A DNA stretch of 64,000 nucleotides, taken from the NCBI GenBank assembly GCA_016215645.1, contig JACRIX010000027.1, positions 1 through 64,000 on the forward strand, read 5' to 3'. The DNA comes from Rhodocyclales bacterium. GTDB taxonomy: Bacteria; Pseudomonadota; Gammaproteobacteria; Burkholderiales; Rhodocyclaceae. The position numbers and the translations under genes were made by a program. Of this stretch, positions 1 through 64,000 are shown piece after piece. The stretch's first letter is position 1; every line of letters starts with the position of its first letter. The notes beneath the pieces are model-generated. The model saw only the letters and a list, made by a program, of their open reading frames with translations. It ran no database searches and was not told where the DNA came from.

Positions 1-89
1 CAGCGCAAAGCGCGCAATAATACCCGATAGCCGCGGTGCCCTTCATCAGGATTTCGCCGGGTTTCCATAAATAAACAAGAGAGTAGGCT

Positions 90-2162
90 TTGGCCGAGAT
101 TCATGAACTGAAAGGCAGGGTGGTCGAGTTCGCGGGCAGTCCGTGGCGCCTGCATCAGCCCTTCCCGCCGGCCGGCGACCAGCCCGAGGCGATCCGCCTG
201 CTGACCGAGGGCTTCAACGACGGACTCTCGTTCCAGACCCTGCTCGGCGTCACCGGCTCGGGCAAGACCTACACCATGGCCAACGTCATCGCCCGGCTGG
301 GGCGGCCGGCGCTGGTGCTGGCGCCGAACAAGACCTTGGCGGCGCAGTTGTATTCCGAGTTCCGCGAGTTCTTCCCCGAGAACGCCGTCGAGTACTTCGT
401 TTCGTATTACGACTATTACCAGCCCGAGGCCTACGTGCCCTCGCGCGACCTGTTCATCGAGAAGGATTCCTCGATCAACGAGCACATCGAGCAGATGCGC
501 CTGTCGGCGACCAAGAGCCTGCTCGAGCGGCGCGACGTGATCATCGTCTGTACCGTCTCGGCGATCTACGGCATCGGCGATCCGGTCGATTACCACAGCA
601 TGATCCTGCACCTGAAGCAGGGCGAGAAGATCGGCCAGCGCGAGATCATCAAGCGCCTGACCGAGATGCAGTACGAGCGCAACGAGATCGACTTCAAGCG
701 CGGCGTGTATCGCGTGCGCGGCGACGTGATCGACGTCTTCCCGGCGGAGAATGCCGAGCATGCGGTGCGCATTTCGCTGTTCGACGACGAGATCGAAGGG
801 CTGACGGTGTTCGATCCCCTGACCGGGCACACGCGGCAGAAGCTCGGCCGCTTCACCGTGTTTCCCTCCAGTCATTACGTCACGCCGCGCGCCACGGTTC
901 TGCAGGCGATCGAGAAAATCAAGGACGAGTTGCGCGAGCGCATCGAGTTCTTCCAATCCAACCAGAAGCTGGTCGAATGCCAGCGCATCGAGCAGCGCAC
1001 CCGCTTCGACCTGGAAATGCTCGACCAGCTCGGCTTTTGCAAGGGCATCGAGAATTACTCGCGCCACCTCTCCGGGCGCCAGGCCGGCGAGCCGCCGCCG
1101 ACGCTCTACGACTACCTGCCGCCGGACGCGATCATGTTCGTCGACGAGTCGCATGTCACCATCCCGCAGGTCGGCGGCATGTACAAGGGTGACCGTTCGC
1201 GCAAGGAGAACCTGGTCGACTACGGCTTCCGTCTGCCCTCGGCGCTCGACAACCGGCCGCTGAAGTTCGACGAGTTCGAGCGCCTGATGCCGCAGACGGT
1301 GTTCGTTTCGGCGACGCCGGCGGATTACGAAGAGAAGCACCAGGGCCAGGTGGTCGAGCAGGTGGCGCGGCCGACCGGCCTGATCGATCCGGTGGTCGAG
1401 ATCCGTCCGGCCAGCACCCAGGTGGATGACCTGCTGCTCGAGATCAAGAAGCGCATTGCCGTGGGCGAGCGCGTGCTGGTGACGACGCTGACCAAGCGCC
1501 TGTCGGAGCAACTTACCGAGTACCTCGCCGACAACGGCATCAAGGTGCGCTACCTGCATTCGGACATCGATACCGTGGAGCGGGTCGAGATCATCCGCGA
1601 CCTGCGCCTGGGCTAATTCGACGTGCAGGTCGGCATCAACCTGCTGCGCGAGGGACTGGACATCCCCGAGGTCTCGCTGGTGGCGATCCTCGACGCCGAC
1701 AAGGAGGGCTTCCTGCGCTCGACGCGTTCGCTGATCCAGACCATCGGCCGCGCCGCCCGTCACCTGAACGGCACGGCCATCCTCTATGCCGATCGGGAAA
1801 CCGATTCGATCAAGCGCGCGCTGGCCGAGACCGACCGCCGCCGGACCAAGCAGATCGCCCACAACACGGCGCACGGCATCACGCCGGTGGGGGTGAAGAA
1901 GCGCATCAAGGACATCATCGACGGCGTGTATGACGCCGACAGCGCGGTGCGCGAGCTCAAGGCCGCGCAGGAACAGGCGAAATACGAGGCGATGAGCGAG
2001 AAGGAGATGTCGCGCGAGATCAAACGCCTGGAAAAGGCCATGCACGAGCACGCGAAGAACCTCGAGTTCGAGGAAGCGGCGGCGGCGCGCGACGAGCTGT
2101 TCCGCATCAAGCAACTGGCCTTTGGCGGCGAGGCGCACGACGCGCCGGGGGATGCGGCGTGA
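90..2162 (+). pseudogene. uvrB: UvrABC excinuclease subunit B, interrupted by one in-frame TAA at 1614-1616 (ORFs 90..1616 and 1623..2162 share a frame)
   Basis: [37 protein letters not shown], then [54 protein letters not shown] and a C-terminal UVR motif. The stop falls where UvrB normally has E (DLRLGEFDV). Confidence 0.9.
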
Positions 2163-2172
2163 GCCGGGCGGT

Positions 2173-4977
2173 TCAGGTTTCTGCCGCCGATGAACCAACC
2201 GCTGGCGCCGGCGTTGGTGGCGGTGGCTGATATTCCTCGACAACTTCGGCGAGGCGCCGGCCCAGGATGCCGCTGATGTTGAAGTTGAGTTTGGCCATGA
2301 TGTGGGGGAAGAACATCAGGTCGTTTTCGAGGCGATCGTAGTCAAAGCGCAACACGGAAACCGGACCCATGGCGCGCACGTCAGCCGTGCGCAAAGTCGA
2401 GTTGACGAAGCCGATCTCGCCAAAGACATCGCCGGGACCCAGCAGGGCATGACGGCGACCGCCGGCATCGTCCCGGCGCAGCACCTCGATCTGGCCGGCG
2501 ACCACCAGGAACATGCTGCGGCCTCGCGTTCCCTGTTCGATCAGCAATTCACCGTCCTGGTACTTGCCAAGTTCCGAAATCAGGATCGTCTTGCGGATCT
2601 GATAGTTGCTCATTCCACGAAAGAGCGGACTGTTGACCAGCGCCTCGCGCTGCATGGCCATGGCCAGTATTTCATAGAGGCCGACGAGGCGGATGCGCGA
2701 CATGACGAGGGGGGTCACGACGAGGTTCGCAACCAAGGCCACCATCATCGCGGCAGCGGCCAGAGATCCAAATTGCGCGATCAGTGCGAAGTCGGAGAAC
2801 GCCAGAACGCCGCAGCTTGCGGCCAGTGCCAGGCTGATGGCCGTCATCGGTGCCGCTTCATGCTTCAGGGTCTCGACAACCGCCTGGTGGTAGTCATGGG
2901 AATGGCGGCAAAGTTCGCTGTACCGCGAGAACAGGTGGAGGGTGCCGTCGATTGCGACGCAGATGATGATGATGGCAATCAGAACGGTGGTTGTGCTTGC
3001 CGGAATTTCAAGAATGCGCATGCCGCCGAGAACGACCAGCATGGGTAGCACGCTGGGTACCAGGGCAATGAACCCGCCCTTGAGCGAGGTGTACATCAGC
3101 GATACCGCGATGAATACAAGGACCAGAATGGCGGCGGATACTTTCGCCAGATCCGCAAGCAGGCGATCGGCGGCGGCGTTGATCAGCAGGTTTTCGCCGA
3201 CGATGGTGGTAACCATGGTCGGGCCGGCGTAGCCCGCCGCGACCTGGCGCAGTTCGCGCAGATTGCGGTTCAGGCGCGACGACTCCCGAACGCTGTGGCG
3301 GACGGCGATGTTTGCCCGTCGCTGGTCATGGCTGACGTAGGCTTCCAGTGCCGCGCGTGGATAGAGCAGAAGGTACTGGCCGATCAGCTTTCGCGAGGGA
3401 GGGATTGCATAGGCGTCGGGCCGTCCGCCAGCGGCCTCTTGATTGGCCTGGGCAACCAGGTCTGCAAGTGAAAAACTGCGGTCGAAGACCTGTTGCTTGG
3501 CAATGAATGCCTGGATGTCGGAAAGTCGCTTCAGGTTGGCCGGGTCGCGAAAGGCACCGTCCGCGTTGGCATCCAGCGTGATGTAGAACACATTGGCACC
3601 GGTCAGATCCTCGTGCATTCGGTCTGCGGTTTGCACCAGGGGATGGTTTGGACGAAAGAATGCCAAAGGCTCGCTGGTGATGAGCAGACTGTCTGCCTGC
3701 TGGACCACGGTACCGCAGGCGACCGCGGCCAGGAGAATGGTCCAGGTCATTGCGCGATGGCGCAGCATGCCCACGACCCCCGAAACCTGCTGTGCAAACC
3801 CGTCGATGACCGGAAGCTGCCGAAAGCTCATCGGGCGAGCCCCGAACAGCGCATACAGTGCGGGAAGCAGCAGCAAGCTGAGAAATCCACTGGCAAACAT
3901 CGCAAACGCCGCCACGACCCCGAAATCCCGGATCGGCCGGATGTCCGAGAACACGTTCAAGGCGCAGCCAAGCGTTGCCGCCGCAACCGTGGCCAGGAAG
4001 GGCATGCCGAAATTGCCGGCCATGAACTCGTTGCGCTGGCGACGGTCGGGCAGTTCGACATGGTCCGATGCGGCTGGCTTGTCAAAGGTGCCGCTGTAGC
4101 TCATGCGAACGATCTGGATCGTCACCATGACGAGGATCAGGGGAGGCAGGGTGGCGGTCAATAGCGTCAATGGGATGCCCGCAAAGCCCATCATGCCGAA
4201 AGTCCACAACAGCGTCAGCCCACCGACCGCCAGCGTGACTGCGGCGGCGGTGAGGCTACCGCAAATCAGCGCCACCACAATTGCCGTCGCCAACCCGGCC
4301 GCCGGGAGTACCACGCGCAGGTCGTGCTGCAAGCCCTGCCGCATGGCTGCCTCGATTGGCGACGGACCGATATGCATCACGGTGGAGAACTTCGTGCGCG
4401 CAGGCCCCAGGATCTTTTCCAGGGATTCACCGACTTCCGCGACGTCCGATCCGACATATTTCTCTCGGATGGAGATGCCGATCGCGATCGCCTTGCCGTC
4501 GTCGCTGACAATATTCCGCACAGCAAGGGGATTGGTGATGGCCGCCTGGCGGGCGCGAGCAGCTGCTGGTTCGTCGGTGGGAGCGGCAAGCAGGAGCGGA
4601 TGCGCGTACAACTGACCATCAAGGGCTTTTACCGCGGGCGCGGTAAACAGGTCGTCAATGCGTTCGACGAAGGGCAGTCGCCGCAGCGCCTCATGAAGCT
4701 GCTCAAGCGCCGCCAGCTTTTCAGGTGACCATAGCTGTTCATCACGCAGGTAGATGAAGCTGCGCTGATCGGATCCGAACTCGCGTGCGACGTGCAGGTA
4801 GGCTTGGCGATCGATCCCATCCTGTCGGATCAGGCGGTCAAGGCTGGTATCAATGTTGAGGCGCAGGGCGCCGACCATCGCCGCCAGGCTGAGCAGGAGA
4901 ATCAGCAGCAGGCTTTGCCGCGGGTGCCGAACGCCCATGCGCAGGAATCGGGGCAGATGTGGGAATTCGTCGTTCAT
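2173..4977 (-). CDS. RND/MMPL-family exporter with C-terminal cyclic-nucleotide-binding-like domain
   Basis: Multiple TM segments of RND/SSD type; C-terminus SPLFRGMSNYQIRKTILISELGKYQDGELLIEQGTRGRSMFLVVAGQIEVLRR...GPGDVFGEIGFVNSTLRTADVRA is cNMP-binding-like. Confidence 0.85.
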   Translation of the reverse strand: MNDEFPHLPRFLRMGVRHPRQSLLLILLLSLAAMVGALRLNIDTSLDRLIRQDGIDRQAYLHVAREFGSDQRSFIYLRDEQLWSPEKLAALEQLHEALRRLPFVERIDDLFTAPAVKALDGQLYAHPLLLAAPTDEPAAARARQAAITNPLAVRNIVSDDGKAIAIGISIREKYVGSDVAEVGESLEKILGPARTKFSTVMHIGPSPIEAAMRQGLQHDLRVVLPAAGLATAIVVALICGSLTAAAVTLAVGGLTLLWTFGMMGFAGIPLTLLTATLPPLILVMVTIQIVRMSYSGTFDKPAASDHVELPDRRQRNEFMAGNFGMPFLATVAAATLGCALNVFSDIRPIRDFGVVAAFAMFASGFLSLLLLPALYALFGARPMSFRQLPVIDGFAQQVSGVVGMLRHRAMTWTILLAAVACGTVVQQADSLLITSEPLAFFRPNHPLVQTADRMHEDLTGANVFYITLDANADGAFRDPANLKRLSDIQAFIAKQQVFDRSFSLADLVAQANQEAAGGRPDAYAIPPSRKLIGQYLLLYPRAALEAYVSHDQRRANIAVRHSVRESSRLNRNLRELRQVAAGYAGPTMVTTIVGENLLINAAADRLLADLAKVSAAILVLVFIAVSLMYTSLKGGFIALVPSVLPMLVVLGGMRILEIPASTTTVLIAIIIICVAIDGTLHLFSRYSELCRHSHDYHQAVVETLKHEAAPMTAISLALAASCGVLAFSDFALIAQFGSLAAAAMMVALVANLVVTPLVMSRIRLVGLYEILAMAMQREALVNSPLFRGMSNYQIRKTILISELGKYQDGELLIEQGTRGRSMFLVVAGQIEVLRRDDAGGRRHALLGPGDVFGEIGFVNSTLRTADVRAMGPVSVLRFDYDRLENDLMFFPHIMAKLNFNISGILGRRLAEVVEEYQPPPPTPAPAVGSSAAET

Positions 4978-5711
4978 CGCCTTGCCTGGAGTCCGTCAAA
5001 GACGCTGGTCGGGACGTAGTCCGGCGAATGCACGCGGCGCTCGACTTTGAGCAGGGTGCGGCGTCCGTCCCGCAAGTCCTCCATGAGCATCATCGAGGCG
5101 CGCCAGATACCGAATTCATCGGCGCGGGGCGCGCGGTAGCTTAGCCGCCTCGCTGGCCGCCCTTCGCGATCCTGGTAGTCGACGCGACTGAGGAAGAGGT
5201 TGTCCTTGCGCAAATAAAGCTGCCGATCATGATAGCCGGTGGCGCGAACCACGGACGCATCCACCGGTCGGGCGTGAAGGACAAGGTGCGGCACGCGTTC
5301 CAGATCCACATCGCCGCCACGCTCATACCGGAAATCGCCCGCTTGCTCTCCTTCGAGGTCGGCGACCAGGAAGTTGGTGCCAAAAACCGCCGTGGTGGGT
5401 ATCGGGCCACGACGGGTACCGTCGTGTACGTCACGTTCGATTTGTATCGCCGCCCCTTTCAGTTCGGACGGGGATTCGACGACGTGCAGTTTTCGGGTAA
5501 CGTCACCCGTGCTCTGCGCGTAGTAGCGCAGGGTGCGCAGGCCAAGTTGTCCATGCCGATCCGAAATTACCATTGCATGTTCTTCGTAGGTGGCCGTCGG
5601 CGGCGTGTGGCGCCTCAGCGATTCCTCGATCAGTTCGCGCGCCGTTTGGCCCTGGGCGATTCCGGTCAGGCAAGCGATGACGCAGAAGATCGCGATGAAA
5701 ACGAGCTTCAT
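4974..5711 (-). CDS. Outer membrane lipoprotein-sorting (LolA-like) protein
   Basis: Signal peptide MKLVFIAIFCVIACLTGIAQG; LolA-like beta-rich sequence; 4-bp overlap with the RND exporter start. Confidence 0.75.
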   Translation of the reverse strand: MKLVFIAIFCVIACLTGIAQGQTARELIEESLRRHTPPTATYEEHAMVISDRHGQLGLRTLRYYAQSTGDVTRKLHVVESPSELKGAAIQIERDVHDGTRRGPIPTTAVFGTNFLVADLEGEQAGDFRYERGGDVDLERVPHLVLHARPVDASVVRATGYHDRQLYLRKDNLFLSRVDYQDREGRPARRLSYRAPRADEFGIWRASMMLMEDLRDGRRTLLKVERRVHSPDYVPTSVFDGLQARR

Positions 5712-6310
5712 GGGCCACCCGCCTTGCGCACGCTGTCGGCAATCGCGCTCGCCAGTTCGCCGTATACCGTGCTCATGGACGCCACCAGCGCCGGGTAGGA
5801 ATCGGCTGCGGATGTGCCTGAGAACGACGCCTCGCGGGTGAGCAGCAAACCGGCATCCGCGCCGCGCGTCAGCCACCAGCGGGCGGTAAGCCGGACACGT
5901 CCGCCCGACTCGCGCTCGAAGCGGAGTATTTCCAGGTCCAGGCGATAGGCGGGCTTCATCGCGGCATGCAGGGGCGTGGCAAAGACGCGGTCACTGCCGA
6001 GGTCGCGGCCGAGGTTTGCGACAAGAATCCGCGTCATGTCTTCACGCAGGTCGCCTCCCCAGTGGTCGAATTCGGCGATCTGCAAGCGATGGTTTTCGTC
6101 ACGGGTGACGATTTGCGGCCGATCGAGGTAGTGGGGCAGCCGAACTTCACGAACCAGCAGCGTGGCCGGCTGTTGACTGCTTTCCGTGGCAGATCGCTCC
6201 GTCATGGGTTCGAGCATGTACAAGCGGGTGGTCGGGGTACTGCCAAGGCAGCCGGCAAGACTCGTGGCAGCGACCAGGCCGGCGAGGACCCAATGGACCT
6301 GAACTTTCAT
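5708..6310 (-). CDS. pqiC: ABC-type transport auxiliary lipoprotein, PqiC-like
   Basis: Lipobox LVAATSLAGC followed by TRLYMLEPM; directly downstream of pqiB. Confidence 0.8.
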   Translation of the reverse strand: MKVQVHWVLAGLVAATSLAGCLGSTPTTRLYMLEPMTERSATESSQQPATLLVREVRLPHYLDRPQIVTRDENHRLQIAEFDHWGGDLREDMTRILVANLGRDLGSDRVFATPLHAAMKPAYRLDLEILRFERESGGRVRLTARWWLTRGADAGLLLTREASFSGTSAADSYPALVASMSTVYGELASAIADSVRKAGGP

Positions 6311-7977
6311 TTCTGCTCCTGGTCTTTTGCCGGCGTCTTGCCCAGCAGCAGTGCCTGGGGATTGCGTTCCAGCGTTTCCACCAGATGTCGCAGCGAGCGG
6401 GCAGTGGCGGCAAGCTCCTGTGTCAGGCGTACCGATTGATGGTGCAGTGGCGCGTCGGGAGCAATCACGCCGTCGACCAGCGCCATGGTCTGCCTGGATT
6501 TTTCGAGCGCATCGCGCGCCGCGGCCAGCGCCTGTTCCAGATTCGTTGCGATTGGTTCCGCACGGGCATCCACCGCGCGCAGGATGACGCGTACGCTGGC
6601 CAGCGAGGCGGCGAGGTCGGACAGCGCCGCCTGCATCTGCGGTCCGTTGGCCAGGGCATGGGTGCCCTTGAGCGTTCCTTGCAGGTCGGCGCCAAGTGCC
6701 GCGTAATCGACCCGGTCAAGTTGCTCCATGATGCCCGCGGCCGTGGCGATCATCTGGTCGAATCCGCCACCGCGGATGGTGGGCAGTTCAGGTTCGGCAT
6801 GGCCCGCCTTGGCGAGCCGCATCGGCGACTTCGGTTGCATGACCAGATCCACGAACAATTGCCCGGTCAACAGGTTTCCTGATTGCAGGCGGGCGCGCAG
6901 GCCATTCTTCACCAGGGTCTGGAAGGCCTCGCGCGGGGCGCGCTTCATGCGGTCGCTGCGGGTCGCAATGCGCTCCGGCTCAAGCTCGATCACCACCGGT
7001 AGGCGGAAGCTCGATTTCCCTTCGTCGTATTCCAGGCGCACGTCCACCACCGAGCCCACCTTGATGCCTTTGAATTCCACCGGCGCCCCGATCGTCAGCC
7101 CGCGCAGGGAGTCCTCAAAATAGAGCGAGTAGCGGACTTTGCTGACATACGACTGGTCCTTGATCGACTTCAGGTCGTCGTGCAGGGTGAAAACCAGTCC
7201 GGCGATATCCTCGACGCCCCCGTCCTGGAGGTCGGGCGTGTCGAAGGCGATGCCGCCGAACAGCAGGGCTTGCAGTGATTCGGTCTTCAGCCGCAGGCCG
7301 TCCGGGCCGACCGAAAGATCGATGCCGCTGCCGCTCCAGAAACGGGTATTGCTGCGCACCAGGCCGTCGAACGGTGCCTTGACGAAGGCATGCAACAGGA
7401 CGTTCTGAAAATCATTCGCCATCTCGTAGCCGAGGATTTCGCCGGCAACGATGCCTTGGTAATAGATCGGGGAACCGCGATCGAGCGAGCCTAGCTGACG
7501 CGCCATCAGGGTGACCTGTTTGCCTGCGGTGTCGGCATGCACCACCGGGGGAGACTCCAAACCGACGAACAGCGTCTGCGGCGCGCCTTGCCCCGGCTCG
7601 ATTTCGATGTAGGTTCCGGACATCAGCGTGCCAAGCCCCGAAATGCCGCGTGCGCTGAGCGTCGGCCGTACTACCCAGAAGCGTGAGTCGCGGCGCAGGA
7701 AGTGGGCGGCGTCCTTCTTCAGCCTGGCGAGGACCTCCACGCGGGAAAAGTCGGCGCTGAAGCGTACGCCTTCAACGATTCCGATGCTGAGGCTCTTGTA
7801 TTTGATGCGCGTCTTGTCGACCTCGATGCCGTCGGCCGTGCGGAAGGTGATCGTCACCAGCGGGCCCTGGTCGGTCAGGGTATGCAGGATGAGCCAGGCG
7901 CCGATTACCGCCGTGAGTATCGGAATGAGCCAGATCAGCGAGGGTCCGCTGCGCTCCCGCACTATGGGTTCGTTCAT
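6307..7977 (-). CDS. pqiB: Intermembrane transport protein PqiB (multi-MCE domain)
   Basis: SGPSLIWLIPILTAVIGAWLI, VTITFRTADGIEVDKTRIKYKSLSIGIVEGVRFS and repeated MCE segments. Confidence 0.92.
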   Translation of the reverse strand: MNEPIVRERSGPSLIWLIPILTAVIGAWLILHTLTDQGPLVTITFRTADGIEVDKTRIKYKSLSIGIVEGVRFSADFSRVEVLARLKKDAAHFLRRDSRFWVVRPTLSARGISGLGTLMSGTYIEIEPGQGAPQTLFVGLESPPVVHADTAGKQVTLMARQLGSLDRGSPIYYQGIVAGEILGYEMANDFQNVLLHAFVKAPFDGLVRSNTRFWSGSGIDLSVGPDGLRLKTESLQALLFGGIAFDTPDLQDGGVEDIAGLVFTLHDDLKSIKDQSYVSKVRYSLYFEDSLRGLTIGAPVEFKGIKVGSVVDVRLEYDEGKSSFRLPVVIELEPERIATRSDRMKRAPREAFQTLVKNGLRARLQSGNLLTGQLFVDLVMQPKSPMRLAKAGHAEPELPTIRGGGFDQMIATAAGIMEQLDRVDYAALGADLQGTLKGTHALANGPQMQAALSDLAASLASVRVILRAVDARAEPIATNLEQALAAARDALEKSRQTMALVDGVIAPDAPLHHQSVRLTQELAATARSLRHLVETLERNPQALLLGKTPAKDQEQK

Positions 7978-9284
7978 GCGGGCACCTCGAACGGAGTCGG
8001 TCGTGCCGCCGTCGCCCGATCCCAGACCAGGCGTGGATCGAAGGCATGGGCCGCCATCATGGTAAAGACCACTGCCGCGCCGAAGAAGGTCGCGCCGAAC
8101 CCCGGAGATACCGTCGCCAGTCCGTCCATTCGAACCAGTGCTACCATGATCCCGACGAGGAAGATATCGACCATCGACCAGGCTCCGATCACTTCGGTGA
8201 AATGATAGAGCTGTGTGCGGTCACGCAGGCGCCAGGCCGAGCCCCGCTGCACGGTGAGGAGCAGGAATCCGAGCACCAGGATCTTGGTGATCGGTACCAC
8301 AAAGCTGGCAAAAAAAACGAGCAGCCCAAGCGGCCAGGCGCCATCCTCGATCAGATGGATCACACCCGACATGATGGTGCTCGGTTCGCCCTGGCCGAAG
8401 CGGGTTACGGTCATTACCGGATACAAATTGGCCGGTAACAGCAACAGCGTGGCCGACGCCAGCAATGCCCAGGTCCGGGAGATGCTGTTCGGATAACGCG
8501 TGCCGCTTACCGTACTGGTGCAGCGCGGGCAGGTGCAGATCCCGCCGGCGGGAGGATGTTTGATCAGAAGTTCGCAGATCGGACACGTCGCATAGCCGAG
8601 GGTGGCTGCGCTTTCGTCGCTACGGTATTTCGCCCCTGGATCGGGCACGGGGCCCTGGCGCGGCCATAGCGCGGCAGGGTCGAAACTTGCCGCGGCGGCG
8701 GCGGAGATGACCAGCAAACCAATGAACGCGTAAAAGGCAACCCCCGGAATGATCACCGCCAGGTCCTGCAACTTCACTACCGATACCAGCAGGCCAAGCA
8801 TGAATACGCCGATCAGGCTCCATGGACTCAGGATACGCACCAGTCGCCAGACCAGGGTCATTTTGGGCGGACGGATGCCTGCACGCAAAGGCAGCAACAG
8901 GTAGAGCATCGCGACAATGGTCAGGAAGGGGAAAACCACGCTGGTGAGCAGTACCAGCAGCCCGATCTCGCCCATGCCGGCCTGCTGCAGCGCAAAGCCC
9001 CCCGACACGAGCAGGCTTTGCTCGATGCGGTCGCCATACTGCAAGGAGACGAAAGGGAAGACATTGGCGATCACCAGGAGAATAAAGGCCGCAAGGTAGA
9101 GCGCCGAGCTGTGGTCGAGGCTGTGCGGCAGATTGCGATACAGCATTCCGCCGCAGCGACGGCACGACGCTTTGGCGCCCGCGGCGATGTCCACAATTCG
9201 ATGCAGGCAGTCGCAAGTACCGCAGGCGATCAAGCCGTCGGATGCATACCCCGGAATTTCCCGATCACTAGGGTCTGTTCTCAT
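7974..9284 (-). CDS. pqiA: Paraquat-inducible protein A, integral membrane protein; ATG lies inside the terminal repeat of the MITE
   Basis: CGTCDCLHR...CRRCGG and CPICELLIKH...CTCPRC zinc-ribbon motifs plus two PqiA membrane domains. Confidence 0.9.
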   Translation of the reverse strand: MRTDPSDREIPGYASDGLIACGTCDCLHRIVDIAAGAKASCRRCGGMLYRNLPHSLDHSSALYLAAFILLVIANVFPFVSLQYGDRIEQSLLVSGGFALQQAGMGEIGLLVLLTSVVFPFLTIVAMLYLLLPLRAGIRPPKMTLVWRLVRILSPWSLIGVFMLGLLVSVVKLQDLAVIIPGVAFYAFIGLLVISAAAAASFDPAALWPRQGPVPDPGAKYRSDESAATLGYATCPICELLIKHPPAGGICTCPRCTSTVSGTRYPNSISRTWALLASATLLLLPANLYPVMTVTRFGQGEPSTIMSGVIHLIEDGAWPLGLLVFFASFVVPITKILVLGFLLLTVQRGSAWRLRDRTQLYHFTEVIGAWSMVDIFLVGIMVALVRMDGLATVSPGFGATFFGAAVVFTMMAAHAFDPRLVWDRATAARPTPFEVPA

Positions 9285-9534
9285 TCAGGCGACGGCGGCG
9301 AAGGAGCTTGCCTGGCTGCAGGGCAAGGCGGGAGGAGCGATGTTTGGTCGTTCCAAATGAGCGACGACCAACGCGGCCATGCGGCCAGGCAAGCCCTTCC
9401 CGCAGGGTTGCGCAGGAAGGCGTGTCTGCCGCGTTGCGACGCTTGCCCGCAGATGACTGTGGGCAGCGCACCGCGCCTTGCATCCATCGCCTTCCTGACG
9501 CAACGCAGCTCGCCGACTGAATGAGAACAGACCC
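9271..9534. mobile_element. MITE-like non-autonomous element, 264 bp, with TA flanking duplication
   Basis: Perfect terminal inverted repeats GGGTCTGTTCTCATTCAG (9271-9288) and CTGAATGAGAACAGACCC (9517-9534), flanked by TA (9269-9270 and 9535-9536). Internal inverted repeats GCTTGCCTGGC/GCCAGGCAAGC (9306-9316/9384-9394) and CAGGAAGGCG/CGCCTTCCTG (9413-9422/9488-9497). No transposase ORF. Confidence 0.85.
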
Positions 9535-9789
9535 TAAGCTTCCAGCCCACCGGTTCGTCTTGTCACGTTGAAAGCTGCGGAGTCTATCTCGAATCCCTCG
9601 TCCGTATCGTGGCTTTGGTGGTTCAGTTGAGCCTCGACGCATGACGCCAGAGAACCCGCCGATGGCATTTCACTAATCTTTTGGTATTGTGTGTCGTGTT
9701 TCAGGTAAGCACAATGCGCTTTCACGCGCGGTCTAGCCATCGACTGGCCAAGTTGCCGCGCAAGAATATTTGCCAAGGGATGGAACTGA

Positions 9790-10275
9790 TTGACCAAGCA
9801 TAGCGTTCTGTTCGTTTGTACCGGCAACATCTGCCGTTCGCCGACGGCCGAAGGAGTGGCCCGAGGGCTTGCGCAACGGCGTGGCCTGGACTCCCGCTTT
9901 TACTTCGAATCTGCCGCGACGCACGGCTACCATGTCGGGGATCCGCCCGATCCCCGCGCACTGCGGGCAGCCCTGGCCCGCGGTTACGATCTTTCTGCGC
10001 AGCGGGCGCGGCGGGTCACCGAGTTCGATTTCGAGCGCTTCGACCTTGTGCTGGCGATGGGATATGACCACCTCGACTGGCTGCGTCGTGCCTGCCCGCG
10101 CCAGCATCATGGAAAGCTGCGCTTGTTCCTTTCCTATGTCGAGGGCGATTCGGCCGGTGAAGTACCCGACCCCTATTACGGCGGTTTGGCTGGCTTCGAC
10201 GAAGTTCTTGATCACGTCGAGGCGGTTGTGGACCGCCTCTTGCGGGAACTGTCCGCGCCTCCGGGTCGGACATAA
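9790..10275 (+). CDS. Low-molecular-weight protein-tyrosine phosphatase (TTG start)
   Basis: VLFVCTGNICRSPTAEGV (CX5R P-loop) and the DPYYGG motif near the C-terminus. Confidence 0.92.
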   Translation: MTKHSVLFVCTGNICRSPTAEGVARGLAQRRGLDSRFYFESAATHGYHVGDPPDPRALRAALARGYDLSAQRARRVTEFDFERFDLVLAMGYDHLDWLRRACPRQHHGKLRLFLSYVEGDSAGEVPDPYYGGLAGFDEVLDHVEAVVDRLLRELSAPPGRT

Positions 10276-10280
10276 AGTAA

Positions 10281-10304
10281 AACGGGCGCCCGAGGGCGCC
10301 CGTT
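10281..10304. terminator. Stem-loop between convergent LMW-PTP and rne, possible bidirectional terminator
   Basis: AACGGGCGCCC-GA-GGGCGCCCGTT, perfect 11-bp stem; no long U tract. Confidence 0.7.
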
Positions 10305-10322
10305 GCGTGAGGCGGTGGCCAA

Positions 10323-13082
10323 TCAGTCGCGGCGCGTTTCGACCATCTGCAATGGTTCGGCGGCAACGACCAGCGTAGCCCGTGGCTTGCGTCCGAGCTT
10401 GGGCGCTTCCTCGGCAAGCTCCGGTCGGGGTGTTGCGCTGCTGGTCTCGATCAGCACCAGGCCGGCTTGCTGCAGCGAGGTACCAAGATCGACCGGTTCC
10501 GGTGCCGGCGGTACAACGATCGGATCGGGTGTCTGTACCGGCGCTGGTGCGACCTCCATCGCAGGCGCTGGAACGGGCATGGGCGGCGACAGTTCGGCGG
10601 CGACCGGCGCCGGCGCAACTACCACAGGTTCAGGAGTCGGCGCTGGTGGTACGGCGATTTCTTCGGCCGGGATGGCTTCAGCGACCACGGTGGGCGGCAC
10701 GGCTTGGGCTGTCGGCGCCGGGGCGGCCTGAACCGGGGTCGGATGCCAACTCGCCATGACCGTGACAGTTGCTTCAGCGGCTTGGTCGATAGCGACGGAC
10801 GGCGCCACATCGGCAATCGCGGTGGCAGCGGCTACTGCAAGCTGGGCACTGGCCGTATCGACGTGTGCACCATCCTCACCACCGCGGCCACGGCCACGGC
10901 CACGGCGACCACGGCGGCCACTGCGGGCCTCGCCATCGGCGGCTTGGCTGTTATCGCCAGAGCCAGACCCGGTAGCTGGCGCGGGAGCCAGGCCGTTTTG
11001 CTGTGCGGCGGGGTCATTGCGCGGTGGGCGCGGCTCTCTCGGTTCGCGCGGCGGGCGTGGCTCGCGCTGCTGCTGTTCCCGGGGCTCGCGCGGCTCGCGA
11101 TTCTTGTCGCCGTCACGGGGTTCGCGGGGCTCGCGCGGTTTGCGGATGCCGTCGGCCTGCTGTTCGTCGCGTTTGGTTTGCGGCGCGCGGGGCTCGGACT
11201 TGCGCTCGTCGCGGTTGTCGCGTCCATCGCGCCTGCCATTGCGGTCGCGGTCGCGTCCGCCGCGATTTCCGCCGCGGTCGCGGTTGCCATCGCGGCCGCC
11301 TTCGCGGCGCTGCGTGGACGTCGTTTTGGTTTCGGCTACGGCCGGTGCTTCCTCCTTTTTGCTGCCGGTAAGGAAGGAAAACAGGCGAGTGAAGAAGCCG
11401 CCTTCGTTGGCTGCCAGCTGTTTCGGTGCAGACGCGAGAGGGGCCTTGGGCTCAATGTTTGGTGCCGGCTGGTCCGGGGTGATGCCCTTTACGGCGGCTT
11501 CGACCTTGACCGGCTTGGCGTCTGCCGCCTGTGCCGAGGGCGGCTGGTAAGCTTCCTCGACAGGCTTTTCGGCCATCTGGTAGCTGGCCAAGGCGATGCC
11601 TTCGGCATTCAGCTGATCGTGGCGCAGGCGAATGATTTCGTGGGCCGGCGTTTCCAGGTGGCGATTGGGCACGATCACCAGATTGACGCGGTGGCGCATC
11701 TCGATGCGTGAGATGTCGACGCGCTTTTCGTTGAGCAGGAAGGTGGCGACATCGACCGGAACCTGGCAGTGCAGGGCGCCGGTGTTCTCCTTCATCGCTT
11801 CTTCTTCGAGGATGCGCAGGATGTGCAATGCGGCCGACTCGGTACTGCGGATGTGGCCGGTACCAGTGCAGCGCGGGCAGGTGATGTAGCTGGTTTCGGC
11901 GAGTGCCGGACGCAGGCGCTGGCGCGACAGTTCGAGCAGGCCGAAGCGGCTGATCTTGCCGGTCTGGACGCGGGCGCGGTCATGGCGCAGGGCGTCGCGC
12001 AGGCGGTTCTCGACTTCACGCTGGTTCTTGGTCGACTCCATATCGATGAAGTCGATCACGATCAGGCCGCCGAGGTCGCGCAGGCGCAACTGGCGGGCGA
12101 TTTCGTCGGCGGCTTCGCAGTTGGTGCGGAAGGCGGTCTCCTCGATGTCGCTGCCCTTGGTGGCGCGACCGGAATTGACATCGACCGAGACCAGGGCCTC
12201 GGTGTGGTCGATGACGATGGCACCGCCCGAGGGCAGGGTGACCTGGCGCGAGTAGGCCGATTCGATCTGGTGTTCGATCTGGAAGCGGGAGAACAGCGGC
12301 ACGTCGTCGCGATAGCGCTTGACGCGATTCACCGTGCCGGGCATGACGTGCGCCATGAACTGCTGCGCCTGCTCGAAGATATCGTCGGTATCGATCAGGA
12401 TTTCGCCGATTTCGGCGTGGAAATAGTCACGGATGGCGCGGATGACGAGGCTGGATTCCTGGTAAATCAGGAAAGCGCCGCCCTGTGCCTTGGAGGCGCC
12501 GTCGATGGCGTTCCATAGCTGTAGCAGGTAGTTGAGGTCCCATTGCAGTTCTTCGATACTGCGACCGATGCCGGCGGTGCGGGCAATCAGGCTGGAGCCC
12601 TGGGGCACCACGAGTTGATCCATGACCTCCCGCAGTTCCTGGCGGTCTTCGCCCTCGACACGGCGCGAGACGCCACCGCCACGGGGATTGTTGGGCATCA
12701 GCACCAAGTAGCGGCCGGCCAGTGAGACATAGGTGGTCAGCGCCGCCCCTTTGTTGCCGCGTTCGTCCTTCTCGACCTGGACGATGAGTTCCTGGCCGTT
12801 GGACAGCACGTCCTGGATGCGCGCCTTGGAGACGTCGACTCCGGGCTTGAAGTAGCTGCGGGAAATTTCCTTGAAGGGCAGGAAACCGTGGCGCTCCGCG
12901 CCGTAATCGACAAAGGCGGCTTCGAGGCTGGGCTCGATGCGGGTGATGATCGCCTTGTAGATATTGCTCTTGCGTTGTTCCTTGTTGGCCGATTCGATGT
13001 CGAGGTCGATCAGCTTCTGACCATCGACGATCGCGACGCGGAGTTCCTCAGCCTGCGTCGCATTGAAAAGCATGCGTTTCAT
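10323..13082 (-). CDS. rne: Ribonuclease E
   Basis: [32 protein letters not shown]1 domain, [32 protein letters not shown]; long Arg/Pro-rich C-terminal tail. Confidence 0.96.
10990..11310 (-). repeat. Low-complexity Arg-rich/REPREP repeat-coding tract within rne
   Basis: Encodes [27 protein letters not shown]...[41 protein letters not shown]. Confidence 0.8.
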
Positions 13083-13539
13083 GTGTGCTCCCGCGCGCAG
13101 TGCGGCGGAAGGGCACGACAAGTCTCACACCGCTGGCGTCAGGACGCGTGCGGCGTGTCTTGGGTCTGCTGTTGTTGTTGTGGCAGCTTCATGGTGCCTT
13201 CAAAAAACCTTGCAAACGAGTTGTCGACTTGTCTTCGGTAAAGCGGCCGCTGAAAATCCTTCAGCGCCCGGCAATCTGTGCCCAATTCCGTGTGTTGCGC
13301 GCAATCAAGTAGTATCGCTCTTTCGGGCGAGCGAAACACCCTGTGGTCGGCTGGCTGAGTCGTCGGTCGGTTTGTAAGTCCTGGCGGCGGTATTCCTGCA
13401 AGCCCTCGTCGCTGCGGCGCATCCGTCACCGGTAGGTGACTCGGCATCGGCGGCGGCGACATCCCGGGATGGTGCCACCGACGCCACTTCGGGCCGCCGG
13501 GCACACCGTCACGGGACGGCTAACCAAGCGATCAGTATA

Positions 13540-14508
13540 TTGGAAATGAAGGACTTGAGCAAAGATTCGGTTACATGGCTTGAGGTTGGCGACGAGGCCG
13601 AGGGGCAGCGCATCGACAACTACCTGTTGCGCGTAGCCAAGGGGGTGCCCAAGAGCCATATCTACCGCATCCTGCGCAGCGGCGAGGTGCGTGTCAATAA
13701 GGGCCGAGTCGCCGCCGAGTACCGTCTGCAGATTGGCGACAGGCTGCGCGTGCCTCCCCTGCGAACTGCCGAACGCCCATCTCAAGCGGCTGTTCCGGCA
13801 AGGGAATTCGTCCTTGCCTACGAAGACGAGGCGCTTATCGTGGTGGATAAGCCGGCAGGCACAGCGGTCCATGGTGGCAGCGGCGTGTCCTTCGGCGTTA
13901 TCGAACAACTGCGCCGGGCGCGGCCGCTGGCGAAACTTCTCGAACTGGCCCATCGCCTCGACCGGGAAACTTCCGGTCTGCTGGTGGTGGCCAAGAAGCG
14001 CGTGGCCCTGACCAAGCTCCACGACATGTTTCGCGACGGTGTGATAGCCAAGCGCTACCTGGCTTTGGTCAAGGGACGTTGGCGCAATGAACTGCAGCAC
14101 GTGCGCTTGCCTTTGTACAAATACCTGACGGCCGAGGGCGAACGCCGTGTCAGCGTCAACGCGGAAGGCAAGGTGGCGCATTCCATCGTCCGCCTGCTGG
14201 CGCGCTGGGAGAATTTCAGTCTGGTCGAGGTGGAGCTCAAGACCGGACGCACCCACCAGATACGCGTGCATCTGTCGCATCTGGGCTACCCGATTGCCGG
14301 TGACGACAAGTACGGAGATTTTTCACTCAACAAGCGCTTGCAGAAGGCCGGATTGGGACGCATGTTCCTGCATGCGGCAAAGTTGTCCTTGCCGCATCCG
14401 CTGTCGAATGAGCCCCTGGTGCTGGAGTCGCCACTGCCGCCTGAGTTGCGCGGCTTCGTCGATCAACTGGAAAGAAACGAGAAACGGGAATATGGGCAGG
14501 CGCTTTGA
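13540..14508 (+). CDS. rluC: 23S rRNA pseudouridine synthase RluC
   Basis: S4-like N-terminus GQRIDNYLLRVAKGVPKSHIYRILRSGEVRVNKGR; catalytic HRLDRETSGLLVVAK. Divergent from rne, as is common. Confidence 0.93.
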   Translation: MEMKDLSKDSVTWLEVGDEAEGQRIDNYLLRVAKGVPKSHIYRILRSGEVRVNKGRVAAEYRLQIGDRLRVPPLRTAERPSQAAVPAREFVLAYEDEALIVVDKPAGTAVHGGSGVSFGVIEQLRRARPLAKLLELAHRLDRETSGLLVVAKKRVALTKLHDMFRDGVIAKRYLALVKGRWRNELQHVRLPLYKYLTAEGERRVSVNAEGKVAHSIVRLLARWENFSLVEVELKTGRTHQIRVHLSHLGYPIAGDDKYGDFSLNKRLQKAGLGRMFLHAAKLSLPHPLSNEPLVLESPLPPELRGFVDQLERNEKREYGQAL

Positions 14509-15148
14509 TCTGATTGTTTTCGACTGGGACGGCACGCTGATGGATTCCACCGGCGCCATCGTTGCCAGCATCAAGGCGGCGGCGACCGACCTGGGTATCG
14601 AGCCGCCGACCGAGGAGCGCGCACGCCACATCATCGGCTTGGGCCTCATTGATGCGCTGCGCCTGGCGCTTCCCGACTTGCCAAAAGAGCGCTATCCGGA
14701 TGTGGCGCTGCGCTACCGCCATCATTACCTGTCACGAGATCAGGATCTCCTGTTGTTCGATGGGGCTGAGTCGCTGGTTGATGAACTTTCAGAAGCCGGA
14801 TACATGCTGGCCGTGGCGACCGGAAAGACGCGGGCGGGTTTGAACCGGGCATTCGATGTCAGTGGACTCGGCGCGCGCTTCCATGCCTCGCGCTGCGCCG
14901 ACGAGTGTCGGTCCAAGCCGCATCCGCAGATGCTGGAAGAGCTGATGGTCGAATTCGGTGTTGCGCCGGAGGCAACGCTCATGATCGGCGATACCACCCA
15001 CGACCTGCTGATGGCGAAAAACGCCGGTGTCGCGGCATTGGGCGTCGCCTATGGCGCACATCCACGCGTGACACTGGAGGCCGAGGCGCCCCTGTTCTGC
15101 GCCGCCGATGTGGCAGAACTGGCGGGGTGGCTGAGGGCACACGCGTGA
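14492..15148 (+). CDS. HAD-family phosphatase, phosphoglycolate-phosphatase-like
   Basis: FDLIVFDWDGTLMDSTGAI; MIGDTTHDLLMAKNAG. Confidence 0.88.
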   Translation: MGRRFDLIVFDWDGTLMDSTGAIVASIKAAATDLGIEPPTEERARHIIGLGLIDALRLALPDLPKERYPDVALRYRHHYLSRDQDLLLFDGAESLVDELSEAGYMLAVATGKTRAGLNRAFDVSGLGARFHASRCADECRSKPHPQMLEELMVEFGVAPEATLMIGDTTHDLLMAKNAGVAALGVAYGAHPRVTLEAEAPLFCAADVAELAGWLRAHA

Positions 15149-15510
15149 GCATCAAACGAATATGTCAGGCGGCCGATTTGCTCGAGGGTGGCGACGGACA
15201 TCGCTTCACTGTGTCGGCGGATGGCCAGGATGCTCCGGCATTCGTGATTCGCTTCAGGGGCCGGGTGCATGGCTGGGTGAATCGATGCAGCCACATGCCT
15301 GTCGAACTCGACTGGCAACCGACCAAGTTCTTCGATACATCGGGCTTATACTTGATTTGCGCGACTCATGGTGCGCTGTACGCACCGGATACGGGCCGTT
15401 GCGTGGCCGGACGCTGCATGCACGCGGGGCTGATTCCGGTTTCTGTGACGGAAGAGGACGGTTGGATCGTGGTCAACGAGGAAGGTGGGCAAGGTGTCGG
15501 ACGGGAATGA
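15145..15510 (+). CDS. Small stand-alone Rieske [2Fe-2S] protein (GTG start)
   Basis: CSHMPVEL...CATHGALYAPDTGRCVAG Rieske ligand motifs; overlaps the preceding stop. Confidence 0.85.
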   Translation: MSIKRICQAADLLEGGDGHRFTVSADGQDAPAFVIRFRGRVHGWVNRCSHMPVELDWQPTKFFDTSGLYLICATHGALYAPDTGRCVAGRCMHAGLIPVSVTEEDGWIVVNEEGGQGVGRE

Positions 15511-16438
15511 ACTGAACTGGGAGCGCAAGGTGCTCGAAAAGCTGGCGCTGGAAGCTCTGGCGGAGCAGAAAAGGGCGCGTCGCTGGGGTATTTTTTTCAA
15601 GCTGCTGGGCTTCGGTTACCTTGCCCTGTTGTTGATCGTGGCGCTGGATCTCGGCAAGGGCGACAGCGTGGCTGACGGCGCCAAATTCACCGCGCTGGTC
15701 GAACTCAACGGCGTCATCAAGTCCAAGGGCGATGCCAATGCCGAGCATATCGTCGGCGCCCTGCAGGCGGCGTTCGAGGACAAGCACACGGCCGGTGTGA
15801 TCCTGCGCATCAATAGTCCCGGCGGCAGCCCGGTCCAGTCGGGCATCATCAACGACGAGATGCGTCGCCTGCGTGCCAAGTATCCGGCCATTCCGCTGCA
15901 CGTGGTGGTTGAGGATGTCTGTGCTTCGGGCGGTTACTACGTGGCGGCCGGCGCCGACAAGATTTTCGTGGACAAGGCCAGCATCGTCGGATCGATCGGG
16001 GTGCTGATGGACGGTTTCGGCTTTACCGGCACCATGGAAAAGCTTGGCGTCGAGCGCCGTCTGCTGACCGCCGGTGAAAGCAAGGGCTTTCTTGATCCGT
16101 TTTCACCGCAGAACGAAAACCACAAGGACCATGCCAAGCAGATGCTGGGTGAGATTCACCAGCAGTTCATCGACGTGGTGCGCAAAGGGCGGGGCAAGCG
16201 CCTGAAGGAATCACCCGAGATGTTCTCGGGCTTGATGTGGAGCGGAGCCAAGAGCATTGAGCTGGGCCTGGCCGATGGCTATGGGTCGGTGGAAAGCGTG
16301 GCGCGCGATGTCATCAACGCCGCCGATGTGCGCGATTTCACGGTCAAGCAGAACTTTGCCGAGAAGTTCGCGAAGCAGCTCGGCGCTGAAATGGGCCAGG
16401 GTGTAGCCGCTTTCCTTACCGGCTTCACGCTACGTTGA
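15485..16438 (+). CDS. sppA: S49-family signal peptide peptidase (SppA-like)
   Basis: ILRINSPGGSPVQSGIINDEM, VVEDVCASGGYYVAAGADKIFVDKASIVGSIGV; one N-terminal TM. Start may be GTG at 15494. Confidence 0.9.
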   Translation: MGKVSDGNELNWERKVLEKLALEALAEQKRARRWGIFFKLLGFGYLALLLIVALDLGKGDSVADGAKFTALVELNGVIKSKGDANAEHIVGALQAAFEDKHTAGVILRINSPGGSPVQSGIINDEMRRLRAKYPAIPLHVVVEDVCASGGYYVAAGADKIFVDKASIVGSIGVLMDGFGFTGTMEKLGVERRLLTAGESKGFLDPFSPQNENHKDHAKQMLGEIHQQFIDVVRKGRGKRLKESPEMFSGLMWSGAKSIELGLADGYGSVESVARDVINAADVRDFTVKQNFAEKFAKQLGAEMGQGVAAFLTGFTLR

Positions 16439-18530
16439 TCGCGCCGACGCACATATCGGCCAACAGCAGTTCCTGAGCGCAAATGCGGTTGCGGCGCGAT
16501 ACCTTGACGCGGTATTCGCCGCTGCCGTTCATTTCCCATGCTTGCGCGTTGTCCGCGAGGTAGGGTTTGAGGCCTTCCTTGAGCACGCGCCTTTTCAGCT
16601 TGGGTTCGAGCACCGGGAAGCAGATTTCGATACGGCGGAAGAAATTGCGCTCCATCCAATCCGCGCTGGCCAGATAAATGTTCTGCGCGCCATCGGCGTG
16701 GAAGTAGAAAATTCGATGGTGTTCGAGGAAGCGCCCGACCACCGAGCGCACCCGGATGTTTTCCGACAGCCCCTTGACGCCGGGGCGTAGCGAACACACC
16801 CCGCGCACGATCAGATCGATGGTGACACCTGCAGCGCTGGCCTCGTAGAGGGCGGCAATGATCTCGGGCTCAAGCAGCGAGTTCATCTTGGCGATGATGC
16901 GCGCCGGCTTTTCGGCCTTTGCCGCCTCGATTTCGCGCTGGATCGCGGCAAGCATCTGCGAATGCAGCGAAAACGGCGCCTGCCAGAGGTGCTTCAGGGC
17001 ACTGGCCTTGCCCAGTCCGGTGAGCTGCTTGAAGACTTCGTTGACGTCGTCGCCGATTTCCGGGTTGGCGGTCAGCAGGCCGAAGTCGGTGTAGAAGCGC
17101 GTGGTGCGAGGGTGGTAGTTGCCGGTGCCGAGATGCACGTAGCGCCGGTAGCCGTGATCCTCGCGACGCAATACCATCAGCATCTTGGCGTGGGTTTTGT
17201 AGCCGACGACGCCATACACCACGTGGGCGCCGACTTCTTCGAGACGTGCCGCGATGGAGAGGTTGGCCTCTTCGTCGAAACGCGCCATGAGTTCGACCAC
17301 CACGGTGACTTCCTTGCCCTTTCCAGCCGCGCGCAACAGGTGTTCCATGAGCACGGAATCCGTGCCGGTGCGATACACGGTCATCTTGATCGCCACGACC
17401 TGCGGGTCCTCCGCGGCCTGTTCCAGCAGCTGGATCACCGGCGAAAAGGACTGGAAGGGGTGGTGCATCAGGATGTCCTGCTTGCGTATGCTCTCGAAAA
17501 TGTCGTAACGCTTGGTCAGGACCTTGGGCAGGCCGGGCTGGAAGGCCGGATACATCAGGTCAGGGCGGTCGACACTGTCGGGTACCGACATCAGGCGCAC
17601 CAGGTTGACGATGCCGGGAACGCGATAAAGATCATTGCGATCCAGGGCAAACTGCTGCAACAGAAAGTCAGTCATCACGGCGGAACAGTTGTCGGCGACC
17701 TCAAGGCGCACGGCATCGCCGAAATGACGCTGCGGCAATTCACCCTGCAATGCGATGCGCAGGTTTTTCACTTCTTCGTCGTCGACGAAGAGGTCGGAGT
17801 TGCGTGTGACTCGAAACTGGTAACAGCCCAGCACATTCATGCCGCTGAAAAGTTCGCCGACATAGGCATGAAGCACCGAGGACAGGAAAACAAAGCCGTA
17901 ATCGACGCCGCTGAGTTCCTCGGGCAGGCGGATTACCCGCGGCAGGGCGCGTGGCGCCTGGACGATGGCGGCACCGGAACTGCGGCCGAAGGCGTCCGTG
18001 CCCTCAAGTTCGACGGCGAAGTTAAGGCTTTTGTTCAGCACCCGGGGGAAGGGGTGGGAGGGGTCGAGCCCGATCGGGGTCAGCACCGGCATGACTTCAC
18101 GGATGAAGAAATCGCGGATCCAGGCGCGCTGCTCTTCCGTCCACAGGCTGCGGCGGAAGAAGGCGATGCCTTCCTTCTCCAGGGCAGGGAGGATGACGTC
18201 ATTGAGCAGCGTGTATTGCTCGCGGATCAACTCATGCGCCTGGTCGGTGACGCGACGATAGACCTCATGCGGGGCCATGCCGTCGGCGCCGACGGCATGG
18301 CTGTCGAGCTTGAGTTGCTCCTTCAGGCCGGCTACCCGGATTTCAAAGAATTCATCGAGATTCGACGAGACAATGCACAGGAAGCGCAGGCGTTCAAGCA
18401 GGGGCACGCGGCTGTCCGCCGCCTGCGCCAGGACGCGCCGATTGAAGGCGAGCAGCGAGAGTTCGCGGTTGAGGAAATGTTCGGTGGCAAAACGGCGAGC
18501 TGCGGACATATTCGTTTCCGGAAATGGCAA
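16425..18530 (-). CDS. ppk: Polyphosphate kinase 1
   Basis: FLNRELSLLAFNRRVLAQ, YVHLGTGNYHPRTTRFYTDFGLLT, KMNSLLEPEIIAALYEAS, SADWMERNFFRRIEICFP. Confidence 0.96.
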   Translation of the reverse strand: MPFPETNMSAARRFATEHFLNRELSLLAFNRRVLAQAADSRVPLLERLRFLCIVSSNLDEFFEIRVAGLKEQLKLDSHAVGADGMAPHEVYRRVTDQAHELIREQYTLLNDVILPALEKEGIAFFRRSLWTEEQRAWIRDFFIREVMPVLTPIGLDPSHPFPRVLNKSLNFAVELEGTDAFGRSSGAAIVQAPRALPRVIRLPEELSGVDYGFVFLSSVLHAYVGELFSGMNVLGCYQFRVTRNSDLFVDDEEVKNLRIALQGELPQRHFGDAVRLEVADNCSAVMTDFLLQQFALDRNDLYRVPGIVNLVRLMSVPDSVDRPDLMYPAFQPGLPKVLTKRYDIFESIRKQDILMHHPFQSFSPVIQLLEQAAEDPQVVAIKMTVYRTGTDSVLMEHLLRAAGKGKEVTVVVELMARFDEEANLSIAARLEEVGAHVVYGVVGYKTHAKMLMVLRREDHGYRRYVHLGTGNYHPRTTRFYTDFGLLTANPEIGDDVNEVFKQLTGLGKASALKHLWQAPFSLHSQMLAAIQREIEAAKAEKPARIIAKMNSLLEPEIIAALYEASAAGVTIDLIVRGVCSLRPGVKGLSENIRVRSVVGRFLEHHRIFYFHADGAQNIYLASADWMERNFFRRIEICFPVLEPKLKRRVLKEGLKPYLADNAQAWEMNGSGEYRVKVSRRNRICAQELLLADMCVGAINVA

Positions 18531-18605
18531 TCCTTTGATTATGTTTCAGTTTGATTGCGGCTTCATGACGATGATCAAACAATTGCACGGAGTTAGAATC
18601 CGGCC

Positions 18606-20090
18606 ATGGCCTATGAAATGATTGCCGCTGTCGACCTTGGCTCGAACAGCTTCCGACTTCAGGTGGGCCGTATCGTCGGCAACCAGATCTATCCGCTCGA
18701 TGGGCTCAAGGAATCGGTGCGTCTGGCCGCGGGTCTGAGTCCGGACAAGCGTCTCGATGCCGTATCGCAGGAGCGGGGGCTGGAAGCCCTGGCGCGCTTT
18801 GCGGAGCGGCTGCGGGGTTTCGACGCCGGCGCCGTGCGGGCGGTGGCGACCAACACACTGCGCGTGGCAAAAAACGCGTCGGCATTCCTCGAAAAGGCCG
18901 AGTCTGCGCTGGGTTTCCCCATCGAGGTGATTGCCGGTCGCGAGGAAGCGCGCCTCATTTATCTGGGTGTTGCCCATACCCTGGCACGTCCCGAATCCCG
19001 GCAACTAGTAGTCGATATCGGCGGTGGTTCGACTGAATTCATCATCGGGCAGAACATCGATCCGGTGCGTCTCGAATCGCTCTACATGGGCTGCGTCAGT
19101 TTCAGCCTGCGCTTCTTTCCCGAGGGCAGGGTCGACAAGCGCAGCTTCAAGGAAGCCGAGCTTGCGGCACGACGCGAATTGCAGGCCATCGTGCATGAGT
19201 TCCGCGAGGCCGGTTGGGACGAAGCCATTGGCTCCTCCGGCACGGCCAAGGCGCTGGTTGACTTGCTCGAATTGAATGGATGGTCGGACCATGGCCTGAC
19301 TCGCGAGGGCTTGGAGAGGCTGCGTACGGCTTTGCTGGATGCGGGCAGCGCGCCACGCCTCAAGCTGGAAGGGCTGCGTCCCGACCGCGTGCCGGTGTTG
19401 CCGGGTGGCCTTGCCATCATGTCGGCAATATTCAAGGAGTTCGGCCTTGAACGCATGATATTTTCCGAAGGCGCCCTGCGCCTCGGGGTGCTCTATGACC
19501 TCTTGGGGCGGCACCATCACGATGATCTGCGTGAAGCCACGGTGAATCGTTTCATGCAACGCTACGACGTCGATAGGCGGCAGGCAGCGCGCGTTGCCCA
19601 TACGGCCATGGCCTTGCTCAATCAACTGGTTCCCAGCAGTCGTGAAGCCGGCCATCCGGACGCGCAGTTCCTCATATGGGCGGCGCGAATGCACGAGATC
19701 GGCATTTCGGTGGCGCACTCTAGCTACCACAAGCATAGTGCCTACATTCTTGCCAACGCCGACATGCCCGGGTTCTCGAAGCGGGATCAGGCCCGGCTTT
19801 CGCGTCTGGTGCTGGCCCACCGCGGCAAGCTGGAACGCGCGCAACCGTTGCGCGGTGAGGCCGTGGAATGGACCTTGATCTTCTGCCTGCGCATTGCGGT
19901 CCTGCTGCATCGGTCTCGGGACGACAGGCGTCCACCGCCATACGAGGCCGAATTCATGCGCAATGGATTCCAGCTTACCCTTGGTGCCGCAGGGCTCAAT
20001 GTCCTGCCAATGACGGCTGCGGCACTCGATGATGAGGCCTTGCAGTGGTCCGGTATCGGCGGCGAGCTCATGCTCCTGCGCGGCACGTGA
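18606..20090 (+). CDS. ppx: Exopolyphosphatase, Ppx/GppA family
   Basis: MIAAVDLGSNSFRLQVGR, VVDIGGGSTEFIIG; divergent from ppk. Confidence 0.92.
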   Translation: MAYEMIAAVDLGSNSFRLQVGRIVGNQIYPLDGLKESVRLAAGLSPDKRLDAVSQERGLEALARFAERLRGFDAGAVRAVATNTLRVAKNASAFLEKAESALGFPIEVIAGREEARLIYLGVAHTLARPESRQLVVDIGGGSTEFIIGQNIDPVRLESLYMGCVSFSLRFFPEGRVDKRSFKEAELAARRELQAIVHEFREAGWDEAIGSSGTAKALVDLLELNGWSDHGLTREGLERLRTALLDAGSAPRLKLEGLRPDRVPVLPGGLAIMSAIFKEFGLERMIFSEGALRLGVLYDLLGRHHHDDLREATVNRFMQRYDVDRRQAARVAHTAMALLNQLVPSSREAGHPDAQFLIWAARMHEIGISVAHSSYHKHSAYILANADMPGFSKRDQARLSRLVLAHRGKLERAQPLRGEAVEWTLIFCLRIAVLLHRSRDDRRPPPYEAEFMRNGFQLTLGAAGLNVLPMTAAALDDEALQWSGIGGELMLLRGT

Positions 20091-20183
20091 AGGCTTGTGG
20101 CCGGCGCCGATGAATGCCCTCCGGTGCTCGCCAGCGCCGGTACAATCGGCCACATCTTCCAATCCAGGCACGATTCACCTGCG

Positions 20184-21302
20184 ATGTCTGTGGCACGTAT
20201 CGAGCTGATCGACCAAAAGGACGGACGCCTGGTTCGCCTCTCGGGGCGCTGGACGCTGGCGACCACGTCCCTGCGCGTCGCCGAACTGGCGGCCGAACTG
20301 GAACGGTCAGCGCAGGGCAACAGTACCTGGGATTGCACTGCGCTTGAAACCATCGACAGCGCCGGGGCGATGCTGCTCTGGCGTGCCTGGGGCAGGGCTT
20401 TCCCGCAGGTTCTGCTGATTCGTCCCGAACACCGCCGTGCCTTCGAGCGCATCGATACCGCCGACCATGAGCCGCGACTGATGCCGCCGCCGCTTTCGCC
20501 ACTGCACGGTGTGATGGTGATCGGCTCCGCCAGTGTCGGCGCGATTCGCCACCTCCTGGATTTCGTTGCTCTGGTGGGGCAGTTCGGGCTCAACCTGGCT
20601 CATGTGTTCCGCTTTCCCGCTGACCTGCCGCAACGCGAGATCTCGGCCAACTTGTACAAGAGCGGAGTCCGTGCCATGCCGGTCACGGCACTGGTAGGTT
20701 TCCTGATCGGTGTGGTGTTGTCCTATCTGTCCGCGCTGCAGCTCAAGCAGTTCGGCGCCGACATCTTTATCGTGAACATCATCGGGCTGGGCCTGGTACG
20801 CGAGCTGGGCCCGGTGTTGGTGGCCGTTCTGGTCGCCGGACGGTCCGGGTCGGCAATGACGGCACAGCTTGGGGTGATGCGTGTCACCGAGGAGATCGAC
20901 GCGCTGGCCACGATGGGTGTGCAACAGGGACTGCGCCTGATTTTTCCCAAGGTGGTGGCGCTGACCATCGCCATGCCGCTGCTGGTGCTGTGGGCGACCT
21001 CGATCGCGCTGGTGGGGGGCATGGTATCGGCGCAGTTGCAGCTCGATATTTCCTACGGCTTCTTTTTCCAGACATTGCCGCGCGTGGTGCCGGCTGCCAA
21101 CCTCTGGATTGGTCTGGCCAAGGGGGCGGTGTTCGGCATGTTCGTCGCGCTGGTGGCCTGCCATTTCGGCTTGAGGGTCAGGCCGAATACCGAGAGTCTG
21201 TCGTCAAACACCACGGCGGCGGTGGTAACGGCCATCACCGTGGTGATCATCCTCGACGCCATCTTTGCAATCGCCACGCGCGGCATCGGTTTGCCGGGAT
21301 AG
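20184..21302 (+). CDS. MlaE-family ABC transporter permease with N-terminal STAS-like domain
   Basis: ELGPVLVAVLVAGRSGSAMTAQLGVMRVTEEIDALATMGV permease signature; N-terminal LSGRWTLATTSLRVAELAAEL...DSAGAMLL. Confidence 0.9.
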   Translation: MSVARIELIDQKDGRLVRLSGRWTLATTSLRVAELAAELERSAQGNSTWDCTALETIDSAGAMLLWRAWGRAFPQVLLIRPEHRRAFERIDTADHEPRLMPPPLSPLHGVMVIGSASVGAIRHLLDFVALVGQFGLNLAHVFRFPADLPQREISANLYKSGVRAMPVTALVGFLIGVVLSYLSALQLKQFGADIFIVNIIGLGLVRELGPVLVAVLVAGRSGSAMTAQLGVMRVTEEIDALATMGVQQGLRLIFPKVVALTIAMPLLVLWATSIALVGGMVSAQLQLDISYGFFFQTLPRVVPAANLWIGLAKGAVFGMFVALVACHFGLRVRPNTESLSSNTTAAVVTAITVVIILDAIFAIATRGIGLPG

Positions 21303-21355
21303 GGGCTGTTGATGATCATGCAACGCCATCCGCCGGATGCTCATCAACAGCCCCT
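21301..21355. repeat. 15-bp perfect inverted repeat with nested 6-bp hairpin between MlaE-like and MlaF-like genes
   Basis: AGGGGCTGTTGATGA (21301-21315) and TCATCAACAGCCCCT (21341-21355); inner CATCCG-C-CGGATG. Confidence 0.8.
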
Positions 21356-22139
21356 TGCCATGAGCACTCCTGTCATCCGCATTCAGGATCTGGCGACTCG
21401 TTTCGGCGAGGTATGGATCCACAACGGACTGAACCTCGAAGTGGCGCGGGGCGAACTGGTATCCCTGGTCGGTGGCTCGGGCAGTGGCAAGACGACCTTG
21501 TTGCGCCAGGTGATCGGGCTGCTGCTGCCGAATCGCGGCAGCATCGAGTTGTTCGGCGAGCCTCTTTTCGGTGGCGGCATCGCGCGGGAGCGGGCGCTTC
21601 GCCAGCGCTTTGGCGTACTGTTTCAGCATGGTGCACTGTTTTCCGCGTTCAACGTCTTCGACAACATCGCTTTTCCGCTGCGCGAACTCAAGCGTTACGA
21701 CGAGGACGCCATTCATGACCTGGTGATGCTCAAGCTGTCCATGGTTGAACTGCTTCCGCGTCACGGCCGGTTGATGCCTGCGGAGCTGTCCGGCGGGATG
21801 GTAAAGCGTGTCGCCCTGGCCCGCGCGCTGGCACTGGAGCCGGAACTGCTGCTGCTCGATGAACCCACCGCGGGGCTGGATCCGGATCGGTCTGACAGCT
21901 TTGTGCGCCTGATCCGCATGCTCTCGGAGGAACTGGGCCTGACGGTGATGCTGGTTACCCACGATCTCGATACCCTGGCGGAACTGTCGACGCGGGTTGC
22001 CGTGCTGGCGGAGCAGCACATCCTCGCCTATGGCAGCACCGACGAGATCATGCACATCGACCATCCATTCATTCGCAACTTTTTCCTTTCCGAGCGCAGC
22101 GTGCGTGCCCTGCAGCATTCCGGGCACGTACCTGTCTAG
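21309..22139 (+). CDS. MlaF-like ABC transporter ATP-binding protein; true start probably ATG at 21360
   Basis: LVGGSGSGKTTLLRQVIGLL, LSGGMVKRVALARALALEPELLLLDEPTAGLDP; homology-like region begins at MSTPVIRIQDL. Confidence 0.9.
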   Translation: MMIMQRHPPDAHQQPLAMSTPVIRIQDLATRFGEVWIHNGLNLEVARGELVSLVGGSGSGKTTLLRQVIGLLLPNRGSIELFGEPLFGGGIARERALRQRFGVLFQHGALFSAFNVFDNIAFPLRELKRYDEDAIHDLVMLKLSMVELLPRHGRLMPAELSGGMVKRVALARALALEPELLLLDEPTAGLDPDRSDSFVRLIRMLSEELGLTVMLVTHDLDTLAELSTRVAVLAEQHILAYGSTDEIMHIDHPFIRNFFLSERSVRALQHSGHVPV

Positions 22140-22151
22140 ACCGAGGCATTC

Positions 22152-23099
22152 ATGGAAAATCGAGCACATGCGCTGGCCGCCGGCATCTTCACGATACTGC
22201 TGGGTGTGGGGGCGGCGATCGCGATCTGGTGGCTGGGGCAATCCGACGATTCGACCACCCGCTATGTACTGGAGACCCGCCGCAACGTCACCGGCCTCAA
22301 CGTACAGGCACAGGTGCGCTATCGCGGCATTCGTGCCGGCAAGGTGCGGACCATCGAGCCCGACCGGGATGATCCGCGGGTGATCCTGGTGACGGTCGAG
22401 ATTGATAGTCGCTTCAAGCTGACTCGCGGCAGTACCGCGCAGCTTGGCTACCAGGGGGTGACCGGACTGGCCTATGTCCTGATCGAGGACGATGGCAGCT
22501 CGGGCGACATGCTGACCGGCAAGGACGGCGAGCCCGCGCGTATTGCGATGAAACCTACCCTGTTCGACACCCTGGGCGAACGGGCGGGCGACATCGTCAG
22601 CCAGATCAGCGCCGTGACGATCCGCCTCGGCAAACTTCTTGATGACAAGAATATGCAAAATCTGGCGCGCACCATGGACAATCTGGCCACGGCGTCGGAG
22701 GGCTTGCGCGAAATGCCCGTGATACTGGCCTCGGTCAAGGAGGCCCTTTCCGACAAGAACATGCGCAGCCTGCGGCAGATTCTTGGTCATGTCGAAGCAA
22801 CAGCGGGAGAGGCCGCGCCGCTTGCGCTTGAAATGCGTGAGCTGGTCAAGTCCATGAGCACGCTGGCGCGTCGCTTCGATAAGGTGGCCGGCAGCGCCGG
22901 CGATGAGCTGACCGCGAACACCCTGCCGCGGGCGAATGCGCTACTCGACGAGCTTTCCGTCAGTTCCCGGCAGCTATCGCGGATCCTCGATGGCCTGGAA
23001 CGCAATCCGCAGATGCTGCTTCTGGGGCGCGACGCGAACTTGCCGGGGCCGGGCGAGGCGGGCTTTGTGGCGCCGGCGAATTCGGGAGGAACAAAATGA
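22152..23099 (+). CDS. MlaD/MCE-family protein
   Basis: N-terminal TM then YVLETRRNVTGLNVQAQVRYRGIRAGKVRTIE and a long helical C-terminus. Confidence 0.9.
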   Translation: MENRAHALAAGIFTILLGVGAAIAIWWLGQSDDSTTRYVLETRRNVTGLNVQAQVRYRGIRAGKVRTIEPDRDDPRVILVTVEIDSRFKLTRGSTAQLGYQGVTGLAYVLIEDDGSSGDMLTGKDGEPARIAMKPTLFDTLGERAGDIVSQISAVTIRLGKLLDDKNMQNLARTMDNLATASEGLREMPVILASVKEALSDKNMRSLRQILGHVEATAGEAAPLALEMRELVKSMSTLARRFDKVAGSAGDELTANTLPRANALLDELSVSSRQLSRILDGLERNPQMLLLGRDANLPGPGEAGFVAPANSGGTK

Positions 23100-23695
23100 A
23101 CACGCGCTTGCTGGCACTATTGGCCACCCTGCTGTTATCGGCGTGCGCTGGCGGACTGCGAATGGCGGAGCCGATGCGCTATGACCTCGGTGCCCCGGGC
23201 GGCAGCACCCTCTCCTGGCACCTGCCACTTGGTGCGATGGATGTTGAGGCAGTGTCCTGGCTGTCGACGAGCGCCATGCACTATCGCCTGATATACGCCG
23301 AGCCCTTGCGTCGCCAGTCCTTCACGGAAAGCCGTTGGGCCGCGCCGCCGGCGGAGCTCCTGGAAGGCTTCCTCAAGCGTCGTCAGGCCGGAGCCGGGAC
23401 GGTCGGCTCCGGCTGCCGCCTGCAACTGGTGCTCGACGAATTCGAGCAGCGTTTCGATGATGCGCAAGCCAGTCACATGCTGCTCGAGCTGCGCGCAATC
23501 GTGTTGCCTGTACGTGGCAGCGATATGCTGGCGAGGCGAGCCTTTCGCATCAAGAAGCCGGCAACGTCGGCCGACGCGCGTGGCGGCGTCGCGGCAGCGC
23601 ATGAAGCCGCAAATGCGCTGACCGAGGAACTCGCCGCCTGGACCAATGATTTGGCGCGCGACAGGCCGGCGCTTGTCGAGCGATGCCGTCTCTGA
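23096..23695 (+). CDS. ABC-type transport auxiliary lipoprotein
   Basis: Lipobox LLSACAG; position after MCE gene with 4-bp overlap. Confidence 0.75.
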   Translation: MNTRLLALLATLLLSACAGGLRMAEPMRYDLGAPGGSTLSWHLPLGAMDVEAVSWLSTSAMHYRLIYAEPLRRQSFTESRWAAPPAELLEGFLKRRQAGAGTVGSGCRLQLVLDEFEQRFDDAQASHMLLELRAIVLPVRGSDMLARRAFRIKKPATSADARGGVAAAHEAANALTEELAAWTNDLARDRPALVERCRL

Positions 23696-23721
23696 ATAAC
23701 AACACGTCGAGAGAGAACCCC

Positions 23722-25359
23722 ATGAGCAATCCCTACGCCACCGGGCTGGACAAGAACCCCGCCAATTATGTGCCGCTGACGCCGCTGACCTTCATCGAAC
23801 GCTCGGCCTATATCTATCCCGATCACCTTGCCACCATCCACGGCACACGACGCTATACCTGGCGGCAGGAGTACGATCGGGCACGGCGCCTGGCCTCGGC
23901 GCTCACCGCCCTGGGAGTCGGCGCTGGCGATACGGTGGCGGCGATGCTGAACAATACGCCGGAGATGTTCGAGTGCCATTTCGGCGTGCCCATGACCGGT
24001 GCCGTATTGAATACGCTCAACACGCGGCTGGATTCGGAATCGATCGCCTTCATGCTCAATCACGGCGAGGCGAGAGTGCTGATCACCGACCGTGAATACT
24101 CGCCGACGGTGAAGAAGGCTCTCGCCGATCTCGGCCGCGAGATCGTCGTCATCGATGTCGATGATCCCGAGTACAGCGGTCCCGGTGAGCGCCTGGGCAA
24201 GTTCGAGTATGAGGCATTCATCGCTGGCGGCCGCCCGGATTACGCCTGGAAGACGCCCGGCGACGAATGGGATGCCATTTCGCTCAACTACACCTCGGGC
24301 ACCACGGGTAATCCCAAGGGCGTGGTGTATCACCACCGCGGCGCCTACCTGAATGCGCTGTCGAACATCATCTCCTGGGGCATGCCACCGCAGGCGACCT
24401 ACCTGTGGACCCTGCCGATGTTCCACTGCAACGGCTGGTGCTTTCCCTGGACCGTGGCGGCCAATTCCGGCACCAATGTCTGCCTGCGGCGCGTCGATCC
24501 CAAGCTGATCCTCGATGCCATCCGCGAGCACAAGGTCAGCCACTATTGCGGCGCACCGATCGTGCATTCGATGCTGGTCAGCGCACCGGCGGCCTGGCGC
24601 GAGGGCATCCACCACAAGGTCTCGGCGCTGGTCGCCGCCGCGCCGCCACCGGCGGCCGTGATCGAGGGCATGAACAAGATCGGCTTCAACATCACCCATG
24701 TCTATGGCCTGACCGAAACCTATGGCCCGGCCTCGGTCTGCGCCAAGCACGAGGCCTGGCTGGATCTGCCGCTCGACGAGCAGGTGCGCCTCAACGGTCG
24801 GCAGGGCGTGCGTTACCACTGCCAGGAGGGCATTTCGGTGATGGATCCGGAGACCATGCAACCGGTGCCCCGGGATGACCAGACCATGGGCGAGATCATG
24901 TTCCGCGGCAACATCGTGATGAAGGGCTACCTGAAGAACCCGAAGGCGACCGAGGAGGCCTTTCGCGGCGGCTGGTATCACACCGGCGACCTGGCGGTGA
25001 TGCAGCCTGACGGCTACGTCAAGATCAAGGATCGCAGCAAGGACGTGATCATCTCCGGCGGCGAGAACATTTCGTCGATCGAAGTCGAGGACACGCTCTA
25101 CCGCCATCCCGCCGTGATGGGGGCCGCCGTGGTGGCCACGCCCGACCCGAAATGGGGCGAGGTGCCCTGCGCCTTCATCGAGCTGCGCGAGGGCGCGACG
25201 GTGACGGCCGACGAACTCACCGAGTTTTGCCGTGAGCGCATGGCGCGCTTCAAGGTACCAAAGCGTTTCATCTTCGAGCCCCTGCCCAAGACCTCGACCG
25301 GCAAGATCCAGAAATTCGTCTTGCGCCAGAAGGCCAAATCCACCGCGGCCATCGAGTAG
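23722..25359 (+). CDS. AMP-dependent acyl-CoA synthetase
   Basis: LNYTSGTTGNPKGVVYHHRGA, GWYHTGDLAV, KDVIISGGENISSIEVEDTLY, KTSTGKIQKFVLR. Confidence 0.92.
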   Translation: MSNPYATGLDKNPANYVPLTPLTFIERSAYIYPDHLATIHGTRRYTWRQEYDRARRLASALTALGVGAGDTVAAMLNNTPEMFECHFGVPMTGAVLNTLNTRLDSESIAFMLNHGEARVLITDREYSPTVKKALADLGREIVVIDVDDPEYSGPGERLGKFEYEAFIAGGRPDYAWKTPGDEWDAISLNYTSGTTGNPKGVVYHHRGAYLNALSNIISWGMPPQATYLWTLPMFHCNGWCFPWTVAANSGTNVCLRRVDPKLILDAIREHKVSHYCGAPIVHSMLVSAPAAWREGIHHKVSALVAAAPPPAAVIEGMNKIGFNITHVYGLTETYGPASVCAKHEAWLDLPLDEQVRLNGRQGVRYHCQEGISVMDPETMQPVPRDDQTMGEIMFRGNIVMKGYLKNPKATEEAFRGGWYHTGDLAVMQPDGYVKIKDRSKDVIISGGENISSIEVEDTLYRHPAVMGAAVVATPDPKWGEVPCAFIELREGATVTADELTEFCRERMARFKVPKRFIFEPLPKTSTGKIQKFVLRQKAKSTAAIE

Positions 25360-25362
25360 CCG

Positions 25363-27777
25363 ATGCGTTTGCTGCGGCGCCTTGCGGTTGCGGTGTTGCT
25401 GGCGCTTGTTGGCGTTGCGGCCGGCGTGCTGCTGTGGTGGCAGTGCGTGCTGCCGATCGATGAAGGGCATCTGGACGTCGAGGGCCTTGCCGGCGAGCTG
25501 CTCATCGTTCGCGACGACGATGGCATCCCGAGCATACGCGGTGCCAATCGCGATGCCCTGTGGTTCGGTCTGGGCTTCGTGCACGCCCAGGATCGGCTGT
25601 GGCAACTGGAGACCCATCGCCGCATTGGTTCAGGCCGTCTGGCGGAAGCCTTCGGCCCGGGGGCCCTCGACAACGACACCTTCCTGCGCACCCTCGGAGT
25701 GCGCCGTGCGGCAGCGGCGCAGTGGCAACAGATGCAGGGTGATGCACGCGCGGCGGTGCTGGCCTACACCGCTGGCATCAATGCCTACCTGTCCGGGCAT
25801 CTGCGTGCGCGTCCGCCGGAGTTTCTGCTCCTTGGTTTGCAGCCGGAGCCCTGGACCCCGGTAGACAGTCTGGCCTGGGGCATCATGATGGCCTGGGATC
25901 TCGGCGGCAACTGGAGCAACGAACTTCTGCGCATGCGCCTGGCGCGGACACTCTCCGTCGCGCGAATCAACGAATTGCTGCCGCCGTATCCCGGCGAAAA
26001 GCCGCTGCCGGTGCGAGATTTCGCCGCCATGTATCGCGACCTGAAGGTGGATGGCGCACTTGGCCAGCGCGCCTTGCTGGATGCGCCGGAATCCGGCCTT
26101 GAGGGCGTCGGATCCAACAACTGGGTGGTGGCCGGATCGCATACCGTGTCCGGCAAGCCCCTGTTGGCCAACGACCCGCATCTCAAGCTGACCGCACCGG
26201 CCCTGTGGTATTTCGCCCGGCTGGAAGCACCGGGATTCAAACTTGCCGGAGCCACCATGCCGGGCTTGCCGGCCGTGGTGCTGGGGCAAAACCAGCACAT
26301 CGCCTGGGGCTTCACCAACACCGGGCCGGATGTACAGGACGTGTACCTCGAACAGATCGACCCGGATGATCCCGCGCGCTATCGCACGCCCGATGGCTGG
26401 GCTGATTTCGAGTCATTTCAGGAAACCATACGCGTCAGGGGGCAGGACGACGTGACGTTAACGGCGCGGGCGACGCGTCATGGGCCAGTGATTTCGGATG
26501 CGGGAAATGCCGCGACAGCCGGGTTGATTGCAACGGACAAGGCACCGGCCTACGCCTTGGCATTGCGCTGGACGGCCCTGGATGCGGACGGCTCCAGCCT
26601 CGAGGCCGGCATCGGCATCAATGGCGCACGATCGGTAAATGAATTCATCGCCGTCGCCGAAGGCTACAAGTCGCCGATGCAGAGCATGGTGGTAGCCGAT
26701 GTTGCCGGCAACATCGGTTTCATTGCCGCCGGCCGCGTCCCGCTGCGCGGAAAGGATAACGACTTGCATGGTCAGGTGCCGGCGCCCGGGTGGGATGCTC
26801 GCTACGACTGGATCGGCTATCTCGATCCGCGGCGCACGCCACGCGAAATCAACCCGGAACGCGGATGGATTGCCACGGCCAACCAGCGGATTCATGGTTC
26901 CGACTATGCCCATTACCTCACCAGCGAATGGGCCTTGCCTTACCGCCAGCAGCGCATCGAGGGCCTGCTCGGGGCACGGGCCAAGCACGACAAGCAAAGC
27001 GCGCGCGAAATCCAGTCCGACGTCCTGTCGCTGGCGGCGCAGCGCCTGCTGCCAACCTTGCGCCAGGCCCGTCCGGCGCATGCCCTGGGTGCCGAGGCAA
27101 TGCAGCGGCTCGTCGGCTTCGATGGCCAGATGCGAGCTGGCGATGCCGCGCCGATGATTTTCGCCGCGTGGACGCGCGAGCTGACCCGGGCGATGTTTGC
27201 CGACGAGATGGGCGGCGACGATGCCTATTTGCGACATGTCGGTCGCAGCGATTTCCGGGCGGCGCTGGAGGGCGTGTTGACGCGCAATGACGCCTGGTGG
27301 TGCGATGACAAGAGCACGCCGGTGGTTGAGCCCTGTGCCCTGATGATTGACCGGTCGCTTGATCGGGCGCTTGATGAACTGCAATCCCGCCTTGGCGCGG
27401 ACATGGCGCGATGGCAGTGGGGCCGTCTGCATCAGGCGCGCTCCGAGCACCGTCCATTTTCCCGGGTCAAGGCGCTGGCGCCGCTGTTCGAGCTGCGTGT
27501 TCCTACCGGCGGCGATAACTACACCGTGAATGTGGCGCGCTACCCTCTCAAGGGAGATGAGCCGTATCTGAATGAACATGCCGCCAGCCTGCGGGCAATC
27601 TACGATCTGGGCGAGCCCAAAAATTCCGCCGTGATGCATTCCAGTGGGCAGTCAGGACTGGTCCTGGCACCCGGATATCGCCGCTTTGTTGAACCCTGGC
27701 AAGCCACGCGCGACTTGCGGCTGTGGCGGGACGGGAGTCGCAAACTGGTTCTCCGGGGCAGGCCTGCGGCACAATGA
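25363..27777 (+). CDS. Penicillin-acylase-family Ntn-hydrolase
   Basis: DGIPSIRGANRDALWFGLGFVHAQDRLWQLE, autoproteolysis-site-like GSNNWVVAGSHTVSGKPLLANDPHL, PGGDNYTV-like PTGGDNYTVN. Confidence 0.9.
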   Translation: MRLLRRLAVAVLLALVGVAAGVLLWWQCVLPIDEGHLDVEGLAGELLIVRDDDGIPSIRGANRDALWFGLGFVHAQDRLWQLETHRRIGSGRLAEAFGPGALDNDTFLRTLGVRRAAAAQWQQMQGDARAAVLAYTAGINAYLSGHLRARPPEFLLLGLQPEPWTPVDSLAWGIMMAWDLGGNWSNELLRMRLARTLSVARINELLPPYPGEKPLPVRDFAAMYRDLKVDGALGQRALLDAPESGLEGVGSNNWVVAGSHTVSGKPLLANDPHLKLTAPALWYFARLEAPGFKLAGATMPGLPAVVLGQNQHIAWGFTNTGPDVQDVYLEQIDPDDPARYRTPDGWADFESFQETIRVRGQDDVTLTARATRHGPVISDAGNAATAGLIATDKAPAYALALRWTALDADGSSLEAGIGINGARSVNEFIAVAEGYKSPMQSMVVADVAGNIGFIAAGRVPLRGKDNDLHGQVPAPGWDARYDWIGYLDPRRTPREINPERGWIATANQRIHGSDYAHYLTSEWALPYRQQRIEGLLGARAKHDKQSAREIQSDVLSLAAQRLLPTLRQARPAHALGAEAMQRLVGFDGQMRAGDAAPMIFAAWTRELTRAMFADEMGGDDAYLRHVGRSDFRAALEGVLTRNDAWWCDDKSTPVVEPCALMIDRSLDRALDELQSRLGADMARWQWGRLHQARSEHRPFSRVKALAPLFELRVPTGGDNYTVNVARYPLKGDEPYLNEHAASLRAIYDLGEPKNSAVMHSSGQSGLVLAPGYRRFVEPWQATRDLRLWRDGSRKLVLRGRPAAQ

Positions 27778-27808
27778 GCGCACACATCACCATCACGAGG
27801 AATCGGTC

Positions 27809-28606
27809 ATGAATGCACCACAGGAAACCAGCCATCCCATGCTTTTGCGGGCCCAGAACGAGGGCGTCGTGACCCTGACCCTGAACCGCCCCTCCCAGTT
27901 CAATTCGCTGTCCGAGGAGTTGCTGGCCGAGTTGCAGATGGCGCTGGAGGACATTGCCAGGGACGCCACGGTCCGAGTCGTGGTCATCGCCGGCGCCGGC
28001 AAGGCGTTCTGTGCCGGGCATGACCTCAAACAGATGCGCGCCAACCACAGCAAAGCCTACATGCAAAAACTGTTCAAGCAGTGTGGCAGGGTGATGCTGT
28101 TGATCACCGAAATGCCGCAGCCGGTAATCGCCCGCGTCCATGGCATTGCTACCGCCGCAGGCTGCCAACTGGTGGCGATGTGCGATTTGGCGGTAGCGGC
28201 CGACACCGCGAAGTTTGCCGTGTCGGGCATCAACCTGGGTCTGTTCTGTTCCACGCCCTCGGTAGCCCTGGGGCGCGCCATGGGGCGCAAGCAGGCCATG
28301 GAAATGTTGCTCACAGGCGAATTTGTCGATGCCGCCGAGGCGCAGCGGCGTGGCTTGATCAATCGCGTGGTTCCCGTCGATCAGCTCGACGCGGAAGTGA
28401 AAACGCTTAGCGATTCGATCTGCGCCAAATCTGCTGTGGCCATCGGCATGGGCAAGCAGATGTTCTACAAGCAGCTTGAGATGGGGCTTGACGGCGCCTA
28501 CCAGCTTGCCTCCGAGACCATGGCCTGCAACATGATGGCCGAGGATGCCGGCGCCGGCATCGATGCCTTCCTGGAGAAGCGCACGCCGGAGTGGAAACAT
28601 TGCTGA
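27809..28606 (+). CDS. Enoyl-CoA hydratase/isomerase family protein
   Basis: AGAGKAFCAGHDLKQM, VARVHGIATAAGCQLVAMCDLAVAADTAKFAVSGINLGLFCSTP crotonase motifs. Confidence 0.9.
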   Translation: MNAPQETSHPMLLRAQNEGVVTLTLNRPSQFNSLSEELLAELQMALEDIARDATVRVVVIAGAGKAFCAGHDLKQMRANHSKAYMQKLFKQCGRVMLLITEMPQPVIARVHGIATAAGCQLVAMCDLAVAADTAKFAVSGINLGLFCSTPSVALGRAMGRKQAMEMLLTGEFVDAAEAQRRGLINRVVPVDQLDAEVKTLSDSICAKSAVAIGMGKQMFYKQLEMGLDGAYQLASETMACNMMAEDAGAGIDAFLEKRTPEWKHC

Positions 28607-28732
28607 TCCCGGCACCTGCCGCGCCATCCACCGCCCTTGATGTAGCGCAGGTCGCCGGTAGTCCTTTGGTGATAGGCTTGCGATAGACGGGGCGGGTTGC
28701 TTCTGCCCGGCAAGTGACCATCGGAACTGGCA

Positions 28733-31711
28733 ATGAACCTCATTGACGAGCGGCGGCAGATTGCCAACCGCATAACCCGATCCAGCCTCTGGGTATTGCT
28801 GGTGTTGCCTGTGGCGGCATTGGTCTTGGTGCTGGCAATGGGCCCGCTTCCGGACTCGGAGCCGGCTCAGCGCGCCTTCCGGATCGGCCTTTCCTCCCTG
28901 CTGCCGATAGCCGCGGCGATCGGTCTGTTGCTTTCGGCGCGCGGCTTTGTCGGTGTGGCACTGGGTCTGATTAGCGCTATCCTTTACCTCGTGCCGATGA
29001 CCTCGGCGATCTGGCTCGGGCTCGGCACGCACTCGATTGGCATGGCGCTGTGGCCGGTACTGATCGTGCTGGTGGGCTTCGGCTGGGAGCGAAGCGCCGC
29101 GATCACTCTCGCCATGCTCTTTGTCGTCAGCATCGCGGCGTTGATGGCGGCACAACTAAGCGGGCTTCTCGCGGGACCGACCCTGGCCAGTCTCGGCGGC
29201 CCGGTATTTTTCGGCGTGATTTTCATGCTGGCGATCATTCTGACCTGCTGGATGACGCTCAGATTTTCACGGATATTTCTTGGTGCGCTCGACGCGACTG
29301 CCCGCTTGCGCGACCAGGTCGCAGCACGCGAGCGGCAATGGCAGAGCATCGTCGATGCCGAGCCCGAGTGCGTGAAAATTCTCGAACCCGATGGCCGGGT
29401 GCGCATGATGAACCGTGCGGGCCTGGAGATGGTCGAGGCCGACGAGGCGGGGCAGGTCGAGGGCCGGGCCGTGTTCAACCTGATCGCGGCTCAGGACCGC
29501 GACAGGTTCGCCGCCATGCACGAACGGGTACGACGCGGCAGCCGCGAGATACTTGAATTCAGAATCGTCGGGCTCAAGGGCGGCCACCGTTGCCTGGAGA
29601 CCCATGCCGTGCCGCTCTACAGCGAGGACGGCGCGGTTACCGGAACACTGGCCGTTACCCATGACATCACCGGGCGCAAGCACGGCGAAGCCGCGATTCG
29701 CGAAAGCGAACAGCGCATGGAGCGGGCTCTCGAAGGGGCCAATCTCGGGCTCTGGGACCTCGACCTGCGCAGCGGCCAAATGGCCCACAACGCCCGTCTG
29801 ATTGGCATGCTCGGTTACGAGACGGGCGAACTCGACGCCAGCTTTGGCAAGCTGGTCGAGAACCTCCATCCGGACGATGCCGAGAAGCTGCGCAGCACCT
29901 TCGTCAGTCACCTCAAGGGCATAGCCCCGGCCTTCGAGGCAGAGTATCGCCTGCGGCATCGCGATGGCTCCTGGGTCTGGATCTATTCTCGCGGCAGGGC
30001 CGTCGAGCGCGACGCCGCCGGCCGCGTGCTGCGCATGACCGGCACCAACCTCGACATCACCGCGCGCAAGCAGGCGGAGGTGGCGGCACGGGAAAGCGAG
30101 GAGCGTGTACGCCTGGCGCTCGCGGCAGCGCAGATGGCCACCTGGCACTGGGATATTCTCACGGACACCACGATCTGGTCCGAGGAACGAAGCAAACTCC
30201 TCGGGCCGCAACCCGACGCCGGCTACCCGGATTTCCGCGACATGGTGCATGAGGAGGACCGCGCCGCCTTTCTCGAGACCGGGCGGGCCGCACTTGAGGC
30301 CAACAGCACGTACGAGGCCGAGTTCCGCCTGCGCCGCACCGACGGCGCGGTGAGCTGGCTGCTGGCGCGCGGCAACATTCGCCGCAATGCCGAGGGCAGG
30401 GCCGTGGCCATCACCGGCGTGACCCTGGACGTCACCCGCCGCAAACAGGCCGAGCTCGAACTCGAAACGCACCGCCACCGGCTCGAATCCCTGGTCCGGG
30501 AGCGTACGGTCCAGCTTTCCCGCGCCAAGGAGGCGGCCGAGGCGGCCAACGTCGCCAAGAGCGCCTTCCTCGCCAACATGAGCCACGAAATCCGCACGCC
30601 GATGAACGGCATCCTTGGCATGGCGCACATCCTCCGCCGCAGCGAACTGACGCCGAAACAGAGGGAGCGCCTCGATACCATCGATTCGGCGGCAAACCAC
30701 CTGCTCGGCATCCTCAACGACTTGCTCGATATCTCGAAAATCGAGGCTGGCAAATTCATCATCGAGGAGGCGCCGCTGGCCGTCGAGGATCTGCTGGGCA
30801 ACGTGGCCTCGATTCTCGCCGAAACCGCCGCCGCAAAGGGCATCGCGATCGGTGTCGATGACGAAAGCCTGCGCGCGCGGCTGCTCGGCGACCCGATCCG
30901 GCTTGAGCAGGCACTGCTGAACTTCGCCGGCAACGCCATAAAGTTCACCGAGCAGGGCAAGGTCACGCTGCGCGCACTCAAGGTGCATGAAAACGAGCGT
31001 TCGGTGTTGGTGCGCTTCGAGGTCGAGGACACCGGCATCGGCATCGGCAAGGAGGTCATCCCGCGCCTGTTCCGCGCCTTCGAGCAGGCCGACAACACAA
31101 CCACGCGGCGCTATGGCGGCACCGGGCTTGGCCTGGCGATTACGCGGCGGCTGGCCGAACTCATGGGCGGCGAGGTTGGCGCCGAAAGTACGCCGAGTTT
31201 CGGCAGCCTGTTCTGGTTCACCGCGCGACTGGGCAAACTGGTGGCGACGGACGATGAATCCGTCGTCGACGCCGAGCCGGGAACGGCCGAGGATCGATTG
31301 CGGCGGCGGCATGCGGGAACGCGCATCCTGGTTGCGGAGGACGAACCGATCAATCGCGAAGTTTCGCGCATGCTGCTGGAGGCCGTCGGCCTGGTGGTGG
31401 ATATTGCAGAGGATGGCGCCGCCGCCGTCGCGCTTGCCCGCGACGGCAAGCATGCGCTGATACTGATGGACATGCAGATGCCGAACCTCAATGGCGTCGA
31501 TGCGACACGCGCGATACGCGCCCTGCCTGGGCATGAAGCCACGCCGATCCTGGCCATGACGGCCAATGTCTTCGACGAGGATCGCCAGATCTGCCTCGAC
31601 GCCGGAATGAACGACCACATCGGCAAGCCGGTGAATCCCGATGTGCTCTATCGCAGCTTGCTCAAGTGGCTGTCGCCGCAGGCCGGAAAGTCGGCGCTGA
31701 CGCCACGGTGA
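28733..31711 (+). CDS. Membrane hybrid sensor histidine kinase with multiple PAS domains and C-terminal receiver
   Basis: N-terminal TM region; PAS/PAC repeats; [25 protein letters not shown]; HATPase [18 protein letters not shown]; receiver [18 protein letters not shown]...[13 protein letters not shown]. Confidence 0.93.
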
Positions 31712-34521
31712 GCGACGCGGTGAGCGGCACACTGGGTGACGCGTCTGCGGCAGAACGGGCGTCCCGCCTGCTCGCGCTGATCGAGCAACTTGTCGCGGAG
31801 CTGCGGCCGGCGGCAAGCATCCGGGCCGGACTGGATAGTCGGCTCGACAAGGATCTCGGCCTCGACAGCCTGGCGCGCGTCGAACTGATGGCACGCATCG
31901 AGCGCGCCTTTGCCATCCAACTGAATGCAGATCTGCTGGGCACGGCCGAGACCCCGCGCGATCTGCTCGCGGCAATTCATGTTGCTGGCGGGGCGGTAGT
32001 TGAGGTGTCGGCGCACCTCAGGCGCGAGGCGCTTGCCGGCGTCGGCGAGGACAGTCCGGAGGGTGCCATGAACCTCGTGGATATGCTGTTGTGGCATGTC
32101 CATCGTCATCCGGCACGGCCGCACGTGATGTTCCAGCGCAGTGCCGCCGAGACGGTGACGTTCACCTATGGCGAACTCCTGGCGAGCGCCCGGCTGGTGG
32201 CCGGCGGACTGCGCCGCCGCGGCGTGCGCCCCGGGGATTTCATTGCCTTGATGCTCCCGACCGGGCTCGAATTCTTCCAATCCTTCTATGGCATCCTGCT
32301 GGCGGGTGCGGTACCGGTGCCGATCTATCCGCCGACACGCCCCGGCCAGATCGAGGACCATCTGCGCCGCCAGGCCGGAATCCTCAAGAACTGTGAGGCC
32401 ATCGCCTTGCTGAGTTTCGATGCCGCGCGCCTCGTGGCCCACATTCTCTCGGGATTGGTACCCAGCCTGCGTCACGTGACCACGCCCGAGGAATTGCGCA
32501 ATGAAAGCGCCATCGCGTCGGCGACAGATGACCACCGCGGCGCTTCCGGCGAAATCGCCTTCCTGCAATACACCTCCGGATCGACCGGCACCCCGAAGGG
32601 TGTGACACTGGATCACGGCAATCTGCTGGCCAATATTCGCGCCTGGGGGCAGGCGGTGGCGCTGAGCCCGGCAGACGTCGTCGTCAGTTGGTTGCCGCTG
32701 TACCACGACATGGGTCTGATCGGCGCCTGGCTGGGCAGCCTTTACCACGCCTGCCCACTGGTGCTGATGTCGCCGCTGGATTTTCTCGGTCGTCCGGATC
32801 GTTGGTTGTGGGCGATCCACGAGCATCGCGGCACCGTGACGGCGGCGCCCAACTTCGCCTTCGAGCTTTGCCTGCGCCATGCCGATCCGCAGCGTCTCCA
32901 GGGTCTGGACCTGAGTTCCTGGCGCTATGCCGCCAATGGCGCCGAGCCGGTCGCTGCCGATACGCTGGCCCGGTTTGCCGCCGCCTTCCGGCCCTACGGC
33001 TTTCGCGCCGAGGCGCTGGCGCCGGTGTATGGCCTGGCCGAATGTTCGGTCGGCCTGGCCGTTTCGCCACCCGGCCGCGGCATGCTCGTTGACCGTGTGC
33101 GTCGCGACGCGCTGGCCGCCGGCGAGGCGATTCCGGCGCCTGGCGATGACGACGCGGCCTTGCGCCTGGTTGCCTGCGGCATACCCTTGCCCGGGCACGA
33201 CGTGCGGGTCGTCGATGAGGACGGTGCAGTATTGCCGCAACGGCGCGTCGGCCGCATCGAGTTCCGCGGACCCTCGGCGACGCGGGGCTATTACCGCAAC
33301 GACGAGGCCACGGCGCGGCTGATCCGTGACGGCTGGCTTGATTCCGGCGACCTCGGTTACCTGGCTGAGGGCGACATCGTCATCACCGGGCGACTCAAGG
33401 ACATGATCATCCGCGGTGGTCGCAACCTCTATCCCTACGAACTCGAAGAAGCCGTGGGGGCGATCCCGGGCATACGACGCGGCTGCGTTGCCGTGTTCGG
33501 CGCGGCGGCGAGAGAAGGCACGGAGCGGCTGGTGGTCGTCGCCGAATGCCGCGAACGCGACGAGTCCGTTCGCGATGAACTGGTTCACCGCATCAACGGG
33601 CAGACAGTCGATCTGCTCGGCACGCCGCCCGACGACGTGGTGTTGGCACCGCCGCATGCGGTGTTGAAAACCTCGAGTGGCAAGATCCGGCGGGCGGCGA
33701 CCCGCGATGCCTATCTCGGCGGGAGCCTTGGCCGGGCCGGGCGGGCGCCCTGGCGGCAACTGCTGCGCCTCGGCGTGTCCGGCCGCGTGCAGCGTCTGAT
33801 TCGCATCGCCGAACTGCTGTATGGCAGCTATGCCTGGGCGGCCTTCGTGCTGCTGATGCTGCCCGCCGTGGTCGGAATTCTGGTCTTGCCGCGGATATCG
33901 CAGCGCTGGCATTTCTCCGCCGCGCTGGTGAGACTCTGCGCTGTCGTGTGCGGCATTCGCTTGCTGGTCGAGGGACGCGAGCCTGCGGCATCCGTGCCGA
34001 CCGTGTATGTCGCCAATCATGCGAGCTATCTTGATGTCTTTGTCCTGCTGGCGACGTTGCCGGGTCCGGTGAGCTTCGTCGCCAAGCAGGAGTTGCAAGG
34101 CCAGCCGCTGCTTGCCTTGGTGCTGCGTCGCCTGGGCACACGCTTCGTTGAACGCTTCGATGCGCGACAGGGGATCGAGGATCTGCGCCGCGTCGGGGAA
34201 GGCGGAGTCGATACCTCGCTGCTCTTTTTTCCGGAGGGTACATTTACGTCGCGGCCGGGGCTGCGCAGCTTTCGCCTTGGCGCCTTTCAGCTTGCCGCAC
34301 GCATGGGCCTCAGCGTCAGCCCGATCGCCCTGGCCGGAACCCGCGAGGTGCTGCGCGACCAGACCTGGCTGCCGCGGCGCGGCACGGTACGTATTACCTA
34401 CGAAAATCCCGTGGCGCCGGACGGAAGCGACTGGGATGCGGCGCTGCGTCTGCGTGACGCAACACGTACCGCCATACTTCGTCAGTGTGGCGAACCCGAT
34501 CTGGAGTCCGGGGCGCGCTGA
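31708..34521 (+). CDS. Three-part fusion: acyl carrier domain, FAAL-type AMP ligase, PlsC-type acyltransferase (GTG start)
   Basis: ACP phosphopantetheine site [14 protein letters not shown]; ligase [15 protein letters not shown] and FAAL-like [12 protein letters not shown]; acyltransferase NHASYLD (HX4D) and FFPEGTF. Confidence 0.87.
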
Positions 34522-34539
34522 GTTTGCCGAGGCTTGCGT

Positions 34540-34857
34540 TCAGCGGCAGGCGGCGGCAACGCGACGCAGCTTTTCCAGAACCGCCTGCGCTTCTTCCATG
34601 CTGGACACGGGAATTTTCGAATCGTGGCCCGCACCGAACGCGCCACCACCGTAGACCAGCTTCACGTCCTTCGCCGTAGCCTCGATGTACTGGACGATGC
34701 CAAGATTGATCCAGCGCCGCTTGCCGGATTCGTCCAGCGGCACTTCATACAGGCAGAACGCTGTCGAGCCGGGAATCACAGGCTGCGCGTATGCCGATCC
34801 GACCAAGCCGCAGATTGTCAGGAAGCCTACAGAAACGGCCGTGATGCATGTCCTCAT
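34540..34857 (-). CDS. Small secreted hypothetical protein
   Basis: MRTCITAVSVGFLTICGLVGSAYA signal peptide, 105 aa. Confidence 0.6.
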   Translation of the reverse strand: MRTCITAVSVGFLTICGLVGSAYAQPVIPGSTAFCLYEVPLDESGKRRWINLGIVQYIEATAKDVKLVYGGGAFGAGHDSKIPVSSMEEAQAVLEKLRRVAAACR

Positions 34858-35007
34858 GGCACAAGCCCCGTCGATGCAGTGAAGCCAGTTTAGCCGAGGG
34901 GGATGCTTTCCGACGTGGTCGATTCGGATGAGTGGCGCTATGTTGCAGTGCTTCCTTGCGCAATCCCGACAGCCACAGCATAATCGCCGGCAACAACGAT
35001 AGACGCC

Positions 35008-35024
35008 GGGCAACGGCGTTGCCC
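35008..35024. other. Short hairpin in the livG leader
   Basis: GGGCAAC-GGC-GTTGCCC, 20 bp upstream of the livG ATG. Confidence 0.45.
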
Positions 35025-35043
35025 CCCCGACGAAAAGAGCTTG

Positions 35044-35823
35044 ATGGCGGAAGACTGCATTCTCGAAACGACCGGTCTGGTCAAGGAGTTCCGCGGCTTT
35101 GTTGCCGTGAACGAGGTGAACCTGAAGGTGAAGCGCGGCCATATCCATGCGCTGATCGGACCGAACGGCGCGGGCAAGACCACCTGCTTCAATCTGCTGA
35201 CCAAGTTTCTTGAGCCGACCCGGGGCACGATCCACTTCAACGGCGTGGACATCACGCGAGAATCGCCGGAAAAGATCGCCCGCCGTGGCATCGTCCGGTC
35301 CTTTCAGATCTCCGCTGTTTTTCCGCATCTGACGGTGCTTGAGAACGTGCGCGTGGCGTTGCAGCGCAAGCTGGGCACCAGTTTTCATTTCTGGAAGTCG
35401 GAACGCAGCCTGGATGCGCTGAACGGGCGCGCCATGGAACTGCTGGCAGCCGTCGGGCTGGAAGAGTATGCCGGCATGGTCACCGTGGAAATGCCCTACG
35501 GCCGCAAGCGTGCGCTGGAAATTGCGACTACCCTGGCCCTCGACCCGGAATTGATGCTGCTCGACGAGCCTACGCAAGGCATGGGGCACGAGGATGTCGA
35601 TCGCGTCATGCAACTGATCAAGAAGGTCTCGGCCAACCGCACCATCCTCATGGTCGAACACAACATGAAGGTGGTCGCCGGCATTTCCGACACGCTGACC
35701 GTGCTGGCGCGCGGCGCCGTGCTGGCCGAGGGGACCTATGCCGATGTCGCGGCGAATCCGCTGGTGATCGAAGCCTACATGGGCAGCGAGGCCGGCGAGC
35801 TGGCATCCCCTGCGGGACATTGA
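35044..35823 (+). CDS. livG: Branched-chain amino acid-type ABC transporter ATP-binding protein LivG
   Basis: ALIGPNGAGKTTCFNLLTKFLEPTRGTIHFNGVDIT; LLDEPTQGMGHEDVDRVMQLIKKV. Confidence 0.9.
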   Translation: MAEDCILETTGLVKEFRGFVAVNEVNLKVKRGHIHALIGPNGAGKTTCFNLLTKFLEPTRGTIHFNGVDITRESPEKIARRGIVRSFQISAVFPHLTVLENVRVALQRKLGTSFHFWKSERSLDALNGRAMELLAAVGLEEYAGMVTVEMPYGRKRALEIATTLALDPELMLLDEPTQGMGHEDVDRVMQLIKKVSANRTILMVEHNMKVVAGISDTLTVLARGAVLAEGTYADVAANPLVIEAYMGSEAGELASPAGH

Positions 35824-35824
35824 C

Positions 35825-36532
35825 ATGAGCGCGACCGAATACCTTCGCGTTTCCGACTTGCATGCCTTCTACGGCGAGTCGCATGTGCTGCATGGCATGG
35901 ATTTCATGGTGCGTCGGGGCGAGTGCATATCGCTCTTGGGGCGCAACGGGGCAGGGCGTACCACCACGCTGCGCGCCATCCTCGGCCTGACGGGCCGGCG
36001 CACCGGCTCGATCATGCTCAACGGGCGCGAAGTCATTGGCCTGGCGACGCACCGCATCGCCCAGCTTGGCGTTGGTTATTGCCCCGAGGAGCGCGGCATC
36101 TATGCCAGCCTATCCTGCGAGGAAAACCTGCTGCTGCCGCCCCAGGTCGGCAGCGGCGGATTGAGCCTGGACGAAATCTACGACATGTTTCCCAACCTCA
36201 GGGAGCGTCGCCACAGCCAGGGCACCCGGCTTTCAGGCGGCGAGCAACAGATGCTGGCGATGGCTCGCGTCCTGCGCACCGGCGCACGCTTGCTGCTGCT
36301 CGACGAAATTTCCGAAGGACTGGCACCGGTGATCGTTCAGAAGTTGGGCGAAGTGATCCGGAAACTGAAACAGCGCGACTACACCATCGTGCTGGTGGAG
36401 CAGAATTTCCGCTTTGCCGCGCCGCTCGCGGACCGCATGTTCATCGTCGAGCACGGCCAGGTGATGGAAGAAATTGCACAACACGAAATTCAGGAAAAGC
36501 AGCATTTGCTGCAGGAGTACCTCGGGGTCTGA
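35825..36532 (+). CDS. livF: Branched-chain amino acid-type ABC transporter ATP-binding protein LivF
   Basis: SLLGRNGAGRTTTLRAILGL, LSGGEQQMLAMARVL, LLLLDEISEGLAPVIV. Confidence 0.9.
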   Translation: MSATEYLRVSDLHAFYGESHVLHGMDFMVRRGECISLLGRNGAGRTTTLRAILGLTGRRTGSIMLNGREVIGLATHRIAQLGVGYCPEERGIYASLSCEENLLLPPQVGSGGLSLDEIYDMFPNLRERRHSQGTRLSGGEQQMLAMARVLRTGARLLLLDEISEGLAPVIVQKLGEVIRKLKQRDYTIVLVEQNFRFAAPLADRMFIVEHGQVMEEIAQHEIQEKQHLLQEYLGV

Positions 36533-36572
36533 ACGTTTGGACGCCGTCAATTCTTACCAAGGAGGAGACACC

Positions 36573-37802
36573 ATGATGAAACGCAAACTGCTGGCCCTGG
36601 CCCTTTCAACCATGCTCATGCCGGTGGCCGGAGCTGCGCTGGCCCAGGCCGGCAAAATTTCCGGCGACGTGGTCAAGATCGCCGTGCTGACCGACATGTC
36701 CGGCGTGTATTCCGCTCTGGGCGGCAAGGGCTCGGTGCTGGGTGCAGAGATGGCCATCGAGGATTTCAAGGCGCAGTTCAAGCCCAAGTTCAAGATTGAG
36801 CTGGTCTCCGCCGACCACCAGAACAAGGCCGACGTGGGTTCCAACAAGGTGCGCGAGTGGTACGACACGCAAGGCGTGGACATGGTCACCGACGTGCTGA
36901 ATTCCGGCGTCGCCATTGCCGTGGCCAAGGTGACGACCGAAAAGAACAAGATCATGCTCAACACCGGTGCCGCATCGACCCGCCTGACCAACGAGGACTG
37001 CTCGCCGAACAACGTGGTGCACTACGTCTATGACACCTACGCGCTGGCCAATGGTCCGGGCAAGGCGGTGACCAAGCAGGGCAAGGACAGCTGGTTCTTC
37101 CTCACCGCCGACTACGCCTTCGGCCATTCGCTGGAAAAGGACACCTCGGACGCGGTCAAGGCCACTGGCGGCAAGGTGCTCGGTGCCGTGCGTCATCCGC
37201 TGAATGCCTCGGATTTCTCGTCCTTCCTGCTTCAGGCGCAAGCGTCGAAGGCCAAGGTAGTCGGCCTCGCCAACGCGGGCGGCGACACCATCAACTCGAT
37301 CAAGGCCGCCAACGAGTTCGGCCTGACCAAGAACCAGACCGTGGTCGGATTGCTTACCACCATTGTCGACATCCACGCGCTGGGCCTGCCGACCACGCAA
37401 GGCATGATGTTCACCGAGGGCTTCTACTGGAACCTGAACAAGGAAACCCGCGAATTCAGCCGTCGCTTCTTCAGCAAGCACAAGGGCATGCCCAACATGC
37501 TGCCCGCCGGCACCTATTCGGCAGTGCTGCACTACCTGAAGGCCGTGCAGGCAGCCGGGACCGACGACACGGCGGCGGTGATGAAGAAGATGAAGGAGAC
37601 GCCGATCAACGACGCCTTCGCCAAGGGCGGGAAGATCCGCGACGACGGCCGCATGATCCACGACATGTACCTGGTCGAGGTCAAGAAGCCTGCCGAATCG
37701 ACCGAACCGTGGGACTACTACCACGTCAAGCAGGTGATTCCCGCTGCCGAGGCCTTCCAGCCGATGGCGCTGTCGCGCTGCGCCGCCGTGGCCAAGAAGT
37801 AA
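36573..37802 (+). CDS. livK: Branched-chain amino acid-type ABC transporter substrate-binding protein
   Basis: Signal peptide; VVKIAVLTDMSGVYSALGGKGSVLGAEMAIEDF type 1 periplasmic-binding fold; SD ggaggag upstream. Confidence 0.9.
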   Translation: MMKRKLLALALSTMLMPVAGAALAQAGKISGDVVKIAVLTDMSGVYSALGGKGSVLGAEMAIEDFKAQFKPKFKIELVSADHQNKADVGSNKVREWYDTQGVDMVTDVLNSGVAIAVAKVTTEKNKIMLNTGAASTRLTNEDCSPNNVVHYVYDTYALANGPGKAVTKQGKDSWFFLTADYAFGHSLEKDTSDAVKATGGKVLGAVRHPLNASDFSSFLLQAQASKAKVVGLANAGGDTINSIKAANEFGLTKNQTVVGLLTTIVDIHALGLPTTQGMMFTEGFYWNLNKETREFSRRFFSKHKGMPNMLPAGTYSAVLHYLKAVQAAGTDDTAAVMKKMKETPINDAFAKGGKIRDDGRMIHDMYLVEVKKPAESTEPWDYYHVKQVIPAAEAFQPMALSRCAAVAKK

Positions 37803-37830
37803 GCCGTCCGTTGTCGCGGGGGATGTTCGC

Positions 37831-38718
37831 ATGACGGAGATTTTCGGCGTACCGATACAGGCCCTGTTCGGCCAGCTCATGCTCGGGCTGGTCAACGGGT
37901 CCTTCTACGCCGTTCTGAGTCTCGGGCTTGCCGTGATCTTCGGCATGCTGAACATCATCAACTTCGCCCATGGCGCCCTGTACATGACGGGCGCCATGCT
38001 GGCCTGGGTCTTTCTTGAGTATCTGGGTGTCGGCTACTGGTGGTCGCTGGTACTGGCGCCGCTCTGCGTCGGCCTGATCGGCATCGCCATCGAGCGACTG
38101 ATGCTGCAGTGGCTGTACAAGCTCGACCACCTGTATGGCCTGTTGCTGACCTTCGGCCTGGCGCTGATGATCGAGGGCCTGTTCCGCGACCTCTACGGCG
38201 TCGCCGGCCAGCCCTATTCGATTCCCGAGGAGTTCGCCGGCGCCTTCAACCTCGGCTTCATGTTCCTGCCCAAATACCGCGCCTGGGTCGTCGTCGCCTC
38301 GCTGACGGTCTGCCTCGCCACCTGGTACATGATCGAGAAGACCCGGCTGGGCGCCTACCTGCGGGCCGCCACGGAGAACCCGAAACTGACCCAGGCCTTC
38401 GGCATCAACGTGCCGCTGATGGTGATGCTCACCTATGGCTTCGGCGTCGGCCTGGCCGGCTTCGCCGGCGTGCTGGCCGCCCCGGCCTCCCAGGTCGGCC
38501 CGCTGATGGGCTCCAACCTGATCATCATCGTCTTCGCCGTGGTGGTGATCGGCGGCATGGGCTCGATCCTCGGTTCGGTGGTCACTGGCCTGGGCCTGGG
38601 CATCATCGAGGGCATGACCAAGGTGTTCTGGCCCGAGGCCAGTTCCACGGTGGTGTTCATGATCATGGCGGTGGTGCTGATGATCCGTCCGGCCGGCCTG
38701 TTCGGGAGAGAGAAATGA
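37831..38718 (+). CDS. livH: Branched-chain amino acid-type ABC permease LivH
   Basis: GLVNGSFYAVLSLGLAVIFGMLNIINFAHGALYMTGA. Confidence 0.92.
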   Translation: MTEIFGVPIQALFGQLMLGLVNGSFYAVLSLGLAVIFGMLNIINFAHGALYMTGAMLAWVFLEYLGVGYWWSLVLAPLCVGLIGIAIERLMLQWLYKLDHLYGLLLTFGLALMIEGLFRDLYGVAGQPYSIPEEFAGAFNLGFMFLPKYRAWVVVASLTVCLATWYMIEKTRLGAYLRAATENPKLTQAFGINVPLMVMLTYGFGVGLAGFAGVLAAPASQVGPLMGSNLIIIVFAVVVIGGMGSILGSVVTGLGLGIIEGMTKVFWPEASSTVVFMIMAVVLMIRPAGLFGREK

Positions 38719-39653
38719 GCCGCCGCGTCAGCATTGCCTACCTGATCGGCCTCGGCCTGCTGCTCTTGGCGCCGATGTTCATCTACCCCATCCTGGTGAT
38801 GAAGGTGCTGTGCTTCGCGCTCTTCGCCTGCGCCTTCAACCTGCTGCTGGGCTACACGGGCCTCTTGTCCTTCGGTCATGCCGTGTTCCTCGGCAGCGCG
38901 GCCTATGTCACCGGCCATGCGCTGAAAGTCTGGGAACTGCCGACCCTGCTCGGCCTGCTCGCCGGCACCGGCGCGGCGACACTGCTGGGCTGGATCATCG
39001 GCAGCCTGGCCATCCGCCGCCAGGGCATCTACTTCGCCATGGTGACGCTGGCGCTGGCGCAGATGGTGTTCTTCTTCTTCCTCCAGGCGCCCTTTACCGG
39101 CGGCGAGGACGGCCTGCAGGGTGTGCCGCGCGGCAGCCTGTTCGGCCTCGACCTGGGCAAGGACATCAACCTTTACTACCTGGTACTGGCCATTTTCGCC
39201 GGGTCGTTCTGGCTGATCCAGCGCACCATCCACTCGCCCTTCGGCCAGATCCTCAAGGCCATCCGCGAAAACGAGCCGCGGGCGATCTCGCTGGGCTATG
39301 ACGTGGCGAAGTACAAGCTGCTGGCCTTCGTGCTTTCGGCCGGGCTGGCCGGGCTGGCCGGCGCGACCAAGACCCTGGTGTTCAAGTTCGCCACCCTGAC
39401 CGACGCCCACTGGCATACCTCTGGCGAGGTGGTGCTGATGACGCTGCTGGGCGGCATGGGCACGGTGTTCGGGCCGGTGGTGGGGGCGACGGTGATCGTG
39501 ACCCTGCAAAATGAACTGGCCGACAAGGTCGGCTCGCTGGTCACCGTAATCATGGGTGCGATTTTTGTGATCTGCGTGCTGGCGTTTCGGCGCGGCATCG
39601 TCGGCGAATCGCTGGCACTCTATGAACGCATGATCGGCCAGAAGGGGCGCTGA
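38715..39653 (+). CDS. livM: Branched-chain amino acid-type ABC permease LivM
   Basis: LLLGYTGLLSFGHAVFLGSAAYVTG; LLGGMGTVFGPVVGA; overlaps livH by 4 bp. Confidence 0.92.
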   Translation: MSRRVSIAYLIGLGLLLLAPMFIYPILVMKVLCFALFACAFNLLLGYTGLLSFGHAVFLGSAAYVTGHALKVWELPTLLGLLAGTGAATLLGWIIGSLAIRRQGIYFAMVTLALAQMVFFFFLQAPFTGGEDGLQGVPRGSLFGLDLGKDINLYYLVLAIFAGSFWLIQRTIHSPFGQILKAIRENEPRAISLGYDVAKYKLLAFVLSAGLAGLAGATKTLVFKFATLTDAHWHTSGEVVLMTLLGGMGTVFGPVVGATVIVTLQNELADKVGSLVTVIMGAIFVICVLAFRRGIVGESLALYERMIGQKGR

Positions 39654-39698
39654 AAGTTCCCAAAGGGACGCAGCGCGCTGGCGCTGGCGGTACGGCGT

Positions 39699-40376
39699 TT
39701 ATTTCTGGTCGGCTGCGATCGGCAGCAGTTCTGGTTCGAAGCGAACCGTCACCTCAACGGAGCTCGCCGAGGGACGATCGCCGACCAGGGCGGGTGTGAG
39801 CCGGGTTGCGGCGAAGGCGGCAACCAGTCCATCGATCAGTTCCTTTGGCGCCGGGTCATTGCGCATCAACGTAACCCGCTCAACAATTCCCTTGGCATTC
39901 ACTTGGAGGCGCAACGAGGCGCTGCCGGGCAGGTTCACCGGGACGGCTTCAAGCACGCTCAGATCGGGATCGACCAGAAAGTGCGCTGCGCGGGTCGGTA
40001 CCTCCGGCCGATCGGGGCGGGGTGTCGCCGCCGGTTCGACGGCCTGGCCGGTGACGATACCGTCGCTCGCAGCCGGGGCTGCCGATGTCTGGGTGAGCCT
40101 GACCAAAAGCGGTGCCGGGGATGTGGGAATCGCCGGATGGGCCATGGGTCCTGCCAACGCAACGACAAGGGCCAGGTGCAGCGTGGCTGATAGCAGGGTG
40201 GCTGATGCCAGCCTTGCTTTCGGAACGTCGATCCTGTTATCGGCACCATCACCCGGCAGATCGCCTGGTTGGCTGACCATCGCCTCGGCCACATCCTGCC
40301 GCCGGCCAATCCGGATACGCCCGAGGCGGACTGGCGCGCCGACCGCAATGAATGAGGCAAGGGTGGCGGTGGGCAT
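39699..40376 (-). CDS. TonB-like protein (single TM, TonB C-terminal-like domain)
   Basis: TM LLSATLHLALVVALAGPMA; Pro-rich linker; C-terminal LRLQVNAKGIVERVTLMRNDPAPKELIDGLVAAFAATRLTPA. Confidence 0.65.
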   Translation of the reverse strand: MPTATLASFIAVGAPVRLGRIRIGRRQDVAEAMVSQPGDLPGDGADNRIDVPKARLASATLLSATLHLALVVALAGPMAHPAIPTSPAPLLVRLTQTSAAPAASDGIVTGQAVEPAATPRPDRPEVPTRAAHFLVDPDLSVLEAVPVNLPGSASLRLQVNAKGIVERVTLMRNDPAPKELIDGLVAAFAATRLTPALVGDRPSASSVEVTVRFEPELLPIAADQK

Positions 40377-40378
40377 GG

Positions 40379-43300
40379 TCAGTCCGCGCCGTAGGACCAG
40401 TAGAGGCGGGTGCGGGTGCCTGTCAGCGTGACCACACTGCGCGCTCCGGCAATCGACGAGGCCGACGTGACCTCGGAGCTGCCGCTGCCGATGATGAACC
40501 GGTAGGGTGTGCCCCCGATCGAAACCACGCCGGCGGTTACCGTTGGCGGCAGGCCACCACCGGCAAACCTAGTGCCATAGTCGGCTGCGGTATAGGTGGC
40601 GGCACCGGTGCCATCCACGGAATCGTCGCGATTGAAAATCGGCATGCCGGTGAATGGATCGACTGCATAGCCGAGCGCCTCGCCAAGATTGGAGCAGACG
40701 CCGGCGCTTGGGTTGGGTGCCACCGGCGTATTGGTGGCAAAAAAGACCGTGCCGGCGACGACCCGCGCCGAGTTAACCGCCTTTTCCTCGTTGCGGGTAC
40801 CGTTGCCGTCCGGATCATTGCGTAACTGGATGTACCAGCCGCTGCCGCCACTTGCGATGCTGTACGGAGACAGGCTGCCGTCGTTGGCATTGATCAAGCT
40901 CAGCGCTGATTCGAGGATGGGCGATCCGCCTTCGGCAGTGCCCGACTGAATCGTATCGAGTACGCCGTAGAAGCGATTGCGGATCTTGTTGGTGCTGCTG
41001 GTCGCGTAATAGGTGTCGGAATACAGCGCGGGGCAGGTCAGGGTCTTGATCGTACCGTCGGTATTGAAATTGCCGAGCGGCTTTTCGCGATTGCCGCTGC
41101 CCACCAGCACCATGACCTTGACCGCGCCGCTTTGTGTGAAGGGCAGCACCTCGGGGGCGAACATGAACTTGCGAGAATCGTTGCCGCCGTTGTTTGCCGT
41201 GTCGCCGAGGCGGGCAATGTGGTAGCGGTACCAGTAGCTGCTGCTGGCGACGTCGGTAACCGTTTGCTTGGTGTCGACGCGGAAGATGTTGGCATTGGTA
41301 TCGGCGGCATAGATGCGGTCGACATAGCCATCCGAATTGAGGTCGAGCAGGGTTACGTCGGCAGGGAAGCTGCGGTAGCCGCTGGCGAAGGCACTGGGGT
41401 CGAGAAACTTGACCAGTTGCCCGGTTTCGGCTTCGACCACGAAGACGCCGCGGCCCATGGTCGGCGTCACCACAGTCCCTTCCGGCTTGTCTTCCTGGGT
41501 GGCATCGTAACCGGCGCCAAAGATCAGCACCACGGGACTGGCGATCACGGTCCCGTCGGCGCGCGTGAAATTGCCTTTCAGCTTGGTTACCTTGGGCTCG
41601 GACCATGTTTGGCCCAGTTCGGAGAAGCCGGTCGTGCTGTTGGTGATGCGCCACATGAACCTGGGCGCATCGGGGGCTGAAACGTCGATTGCATACATGG
41701 CGCGACCGCCGCGGCGCATGGTGGCGAACAGCCAGCTCTTCTCCGGCCGTCTATAACAGGTTCCTGCGGCCAGGCAGCCCGCGGTCGGCTCGGATGCGGA
41801 AGTGGTGGCGGGGTCCGACGTGTAATAGACGTAGGTGCTGCTCTGGTAGGCGGTCAAGGCGCCGTCCCAGAAGTAGTTGCGGGCTGTCGGCGTTGGTGAA
41901 ACCGAGCACGCCGAATTCGGGAAACGGACGGTCTCGCTATTGTTGTAGAGCCGGGAAAGCCTGGTGTAGCTTAGAAATTCGGACGGAATGAACGCCCATT
42001 TTTCTTCGCCGTCAATGCTGGATGTTCCACCATGTACCGCACGCAGGAGGCCATCATTCGAACCATAGAAGCCGACGATGCCAATGCTTCCGCCGTAGTT
42101 CACCACCACCGGACGCGAATGCAGCACATCGCCATGGATGCTGGCACGCACATCGGTGAGCGTGCCGCTGTAGTTCTCGTCCTCCCAAAGGTCCTTGCCG
42201 CGGGTCCAGTTGATCAGGTTGGCGGTGCTGGGGCCACTGGTGCCTGCCGACGTCAAGGTGGCGGAGATGGTGCCGGTGGGTGGCGTCGTTGGTCCGAGGC
42301 TGGGCCCGGTAAAGGTAAAACTTTGCGCATCGGGCTTGGTGGCCACGGTCCAGTTGGCGTTGTAGCTGGTATCCGTGGCGCCAGATATCTGCACCGTGGC
42401 ACTTGCGGCGATCGCCGGCATGGCGGCGCCGCTGGTTACCGTGACGGTCTGGCTTCCGGCAGTACGTGAAAGTGTGAGGCCGGTGTAGCTGGTACCTTGC
42501 TGGATGATGTTGAGGCTATAGGATGCACTGACGGCGGATTGAGCCGCTTTCGTGCCGACGGTCACCGTTGCGTTGCCGGCAGACGTTACCGTCCAGGTAC
42601 CGAGGTAGGCACTGTCGGCGGCACTGGAGACGGTTACGGTTGTTCCGGCCGACGCGTTGCGGCAGCCATTGGGCGCAGTGCCGTAGTTGCCCGAGGTACT
42701 TTTGTTAAAGGTGAAATAGCCGGTAGTCGAATTCCATGTGCCTGTGGCAGTTTCATTGGGGCCCGTGCCGCACTTTATCGTCGCAGTGCCCGATAGCGTG
42801 GCCGATGGGTTCGCGGAGGGCAAGGCAACAGAGTAGGTGAACTTGCCGCCAGCATCCGCGGTTCCGGTTTTGACGCCGTTCAACTGGCTCAGGCTGGCGC
42901 CGGTAATCTCCGCCGTTGCAGCTGCCAGTGGCGTGAACGTGGCTGGTGAAGCAACAGTGACGGTTACCGTGGTACCGAGTGTGGTCGAGCTCAGGGAGCC
43001 GGTGGTCGATGTCGTGGCACCGATGGTGGCTGCGGTGACGGTTTCCGCCTGTGCCGGTGTTTCGGTCAATGGGTATTGGAATTGGGTCGAGTTCAGGACG
43101 GTAAACGGTGCGGTGACCGTACCGTTGTAGGACGTCGGCGTTGCGCCGGCGATCGTGACGTTGCTGGCGCCATCGAACCCATGCGCCGAACTCGCCGTGG
43201 CGGTTACCGTATTGCCGCTGCGCGCCAGCGTCACCGAGACAGTGCCGCTCGGCGCCGCAAGCGCACTGGTCACCTCTGTGTTGCTGGTGGTGAAACTGTT

Positions 43301-45271
43301 GTTGCTAAGCGTTTTTTCCGAGGCGGTGCCGCTCGACAGCAGGCAGTTGCCGAGGCAGGTGTACACCTTGCGTCCATCCGGGTGAGGTGAAGTAGCGGTC
43401 CCGCCCCAGACATTGCGCAGACGCTGCGCGGCACCGCCGCGCTCGACGCTTGGCCCGTCGGGGAGGTCGCTGGTGCTTCCGCTGTCGGAAGGCTGGAAGG
43501 TCCAGAAGCTGGAATCCGATGTCCAGAAGGCCTTTGCCGACATGTCGACAAAGCCGGTATTGCCTTCCTCGTCGATCGCCCGGTAGCCGTTGCGATCGCC
43601 CATGAAGAGATTGAGCGGAATCTTCCCCGAGGCATCGGTGCCGCAGCTGGGGGCCGGGACGTCGTCCCCGATGCGCTCGTCGGAGGCCGAGAACGTACCG
43701 GAAACCGACGGCGTCGCATACAGCGTGCCCGTGAAGGTGGACGTGCCAGTCCCTGTGCCGGTGCCGGTGATGGAGCCGGTTACCGCGCCGCTGCCGAGGT
43801 CGGTGCCGGGGCTGGCTGTGGTTCCGGGAGCCACACTGCTGATGGTGGCCGCCAGCGTCCCCGTCGCCGTTCCACTGATGGTGCCAGCGACGGTGCCGGT
43901 AACTGCCGTTGCCGTGCCGCTGACATTGGTCACGGTGCCGGAAAAGGTACCGCTGACGGTGCCGGTTGCGGTGCCGGTGAGCGTGGCCGGGATCATGCCG
44001 TTCACCAAGGCCCGGGTACCGTCGATCAGTACCTTGTCGTTGCGGTCGGCGTCGCAGTAGCGCCCAAACTTGTATTCCTTGAGGTTGCCGAACCAGCGCG
44101 GGCGGGAGCCGCCATCGGGGCGGAAAACGCCGATATAGACCTGGTTCTCGTAGGTGCCCTGCGTATTGACCGAGATCGGCAGCGTTGCCGAGGCGAACAC
44201 GCTGTTGATGGCCTGGATCTCGGCAAAAATCAGCGCCAGTGCATTTTTGATTTCGGCCTTGCTGGTGGATTTGAAGTATTTGCCGCCGCCGACCTTGGCC
44301 ATGCTTTTCAGCAGTGTTGCCTGGTCAGCTTCGCAGGCGTCCTTGCATACGTCGATGGTGTAGGTGGCGATCTTGTTGACCAGCTTGGCTTTCGGGGTCG
44401 TGGTGCTCCGCGGATCGTCAACCGTCGATTTGACGCCGTAGGTATACATAAAGCGTGACCACTCATCCGCGAGCCGCGCACTGCCGCCGGACACTGCTGT
44501 CGTGATTCCGGTCAGCGTTGATGCGTCTGTGATGCCCGCCAGGCCGGCCGCATCAGTGAGGTCGGTGGTCGCGCCGGCCTGGTTGGGGTAGCCGTTGCCG
44601 ATAAAAATCACGAAGTTTTTGGCGCAGCCGCCGGCAGCGGCGGCGGGTTTGCTGTAAGTGGTCGCCGTGTTGCTGGAGAGCGAGTAACCGCCAAGGGAGT
44701 TCGGATAGGCGGTCTGCTTTGTCGGGCTGAGGTTGTTGCCGTCATAGTCCCGCAGGTCGGTCTGGCTGCCGCTGGGAAGGTCGGTGGCACCGAAGCGTGA
44801 AAAACCGTTGAAGTAACGATAGGCGGCGTTCATCATGCTGTCATAAACGATGGACGCGGTGTTGACCTTGTCGTCGTTGTCGCCGTCGTTGCCGAAATTG
44901 GTCTTCATCGTGTTCAGCATGCTTTGCAGTGCCGACTTGTTCGTGGTGCCCATGGTCCGTACCGCAAACCGCACATAGCCGCCGTTCGATCCTGCCGCCA
45001 GCATCAGGCCGACGTTCACCGAGTCGCCAAGCGTGCCGATGACTTCCGACAATGCTTCAAGTTCCGACTCCCCCTGTTTGCCGGATGCCCAATGCTGGGA
45101 TGCGGCAGCCCAGTTGGTGGAGTTGTCGAGCACCAGGAGGACATTGGTTTCGGCACCGGTGGAAGACTCGCCGCCGGTGTAGAGGTCAATGTCATCGGCG
45201 CGGGATTGCGGCGCCAGCGCCAGGCTGGCGACCAGCGTGGCGGCGACGAACTTGCGGATTCGTGTGCTCAT
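40379..45271 (-). CDS. pilY1: PilY1/PilC-type type IV pilus tip adhesin with low-complexity and Ig-like inserts
   Basis: Signal peptide; VWA-like VLLVLDNSTN; C-terminal propeller with DLNSDGYVDRIYAADTN (Ca-binding loop); last large gene of minor-pilin cluster. Confidence 0.88.
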   Translation of the reverse strand: MSTRIRKFVAATLVASLALAPQSRADDIDLYTGGESSTGAETNVLLVLDNSTNWAAASQHWASGKQGESELEALSEVIGTLGDSVNVGLMLAAGSNGGYVRFAVRTMGTTNKSALQSMLNTMKTNFGNDGDNDDKVNTASIVYDSMMNAAYRYFNGFSRFGATDLPSGSQTDLRDYDGNNLSPTKQTAYPNSLGGYSLSSNTATTYSKPAAAAGGCAKNFVIFIGNGYPNQAGATTDLTDAAGLAGITDASTLTGITTAVSGGSARLADEWSRFMYTYGVKSTVDDPRSTTTPKAKLVNKIATYTIDVCKDACEADQATLLKSMAKVGGGKYFKSTSKAEIKNALALIFAEIQAINSVFASATLPISVNTQGTYENQVYIGVFRPDGGSRPRWFGNLKEYKFGRYCDADRNDKVLIDGTRALVNGMIPATLTGTATGTVSGTFSGTVTNVSGTATAVTGTVAGTISGTATGTLAATISSVAPGTTASPGTDLGSGAVTGSITGTGTGTGTSTFTGTLYATPSVSGTFSASDERIGDDVPAPSCGTDASGKIPLNLFMGDRNGYRAIDEEGNTGFVDMSAKAFWTSDSSFWTFQPSDSGSTSDLPDGPSVERGGAAQRLRNVWGGTATSPHPDGRKVYTCLGNCLLSSGTASEKTLSNNSFTTSNTEVTSALAAPSGTVSVTLARSGNTVTATASSAHGFDGASNVTIAGATPTSYNGTVTAPFTVLNSTQFQYPLTETPAQAETVTAATIGATTSTTGSLSSTTLGTTVTVTVASPATFTPLAAATAEITGASLSQLNGVKTGTADAGGKFTYSVALPSANPSATLSGTATIKCGTGPNETATGTWNSTTGYFTFNKSTSGNYGTAPNGCRNASAGTTVTVSSAADSAYLGTWTVTSAGNATVTVGTKAAQSAVSASYSLNIIQQGTSYTGLTLSRTAGSQTVTVTSGAAMPAIAASATVQISGATDTSYNANWTVATKPDAQSFTFTGPSLGPTTPPTGTISATLTSAGTSGPSTANLINWTRGKDLWEDENYSGTLTDVRASIHGDVLHSRPVVVNYGGSIGIVGFYGSNDGLLRAVHGGTSSIDGEEKWAFIPSEFLSYTRLSRLYNNSETVRFPNSACSVSPTPTARNYFWDGALTAYQSSTYVYYTSDPATTSASEPTAGCLAAGTCYRRPEKSWLFATMRRGGRAMYAIDVSAPDAPRFMWRITNSTTGFSELGQTWSEPKVTKLKGNFTRADGTVIASPVVLIFGAGYDATQEDKPEGTVVTPTMGRGVFVVEAETGQLVKFLDPSAFASGYRSFPADVTLLDLNSDGYVDRIYAADTNANIFRVDTKQTVTDVASSSYWYRYHIARLGDTANNGGNDSRKFMFAPEVLPFTQSGAVKVMVLVGSGNREKPLGNFNTDGTIKTLTCPALYSDTYYATSSTNKIRNRFYGVLDTIQSGTAEGGSPILESALSLINANDGSLSPYSIASGGSGWYIQLRNDPDGNGTRNEEKAVNSARVVAGTVFFATNTPVAPNPSAGVCSNLGEALGYAVDPFTGMPIFNRDDSVDGTGAATYTAADYGTRFAGGGLPPTVTAGVVSIGGTPYRFIIGSGSSEVTSASSIAGARSVVTLTGTRTRLYWSYGAD
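43700..44010 (-). repeat. Gly-Thr repeat-coding tract inside pilY1
   Basis: TGTATGTVSGTFSGTVTNVSGTATAVTGTVAGTISGTATGTLAATIS...GSGAVTGSITGTGTGTGTSTFTGT. Confidence 0.8.
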
Positions 45272-45296
45272 GGGGTACTCCCGGGAAAGCGCGCCA

Positions 45297-45827
45297 TCAG
45301 GTTCCGGTGCAGCGGTACTGGGCGTCGTTCGAATAGGCGGTGACAGCGCCGTTGTCCATGCGGATGCCGGTACCCTGGGTAATCGATACGTTGGCGCCAA
45401 ACCAACCCGAACTCGACGTGGCCTGCAATTGCCAGATGGTGTCGGCACAGGCGGAATAGGGGTTGGACAGGGTGTCGAGACACTTCAGATCATCGGCCTT
45501 GGTGATGTCGAGTGCGGTGTTCTGCACCGGTACCGTACGTACCAGGCAGGGGCGGGCAACCACCACCGAATAGTTCTTGCCGCCTTCGCTGACGGTCAGC
45601 GTGGTGGCGGTACCGGCGATGTTGTCCGTGAAGTTGCTCGACAGCAGCAGTTCGATGGTGCGCTGGGCGGTTGACATTGCCTCTGTCCGCGACTGCGAAT
45701 TGGCCACGCTGCGCAGGTTGACCGTGGATAGCCGGATTGCCGAGACCGCGATCAGGGTCAATACCATGAGCATGATCAGGCTCAGGATCAGGACAATGCC
45801 GCGCTGGCGGGAGGCGGGCATGCTCAT
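45297..45827 (-). CDS. pilX: Type IV pilus minor pilin PilX-like
   Basis: RQRGIVLILSLIMLMVLTLIAVSAIRLSTVNLR; between pilW and pilY1. Confidence 0.85.
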   Translation of the reverse strand: MSMPASRQRGIVLILSLIMLMVLTLIAVSAIRLSTVNLRSVANSQSRTEAMSTAQRTIELLLSSNFTDNIAGTATTLTVSEGGKNYSVVVARPCLVRTVPVQNTALDITKADDLKCLDTLSNPYSACADTIWQLQATSSSGWFGANVSITQGTGIRMDNGAVTAYSNDAQYRCTGT

Positions 45828-47020
45828 GGCGCTTCCCGGCGGCTGGCGAGATTCACCAGCTTGATGGTGGAGGACATCAAGCGACGATGGTAGGAATCTC
45901 CGGCGGCGGCGACGGACGTGGTGCCAAGGATGAAGGACTTGGTGTCCGTGTATCCCGTGGTTTTCTTTGCGTCACGGGTAATCAGGAACAGCTTGATTGC
46001 CATGACGTCTTCCCAGCGATTCTCCGTGCTGCCGTCCAGGCGCATCCCCGTGACCGGGGTGCCGGTGGCTCCGGTCTGGCGCGGATCCTCGTTGGACACC
46101 ACCCAGGCATTGATCGAGCCGTTGTCGTCCGTGTCGATGCCGTACTCAAGATGCATGTTCTCGACGCCGGGTGCAATGGTGCGCAGGTTCATGGCCATGC
46201 TGGTGCCGCCGCTGGCCGGAATGCCGAGCTCGACCATCTTCAGCGTGGGTACGCCGTCACCGGTGGTCGATGCGTCGTTGTCGAGGTTGTTGCTGCAGTC
46301 GTCGCATTTCGAAATGTAGTAGATGCGCGTCAGCAATTTGCGCACCGGAGCGTTGGCGCCCGGGGTGGTCGGCGTGCATCCCAGCGAGTGAAGGTTGAAG
46401 TCTGCGCTGCTGGTGGTGGCCTTGGCGATGAAAGGGGGCGGTTGCGCGGGAAGTGTGTCAACAGCGCCATCCGGGCAGGTCGATACCTGCAGGTAGGGAT
46501 CACCGGCGACGTAGCTGGTGCCGCCGGCCGTGACCGTGACGGTGCTGGAGCGCCGGATGATGAAGACGTCGGTGCTGGTCTTGTAGTTGTCCAGGCATGC
46601 GGTCAGGGCGGCAGGCAGGGCACCGGTACCATGCGCCTCGTAGCCAAAAATGGCCATGGGCACCTGGACGGGATTCGTCGAGGAGTCCCATCCGGGTTGG
46701 TTGCCCGTGGCGATGGAACAGGGGTCGGCATATTTCCAGTCGGTGGGGGTTGCGCCGTTGACCAGAGTGGCCCCCGAAAGCGAAGGCGCCAGGGTGCCGT
46801 AGTAACCGGCTAGACGGATATCCTCTGCCAGCGTGTCGAGGGAATAACGCGCCGTTTCGATTTTCTGGCCTTCGAGGTCGATCTTTTCCCGGGCCGAGAT
46901 TGACTGGGTGAACACCGACGCAAGGGCGGCGAGCAGGACCATGGCGATGGCCATGGAAATCATCAGCTCCATCAGACTGAAGCCTTGGGAGACGGTGGGT
47001 GAGGGCGGTGGATGTTTCAT
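45824..47020 (-). CDS. pilW: Type IV pilus minor pilin PilW-like
   Basis: QGFSLMELMISMAIAMVLLAALASVFTQS; RYSLDTLAEDIRLAGYYG. Confidence 0.9.
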   Translation of the reverse strand: MKHPPPSPTVSQGFSLMELMISMAIAMVLLAALASVFTQSISAREKIDLEGQKIETARYSLDTLAEDIRLAGYYGTLAPSLSGATLVNGATPTDWKYADPCSIATGNQPGWDSSTNPVQVPMAIFGYEAHGTGALPAALTACLDNYKTSTDVFIIRRSSTVTVTAGGTSYVAGDPYLQVSTCPDGAVDTLPAQPPPFIAKATTSSADFNLHSLGCTPTTPGANAPVRKLLTRIYYISKCDDCSNNLDNDASTTGDGVPTLKMVELGIPASGGTSMAMNLRTIAPGVENMHLEYGIDTDDNGSINAWVVSNEDPRQTGATGTPVTGMRLDGSTENRWEDVMAIKLFLITRDAKKTTGYTDTKSFILGTTSVAAAGDSYHRRLMSSTIKLVNLASRREAP

Positions 47021-47025
47021 GTCGA

Positions 47026-47649
47026 TCAGGTTCCGTCGAGGTCGGCGACGCGGATGACGCGGCTGACGCCGCTGCGACGGGAAGCGATGGCGGTCGATCC
47101 GCAGCTGTTGTCGCTGGGAACGACACCGATGTCGCGCCCCTGCCAAACGATGTCGATCTGGAATATGCCAGTGGTACCGGTGTTGAAGACGCAGGCGCGC
47201 ACGCCGCTCAGGCCGCCGACCTTGGTCGTGCCGAGGGCCTCGCCCGTGCCTTTCAGGGCCAGGTCCCATTCGCAGAGGTCGCGCGCCGCGACCGAGGCCT
47301 TGTTGGCGCAACAGGTGGCCTGCAGCGCCTGGGTGTTGTTGGCGACCGTGATGCAATCGTTGGCGTAATCGGTGCCAAAGACGACTTTGACGCTACCCGA
47401 CGACTGCTGGTTGTATCCGGTCGCCGCCGTGGTACTGGTCTTCACCTCGGCGAGATTGGAGTTCATGCGGTCAGCCATCTCATTGGCGTACATCATGGCC
47501 TGGGCGCGGGAGAAGGAATCGGCCTCGGCATTCAGCGCGCGTGCCTGCAGGCCGGCAAGGCCAAGCAGGCCGATCGCCAGGATCGCCATCGTGAGAATGA
47601 CTTCCAGGAGGGAAAATCCCGTTTGCCCCGGTCGAGGATTCATGTGCAT
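47026..47649 (-). CDS. pilV: Type IV pilus minor pilin PilV-like
   Basis: QTGFSLLEVILTMAILAIGLLGLAGLQARAL; ANEMADRM. Confidence 0.9.
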   Translation of the reverse strand: MHMNPRPGQTGFSLLEVILTMAILAIGLLGLAGLQARALNAEADSFSRAQAMMYANEMADRMNSNLAEVKTSTTAATGYNQQSSGSVKVVFGTDYANDCITVANNTQALQATCCANKASVAARDLCEWDLALKGTGEALGTTKVGGLSGVRACVFNTGTTGIFQIDIVWQGRDIGVVPSDNSCGSTAIASRRSGVSRVIRVADLDGT

Positions 47650-48170
47650 GATGTAGTTCCTGCCGGCATGACGCGAACCCGGGCGTTGCCGTTGGTGTCA
47701 AAGGTGACGCAGCGGGGCGTTGCCGCACCATCGATGTCGGTGACCAGCAAGGTTATTGCCACTCCCCCTGCAAGGCGTCCGGTACGAGTGAAAATGATCG
47801 GTGCCGCCGTGCCCTGATACGCATAGGTGACGCCGCTGGTGGGCTTGATGATCTGCATGACGCCATCGCCCGGTGCGCTGGTGCTACAGGTCGTCGAACT
47901 GGTGAATACGATGCACCAGCCGTTGCTGAAGTCGTTCGACGGAGCAACGATGGAAATCGAGGAGGACGAGGCTCCGCTCCATTTGATCGCCTCGCTGCGC
48001 GCCTGCATTGCCGTGGTCACCAGGTCGAAGGTGGCAGATTTCATTTTTTGCACGTTGAGCAGACTCTTGATGCCAGGTATCCCGACAGCCATGAGAATGC
48101 CCGCGATGGCAATTGCCACCATCAGTTCGATCAGCGTGAAGCCGTTCGCCCGGCGGCCTGGAATTACCAT
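47640..48170 (-). CDS. Type IV pilus minor pilin, FimT/GspH family
   Basis: NGFTLIELMVAIAIAGILMAVGIPGIKSLL; GspH-like C-terminus. Confidence 0.88.
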   Translation of the reverse strand: MVIPGRRANGFTLIELMVAIAIAGILMAVGIPGIKSLLNVQKMKSATFDLVTTAMQARSEAIKWSGASSSSISIVAPSNDFSNGWCIVFTSSTTCSTSAPGDGVMQIIKPTSGVTYAYQGTAAPIIFTRTGRLAGGVAITLLVTDIDGAATPRCVTFDTNGNARVRVMPAGTTSCT

Positions 48171-48631
48171 TCGTTGATCGGCAACTTGAGGCCGAACTGA
48201 TTTATCGAGAGCTGTGTCGTCGCGCCGGCGGCCGGGTGCCCGGCCTGGATGGTGTTGGCCTTGCCGCTGGCGGTCAGGGAGAACGTCGGCAGCCCTTGCA
48301 GTGCGGTGACCGTGGACCCGGAGTTGGTTCCGGTGCTTAGCTGGATATCGAAAACCGCACTGACCTCGGCGGGGACCGTGTAGTTCAGCTGTGCCAGTGT
48401 TCCGTAGGTTCCCGAGATCATCACGTATTGTTCCTGCCGGCTGGCGACCTCCAGCATCACGGCCTTGATCGCCGACTTGTTGGCCCGGATCAGGTAGTCC
48501 TTGTAGCCGGGAATGGCAATGCTCAACAAAATGCCCAGCACCAACATGGTCATCAGCAGTTCAACCAGCGTGAAACCGGAGGCCAGGTGCGGACGCGCGT
48601 CAAGCCGTCGATTGTTGCAAATCGGGAACAT
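48164..48631 (-). CDS. pilE: Type IV pilus minor pilin PilE-like
   Basis: SGFTLVELLMTMLVLGILLSIAIPGYKDYLIRANKSAIKAVMLEVASRQEQY. Confidence 0.88.
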   Translation of the reverse strand: MFPICNNRRLDARPHLASGFTLVELLMTMLVLGILLSIAIPGYKDYLIRANKSAIKAVMLEVASRQEQYVMISGTYGTLAQLNYTVPAEVSAVFDIQLSTGTNSGSTVTALQGLPTFSLTASGKANTIQAGHPAAGATTQLSINQFGLKLPINEW

Positions 48632-48870
48632 GGGAATGTCTTTGCTTGCTTTTGATGGCGAAGTAGTACAACAACGACATGGTGACAAAACTTTGTCAGG
48701 CGCGCCATCAGGTAAACCTGATAGCGAAGGTTTTTATTGTTGCCCGGTGGGCCTGCGAAATTGGGAACGTTTCAGGGATGAGCGTTGGTGCATCGGGGAG
48801 TGACCTCGGCGCCTGAGACAAAAATTCGCCGTTCGGCAAGACATTCGCGGGCCTTTGCGCTGGATCAAAA

Positions 48871-48935
48871 GTAATCGTTATTCGACACCGCTATAGTGTA
48901 ACAATAGGTTTTATTGGACGTAATCGATGATTACG
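48871..48935. promoter_or_regulatory. Candidate promoter/operator region upstream of TonB receptor operon
   Basis: TATAGT (48892-48897) flanked by GTAATCGTTATTC (48871-48883) and the perfect inverted repeat CGTAATC-GAT-GATTACG (48919-48935). Confidence 0.4.
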
Positions 48936-48985
48936 ACGTCAAGGTCCCAAGTTCATCATTGATTCCCCATGAAGATTTTCCACAA

Positions 48986-50977
48986 ATGATTCCGCTACGT
49001 CGCAGCTTGCGCTGTCTGGGGTTGGTCCTGGCCTCCGTGGCGGGGTCCCCGTGGGCCGAATCGGGACGTCAGGGCGCGACCCCGATGCTTGAGGACCTGC
49101 TGGAAATGCGGGTCAGTAGTGCGGCCAGACGTCTGCAGACGCCGGCCGAGGCGCCATCCATGGTCAAGGTCATCACGGCGGGCGAAATTCACCGCTTGGG
49201 ATGGCGCACTCTCGGCGAAGCACTGGCGTCGCTGCCGGGTTTGCATACGTCGTATGACCGTAGTTACACCTATCTTGGGGTGCGCGGCTTCGGGCGTCCG
49301 GGAGATTTCACCAGCCGGGTGTTGCTGCTGGTTGACGGTCAACCGATCAATGACGGCATTTACGATCAGGCACCCATCGGTTCAGAGTTCCCGGTGGACA
49401 TGTCGCTGGTCGAGCGCATCGAGTTTGTTCCCGGCGCCGGTTCGGTCATGTATGGCGGGAATGCCCTGCTGGCGGTGATCAATGTCGTTACACGTTCCGG
49501 CGCCGGCCTTGGCAAAAGGCTGCAAGTCGGTGTCGGCCAGGGCGGTGCTAGCAGTCTTGGCGTCAGCGCGGGATGGCGCGACGACGCGGGTAACGATGGA
49601 CTGCTGGCGGCTACCCGGGAGCGCAGCCGTGGGCATGACCTCTACTTCGAAAGCTACCAGGCCGCCGGGGCGAACGCATGGAGTCGGGGCCTGGACCACG
49701 AGGCGAACGACCGTTTTTTTGCGCAGTTTCGGCGCGGCGGCTTTGCCGCTTCACTGATCCTGCACGATAGGACAAAGGGGTTGCCTGGCGGGTCTTTCGG
49801 CATTGATCTGAATACTCCCGGGAGCCGCGTGCGAGACCGCCGGATGCACGCCCACGCCAGTTATGACCACCAGATCTCTACCGCGACTGGAGTGCATGGT
49901 CAGGCCTACGCGATGGAGGTGCTCTACAACGGCGAATGGATGTACAGCGCCGTATCGCAGCCGGATGGAATGGTGGCCCGTGGATTCGGCGGGGAAGCGA
50001 GTGTAACAACCACCGCGTTGTCGGGGCATACCTTGCTGGCCGGAATATCGCTGCGTCGGGACACGGAACGCCGCCAGTTCAGCGCCTCGCTCAACAGCAA
50101 TACGCCGCGCAGTGCGATCGGCATATTCGTGCAGGACGATATTGCCCTTGTCGACCGGGTGATCCTTTCTGCCGGATTGCGCTACGACGAAGTCCGTGCG
50201 GGTACAAATTACCAGTATCTGAGTCCGCGACTGGCTCTGATCATGCAGGCGGGACCGAACACGGTGGTCAAGGCGATAAGCGGTACCGCGTTCCGGCCGC
50301 CAAATGCCTACGAAACCGATTACGCCTTTACCGGTACCAACATCGCCAACCCGGCCTTGCGTTCCGAGCGCAATCGCACCGACGAGCTTGGGGTGGTACA
50401 TGAATTCGGCGGGGATTCCAGCCTTTCCGGATCGCTCTACCGGACGCGGATTCGTGATCTGATATCCATCGAGCGCGACCCGACCACCAATCTACAGCAG
50501 CACCACAACGTGGGCCGGGTCGACGCTCGCGGCATCGAACTGGAGGCCAGTTCGCGTATCGGAATCGTTTCCGTTCGGGGCGGTCTGTCATGGCAACGGG
50601 TGCGCCACGAAGGTGGCGCCGACGTGGCCAATACCCCGGCCCAACTTGCCAAACTGGTGCTGGATGCCCCCATGCCAGGGGGCCTGCGACTAGGTTGGGA
50701 ATCCCACTACGTCGGCACACGAACCACCGATTCCGGGCTGGTCGGAACTACCGGCGTCAGGATCGGTGGCTATGGGGTGTCCCATGCCACCCTGACAGGA
50801 AACATGGGCCGTGACACGGAATGGCAGTTCAGGCTGCACAACGTTTTCGATCGGGCCTATGGCAACGTGGTCGGTAGCGAGTACAACACCAACTTCCCAG
50901 GTGTCCAGCAATCACCCATGACCCAGATGCCGCAGGATCGGCGCAGAGTTTCCGCTACCCTGCGCTGGACCTTCTGA
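48986..50977 (+). CDS. TonB-dependent receptor
   Basis: Signal peptide; plug MVKVITAGEIHRLGWRTLGEALASLPGLHTSYDRSYTYLGVRGFGRPGDFTSRVLLLVDGQPINDGIYD; terminal beta strand ending in F. Confidence 0.9.
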   Translation: MIPLRRSLRCLGLVLASVAGSPWAESGRQGATPMLEDLLEMRVSSAARRLQTPAEAPSMVKVITAGEIHRLGWRTLGEALASLPGLHTSYDRSYTYLGVRGFGRPGDFTSRVLLLVDGQPINDGIYDQAPIGSEFPVDMSLVERIEFVPGAGSVMYGGNALLAVINVVTRSGAGLGKRLQVGVGQGGASSLGVSAGWRDDAGNDGLLAATRERSRGHDLYFESYQAAGANAWSRGLDHEANDRFFAQFRRGGFAASLILHDRTKGLPGGSFGIDLNTPGSRVRDRRMHAHASYDHQISTATGVHGQAYAMEVLYNGEWMYSAVSQPDGMVARGFGGEASVTTTALSGHTLLAGISLRRDTERRQFSASLNSNTPRSAIGIFVQDDIALVDRVILSAGLRYDEVRAGTNYQYLSPRLALIMQAGPNTVVKAISGTAFRPPNAYETDYAFTGTNIANPALRSERNRTDELGVVHEFGGDSSLSGSLYRTRIRDLISIERDPTTNLQQHHNVGRVDARGIELEASSRIGIVSVRGGLSWQRVRHEGGADVANTPAQLAKLVLDAPMPGGLRLGWESHYVGTRTTDSGLVGTTGVRIGGYGVSHATLTGNMGRDTEWQFRLHNVFDRAYGNVVGSEYNTNFPGVQQSPMTQMPQDRRRVSATLRWTF

Positions 50978-50993
50978 GCGCTTGTCGAAGTCC

Positions 50994-51515
50994 ATGAACC
51001 GCTCTACGCGATTTGTTGCGGCCGCTGCATTGATGCTCGCATGGAGTATCGCGATGGCCGGTGAGGTGGTCGCGGAATCCAAGCTCAAGGCCGGTTTCAT
51101 CGCGAACTTCCTGCAATTCGTGAGGTGGCCCGGCAATCCGGCGCGCCCCACTGTCGTGTGTGGGGTTGGGGCAGAACGCAATGGTGATGCGCTCGATCAC
51201 CTGCAAGAGTCCATCGCGCGCGACTCGTTGCCGCGGGTAAAGCGGATCCGCAGCCTCCACGAAATCAGTGGTTGTCAGGCCGTGTTTCTCGAGGCCGGGC
51301 AGGTGGGGTTGTTGCCGCCATTGGTCGAGGCAAACGCCGGCCGTCCGGTTCTGATCATCACGGATTTCGAAGGTGGCGCCCCCTTGGGTGCCACGCTCAG
51401 TTTCGTGGCAACCGGCGGCGGGCGCCTCGGGTTCGACATTAACCATGCGGCGGCGCAGGCCGCTGGCTTGAGCATCAACACGCGCCTGCTGCAACTGGCG
51501 CGACGAGTGTACTGA
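50994..51515 (+). CDS. YfiR-family periplasmic protein (DUF4154-like)
   Basis: ESKLKAGFIANFLQFVRWP then VCGVG...LPRVKRIRSLHEISGCQAVFLEAG; GRPVLIITDFEGGAPLGATLSFVATGGGRLGFDINHAAAQAAGLSINTRLLQLAR. Confidence 0.87.
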   Translation: MNRSTRFVAAAALMLAWSIAMAGEVVAESKLKAGFIANFLQFVRWPGNPARPTVVCGVGAERNGDALDHLQESIARDSLPRVKRIRSLHEISGCQAVFLEAGQVGLLPPLVEANAGRPVLIITDFEGGAPLGATLSFVATGGGRLGFDINHAAAQAAGLSINTRLLQLARRVY

Positions 51516-52948
51516 TGCTGAGCCGACGCCACCCTCTCCAGATCCGGTTGTTGAATGCCTACAAGCTGTTGATGGGCATTCTGCTGCTGCTGGTCTGGCT
51601 GATCGGGATCGGGCATTTCTACTATTGGGAACGCGGCGAGATCAAGCAGTCTACCCACGTAGCGGCGACGATGCTGGCAACCCAGAGTTCGGCTGCCCTG
51701 ATGTTCGGCGATACGCAAGTTCTGCGCGAAAACCTCGCTTCGCTGAAGGATCTCGAAGGCTTGCGCTGGTCCGCCATAGTGCCGACCCGCACCAATGTTC
51801 CCGTACCTGTCATCAGCGAAGGCGACGTACCCGACGATATTCAGCGATTGATCGATCGTCTCGGAAAAGAAACTGAACGCATGAGCCTCATGGAGCTGAT
51901 AGTGCGCGCGCCGATCATGCATGTCGGTATTGAGCGGGGACAACTCCTCGTCGCCGTTGACCTGCAGGACGAGATCAAGGGCTTCCTGAAAGTCGCGGCA
52001 GTGACGCTATTGCTGATGGCGACGGTGTTTCAGCTTGGCCAGTTGCTGTTCCGTCGCATCATCCAGTCCATCGTTGCCCCGCTGGACGATCTGTTGCAGG
52101 TAGTGGTCACCGTTGCCGATCAGGTCAGGATGGATCGTCCACTGGACAAGTTGCAGCGTCCGGCGACAGACTTCTCCGACGAAGTAGGCCAACTCGCCGG
52201 TGCCTTTAACCTGATGCTCGATTCAATCATCCGGCATGATGATCTGATGCGCGATCAGGCAACGCGCCTGGCGCAACTGGTCGAAGATTTGCGATCACTC
52301 TCGGCGCGGATGCGCGCCGTGCGCGAAGAGGAGCGGACACGAATTTCACACGAGATTCACGATGAGCTTGGCCAGCGCCTCACCGCCTTGAAGTTTGAGG
52401 TGGCACGGATGGCCGGCGGGGACGAGGGCAATCGCATCGGCGGACAGATCGATGAGTTGATCCGCACGGTTCGCGTGATTTCCTGGGAATTGCGACCGAG
52501 CGTGCTCGATTCGCTGGGGCTGGTCGCCGCCATGGAGTGGCAGGCCCAGGATTTTTCCCGGCGCCTGGGAATACGCTGCAGCGTCGATCTACCGGAGGAT
52601 GAATTGCATATTCCATCGGAAATGGCGACCGATCTGTTCCGGGTATTCCAGGAACTGTTGACCAATATTTCGCGTCATGCGCAGGCGACGCGGGTCGATA
52701 TCATCCTTGAGACGACGGGGGAGGCTATCTATCTCGATGTCAAGGACGACGGTCGCGGCTTGCATTTGCGCGACCAGTCGCGTCCATCACTCGGGTTGCT
52801 CGGAATTCGCGAAAGGCTGGACCGCTGGGGCGGTATCATCGACATCGATGCCGCCAACTCCGATGCCGATCCTCCCGGTACCCGCATTCATATCAAGATC
52901 CCCCTGGGAAAGCAGGGAACATTCTCTGAACTGGAGCAAGCGCCATGA
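51515..52948 (+). CDS. Sensor histidine kinase with CHASE8-like periplasmic domain, HAMP and HisKA_3
   Basis: THVAATMLATQSSAALMFGDTQVLRENLASLKDL (CHASE8-like); HAMP; RTRISHEIHDELGQRLTALKFEVARM; LGLLGIRERLDRWGG. Confidence 0.9.
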   Translation: MLSRRHPLQIRLLNAYKLLMGILLLLVWLIGIGHFYYWERGEIKQSTHVAATMLATQSSAALMFGDTQVLRENLASLKDLEGLRWSAIVPTRTNVPVPVISEGDVPDDIQRLIDRLGKETERMSLMELIVRAPIMHVGIERGQLLVAVDLQDEIKGFLKVAAVTLLLMATVFQLGQLLFRRIIQSIVAPLDDLLQVVVTVADQVRMDRPLDKLQRPATDFSDEVGQLAGAFNLMLDSIIRHDDLMRDQATRLAQLVEDLRSLSARMRAVREEERTRISHEIHDELGQRLTALKFEVARMAGGDEGNRIGGQIDELIRTVRVISWELRPSVLDSLGLVAAMEWQAQDFSRRLGIRCSVDLPEDELHIPSEMATDLFRVFQELLTNISRHAQATRVDIILETTGEAIYLDVKDDGRGLHLRDQSRPSLGLLGIRERLDRWGGIIDIDAANSDADPPGTRIHIKIPLGKQGTFSELEQAP

Positions 52949-53580
52949 AGATACTGCTGGTCGACGATCATCCTGTGGTCCGTCAGGGAATCCGCCTGAT
53001 GCTCGCCGCGGACGCGGAACTCGATGTCTGTGCGGAGGCGATACACGCCGAGTCCGCGATCGAAATTCTGCGCCGTACCGATATGCCTCTCGATCTGATG
53101 ATCCTCGACCTGAACCTGCCGGACCAGAATGGTTTCGTGGTGCTGCAGGAATCCATGCGACATCGGCCCGAAATGCAAGTGCTGATCATGAGCATCCAGC
53201 CCGAGGAACACATGGCGGTGCGTGCGCTGAAGCTCGGCGCCAGCGGCTACCTGAGCAAGGAGGCGGCTCCCGAAGAGTTGATCAAGGCGATCGCGACGCT
53301 GCGTCGAGGCAAGAAGTACATCAGTCCGGCGCTCGCGGAGTGGTTGGCGCTGGACGTCAGCGGACATCGCGAGGGCTTGCCGCACGAGCGCCTGTCCGAG
53401 CGCGAATATCAGGTCTTCTGCCTGCTCTCGGCAGGCAAGTCGATATCGGATATTGCCGAATCCCTGTCACGCAGCCCGACCACGATCAGCACCTATCGCA
53501 GTCGCATCCTGCGCAAGATGGGAATCGGTACCAATGCTGGCCTGACCCAGTATGCGTTGCAGCATGCGCTGATCTGCTAG
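52945..53580 (+). CDS. NarL/FixJ-family response regulator
   Basis: KILLVDDHPVVRQGIRLML; LSEREYQVFCLLSAGKSISDIAESLSRSPTTISTYRSRILRKM. Confidence 0.93.
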   Translation: MKILLVDDHPVVRQGIRLMLAADAELDVCAEAIHAESAIEILRRTDMPLDLMILDLNLPDQNGFVVLQESMRHRPEMQVLIMSIQPEEHMAVRALKLGASGYLSKEAAPEELIKAIATLRRGKKYISPALAEWLALDVSGHREGLPHERLSEREYQVFCLLSAGKSISDIAESLSRSPTTISTYRSRILRKMGIGTNAGLTQYALQHALIC

Positions 53581-53652
53581 CGGGAAAATCCTGCGTCAGA
53601 TGGGAGATGAAGCCTGAAAGTCGGCGCTGGCGCGACGGCGAGTGTGAGGCTT

Positions 53653-54159
53653 TCAGGCCGGCTGGCGGCGAAAAATCGCCACCAGCATGGCCACGGTCAT
53701 CGAACTGAAGGCCACCAGCGACCACTCGGCGATGGACAGGCCGAGAAATTTCCAGCCGGCTTCGGAGCAGAGCCCCGAGGCTTCGAACAGCAAGGGCCAC
53801 TGGCTGCCGGCCCAATTGACGAAGGCTTCCCACCAGGGCTGGTCGGCCGTGCAACTGACGCCCTTGGCGAAGCGTTGCAACCAGGTCTGGTAGGCGGCGA
53901 CGCCGGCGCCGGTCGCGGCCGTTGCGGCCATGAGGACAGCCGCCAGGCGGATGAAGGCCGGGGAGCGGGCCAGCGGCCAGGCAAGCAGGGCTTCAAGCGC
54001 CAGCAGCAGGTAGAGCATGCGCTGCAGAATGCACAGGGGACAGGCGGCAAGATTCATGGTCTGCGCCAGCACCACGCCCCCGCCGACCAAGCCGATCGCG
54101 GCAAGTCCGGTCGCCGCCATCAGGCCACGCGGGGCGAATAGCCCCGGTATCGAGAGCAC
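53653..54159 (-). CDS. dsbB: Disulfide bond formation protein DsbB
   Basis: Four TM segments; LAACPLCILQRMLYLLLALEAL; second Cys loop VSCTADQPWW. Confidence 0.9.
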   Translation of the reverse strand: MLSIPGLFAPRGLMAATGLAAIGLVGGGVVLAQTMNLAACPLCILQRMLYLLLALEALLAWPLARSPAFIRLAAVLMAATAATGAGVAAYQTWLQRFAKGVSCTADQPWWEAFVNWAGSQWPLLFEASGLCSEAGWKFLGLSIAEWSLVAFSSMTVAMLVAIFRRQPA

Positions 54160-54162
54160 GGC

Positions 54163-54807
54163 TTACTTGCCCTTGCGGTCCTGGCGGGCCTTGGCAATTA
54201 CGGCGTCGGTGATGCGCAGCAGATCTTCGTAGCTGCTGGCCGCCTCGTTATTCACCAGGTATTTGCCATCCACGGCGAGCGACGGTACGCCACCGATCTT
54301 GGCCCCCGTGGCATCGTCGTCGCCGCGCTTAACCTTGCTCGCCATCGAGAAGCCGTTGAAGGCGTCAGCGAACTTCTTGGCGTCGGCGCCCTTGCCGCCC
54401 ACCCAGGAGAACACGGCCTCGTCGGTCTTGAAGGTGACGCGCTGTTCATGCAATGCGATGAACACGGCAGTGTCCAGCTTGGCAAGGTCGCCGGTGGCTT
54501 CCAGCGAATAAAAGATCTTTGCCAGGCGTGCCCACTCCGGTCGGCCGAAGCTCACGGGAACGCGGCGGAAGCTGACGTCCTTGGGCAAACTGGCTGCCCA
54601 TTTGCCGATGATGGGATGGAAATCGCTGCAATGGGGGCAGCCGTAGGAAAAGAATTCGATGACTTCGATCTTGTCTTTTGCGCTGGTCAGCGGTGGGCTG
54701 ATCGGCTTGAAATCGCGGCCGGCCTGTGCGTCGGCGGCCAGGCTGGCGCCGATCAGGCTGAAGGAAGTGATGAGCGTGGCGCAAAGCAGGGCAAGCAGTC
54801 GTTTCAT
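54163..54807 (-). CDS. dsbA: Thiol:disulfide interchange protein DsbA
   Basis: Signal peptide; VIEFFSYGCPHCSDFHP; GVPSLAVDGKYLV. Confidence 0.93.
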   Translation of the reverse strand: MKRLLALLCATLITSFSLIGASLAADAQAGRDFKPISPPLTSAKDKIEVIEFFSYGCPHCSDFHPIIGKWAASLPKDVSFRRVPVSFGRPEWARLAKIFYSLEATGDLAKLDTAVFIALHEQRVTFKTDEAVFSWVGGKGADAKKFADAFNGFSMASKVKRGDDDATGAKIGGVPSLAVDGKYLVNNEAASSYEDLLRITDAVIAKARQDRKGK

Positions 54808-54901
54808 GTATATCTCCATGGAAAGGCCATTGGATCGGGATTTTAAGGCAGCGTTCCCCATACAATGCCCGCGGCGCGAAATTTTTGGCGGGAGGAGCGA
54901 C

Positions 54902-55816
54902 ATGGACCGATTGGCGGCGATGCAGGCCTTCGTGCGCGTGGCCGAGGCGGGCAGCTTTACGGCGGTGGCCGACCAGATGAATGTCGCCCGTTCGGCGGTG
55001 ACGCGGCAGATTGCCGCGCTGGAAACTCACCTCGGAGTGAAACTGATGGCGCGCAGCACGCGGCGCCTGTCGCTGACCTCGGCCGGGGCGACCTATCTTG
55101 AGCAGTGTCGCGAAATCCTCGATCGCATCGATTGCGCCGAAGGTGACCTGGCGGGCGAAGGACAGACCCTGCGCGGCACGATACGCACCACGGTGCCGCT
55201 GAGTCTGGGCCTGCTGCACCTGACGCCGCTGATCCTCGAGTTCGCCCAGGAGCATCCGGACATCCATATTGACCTGGATCTCAATGACCGTCGGGTCAAC
55301 CTGATCGAGGAGGGCATGGACCTGGCCCTGCGCATTACTGAGCACTTGTCCGATACTACGGTGGCCCGACGCCTGACCGCCTGTCGTTTCGTGGTCGTGG
55401 CCTCGCCGGACTACCTGCGCCAGCACGGTGAGCCGCAACATCCCGATGAACTGGTGAATCATGTCTGCCTGGCCTATTCGCTGGCGGCGCGCAGCACCTG
55501 GGTGTTCCTCATCGATGGCGCGCCGCGGCAGTTCGAGATCGCCGGGCAACTGACCGCCAATAATGGCAATGTGCTGCTCGAAGCCTCGCTGCGCAGCATG
55601 GGCATCGCCTACCAGCCGACCTTCATGGTGGCCGACGAAATCCGTGACGGCAGTCTGGTCCCGATACTCAAGGCCTTCCGTACGCCGGGCCTGGACATGT
55701 GCGCCGTATTCCCGGGAAACCGCTTCGTTCCAAGGCGGGTGCGGACCTTTGTTGACTTCCTTGCCGACCGGCTCGGCCCCGAACCCTATTGGGATCGGGG
55801 CTTGGCCCTGGAGTAG
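54902..55816 (+). CDS. LysR-family transcriptional regulator
   Basis: MDRLAAMQAFVRVAEAGSFTAVADQMNVARSAVTRQIAALETHLGVKLMARSTRRLSLTSAG. Confidence 0.93.
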   Translation: MDRLAAMQAFVRVAEAGSFTAVADQMNVARSAVTRQIAALETHLGVKLMARSTRRLSLTSAGATYLEQCREILDRIDCAEGDLAGEGQTLRGTIRTTVPLSLGLLHLTPLILEFAQEHPDIHIDLDLNDRRVNLIEEGMDLALRITEHLSDTTVARRLTACRFVVVASPDYLRQHGEPQHPDELVNHVCLAYSLAARSTWVFLIDGAPRQFEIAGQLTANNGNVLLEASLRSMGIAYQPTFMVADEIRDGSLVPILKAFRTPGLDMCAVFPGNRFVPRRVRTFVDFLADRLGPEPYWDRGLALE

Positions 55817-55822
55817 CGGGCC

Positions 55823-56593
55823 ATGGAGATGCCAAGAAACCTGTTCAAGCAACGATTGGCGATGCATCAATGGCAAGTCGGCCTCTTCGTTTGCATGGCC
55901 AGTGCCTACAGCATGGAAATCCTTGCCGGCACGGGCTTCGACTGGCTGGTAATCGATGCCGAGCATTCGCCGAACCATCCGGCCAGCGCAATGGCGCAGT
56001 TGCAGGCGGCTGCTCCCTATCCGGTGCAGCTGCTGGTGCGGCCGATGAGCCACGATCCGGCGTTGATCAAGCAGTATCTGGATGCCGGTGCACAGACACT
56101 GCTGGTGCCCCTGGTCGACGATGCCGCTCAGGCGGTGGCCCTGGTGCGGGCCCTACGCTATCCGCCCGAGGGCATACGCGGGGTTGCCGCTTCGCTGGCG
56201 CGGGCGGCTCGCTGGAACGGTGTGAAGGACTATGTCAAGCATGCCAATGCCGAGGTCTGCCTCGTGGTTCAAGTCGAGACCCGGCTGGGGCTGGAAAACC
56301 TGGACTCCATTCTCGCGGTGGACGGCGTCGACGCTGTCTTCATCGGCCCTGCCGACCTCGCGGCATCACTGGGTCATCTGGGCGAATCCGGTCATCCCGT
56401 GGTGCGTGCGGCGATCGAGGACACACTGCGGCGCATCCGTGCATCAGGCAAGGCCGCCGGCGTTTTTGTCACCGATCCCGAACTGGCGGCGACGTATCAC
56501 AGCCTCGGGGCGAGCTTCGTTGCCGTCGGTGCCGATGCCTCGCTGCTAAGCAATGCCGCTCTGAAAGCGGCGGCTGCTTTCCGCGATAATTGA
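55823..56593 (+). CDS. HpcH/HpaI aldolase family protein
   Basis: GFDWLVIDAEHSPNHP; VFIGPADLAASLGH. Confidence 0.9.
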   Translation: MEMPRNLFKQRLAMHQWQVGLFVCMASAYSMEILAGTGFDWLVIDAEHSPNHPASAMAQLQAAAPYPVQLLVRPMSHDPALIKQYLDAGAQTLLVPLVDDAAQAVALVRALRYPPEGIRGVAASLARAARWNGVKDYVKHANAEVCLVVQVETRLGLENLDSILAVDGVDAVFIGPADLAASLGHLGESGHPVVRAAIEDTLRRIRASGKAAGVFVTDPELAATYHSLGASFVAVGADASLLSNAALKAAAAFRDN

Positions 56594-56623
56594 CCCATTG
56601 TTCCTTCTCTGAATCGTACGATC

Positions 56624-58066
56624 ATGAAGAATGCTGAGCTGCTGCGCGATACCTGCCTGATTGGTGGCGAATGGCTCAAGGCCGGCGGCGCCAGTCTTCA
56701 AATCCGCAATCCGTCGACCGGCGCACTGGTTGGCACGGTACCCAGCGTCGGCGCCGCCGAAACCCGGCGTGCCATCGAGGCCGCGGCGGCGGCCTTCGGT
56801 CCCTGGAAGGCAAAGACGGCCGCCGAGCGGGCAAAGATCCTCAGGCGCTGGTTCGAACTGATGATGGAAAACCAGGAGGACCTGGCCCAGCTGATGACGG
56901 CGGAGCAGGGCAAGCCGCTGGCCGAGGCGCGTGGCGAGATTGCCTATGCGGCCTCCTTCATCGAATGGTTCGCCGAGGAGGCGCGCCGCGTTTACGGCGA
57001 GGTGATTCCCTCGCCGCTGCCGGACCGACGCCTGATCGTGATCAAGCAGCCGGTGGGTGTCTGTGCCGCGATCACGCCGTGGAATTTTCCGGCGGCCATG
57101 ATTACGCGCAAGGCCGCTCCCGCGCTCGCCGCAGGCTGCACCATGGTGGTCAAGCCGGCGGAACAGACGCCGCTCTCGGCCCTGGCACTGGCCTGGCTGG
57201 GGCAACAGGCCGGCCTGCCGCCCGGCGTACTGAATATCGTTACCGGGGAACCGGTCGCCATCGGTGGCGAGCTGACGTCCAACCCGACGGTGCTGAAACT
57301 GTCATTCACGGGTTCCACCGAAGTCGGTCGCCTGCTGATGGCGCAGTGCGCGCCGACCATCAAGAAGATGTCCCTGGAACTCGGCGGCAATGCGCCCTTC
57401 ATTGTTTTCGAGGATGCGGACCTCGATGCCGCGGTGGCGGGAGCCATGGTTTCCAAATATCGAAACGCCGGCCAGACCTGTGTTTGCGCCAACCGTTTCC
57501 TGGTGCAGGAGTCGGTGCAGGATGCCTTCGCCGAGAAGCTCGCGGTGGCGGTGGCGGCGCTCAAGGTGGGGGATGGCACGGAAGAGGGCGTGACCCAGGG
57601 TCCGCTGATTGATCCTCCGGCCCTGGCCAAGGTCGAGGAATTGCTTGCCGATGCCGTCGGCAAAGGTGCGCGCGTTGTCTGCGGCGGCAAGCGCCATGCA
57701 CGTGGCGCGACATTTTTTGAACCGACCGTGGTGCTTGGGGTTACTCATGCAATGCGCATGGCACGCGAAGAGATTTTCGGGCCGGTGGCGCCGATCTACA
57801 CCTTCAAGGACGAAGCCGAGGCGGTGCGCATGGCCAACGACACCGAGTTCGGTCTGGCGGCCTATTTCTACAGCAGCAACATCGCCCGCGCCTGGCGGGT
57901 GGCCGAGGCGCTGGATTACGGCATGGTCGGAATCAACTCCGGCCTGATCTCCAACGAGGTTGCCCCTTTTGGTGGGGTGAAGCAGTCCGGACTGGGGCGC
58001 GAGGGATCGCGCCACGGCATCGAGGAATACCTCGAAATCAAGTACCTGGCCATGGCCGGTCTCTGA
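56624..58066 (+). CDS. gabD: NAD(P)-dependent succinate-semialdehyde dehydrogenase
   Basis: MTAEQGKPLAEARGEIAYAASFIEWFAEEARRVYGE; LELGGNAPFIVFEDADLDAAVAG; NAGQTCVCANRFLVQ. Confidence 0.9.
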   Translation: MKNAELLRDTCLIGGEWLKAGGASLQIRNPSTGALVGTVPSVGAAETRRAIEAAAAAFGPWKAKTAAERAKILRRWFELMMENQEDLAQLMTAEQGKPLAEARGEIAYAASFIEWFAEEARRVYGEVIPSPLPDRRLIVIKQPVGVCAAITPWNFPAAMITRKAAPALAAGCTMVVKPAEQTPLSALALAWLGQQAGLPPGVLNIVTGEPVAIGGELTSNPTVLKLSFTGSTEVGRLLMAQCAPTIKKMSLELGGNAPFIVFEDADLDAAVAGAMVSKYRNAGQTCVCANRFLVQESVQDAFAEKLAVAVAALKVGDGTEEGVTQGPLIDPPALAKVEELLADAVGKGARVVCGGKRHARGATFFEPTVVLGVTHAMRMAREEIFGPVAPIYTFKDEAEAVRMANDTEFGLAAYFYSSNIARAWRVAEALDYGMVGINSGLISNEVAPFGGVKQSGLGREGSRHGIEEYLEIKYLAMAGL

Positions 58067-58092
58067 TCCCTTTTCAAACGGTAGAGCATTCA

Positions 58093-58725
58093 ATGATCAC
58101 GACGGACGTCCTGCTTGCCTTTCTTGCCGCGTCGGCGCTGGTCACCATCGCGCCGGGCCCCGACAATTTGATGGTGCTCTCGGTCGGCATCAGTCGTGGG
58201 CGCGAGGCCGGAATCGGCTTCGGACTCGGTTGCGCGCTGGGCTGCTTCGTTCATACGCTCTGGGCGACACTCGGCATAGGTGCCGTGGTGATGACCTCGG
58301 AAGATACCTTCAACGTGCTCAAAATGGCCGGTGCAGCCTACCTCGTCTATATCGGCGTCATGGCCTGGCGCCACGCCGGTGCTTCGACCTTGATCAAGCT
58401 CGATGACGGAAAGCCCGAGCCGATAACGGCACATCTGCGGCGAGGCTTCATTGCAAATGTCATCAATCCGAAAGTGGCCCTGTTTTTCATCGCCTTCCTG
58501 CCGCAGTTCGTCGAACCGGCGCGCGGTCCGGTCTGGTTGCAAATGGTGCTGCTCGGGGCGCTGTTTGCCGGGCAGACCGTGCTCATCTTCGGCAGCCTCG
58601 GCTGGTTTGCCGGTGGCATCGGAGCGCGTTTGCAGCGCCAGCCCGGCCTGGCGGTGTGGCTCGATCGTTGCGCGGGCACGATCTTCTTTGCGCTGGCGCT
58701 GCATCTGGCGACGGCGAGTCGCTAG
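58093..58725 (+). CDS. LysE-family translocator
   Basis: VTIAPGPDNLMVLSVGISRGREAGIGFGLGCALGC; GFIANVINPKVALFFIAFLPQFV. Confidence 0.9.
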   Translation: MITTDVLLAFLAASALVTIAPGPDNLMVLSVGISRGREAGIGFGLGCALGCFVHTLWATLGIGAVVMTSEDTFNVLKMAGAAYLVYIGVMAWRHAGASTLIKLDDGKPEPITAHLRRGFIANVINPKVALFFIAFLPQFVEPARGPVWLQMVLLGALFAGQTVLIFGSLGWFAGGIGARLQRQPGLAVWLDRCAGTIFFALALHLATASR

Positions 58726-58877
58726 CCCCCATCCGGACCCGCTCAGGGCCTGCCCGAGGGCGGCGCCGCTTCTCATTTTTGGGAAAGTCTGGCGGGAATC
58801 CTTCCTTGCTAGCGGCATGGCGCATCCCCTAAAATCATGCGACCTGTGCTCGGGGTGGCACGACGGGGAGAACAACA

Positions 58878-60356
58878 ATGGCGCGAAACCGGCGGCTTGG
58901 AATGACAATCGTGTTGTCGTGGCTCACCATTTCGATCGGGCCGTCGATCAGCCTGGCCGGCGAGCAGGGGGAACGCGCGCTGGCCGCTGTCAATGCCATG
59001 ATCGCCGCAGGCGAAGTGCGCAAGGATGCGACGATCAAGGTGGCCTTCAAGTCCGGCAACATCGCGGCGCTGCTGGGTCCGGCGTTGGAGTTGCAGAAGG
59101 AGTGGGAACAACGTACCGGGGTGATGATTACGGCGCGGGTCATTCCGCAGCAGCCAGCCCTGCTGAATCTCAAGGCCAATCCCGACATCGATCTCACCGT
59201 GGCCCGCACCCATGAATTTCCCGATCTGCTGGAACAGGGCCTGGTCGAGGATCTCACGCCTTTGGCCAAACAGTTCGGATTCACGATTGATGGCAGGCCG
59301 CCACAGGGGTTCATTCGACCGCGTTTGCAAGGCTATGTCGGCGACAGGCTGGCAGCCATTCCGGCCGATGGCGATGTCATGTTGCTGTACCTGCGCCTTG
59401 ACATGCTGGAAAGCCCGGTGGAGAAAGCGGCGTTCCGCAAGGTGCACGGGCGTGAATTGGCGATTCCCACCACCTGGCAGGAATATGAGCAGCTGATCCA
59501 GTTTTTCCATCGGCCGCAGCAGGGGATGTACGGTTCGGCCGAGCAACGCGAACGTGAAAGCGCCTGGATGCTGTGGATGCCGCGTTATTTGAGCCAGGGC
59601 TATCCTCAGCGCAAACTGTTCGACGACAAGCTGATGCCGCTGATCGATTCTCCGGCCGGCATCGCGGCCACCGAAAGCTATGTCCGTACCGTGCGCTATT
59701 CGCCTCCCGACATTCTTGGCGAGGGCAAGGATTACAGCTATACCTTGCCGCTGTTCATGCAGGGCAAGGTGTTCTCGACAATATTTACCGTCGCCGGCGC
59801 CAAGCTCCTGAACACCGCAGCGTCGCCGGTACGCGGCAAGTTCATCGCGGTGCCGGTTCCGGGGACCCGGGTAGGCAAGCGACTGGTGCGGCGCAACCTG
59901 CCGATCTACGGCAACAATCTGGTCGTATCCACCAAGGGCACCCAGCGCAAGCTCGCCTTTCTGTTCACGATGTGGCTGACCGATCCCGACACCTCCTTGC
60001 GCACCGTTGGCGTCAAGGGCGGATTTACCGATCCCTTCCGCTGGAGTCACCTCAATGACGCTCGCATCAAGGAGCTGTACACCGCCGATGCGCTCGCGGT
60101 GTTCGCCAGGGAATGGGATATCGCCGTTTTGCCGGGGACCGGCCTCCCCGGCGATGGCGATTACCTCGATGCGCTCAACCAGCAGCTCTGGCTTGCCGCC
60201 AGCGGCAAGCAAAGCGCCGCTGAAGCGATGCGGCGCACCGCCCTGGAGTGGGACAGGATCACGCAGCGGAATGGTCGTGAGAAGTTGCTGCCGTGGCTGA
60301 AGATTTTCAACGCTGGCCTCGTCAACAGCGATGCGGCCCCTGCCGTCGCGAAATAG
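58878..60356 (+). CDS. Extracellular solute-binding protein (family 1-like)
   Basis: Signal peptide; ATIKVAFKSGNIAALLGPALELQKEWEQRTGVMITARVIPQQPAL; no adjacent permease or ATPase. Confidence 0.8.
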   Translation: MARNRRLGMTIVLSWLTISIGPSISLAGEQGERALAAVNAMIAAGEVRKDATIKVAFKSGNIAALLGPALELQKEWEQRTGVMITARVIPQQPALLNLKANPDIDLTVARTHEFPDLLEQGLVEDLTPLAKQFGFTIDGRPPQGFIRPRLQGYVGDRLAAIPADGDVMLLYLRLDMLESPVEKAAFRKVHGRELAIPTTWQEYEQLIQFFHRPQQGMYGSAEQRERESAWMLWMPRYLSQGYPQRKLFDDKLMPLIDSPAGIAATESYVRTVRYSPPDILGEGKDYSYTLPLFMQGKVFSTIFTVAGAKLLNTAASPVRGKFIAVPVPGTRVGKRLVRRNLPIYGNNLVVSTKGTQRKLAFLFTMWLTDPDTSLRTVGVKGGFTDPFRWSHLNDARIKELYTADALAVFAREWDIAVLPGTGLPGDGDYLDALNQQLWLAASGKQSAAEAMRRTALEWDRITQRNGREKLLPWLKIFNAGLVNSDAAPAVAK

Positions 60357-60361
60357 ATGCA

Positions 60362-62938
60362 ATGAAGCTTCCGGGGCGCTTCGGTCTCCTCCAGCAATTG
60401 CTGGTCGGCTTTGCCGGCGCCGGCGTGCTGGTCTTGATCCTGCTTTTCGCCGGCAACCGGATGCTCGAACGTTCATCGGAACGTCTGGTCGATACCCTTG
60501 AGCGCCATGTTCGACCGCTGGCTCGTCTCCATGGCTTGCAGGCGAGAGTGGGCAACCTGCGCAACATGGAACTGGAACTGGGTCATCTCGAAGACGTTTT
60601 TGCCCTGCAATCGCAGATCACTCGCTTGCGCAGCGAGATCGGTACCCTTGAGCGCGAGATCGGTGCTTTTTCAATGGTCCTCGGCAGGCAGTCACCAAAC
60701 GAAGCGCAGCGCCTCGCCGGACATTGGCGCGACTATCGTTCCCGGCTGGAGCAGCAGGCCAGGCTGGCGGCGGAAATGGATCTCGCCGGCGTGCGCGGCG
60801 TTACCGCCGGCGGTTCGCACATCTCCTACCTCTCCATCCAGGCCTTGCTTACCGAGGTGGCCGAGCAAACCGAAGCGGCGGCCGATGGCGCCTACCTGAA
60901 GGCGACCCAGGAACAGCAGGCCCAGCGCAAGGATTTCCTTTGGCTGGTTCTGCTCGGCGGCATGGTCATCTTCATCGGACTCGCCTATTCCGGACAGACC
61001 GTCGTCAGGCGCGTCGGCATCCTGCACGAACACGCGCAGAAGCTTGCGGCGGGGGAAGAGAGCGGCAACATCGTGATTGCCCGGCACGACGAGATCGGCG
61101 ATCTTGCCGAGGCTTTCGGCACCATGCGCCAGCAGGTGCTGACCCGCGAAGCGGCGTTGCGCGCCTCGCAGGTCGAACTCGAGCAGCGCGTGCAGGAACG
61201 CACGGCCGACCTCAAGAGTGCGAACCGTCGCCTGGTGCGCTTTTCGCAGATCGTCGAACAGAATCCCGTAGGCATCCTGATTGCACGTATCGGCGGCACC
61301 GTCGAGTTCGTCAATCCGGCGTTTTCCCGGATCACCGGGCGCCTACCCGACGACCTGATCGAGCAGCCGCTGATCGAGGTAATGCGCACCGCGGATCCGC
61401 TTGATGCCGACAACGCCATGCGCGTTGCCACGGCCGGTGGCATCTGGGAAATCGAGCAGCCCAGCCGCCGCGGCGACAGCGCCTACTGGGAACGCTTGCG
61501 CCTGGGGTCGGTGCACGACGAAAAAGGGCGCCCGACCCATTTGCTGCTGTCCTGCGAAGACATCACCGAGCAGCGCACGCAGATGGAAAAAATCACCTAC
61601 CAGGCGCACTACGACCTGCTCACCGGACTGCCCAATCGTGTTCTGGCCAACGACCGTCTGATCCAGGCGGTCAGTCGTGCCCGGCGCGACGGAGGCAAGG
61701 TCGGCGCCATGTACCTGGACCTCGATAATTTCAAGGAGGTGAACGACACGCTGGGTCATGCCGTGGGCGATGCCCTGCTGCGCCAGGTGGCGCAGCGCCT
61801 GATTGCCGCCGTACGGGGCGAGGATGTGGTCGCGCGCCTGGGTGGTGATGAGTTCCTGATTGTTGCCGGAGGCCTGGTCCATGGCGACGAGGCAGCTGCC
61901 GTGGCGGAGAAGGTGATTGCCGCCTTCACCGAGCCCTTCATCCTTGACGAGCGCGAGCTGACGACGTCGCCCAGCATCGGCATTGCTATCTATCCGGATG
62001 ACGGTAGCGAGCCCATGGTCCTGTTGCGTAACGCCGACCTGGCGATGTATGAAGCCAAGGACTCCGGGCGCAACATGTACCGCTTTTACAACCGTTCGAT
62101 TCACGACCTGTCGCTGCAACGCCTGGAAATCGGCCGCTGTCTGCGCGGCGCCCTGGAGCGCCAGGAACTGCATGTGGTGTATCACCCGCTGGTTCGGGCC
62201 GACAGCGGCTGCATCATCGGTGCCGAAGCCCTGTTGCGCTGGAATAGCCCGGAGCTGGGCGAAGTCCAGCCGTCGACCTTCATCCCGGTCGCCGAGCAGA
62301 ACGGTCTGATCGTAGACCTCGGGCGTTGGGTGCTGCGCGAGGCCTGCGCCACGCTGGCGCGTTGGCGTTTGCAACAGGATTCGTTTGTCATGGCGGTGAA
62401 TGTCTCGCCGCGGCAGTTTCGCACCAGCGGCTTCGTCGCCATGGTCCGCGACTGCCTCACCGAGTTCAACGTGCCGCCGCAGCAACTGGAGATCGAGATC
62501 ACCGAAGGTCTGTTGCTGCGCAACCAGGGCGAGGTGCGCGCCATCCTTGAAGAATTGCATGCACTGGGGGTACGCCTGTCGATGGACGACTTTGGCACCG
62601 GCTACTCGTCGCTCAGCTACCTGCGCGAGTTCCCGTTCCATACGGTGAAGATCGACCGCAGTTTCATCAACGACGTTTCCGAGGATCGCAGCGACCGCGC
62701 CCTGGTCATCGCCGCCGTGCGCATGGCCCAGGCGCTTGGCCTGCAGATCATCGCCGAGGGTGTCGAGACCGACGAGCAGTGGTCATTCCTGATGGCGCAG
62801 GATTGCGACATCCTGCAGGGCTTCCGCTTCGGCATGCCGGTGACGGAAAGCAACTTCGGCAAGACCTGGGTCAATGCAAGGGTATCGAGGCCCGAGAGCG
62901 ATCAGACGGCGCGCGACTTGCCCTTCATCCCCGTCTGA
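60362..62938 (+). CDS. Membrane HAMP-PAS-GGDEF-EAL protein
   Basis: TM/HAMP region; PAS; VARLGGDEFLIV; IIGAEALLRWN, DDFGTGYSSLSYLREFPFHTVKIDRSFI. Confidence 0.93.
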   Translation: MKLPGRFGLLQQLLVGFAGAGVLVLILLFAGNRMLERSSERLVDTLERHVRPLARLHGLQARVGNLRNMELELGHLEDVFALQSQITRLRSEIGTLEREIGAFSMVLGRQSPNEAQRLAGHWRDYRSRLEQQARLAAEMDLAGVRGVTAGGSHISYLSIQALLTEVAEQTEAAADGAYLKATQEQQAQRKDFLWLVLLGGMVIFIGLAYSGQTVVRRVGILHEHAQKLAAGEESGNIVIARHDEIGDLAEAFGTMRQQVLTREAALRASQVELEQRVQERTADLKSANRRLVRFSQIVEQNPVGILIARIGGTVEFVNPAFSRITGRLPDDLIEQPLIEVMRTADPLDADNAMRVATAGGIWEIEQPSRRGDSAYWERLRLGSVHDEKGRPTHLLLSCEDITEQRTQMEKITYQAHYDLLTGLPNRVLANDRLIQAVSRARRDGGKVGAMYLDLDNFKEVNDTLGHAVGDALLRQVAQRLIAAVRGEDVVARLGGDEFLIVAGGLVHGDEAAAVAEKVIAAFTEPFILDERELTTSPSIGIAIYPDDGSEPMVLLRNADLAMYEAKDSGRNMYRFYNRSIHDLSLQRLEIGRCLRGALERQELHVVYHPLVRADSGCIIGAEALLRWNSPELGEVQPSTFIPVAEQNGLIVDLGRWVLREACATLARWRLQQDSFVMAVNVSPRQFRTSGFVAMVRDCLTEFNVPPQQLEIEITEGLLLRNQGEVRAILEELHALGVRLSMDDFGTGYSSLSYLREFPFHTVKIDRSFINDVSEDRSDRALVIAAVRMAQALGLQIIAEGVETDEQWSFLMAQDCDILQGFRFGMPVTESNFGKTWVNARVSRPESDQTARDLPFIPV

Positions 62939-62974
62939 CGGCGGGACCGAACGCCGTCGCGTCAGCGCCGACTA

Positions 62975-63406
62975 TCAGCCGCGCGTATTCGACGGCGGCG
63001 GGAACTCGGCGAGGTCGACGCGCGGCGCCGGCTTCCAGCCCTTCTTGCGGTGCTCGGCGACCACATTGGTGAAAATGCCGCCGCGGACGTAGAAGCGCGC
63101 GGTCAGGCGCATGAATCGCGGCTTCACGGTTTGCGCCAGGTCATCGAGGATGCGGTTGGTGACGTCCTCGTGGAAGTGGCCTTCGTCGCGGAAGCTCCAG
63201 ATGTAGAGCTTGAGGCTTTTCAGCTCGATGCAGAGCGTGTCGGCAACATAATCCAGCGTCAGCACGGCGAAATCCGGCTGCCCGGTCTTGGGGCAGAGAC
63301 AAGTGAATTCCGGGATTTCCATGTGGATCTGGTAATCCCGCTGCGGCGCCGGATTGGCAAAGGTTTCCAGCGTCTTGGCGCGGGCTTCTTGGGCGGGTTT
63401 CGGCAT
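62975..63406 (-). CDS. queF: NADPH-dependent 7-cyano-7-deazaguanine reductase QueF
   Basis: [63 protein letters not shown]. Confidence 0.94.
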
Positions 63407-63496
63407 GCTCCGGGACCACGGTATGGGGGGCGGGACAGATTATAATGGCGCGCCTGCCAAGCGGCATTTTCGTCTTCATTCTCAGGTCCTTCCCAC

Positions 63497-64000
63497 GTGC
63501 GTCTTACCAAGCTGAAACTTGCCGGCTTCAAGTCCTTTGTCGAGCCGACCACCGTGCTGTTTCCTGGCCAGCTGGCGGGTGTCGTCGGCCCCAACGGCTG
63601 CGGCAAGTCGAACATCATCGACGCGGTGCGCTGGGTGCTGGGTGAATCAAAGGCCTCGGAGCTGCGTGGCGAGTCGATCCAGGACGTGATCTTCAAGGGC
63701 TCGGGCAATCGCAAGGAAGTCAGCCGTGCCAGCGTCGAGCTGTTCTTCGACAATGCCGATGGTCGTGCCGCCGGCCAGTGGAGTCAGTACGCCGAGATCA
63801 CGGTCAAGCGCGTGCTCGATCGCGAAGGCAATTCCAGCTACTACATCAACAACCTGCACGTGCGGCGTCGCGACGTGATCGATCTTTTCCTGGGTACTGG
63901 CCTCGGGCCCCGAGCCTACGCCATCATCGGCCAGGGCATGATTTCGCGCATCGTCGAGGCCAAGCCCGAAGAGTTGCGCTTCTTCCTCGAAGAAGCCGCC
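63497..64000 (+). CDS. smc: Chromosome segregation protein SMC, N-terminal part (GTG start; runs off the window)
   Basis: [69 protein letters not shown]. Confidence 0.95.

Follow-up and report, generated by a model that had tools for sequence, protein, structure and literature searches.

Probable translation of pqiA from a start codon in the terminal inverted repeat of an IS5-family MITE, by coupling to the displaced original start

Insertions into the early codons of a gene are expected to knock it out. The element family described here can sit there and leave the predicted protein nearly unchanged. The question raised by the pqiA locus of a Rhodocyclales bacterium is from which codon the interrupted gene is now translated and how ribosomes arrive there. 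The analysis covered a 64-kb stretch of DNA (the window), in which pqiA and its operon lie on the minus strand. The element is a non-autonomous IS5-family MITE of 264 bp (9271–9534), recognised by its terminal inverted repeats (TIRs) and TA flanks, which has no transposase and is absent from the corresponding site of a relative. Alignment with that empty site places the two copies of the TA target duplication at 9269–9270, nearer to pqiA, and at 9535–9536, upstream. With the TA included, the TIRs measure 26 nt each (9269–9294 adjoining pqiA and 9511–9536 upstream), and their 20-nt core occurs twice in the window against an expected 0.01 occurrences. Read outward, the TIR adjoining pqiA (CTGAATGAGAACAGACCCTA) contains a start codon and stops in the surrounding frames.

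As a preliminary description of the window had stated, an ATG at 9282–9284 lies inside this TIR, with an in-frame TGA (9287–9285) directly upstream and no Shine–Dalgarno sequence ahead of it. From this ATG runs an ORF of 436 aa (7974–9284), the product of which begins MRTDP and matches Pfam PqiA (1.2e-91) and TIGR00155. In this frame, the TIR ATG is the only upstream start left that yields the intact conserved N-terminus (MRTDPSDREIPGY...). The gene is followed by pqiB (6307–7977, with MlaD domains), a pqiC-like lipoprotein gene (5708–6310) and, by domain match, a LolA-like gene (4974–5714) and a fifth and last gene for an MMPL/RND transporter with a cyclic-nucleotide-binding domain (2173–4977). 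These genes overlap by a few nucleotides, mostly four, as pqiA does with pqiB (ATGA) and pqiB with the pqiC-like gene, and all five ORFs are intact. The window belongs to a metagenome-assembled genome (MAG) of 106 contigs that is 80% complete, a setting in which the whole arrangement could be an artefact of assembly or binning. That is hardly credible, since the element is cleanly flanked by TA on a 118-kb contig with both flanks conserved, and a like anatomy recurs in unrelated assemblies, including a genome of two contigs (G172).

The state of the gene before the insertion can be read from its nearest relative (G006, 90% identity in pqiA, public contig CAJBYR010000092.1), which is without the element. 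The empty site (L016/L068) reads GTG GGC TGG AAG GTA AGT GAT CGG. Removal of the element and one TA from the window gives GTG GGC TGG AAG CTT AGT GAT CGG, the junction that had been predicted. The two sites are of equal length with two mismatches; the aligned stretches are CGGTGGGCTGGAAGGTAAGTGATCGGG in G006 and, with the element and one TA taken out, CGGTGGGCTGGAAGCTTAGTGATCGGG in the window. Sixteen betaproteobacterial orthologues from named assemblies (L068–L083) were also compared. In 15 of them a GTG stands exactly ten codons ahead of a (P/R)GY motif, which is replaced by PVY in one orthologue, while the intervening codons vary freely; L081 alone has no GTG at this position. Because the empty site and 15/16 orthologues share the position of the GTG, the comparison shows that pqiA originally started at GTG 9548–9550, its protein beginning MGWK[LV]SDREIPGY.... 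The N-terminus proposed earlier is thus matched in G006 except for one residue, and a relative whose pqiA starts elsewhere, which had been named as evidence against the proposal, was not what the empty site revealed. In the predicted protein, the insertion exchanged MGWKL for MRTDP and left the length unaltered.

A pqiA orthologue is present in five congeners of the window genome; this type of pqiA was found in only 6 of 31 Sulfuritalea genomes, several of the others having more distant, split PqiA-like matches. The Shine–Dalgarno sequence of the old GTG is weak. In two congeners (L020/L069 and L019/L072), a mini-ORF ATG AAR GAY TGA lies directly upstream of the pqiA GTG and is perhaps a native coupling leader.

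The preliminary description had spoken of a replaced start codon. The TIR ATG does now open the pqiA ORF, but the GTG was not removed. On the minus strand, the order toward pqiA is the GTG (9550–9548), which begins 14 nt of old coding sequence, then TA, the element (9534–9271), the second TA and AGT GAT CGG GAA. The net gain of 266 nt shifts the frame, as had been pointed out, but the accompanying view that the TIR ATG falls in frame by chance did not hold. The TIR ends in TGAATGAGAACAGACCCTA(G). If a codon boundary falls between the T and the A of the target site (NNT ANN), translation enters the element as ..T AGG GTC.., and the exit, CCT Ann, is in the frame of the TIR ATG, so that in-frame TIR starts follow from the phase of insertion and not from a lucky element length. 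An in-frame insertion of the type known from Rickettsia palindromic elements (RPE) is not what is seen at pqiA, as the net gain is 266 nt and a TGA ends the frame at the element end. In coding DNA of the window (30 long ORFs), the favourable phase is that of 28% of all TA and of 13 of 24 YTAR sites. The early-codon insertions are in this phase in five cases out of five (chance about 0.002–0.05), which is only mildly unlikely by chance and would fit the survival of tolerated insertions. In 20 out-of-phase ORFs from 94 distinct ends, no early-codon interruption was recognised by Pfam, which a decayed gene could escape; each gene that Pfam recognised there begins downstream of the element at a start of its own.

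The five loci emerged from a survey in which each distinct element end was translated outward. At all five, a host gene starts inside the TIR and its TIR-derived start reads MRTDP, which suggests that the family supplied start codons to at least four genes besides pqiA. It was found that rsmE begins at the TIR ATG in G004 and G024 (MRTDPRFFCPFPL), while 27 uninserted congeners have MIPRFFCP or a sequence close to it. A conserved 436-aa gene of unassigned family in G021 has the TIR start MRTDPSHSGIEL, and its empty relatives begin MNSHSSIEL or MTSHSSIEL. The remaining two are a LetS/BarA-like sensor kinase gene of another genus (G074, MRTDPSIRQHIL) and a 270-aa gene of no recognised family in G172, which starts MRTDPRKWRIS and has a displaced GTG preceded by GGAGGAGG. 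Uninserted relatives establish the ancestral starts at three loci (pqiA, rsmE and the 436-aa gene). At the other two, the kinase gene and the G172 gene, no empty site came to light in an orthologue, and the ancestral start is suggested by the start codon that was displaced to the upstream side of the element.

At rsmE, the target duplications have decayed to CG..CA in G024 and AA..TA in G004, yet both the ATG and the frame are retained. The two elements (L046 in G024 and L047 in G004) are 94% identical, although dS between the two rsmE genes is 0.60; in G013, rsmE is nearer to that of G004, the site is empty and the upstream flank is different. The two elements may have inserted independently, or recombination or a constraint on the element may be at work. 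A 507-bp IS5 remnant (L122:1082-1590, G019:C54) lies ahead of a rhamnosyltransferase-like gene, which is in frame with a TTG that stands where the TIR ATG would be; this may be a sixth case, starting from TTG. It was kept out of the count as ambiguous and having no clear ancestral start. Likewise, L132, L137, L141 and similar ORFs from a TIR ATG were not counted, as the native start lies downstream or the protein is unrecognisable.

How ribosomes might reach the TIR ATG is suggested by what became of the old start. The native start codon is retained 5–17 nt upstream of the element at all five loci. At pqiA, the frame of the GTG stays open across the element as a leader ORF of 89 codons (9281–9550), and the TGA that ends it (9281–9283) overlaps the new ATG as ATGA (9284–9281). 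The displaced-start ORFs of the five loci are open through the element for 79–91 codons. Counted from the TIR ATG, they stop at +1 (pqiA), −3 (the G021 gene), −3 (rsmE in both species), +14 (the kinase) and +1 (the G172 gene); stops near the ATG are a fixed trait of the TIR end. An upstream stop that overlaps or adjoins the start, as is required for termination-reinitiation, is thus found at the TIR ATG loci. The openness of the leader frame is no more than chance would give (0.52 by shuffling of this GC-rich sequence), and no coding selection was seen. A conserved peptide encoded by the element was considered and rejected, since the chance of an open frame is 0.52 one way and 0.18 both ways and third codon positions are not enriched for substitutions. 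The element region matched no known RNA family.

Folding predictions bear on the choice between coupling and direct initiation. A single long hairpin is predicted for the read-through mRNA, at −198 kcal/mol where shuffles give −146 (z −9.3), in which the upstream TIR pairs into the stem that covers the new AUG, so that the AUG sits in the terminal stem. Opening of the region from −13 to +13 around the AUG is predicted to cost 36.7 kcal/mol in the read-through RNA and 10.8 when the left arm is single-stranded; across the loci, the corresponding values are 28–42 and 3–11 kcal/mol. For comparison, the predicted cost of opening the GTG is 10.8 kcal/mol in the joined empty site and 10.4 in the inserted allele. 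These models suggest that de novo initiation at the AUG would be poor on read-through mRNA, and that the AUG would come free when a ribosome from the old start has passed the left arm and terminates there. Since the AUG is buried in a stem yet would be freed by a crossing ribosome, termination-reinitiation from the old start is taken as the likeliest route.

The sequence of events would then be as follows. The non-autonomous element entered pqiA at a TA where codon 5 meets codon 6, and the old promoter would still drive transcription. Ribosomes would initiate at the old GTG, traverse the element on the open 89-codon frame and unwind the TIR stem in which the AUG is buried; after terminating at the ATGA, they would reinitiate and make a near-normal PqiA. 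The element would in this way bring its own damage control. We assign a probability of roughly 0.6 to this reading, in which the TIR ATG is the new start and is reached from the old GTG by translational coupling; coupling in place of de novo initiation at the TIR AUG is its inferred part. Of 14 ATGA and TGATG gene pairs tested, 13 showed strict coupling (PMC6728339), and coupling requires overlaps or very short gaps and declines within tens of nucleotides (PMC10666635). The stop and start overlap or adjoin in those pairs as they do here, and the pqi operon itself has such overlaps. The difference is that the overlap at pqiA is made by a transposon end and that the part of the upstream 'gene' is played by the displaced start of pqiA itself.

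Transcription was the concern behind another earlier claim, namely that the insertion separates the operon from its old promoter and leader. The former 5' leader with the probable promoter (9545–9605, conserved with G006, GAGGGATTCGAGATAGACTCCGCAGCTTTCAAC) has no sigma-70 consensus match and now lies upstream of the element, displaced by 266 nt. The displacement is real, but no terminator-like site was found within the element, and a cut-off is not supported. The main rival to coupling is that the element provides both the ATG and an internal outward promoter, in which case the mRNA would be without the left arm and the AUG would be translated de novo without a Shine–Dalgarno sequence. Transcripts begun inside the element are predicted to open the AUG for 9–10 kcal/mol, like the ancestral GTG, and MITEAba12 is reported to have an active outward promoter beside its MQQS fusions (PMC6382973). 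Against it, a consensus scan of 9180–9800 gave no sigma-70-like match, although such a scan is a weak test, and the AUG would still have to be used with no Shine–Dalgarno sequence. An internal promoter is considered unlikely.

Alternatively, PqiA could start 11 codons past the element, at an in-frame TTG inside the gene, and be slightly shorter, with the TIR ATG unused. TTG is a legal start codon and every Pfam PqiA domain lies downstream of it. However, between the GTG and the TTG the orthologues retain the residues PGYAxDGL while their codons differ synonymously, so that this part is coding, and no Shine–Dalgarno sequence is apparent ahead of the TTG. The internal TTG is regarded as a highly improbable start.

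The insertion could also have silenced pqiA with polar effects on the operon, the in-frame ATG being incidental and the gene decaying. The predicted burial of the AUG at about 37 kcal/mol in the read-through RNA, the failure to find either a Shine–Dalgarno sequence or a promoter, and the lack of this pqiA in most Sulfuritalea genomes would all agree with such decay. However, the five operon ORFs are all intact, and rsmE in two species has a like arrangement with dN/dS of 0.11 at dS 0.60, the ATG and frame being retained. At pqiA, dN/dS is 0.16 against G006, a value that spans time before and after the insertion, and for the G021 436-aa gene it is 0.10–0.15 against relatives, which like the rsmE value includes pre-insertion time. 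It would therefore seem that pqiA, rsmE and the 436-aa gene remain under purifying selection, with the caution that dN/dS mixes pre- and post-insertion time. Silencing is judged quite unlikely.

A further proposal sees in the element ends a start-codon cassette shaped to limit damage, with stops in the frames beside an outward ATG that is hidden in a stem opened only by a translating ribosome. This is doubtful. If it were true, early-codon insertions, including those in important genes, would be near-neutral relays, and only translated genes would be restarted. The family offers a concrete case for asking whether transposon ends are selected for low damage via translational coupling. It also implies that the histories of genes annotated with an MRTDP start, or with a start within a repeat, may be misread.

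MITE-gene fusions as such are already known. Those covered in reviews and case studies are in frame and internal or C-terminal (PMC10969869, PMC5896051). Rickettsia palindromic elements and Coxiella QMITEs are likewise small repeats that join host proteins, but they are passed in frame or extend C-termini (PMC10969869), whereas here the reading frame is interrupted and taken up again from a start codon in the element end. The closest likeness is with MITEAba12 of Acinetobacter, also a non-autonomous IS-derived element, the TIR of which, read outward, gives MQQS as the first four residues of three neighbouring genes in silico, as reported for three genomes (PMC6382973). As far as is reported, MITEAba12 has 9-bp target duplications, in contrast to the TA here, and an outward promoter with RNA-seq support, and neither an empty-site comparison nor a leader-ORF relay or start-codon occlusion is described (PMC6382973). 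The element described here differs in giving MRTDP at five loci, with three ancestral starts confirmed by uninserted relatives. In the open-access literature, no report was found that combines empty-site evidence for displaced ancestral starts with a start/stop relay in the TIR, and it is this combination that appears to be new.

Copies of 264–270 bp are spread across the genus, which named hits assign to Sulfuritalea. The family's other genera have a few, and none was found among 386 sampled genomes from the order's other families. The pqiA element has copies of 87–93% identity in five congeners. TA flanks nearly all copies, mostly inside YTAR, in answer to the earlier suggestion that a lack of TA duplication elsewhere would speak against the insertion. 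IS5 copies of 906 bp in G022 and G006 (L106, L107) have TA flanks and closely matching ends (TAGGGTSTGTTCTCA), and their transposase is encoded by two ORFs (NF033580, DUF4096 + DDE). These likenesses indicate that the 906-bp IS5 is the autonomous relative of the 264-bp element. The latter is a transposase-less derivative, its interior not being IS-derived as far as seen. It has the properties of an IS5-family MITE, namely TIRs in common with an autonomous IS, a short target duplication, a length below 500 bp, no transposase and several copies. No match to the NF033580 transposase was obtained in the window's own assembly, at its 80% completeness.

This assembly holds one full copy and five palindromes of 46–55 bp that are made of TIRs (L009–L013; G000 C2:557-609, C2:17653-17706, C12:12553-12607, C37:43231-43283 and C43:16978-17024). 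The palindromes are near-perfect, consist of two TIRs alone, are flanked by TA and lie mostly just past gene ends; they could be terminators or minimal transposition units. One of them, of 53 bp (L012:5-634, G000:C37), supplies a gene with its stop codon (TTT TAG); the product of this gene ends ...WPGLRIDF and was judged by eye to be phosphomannomutase-like, so the element family donates stop codons too.
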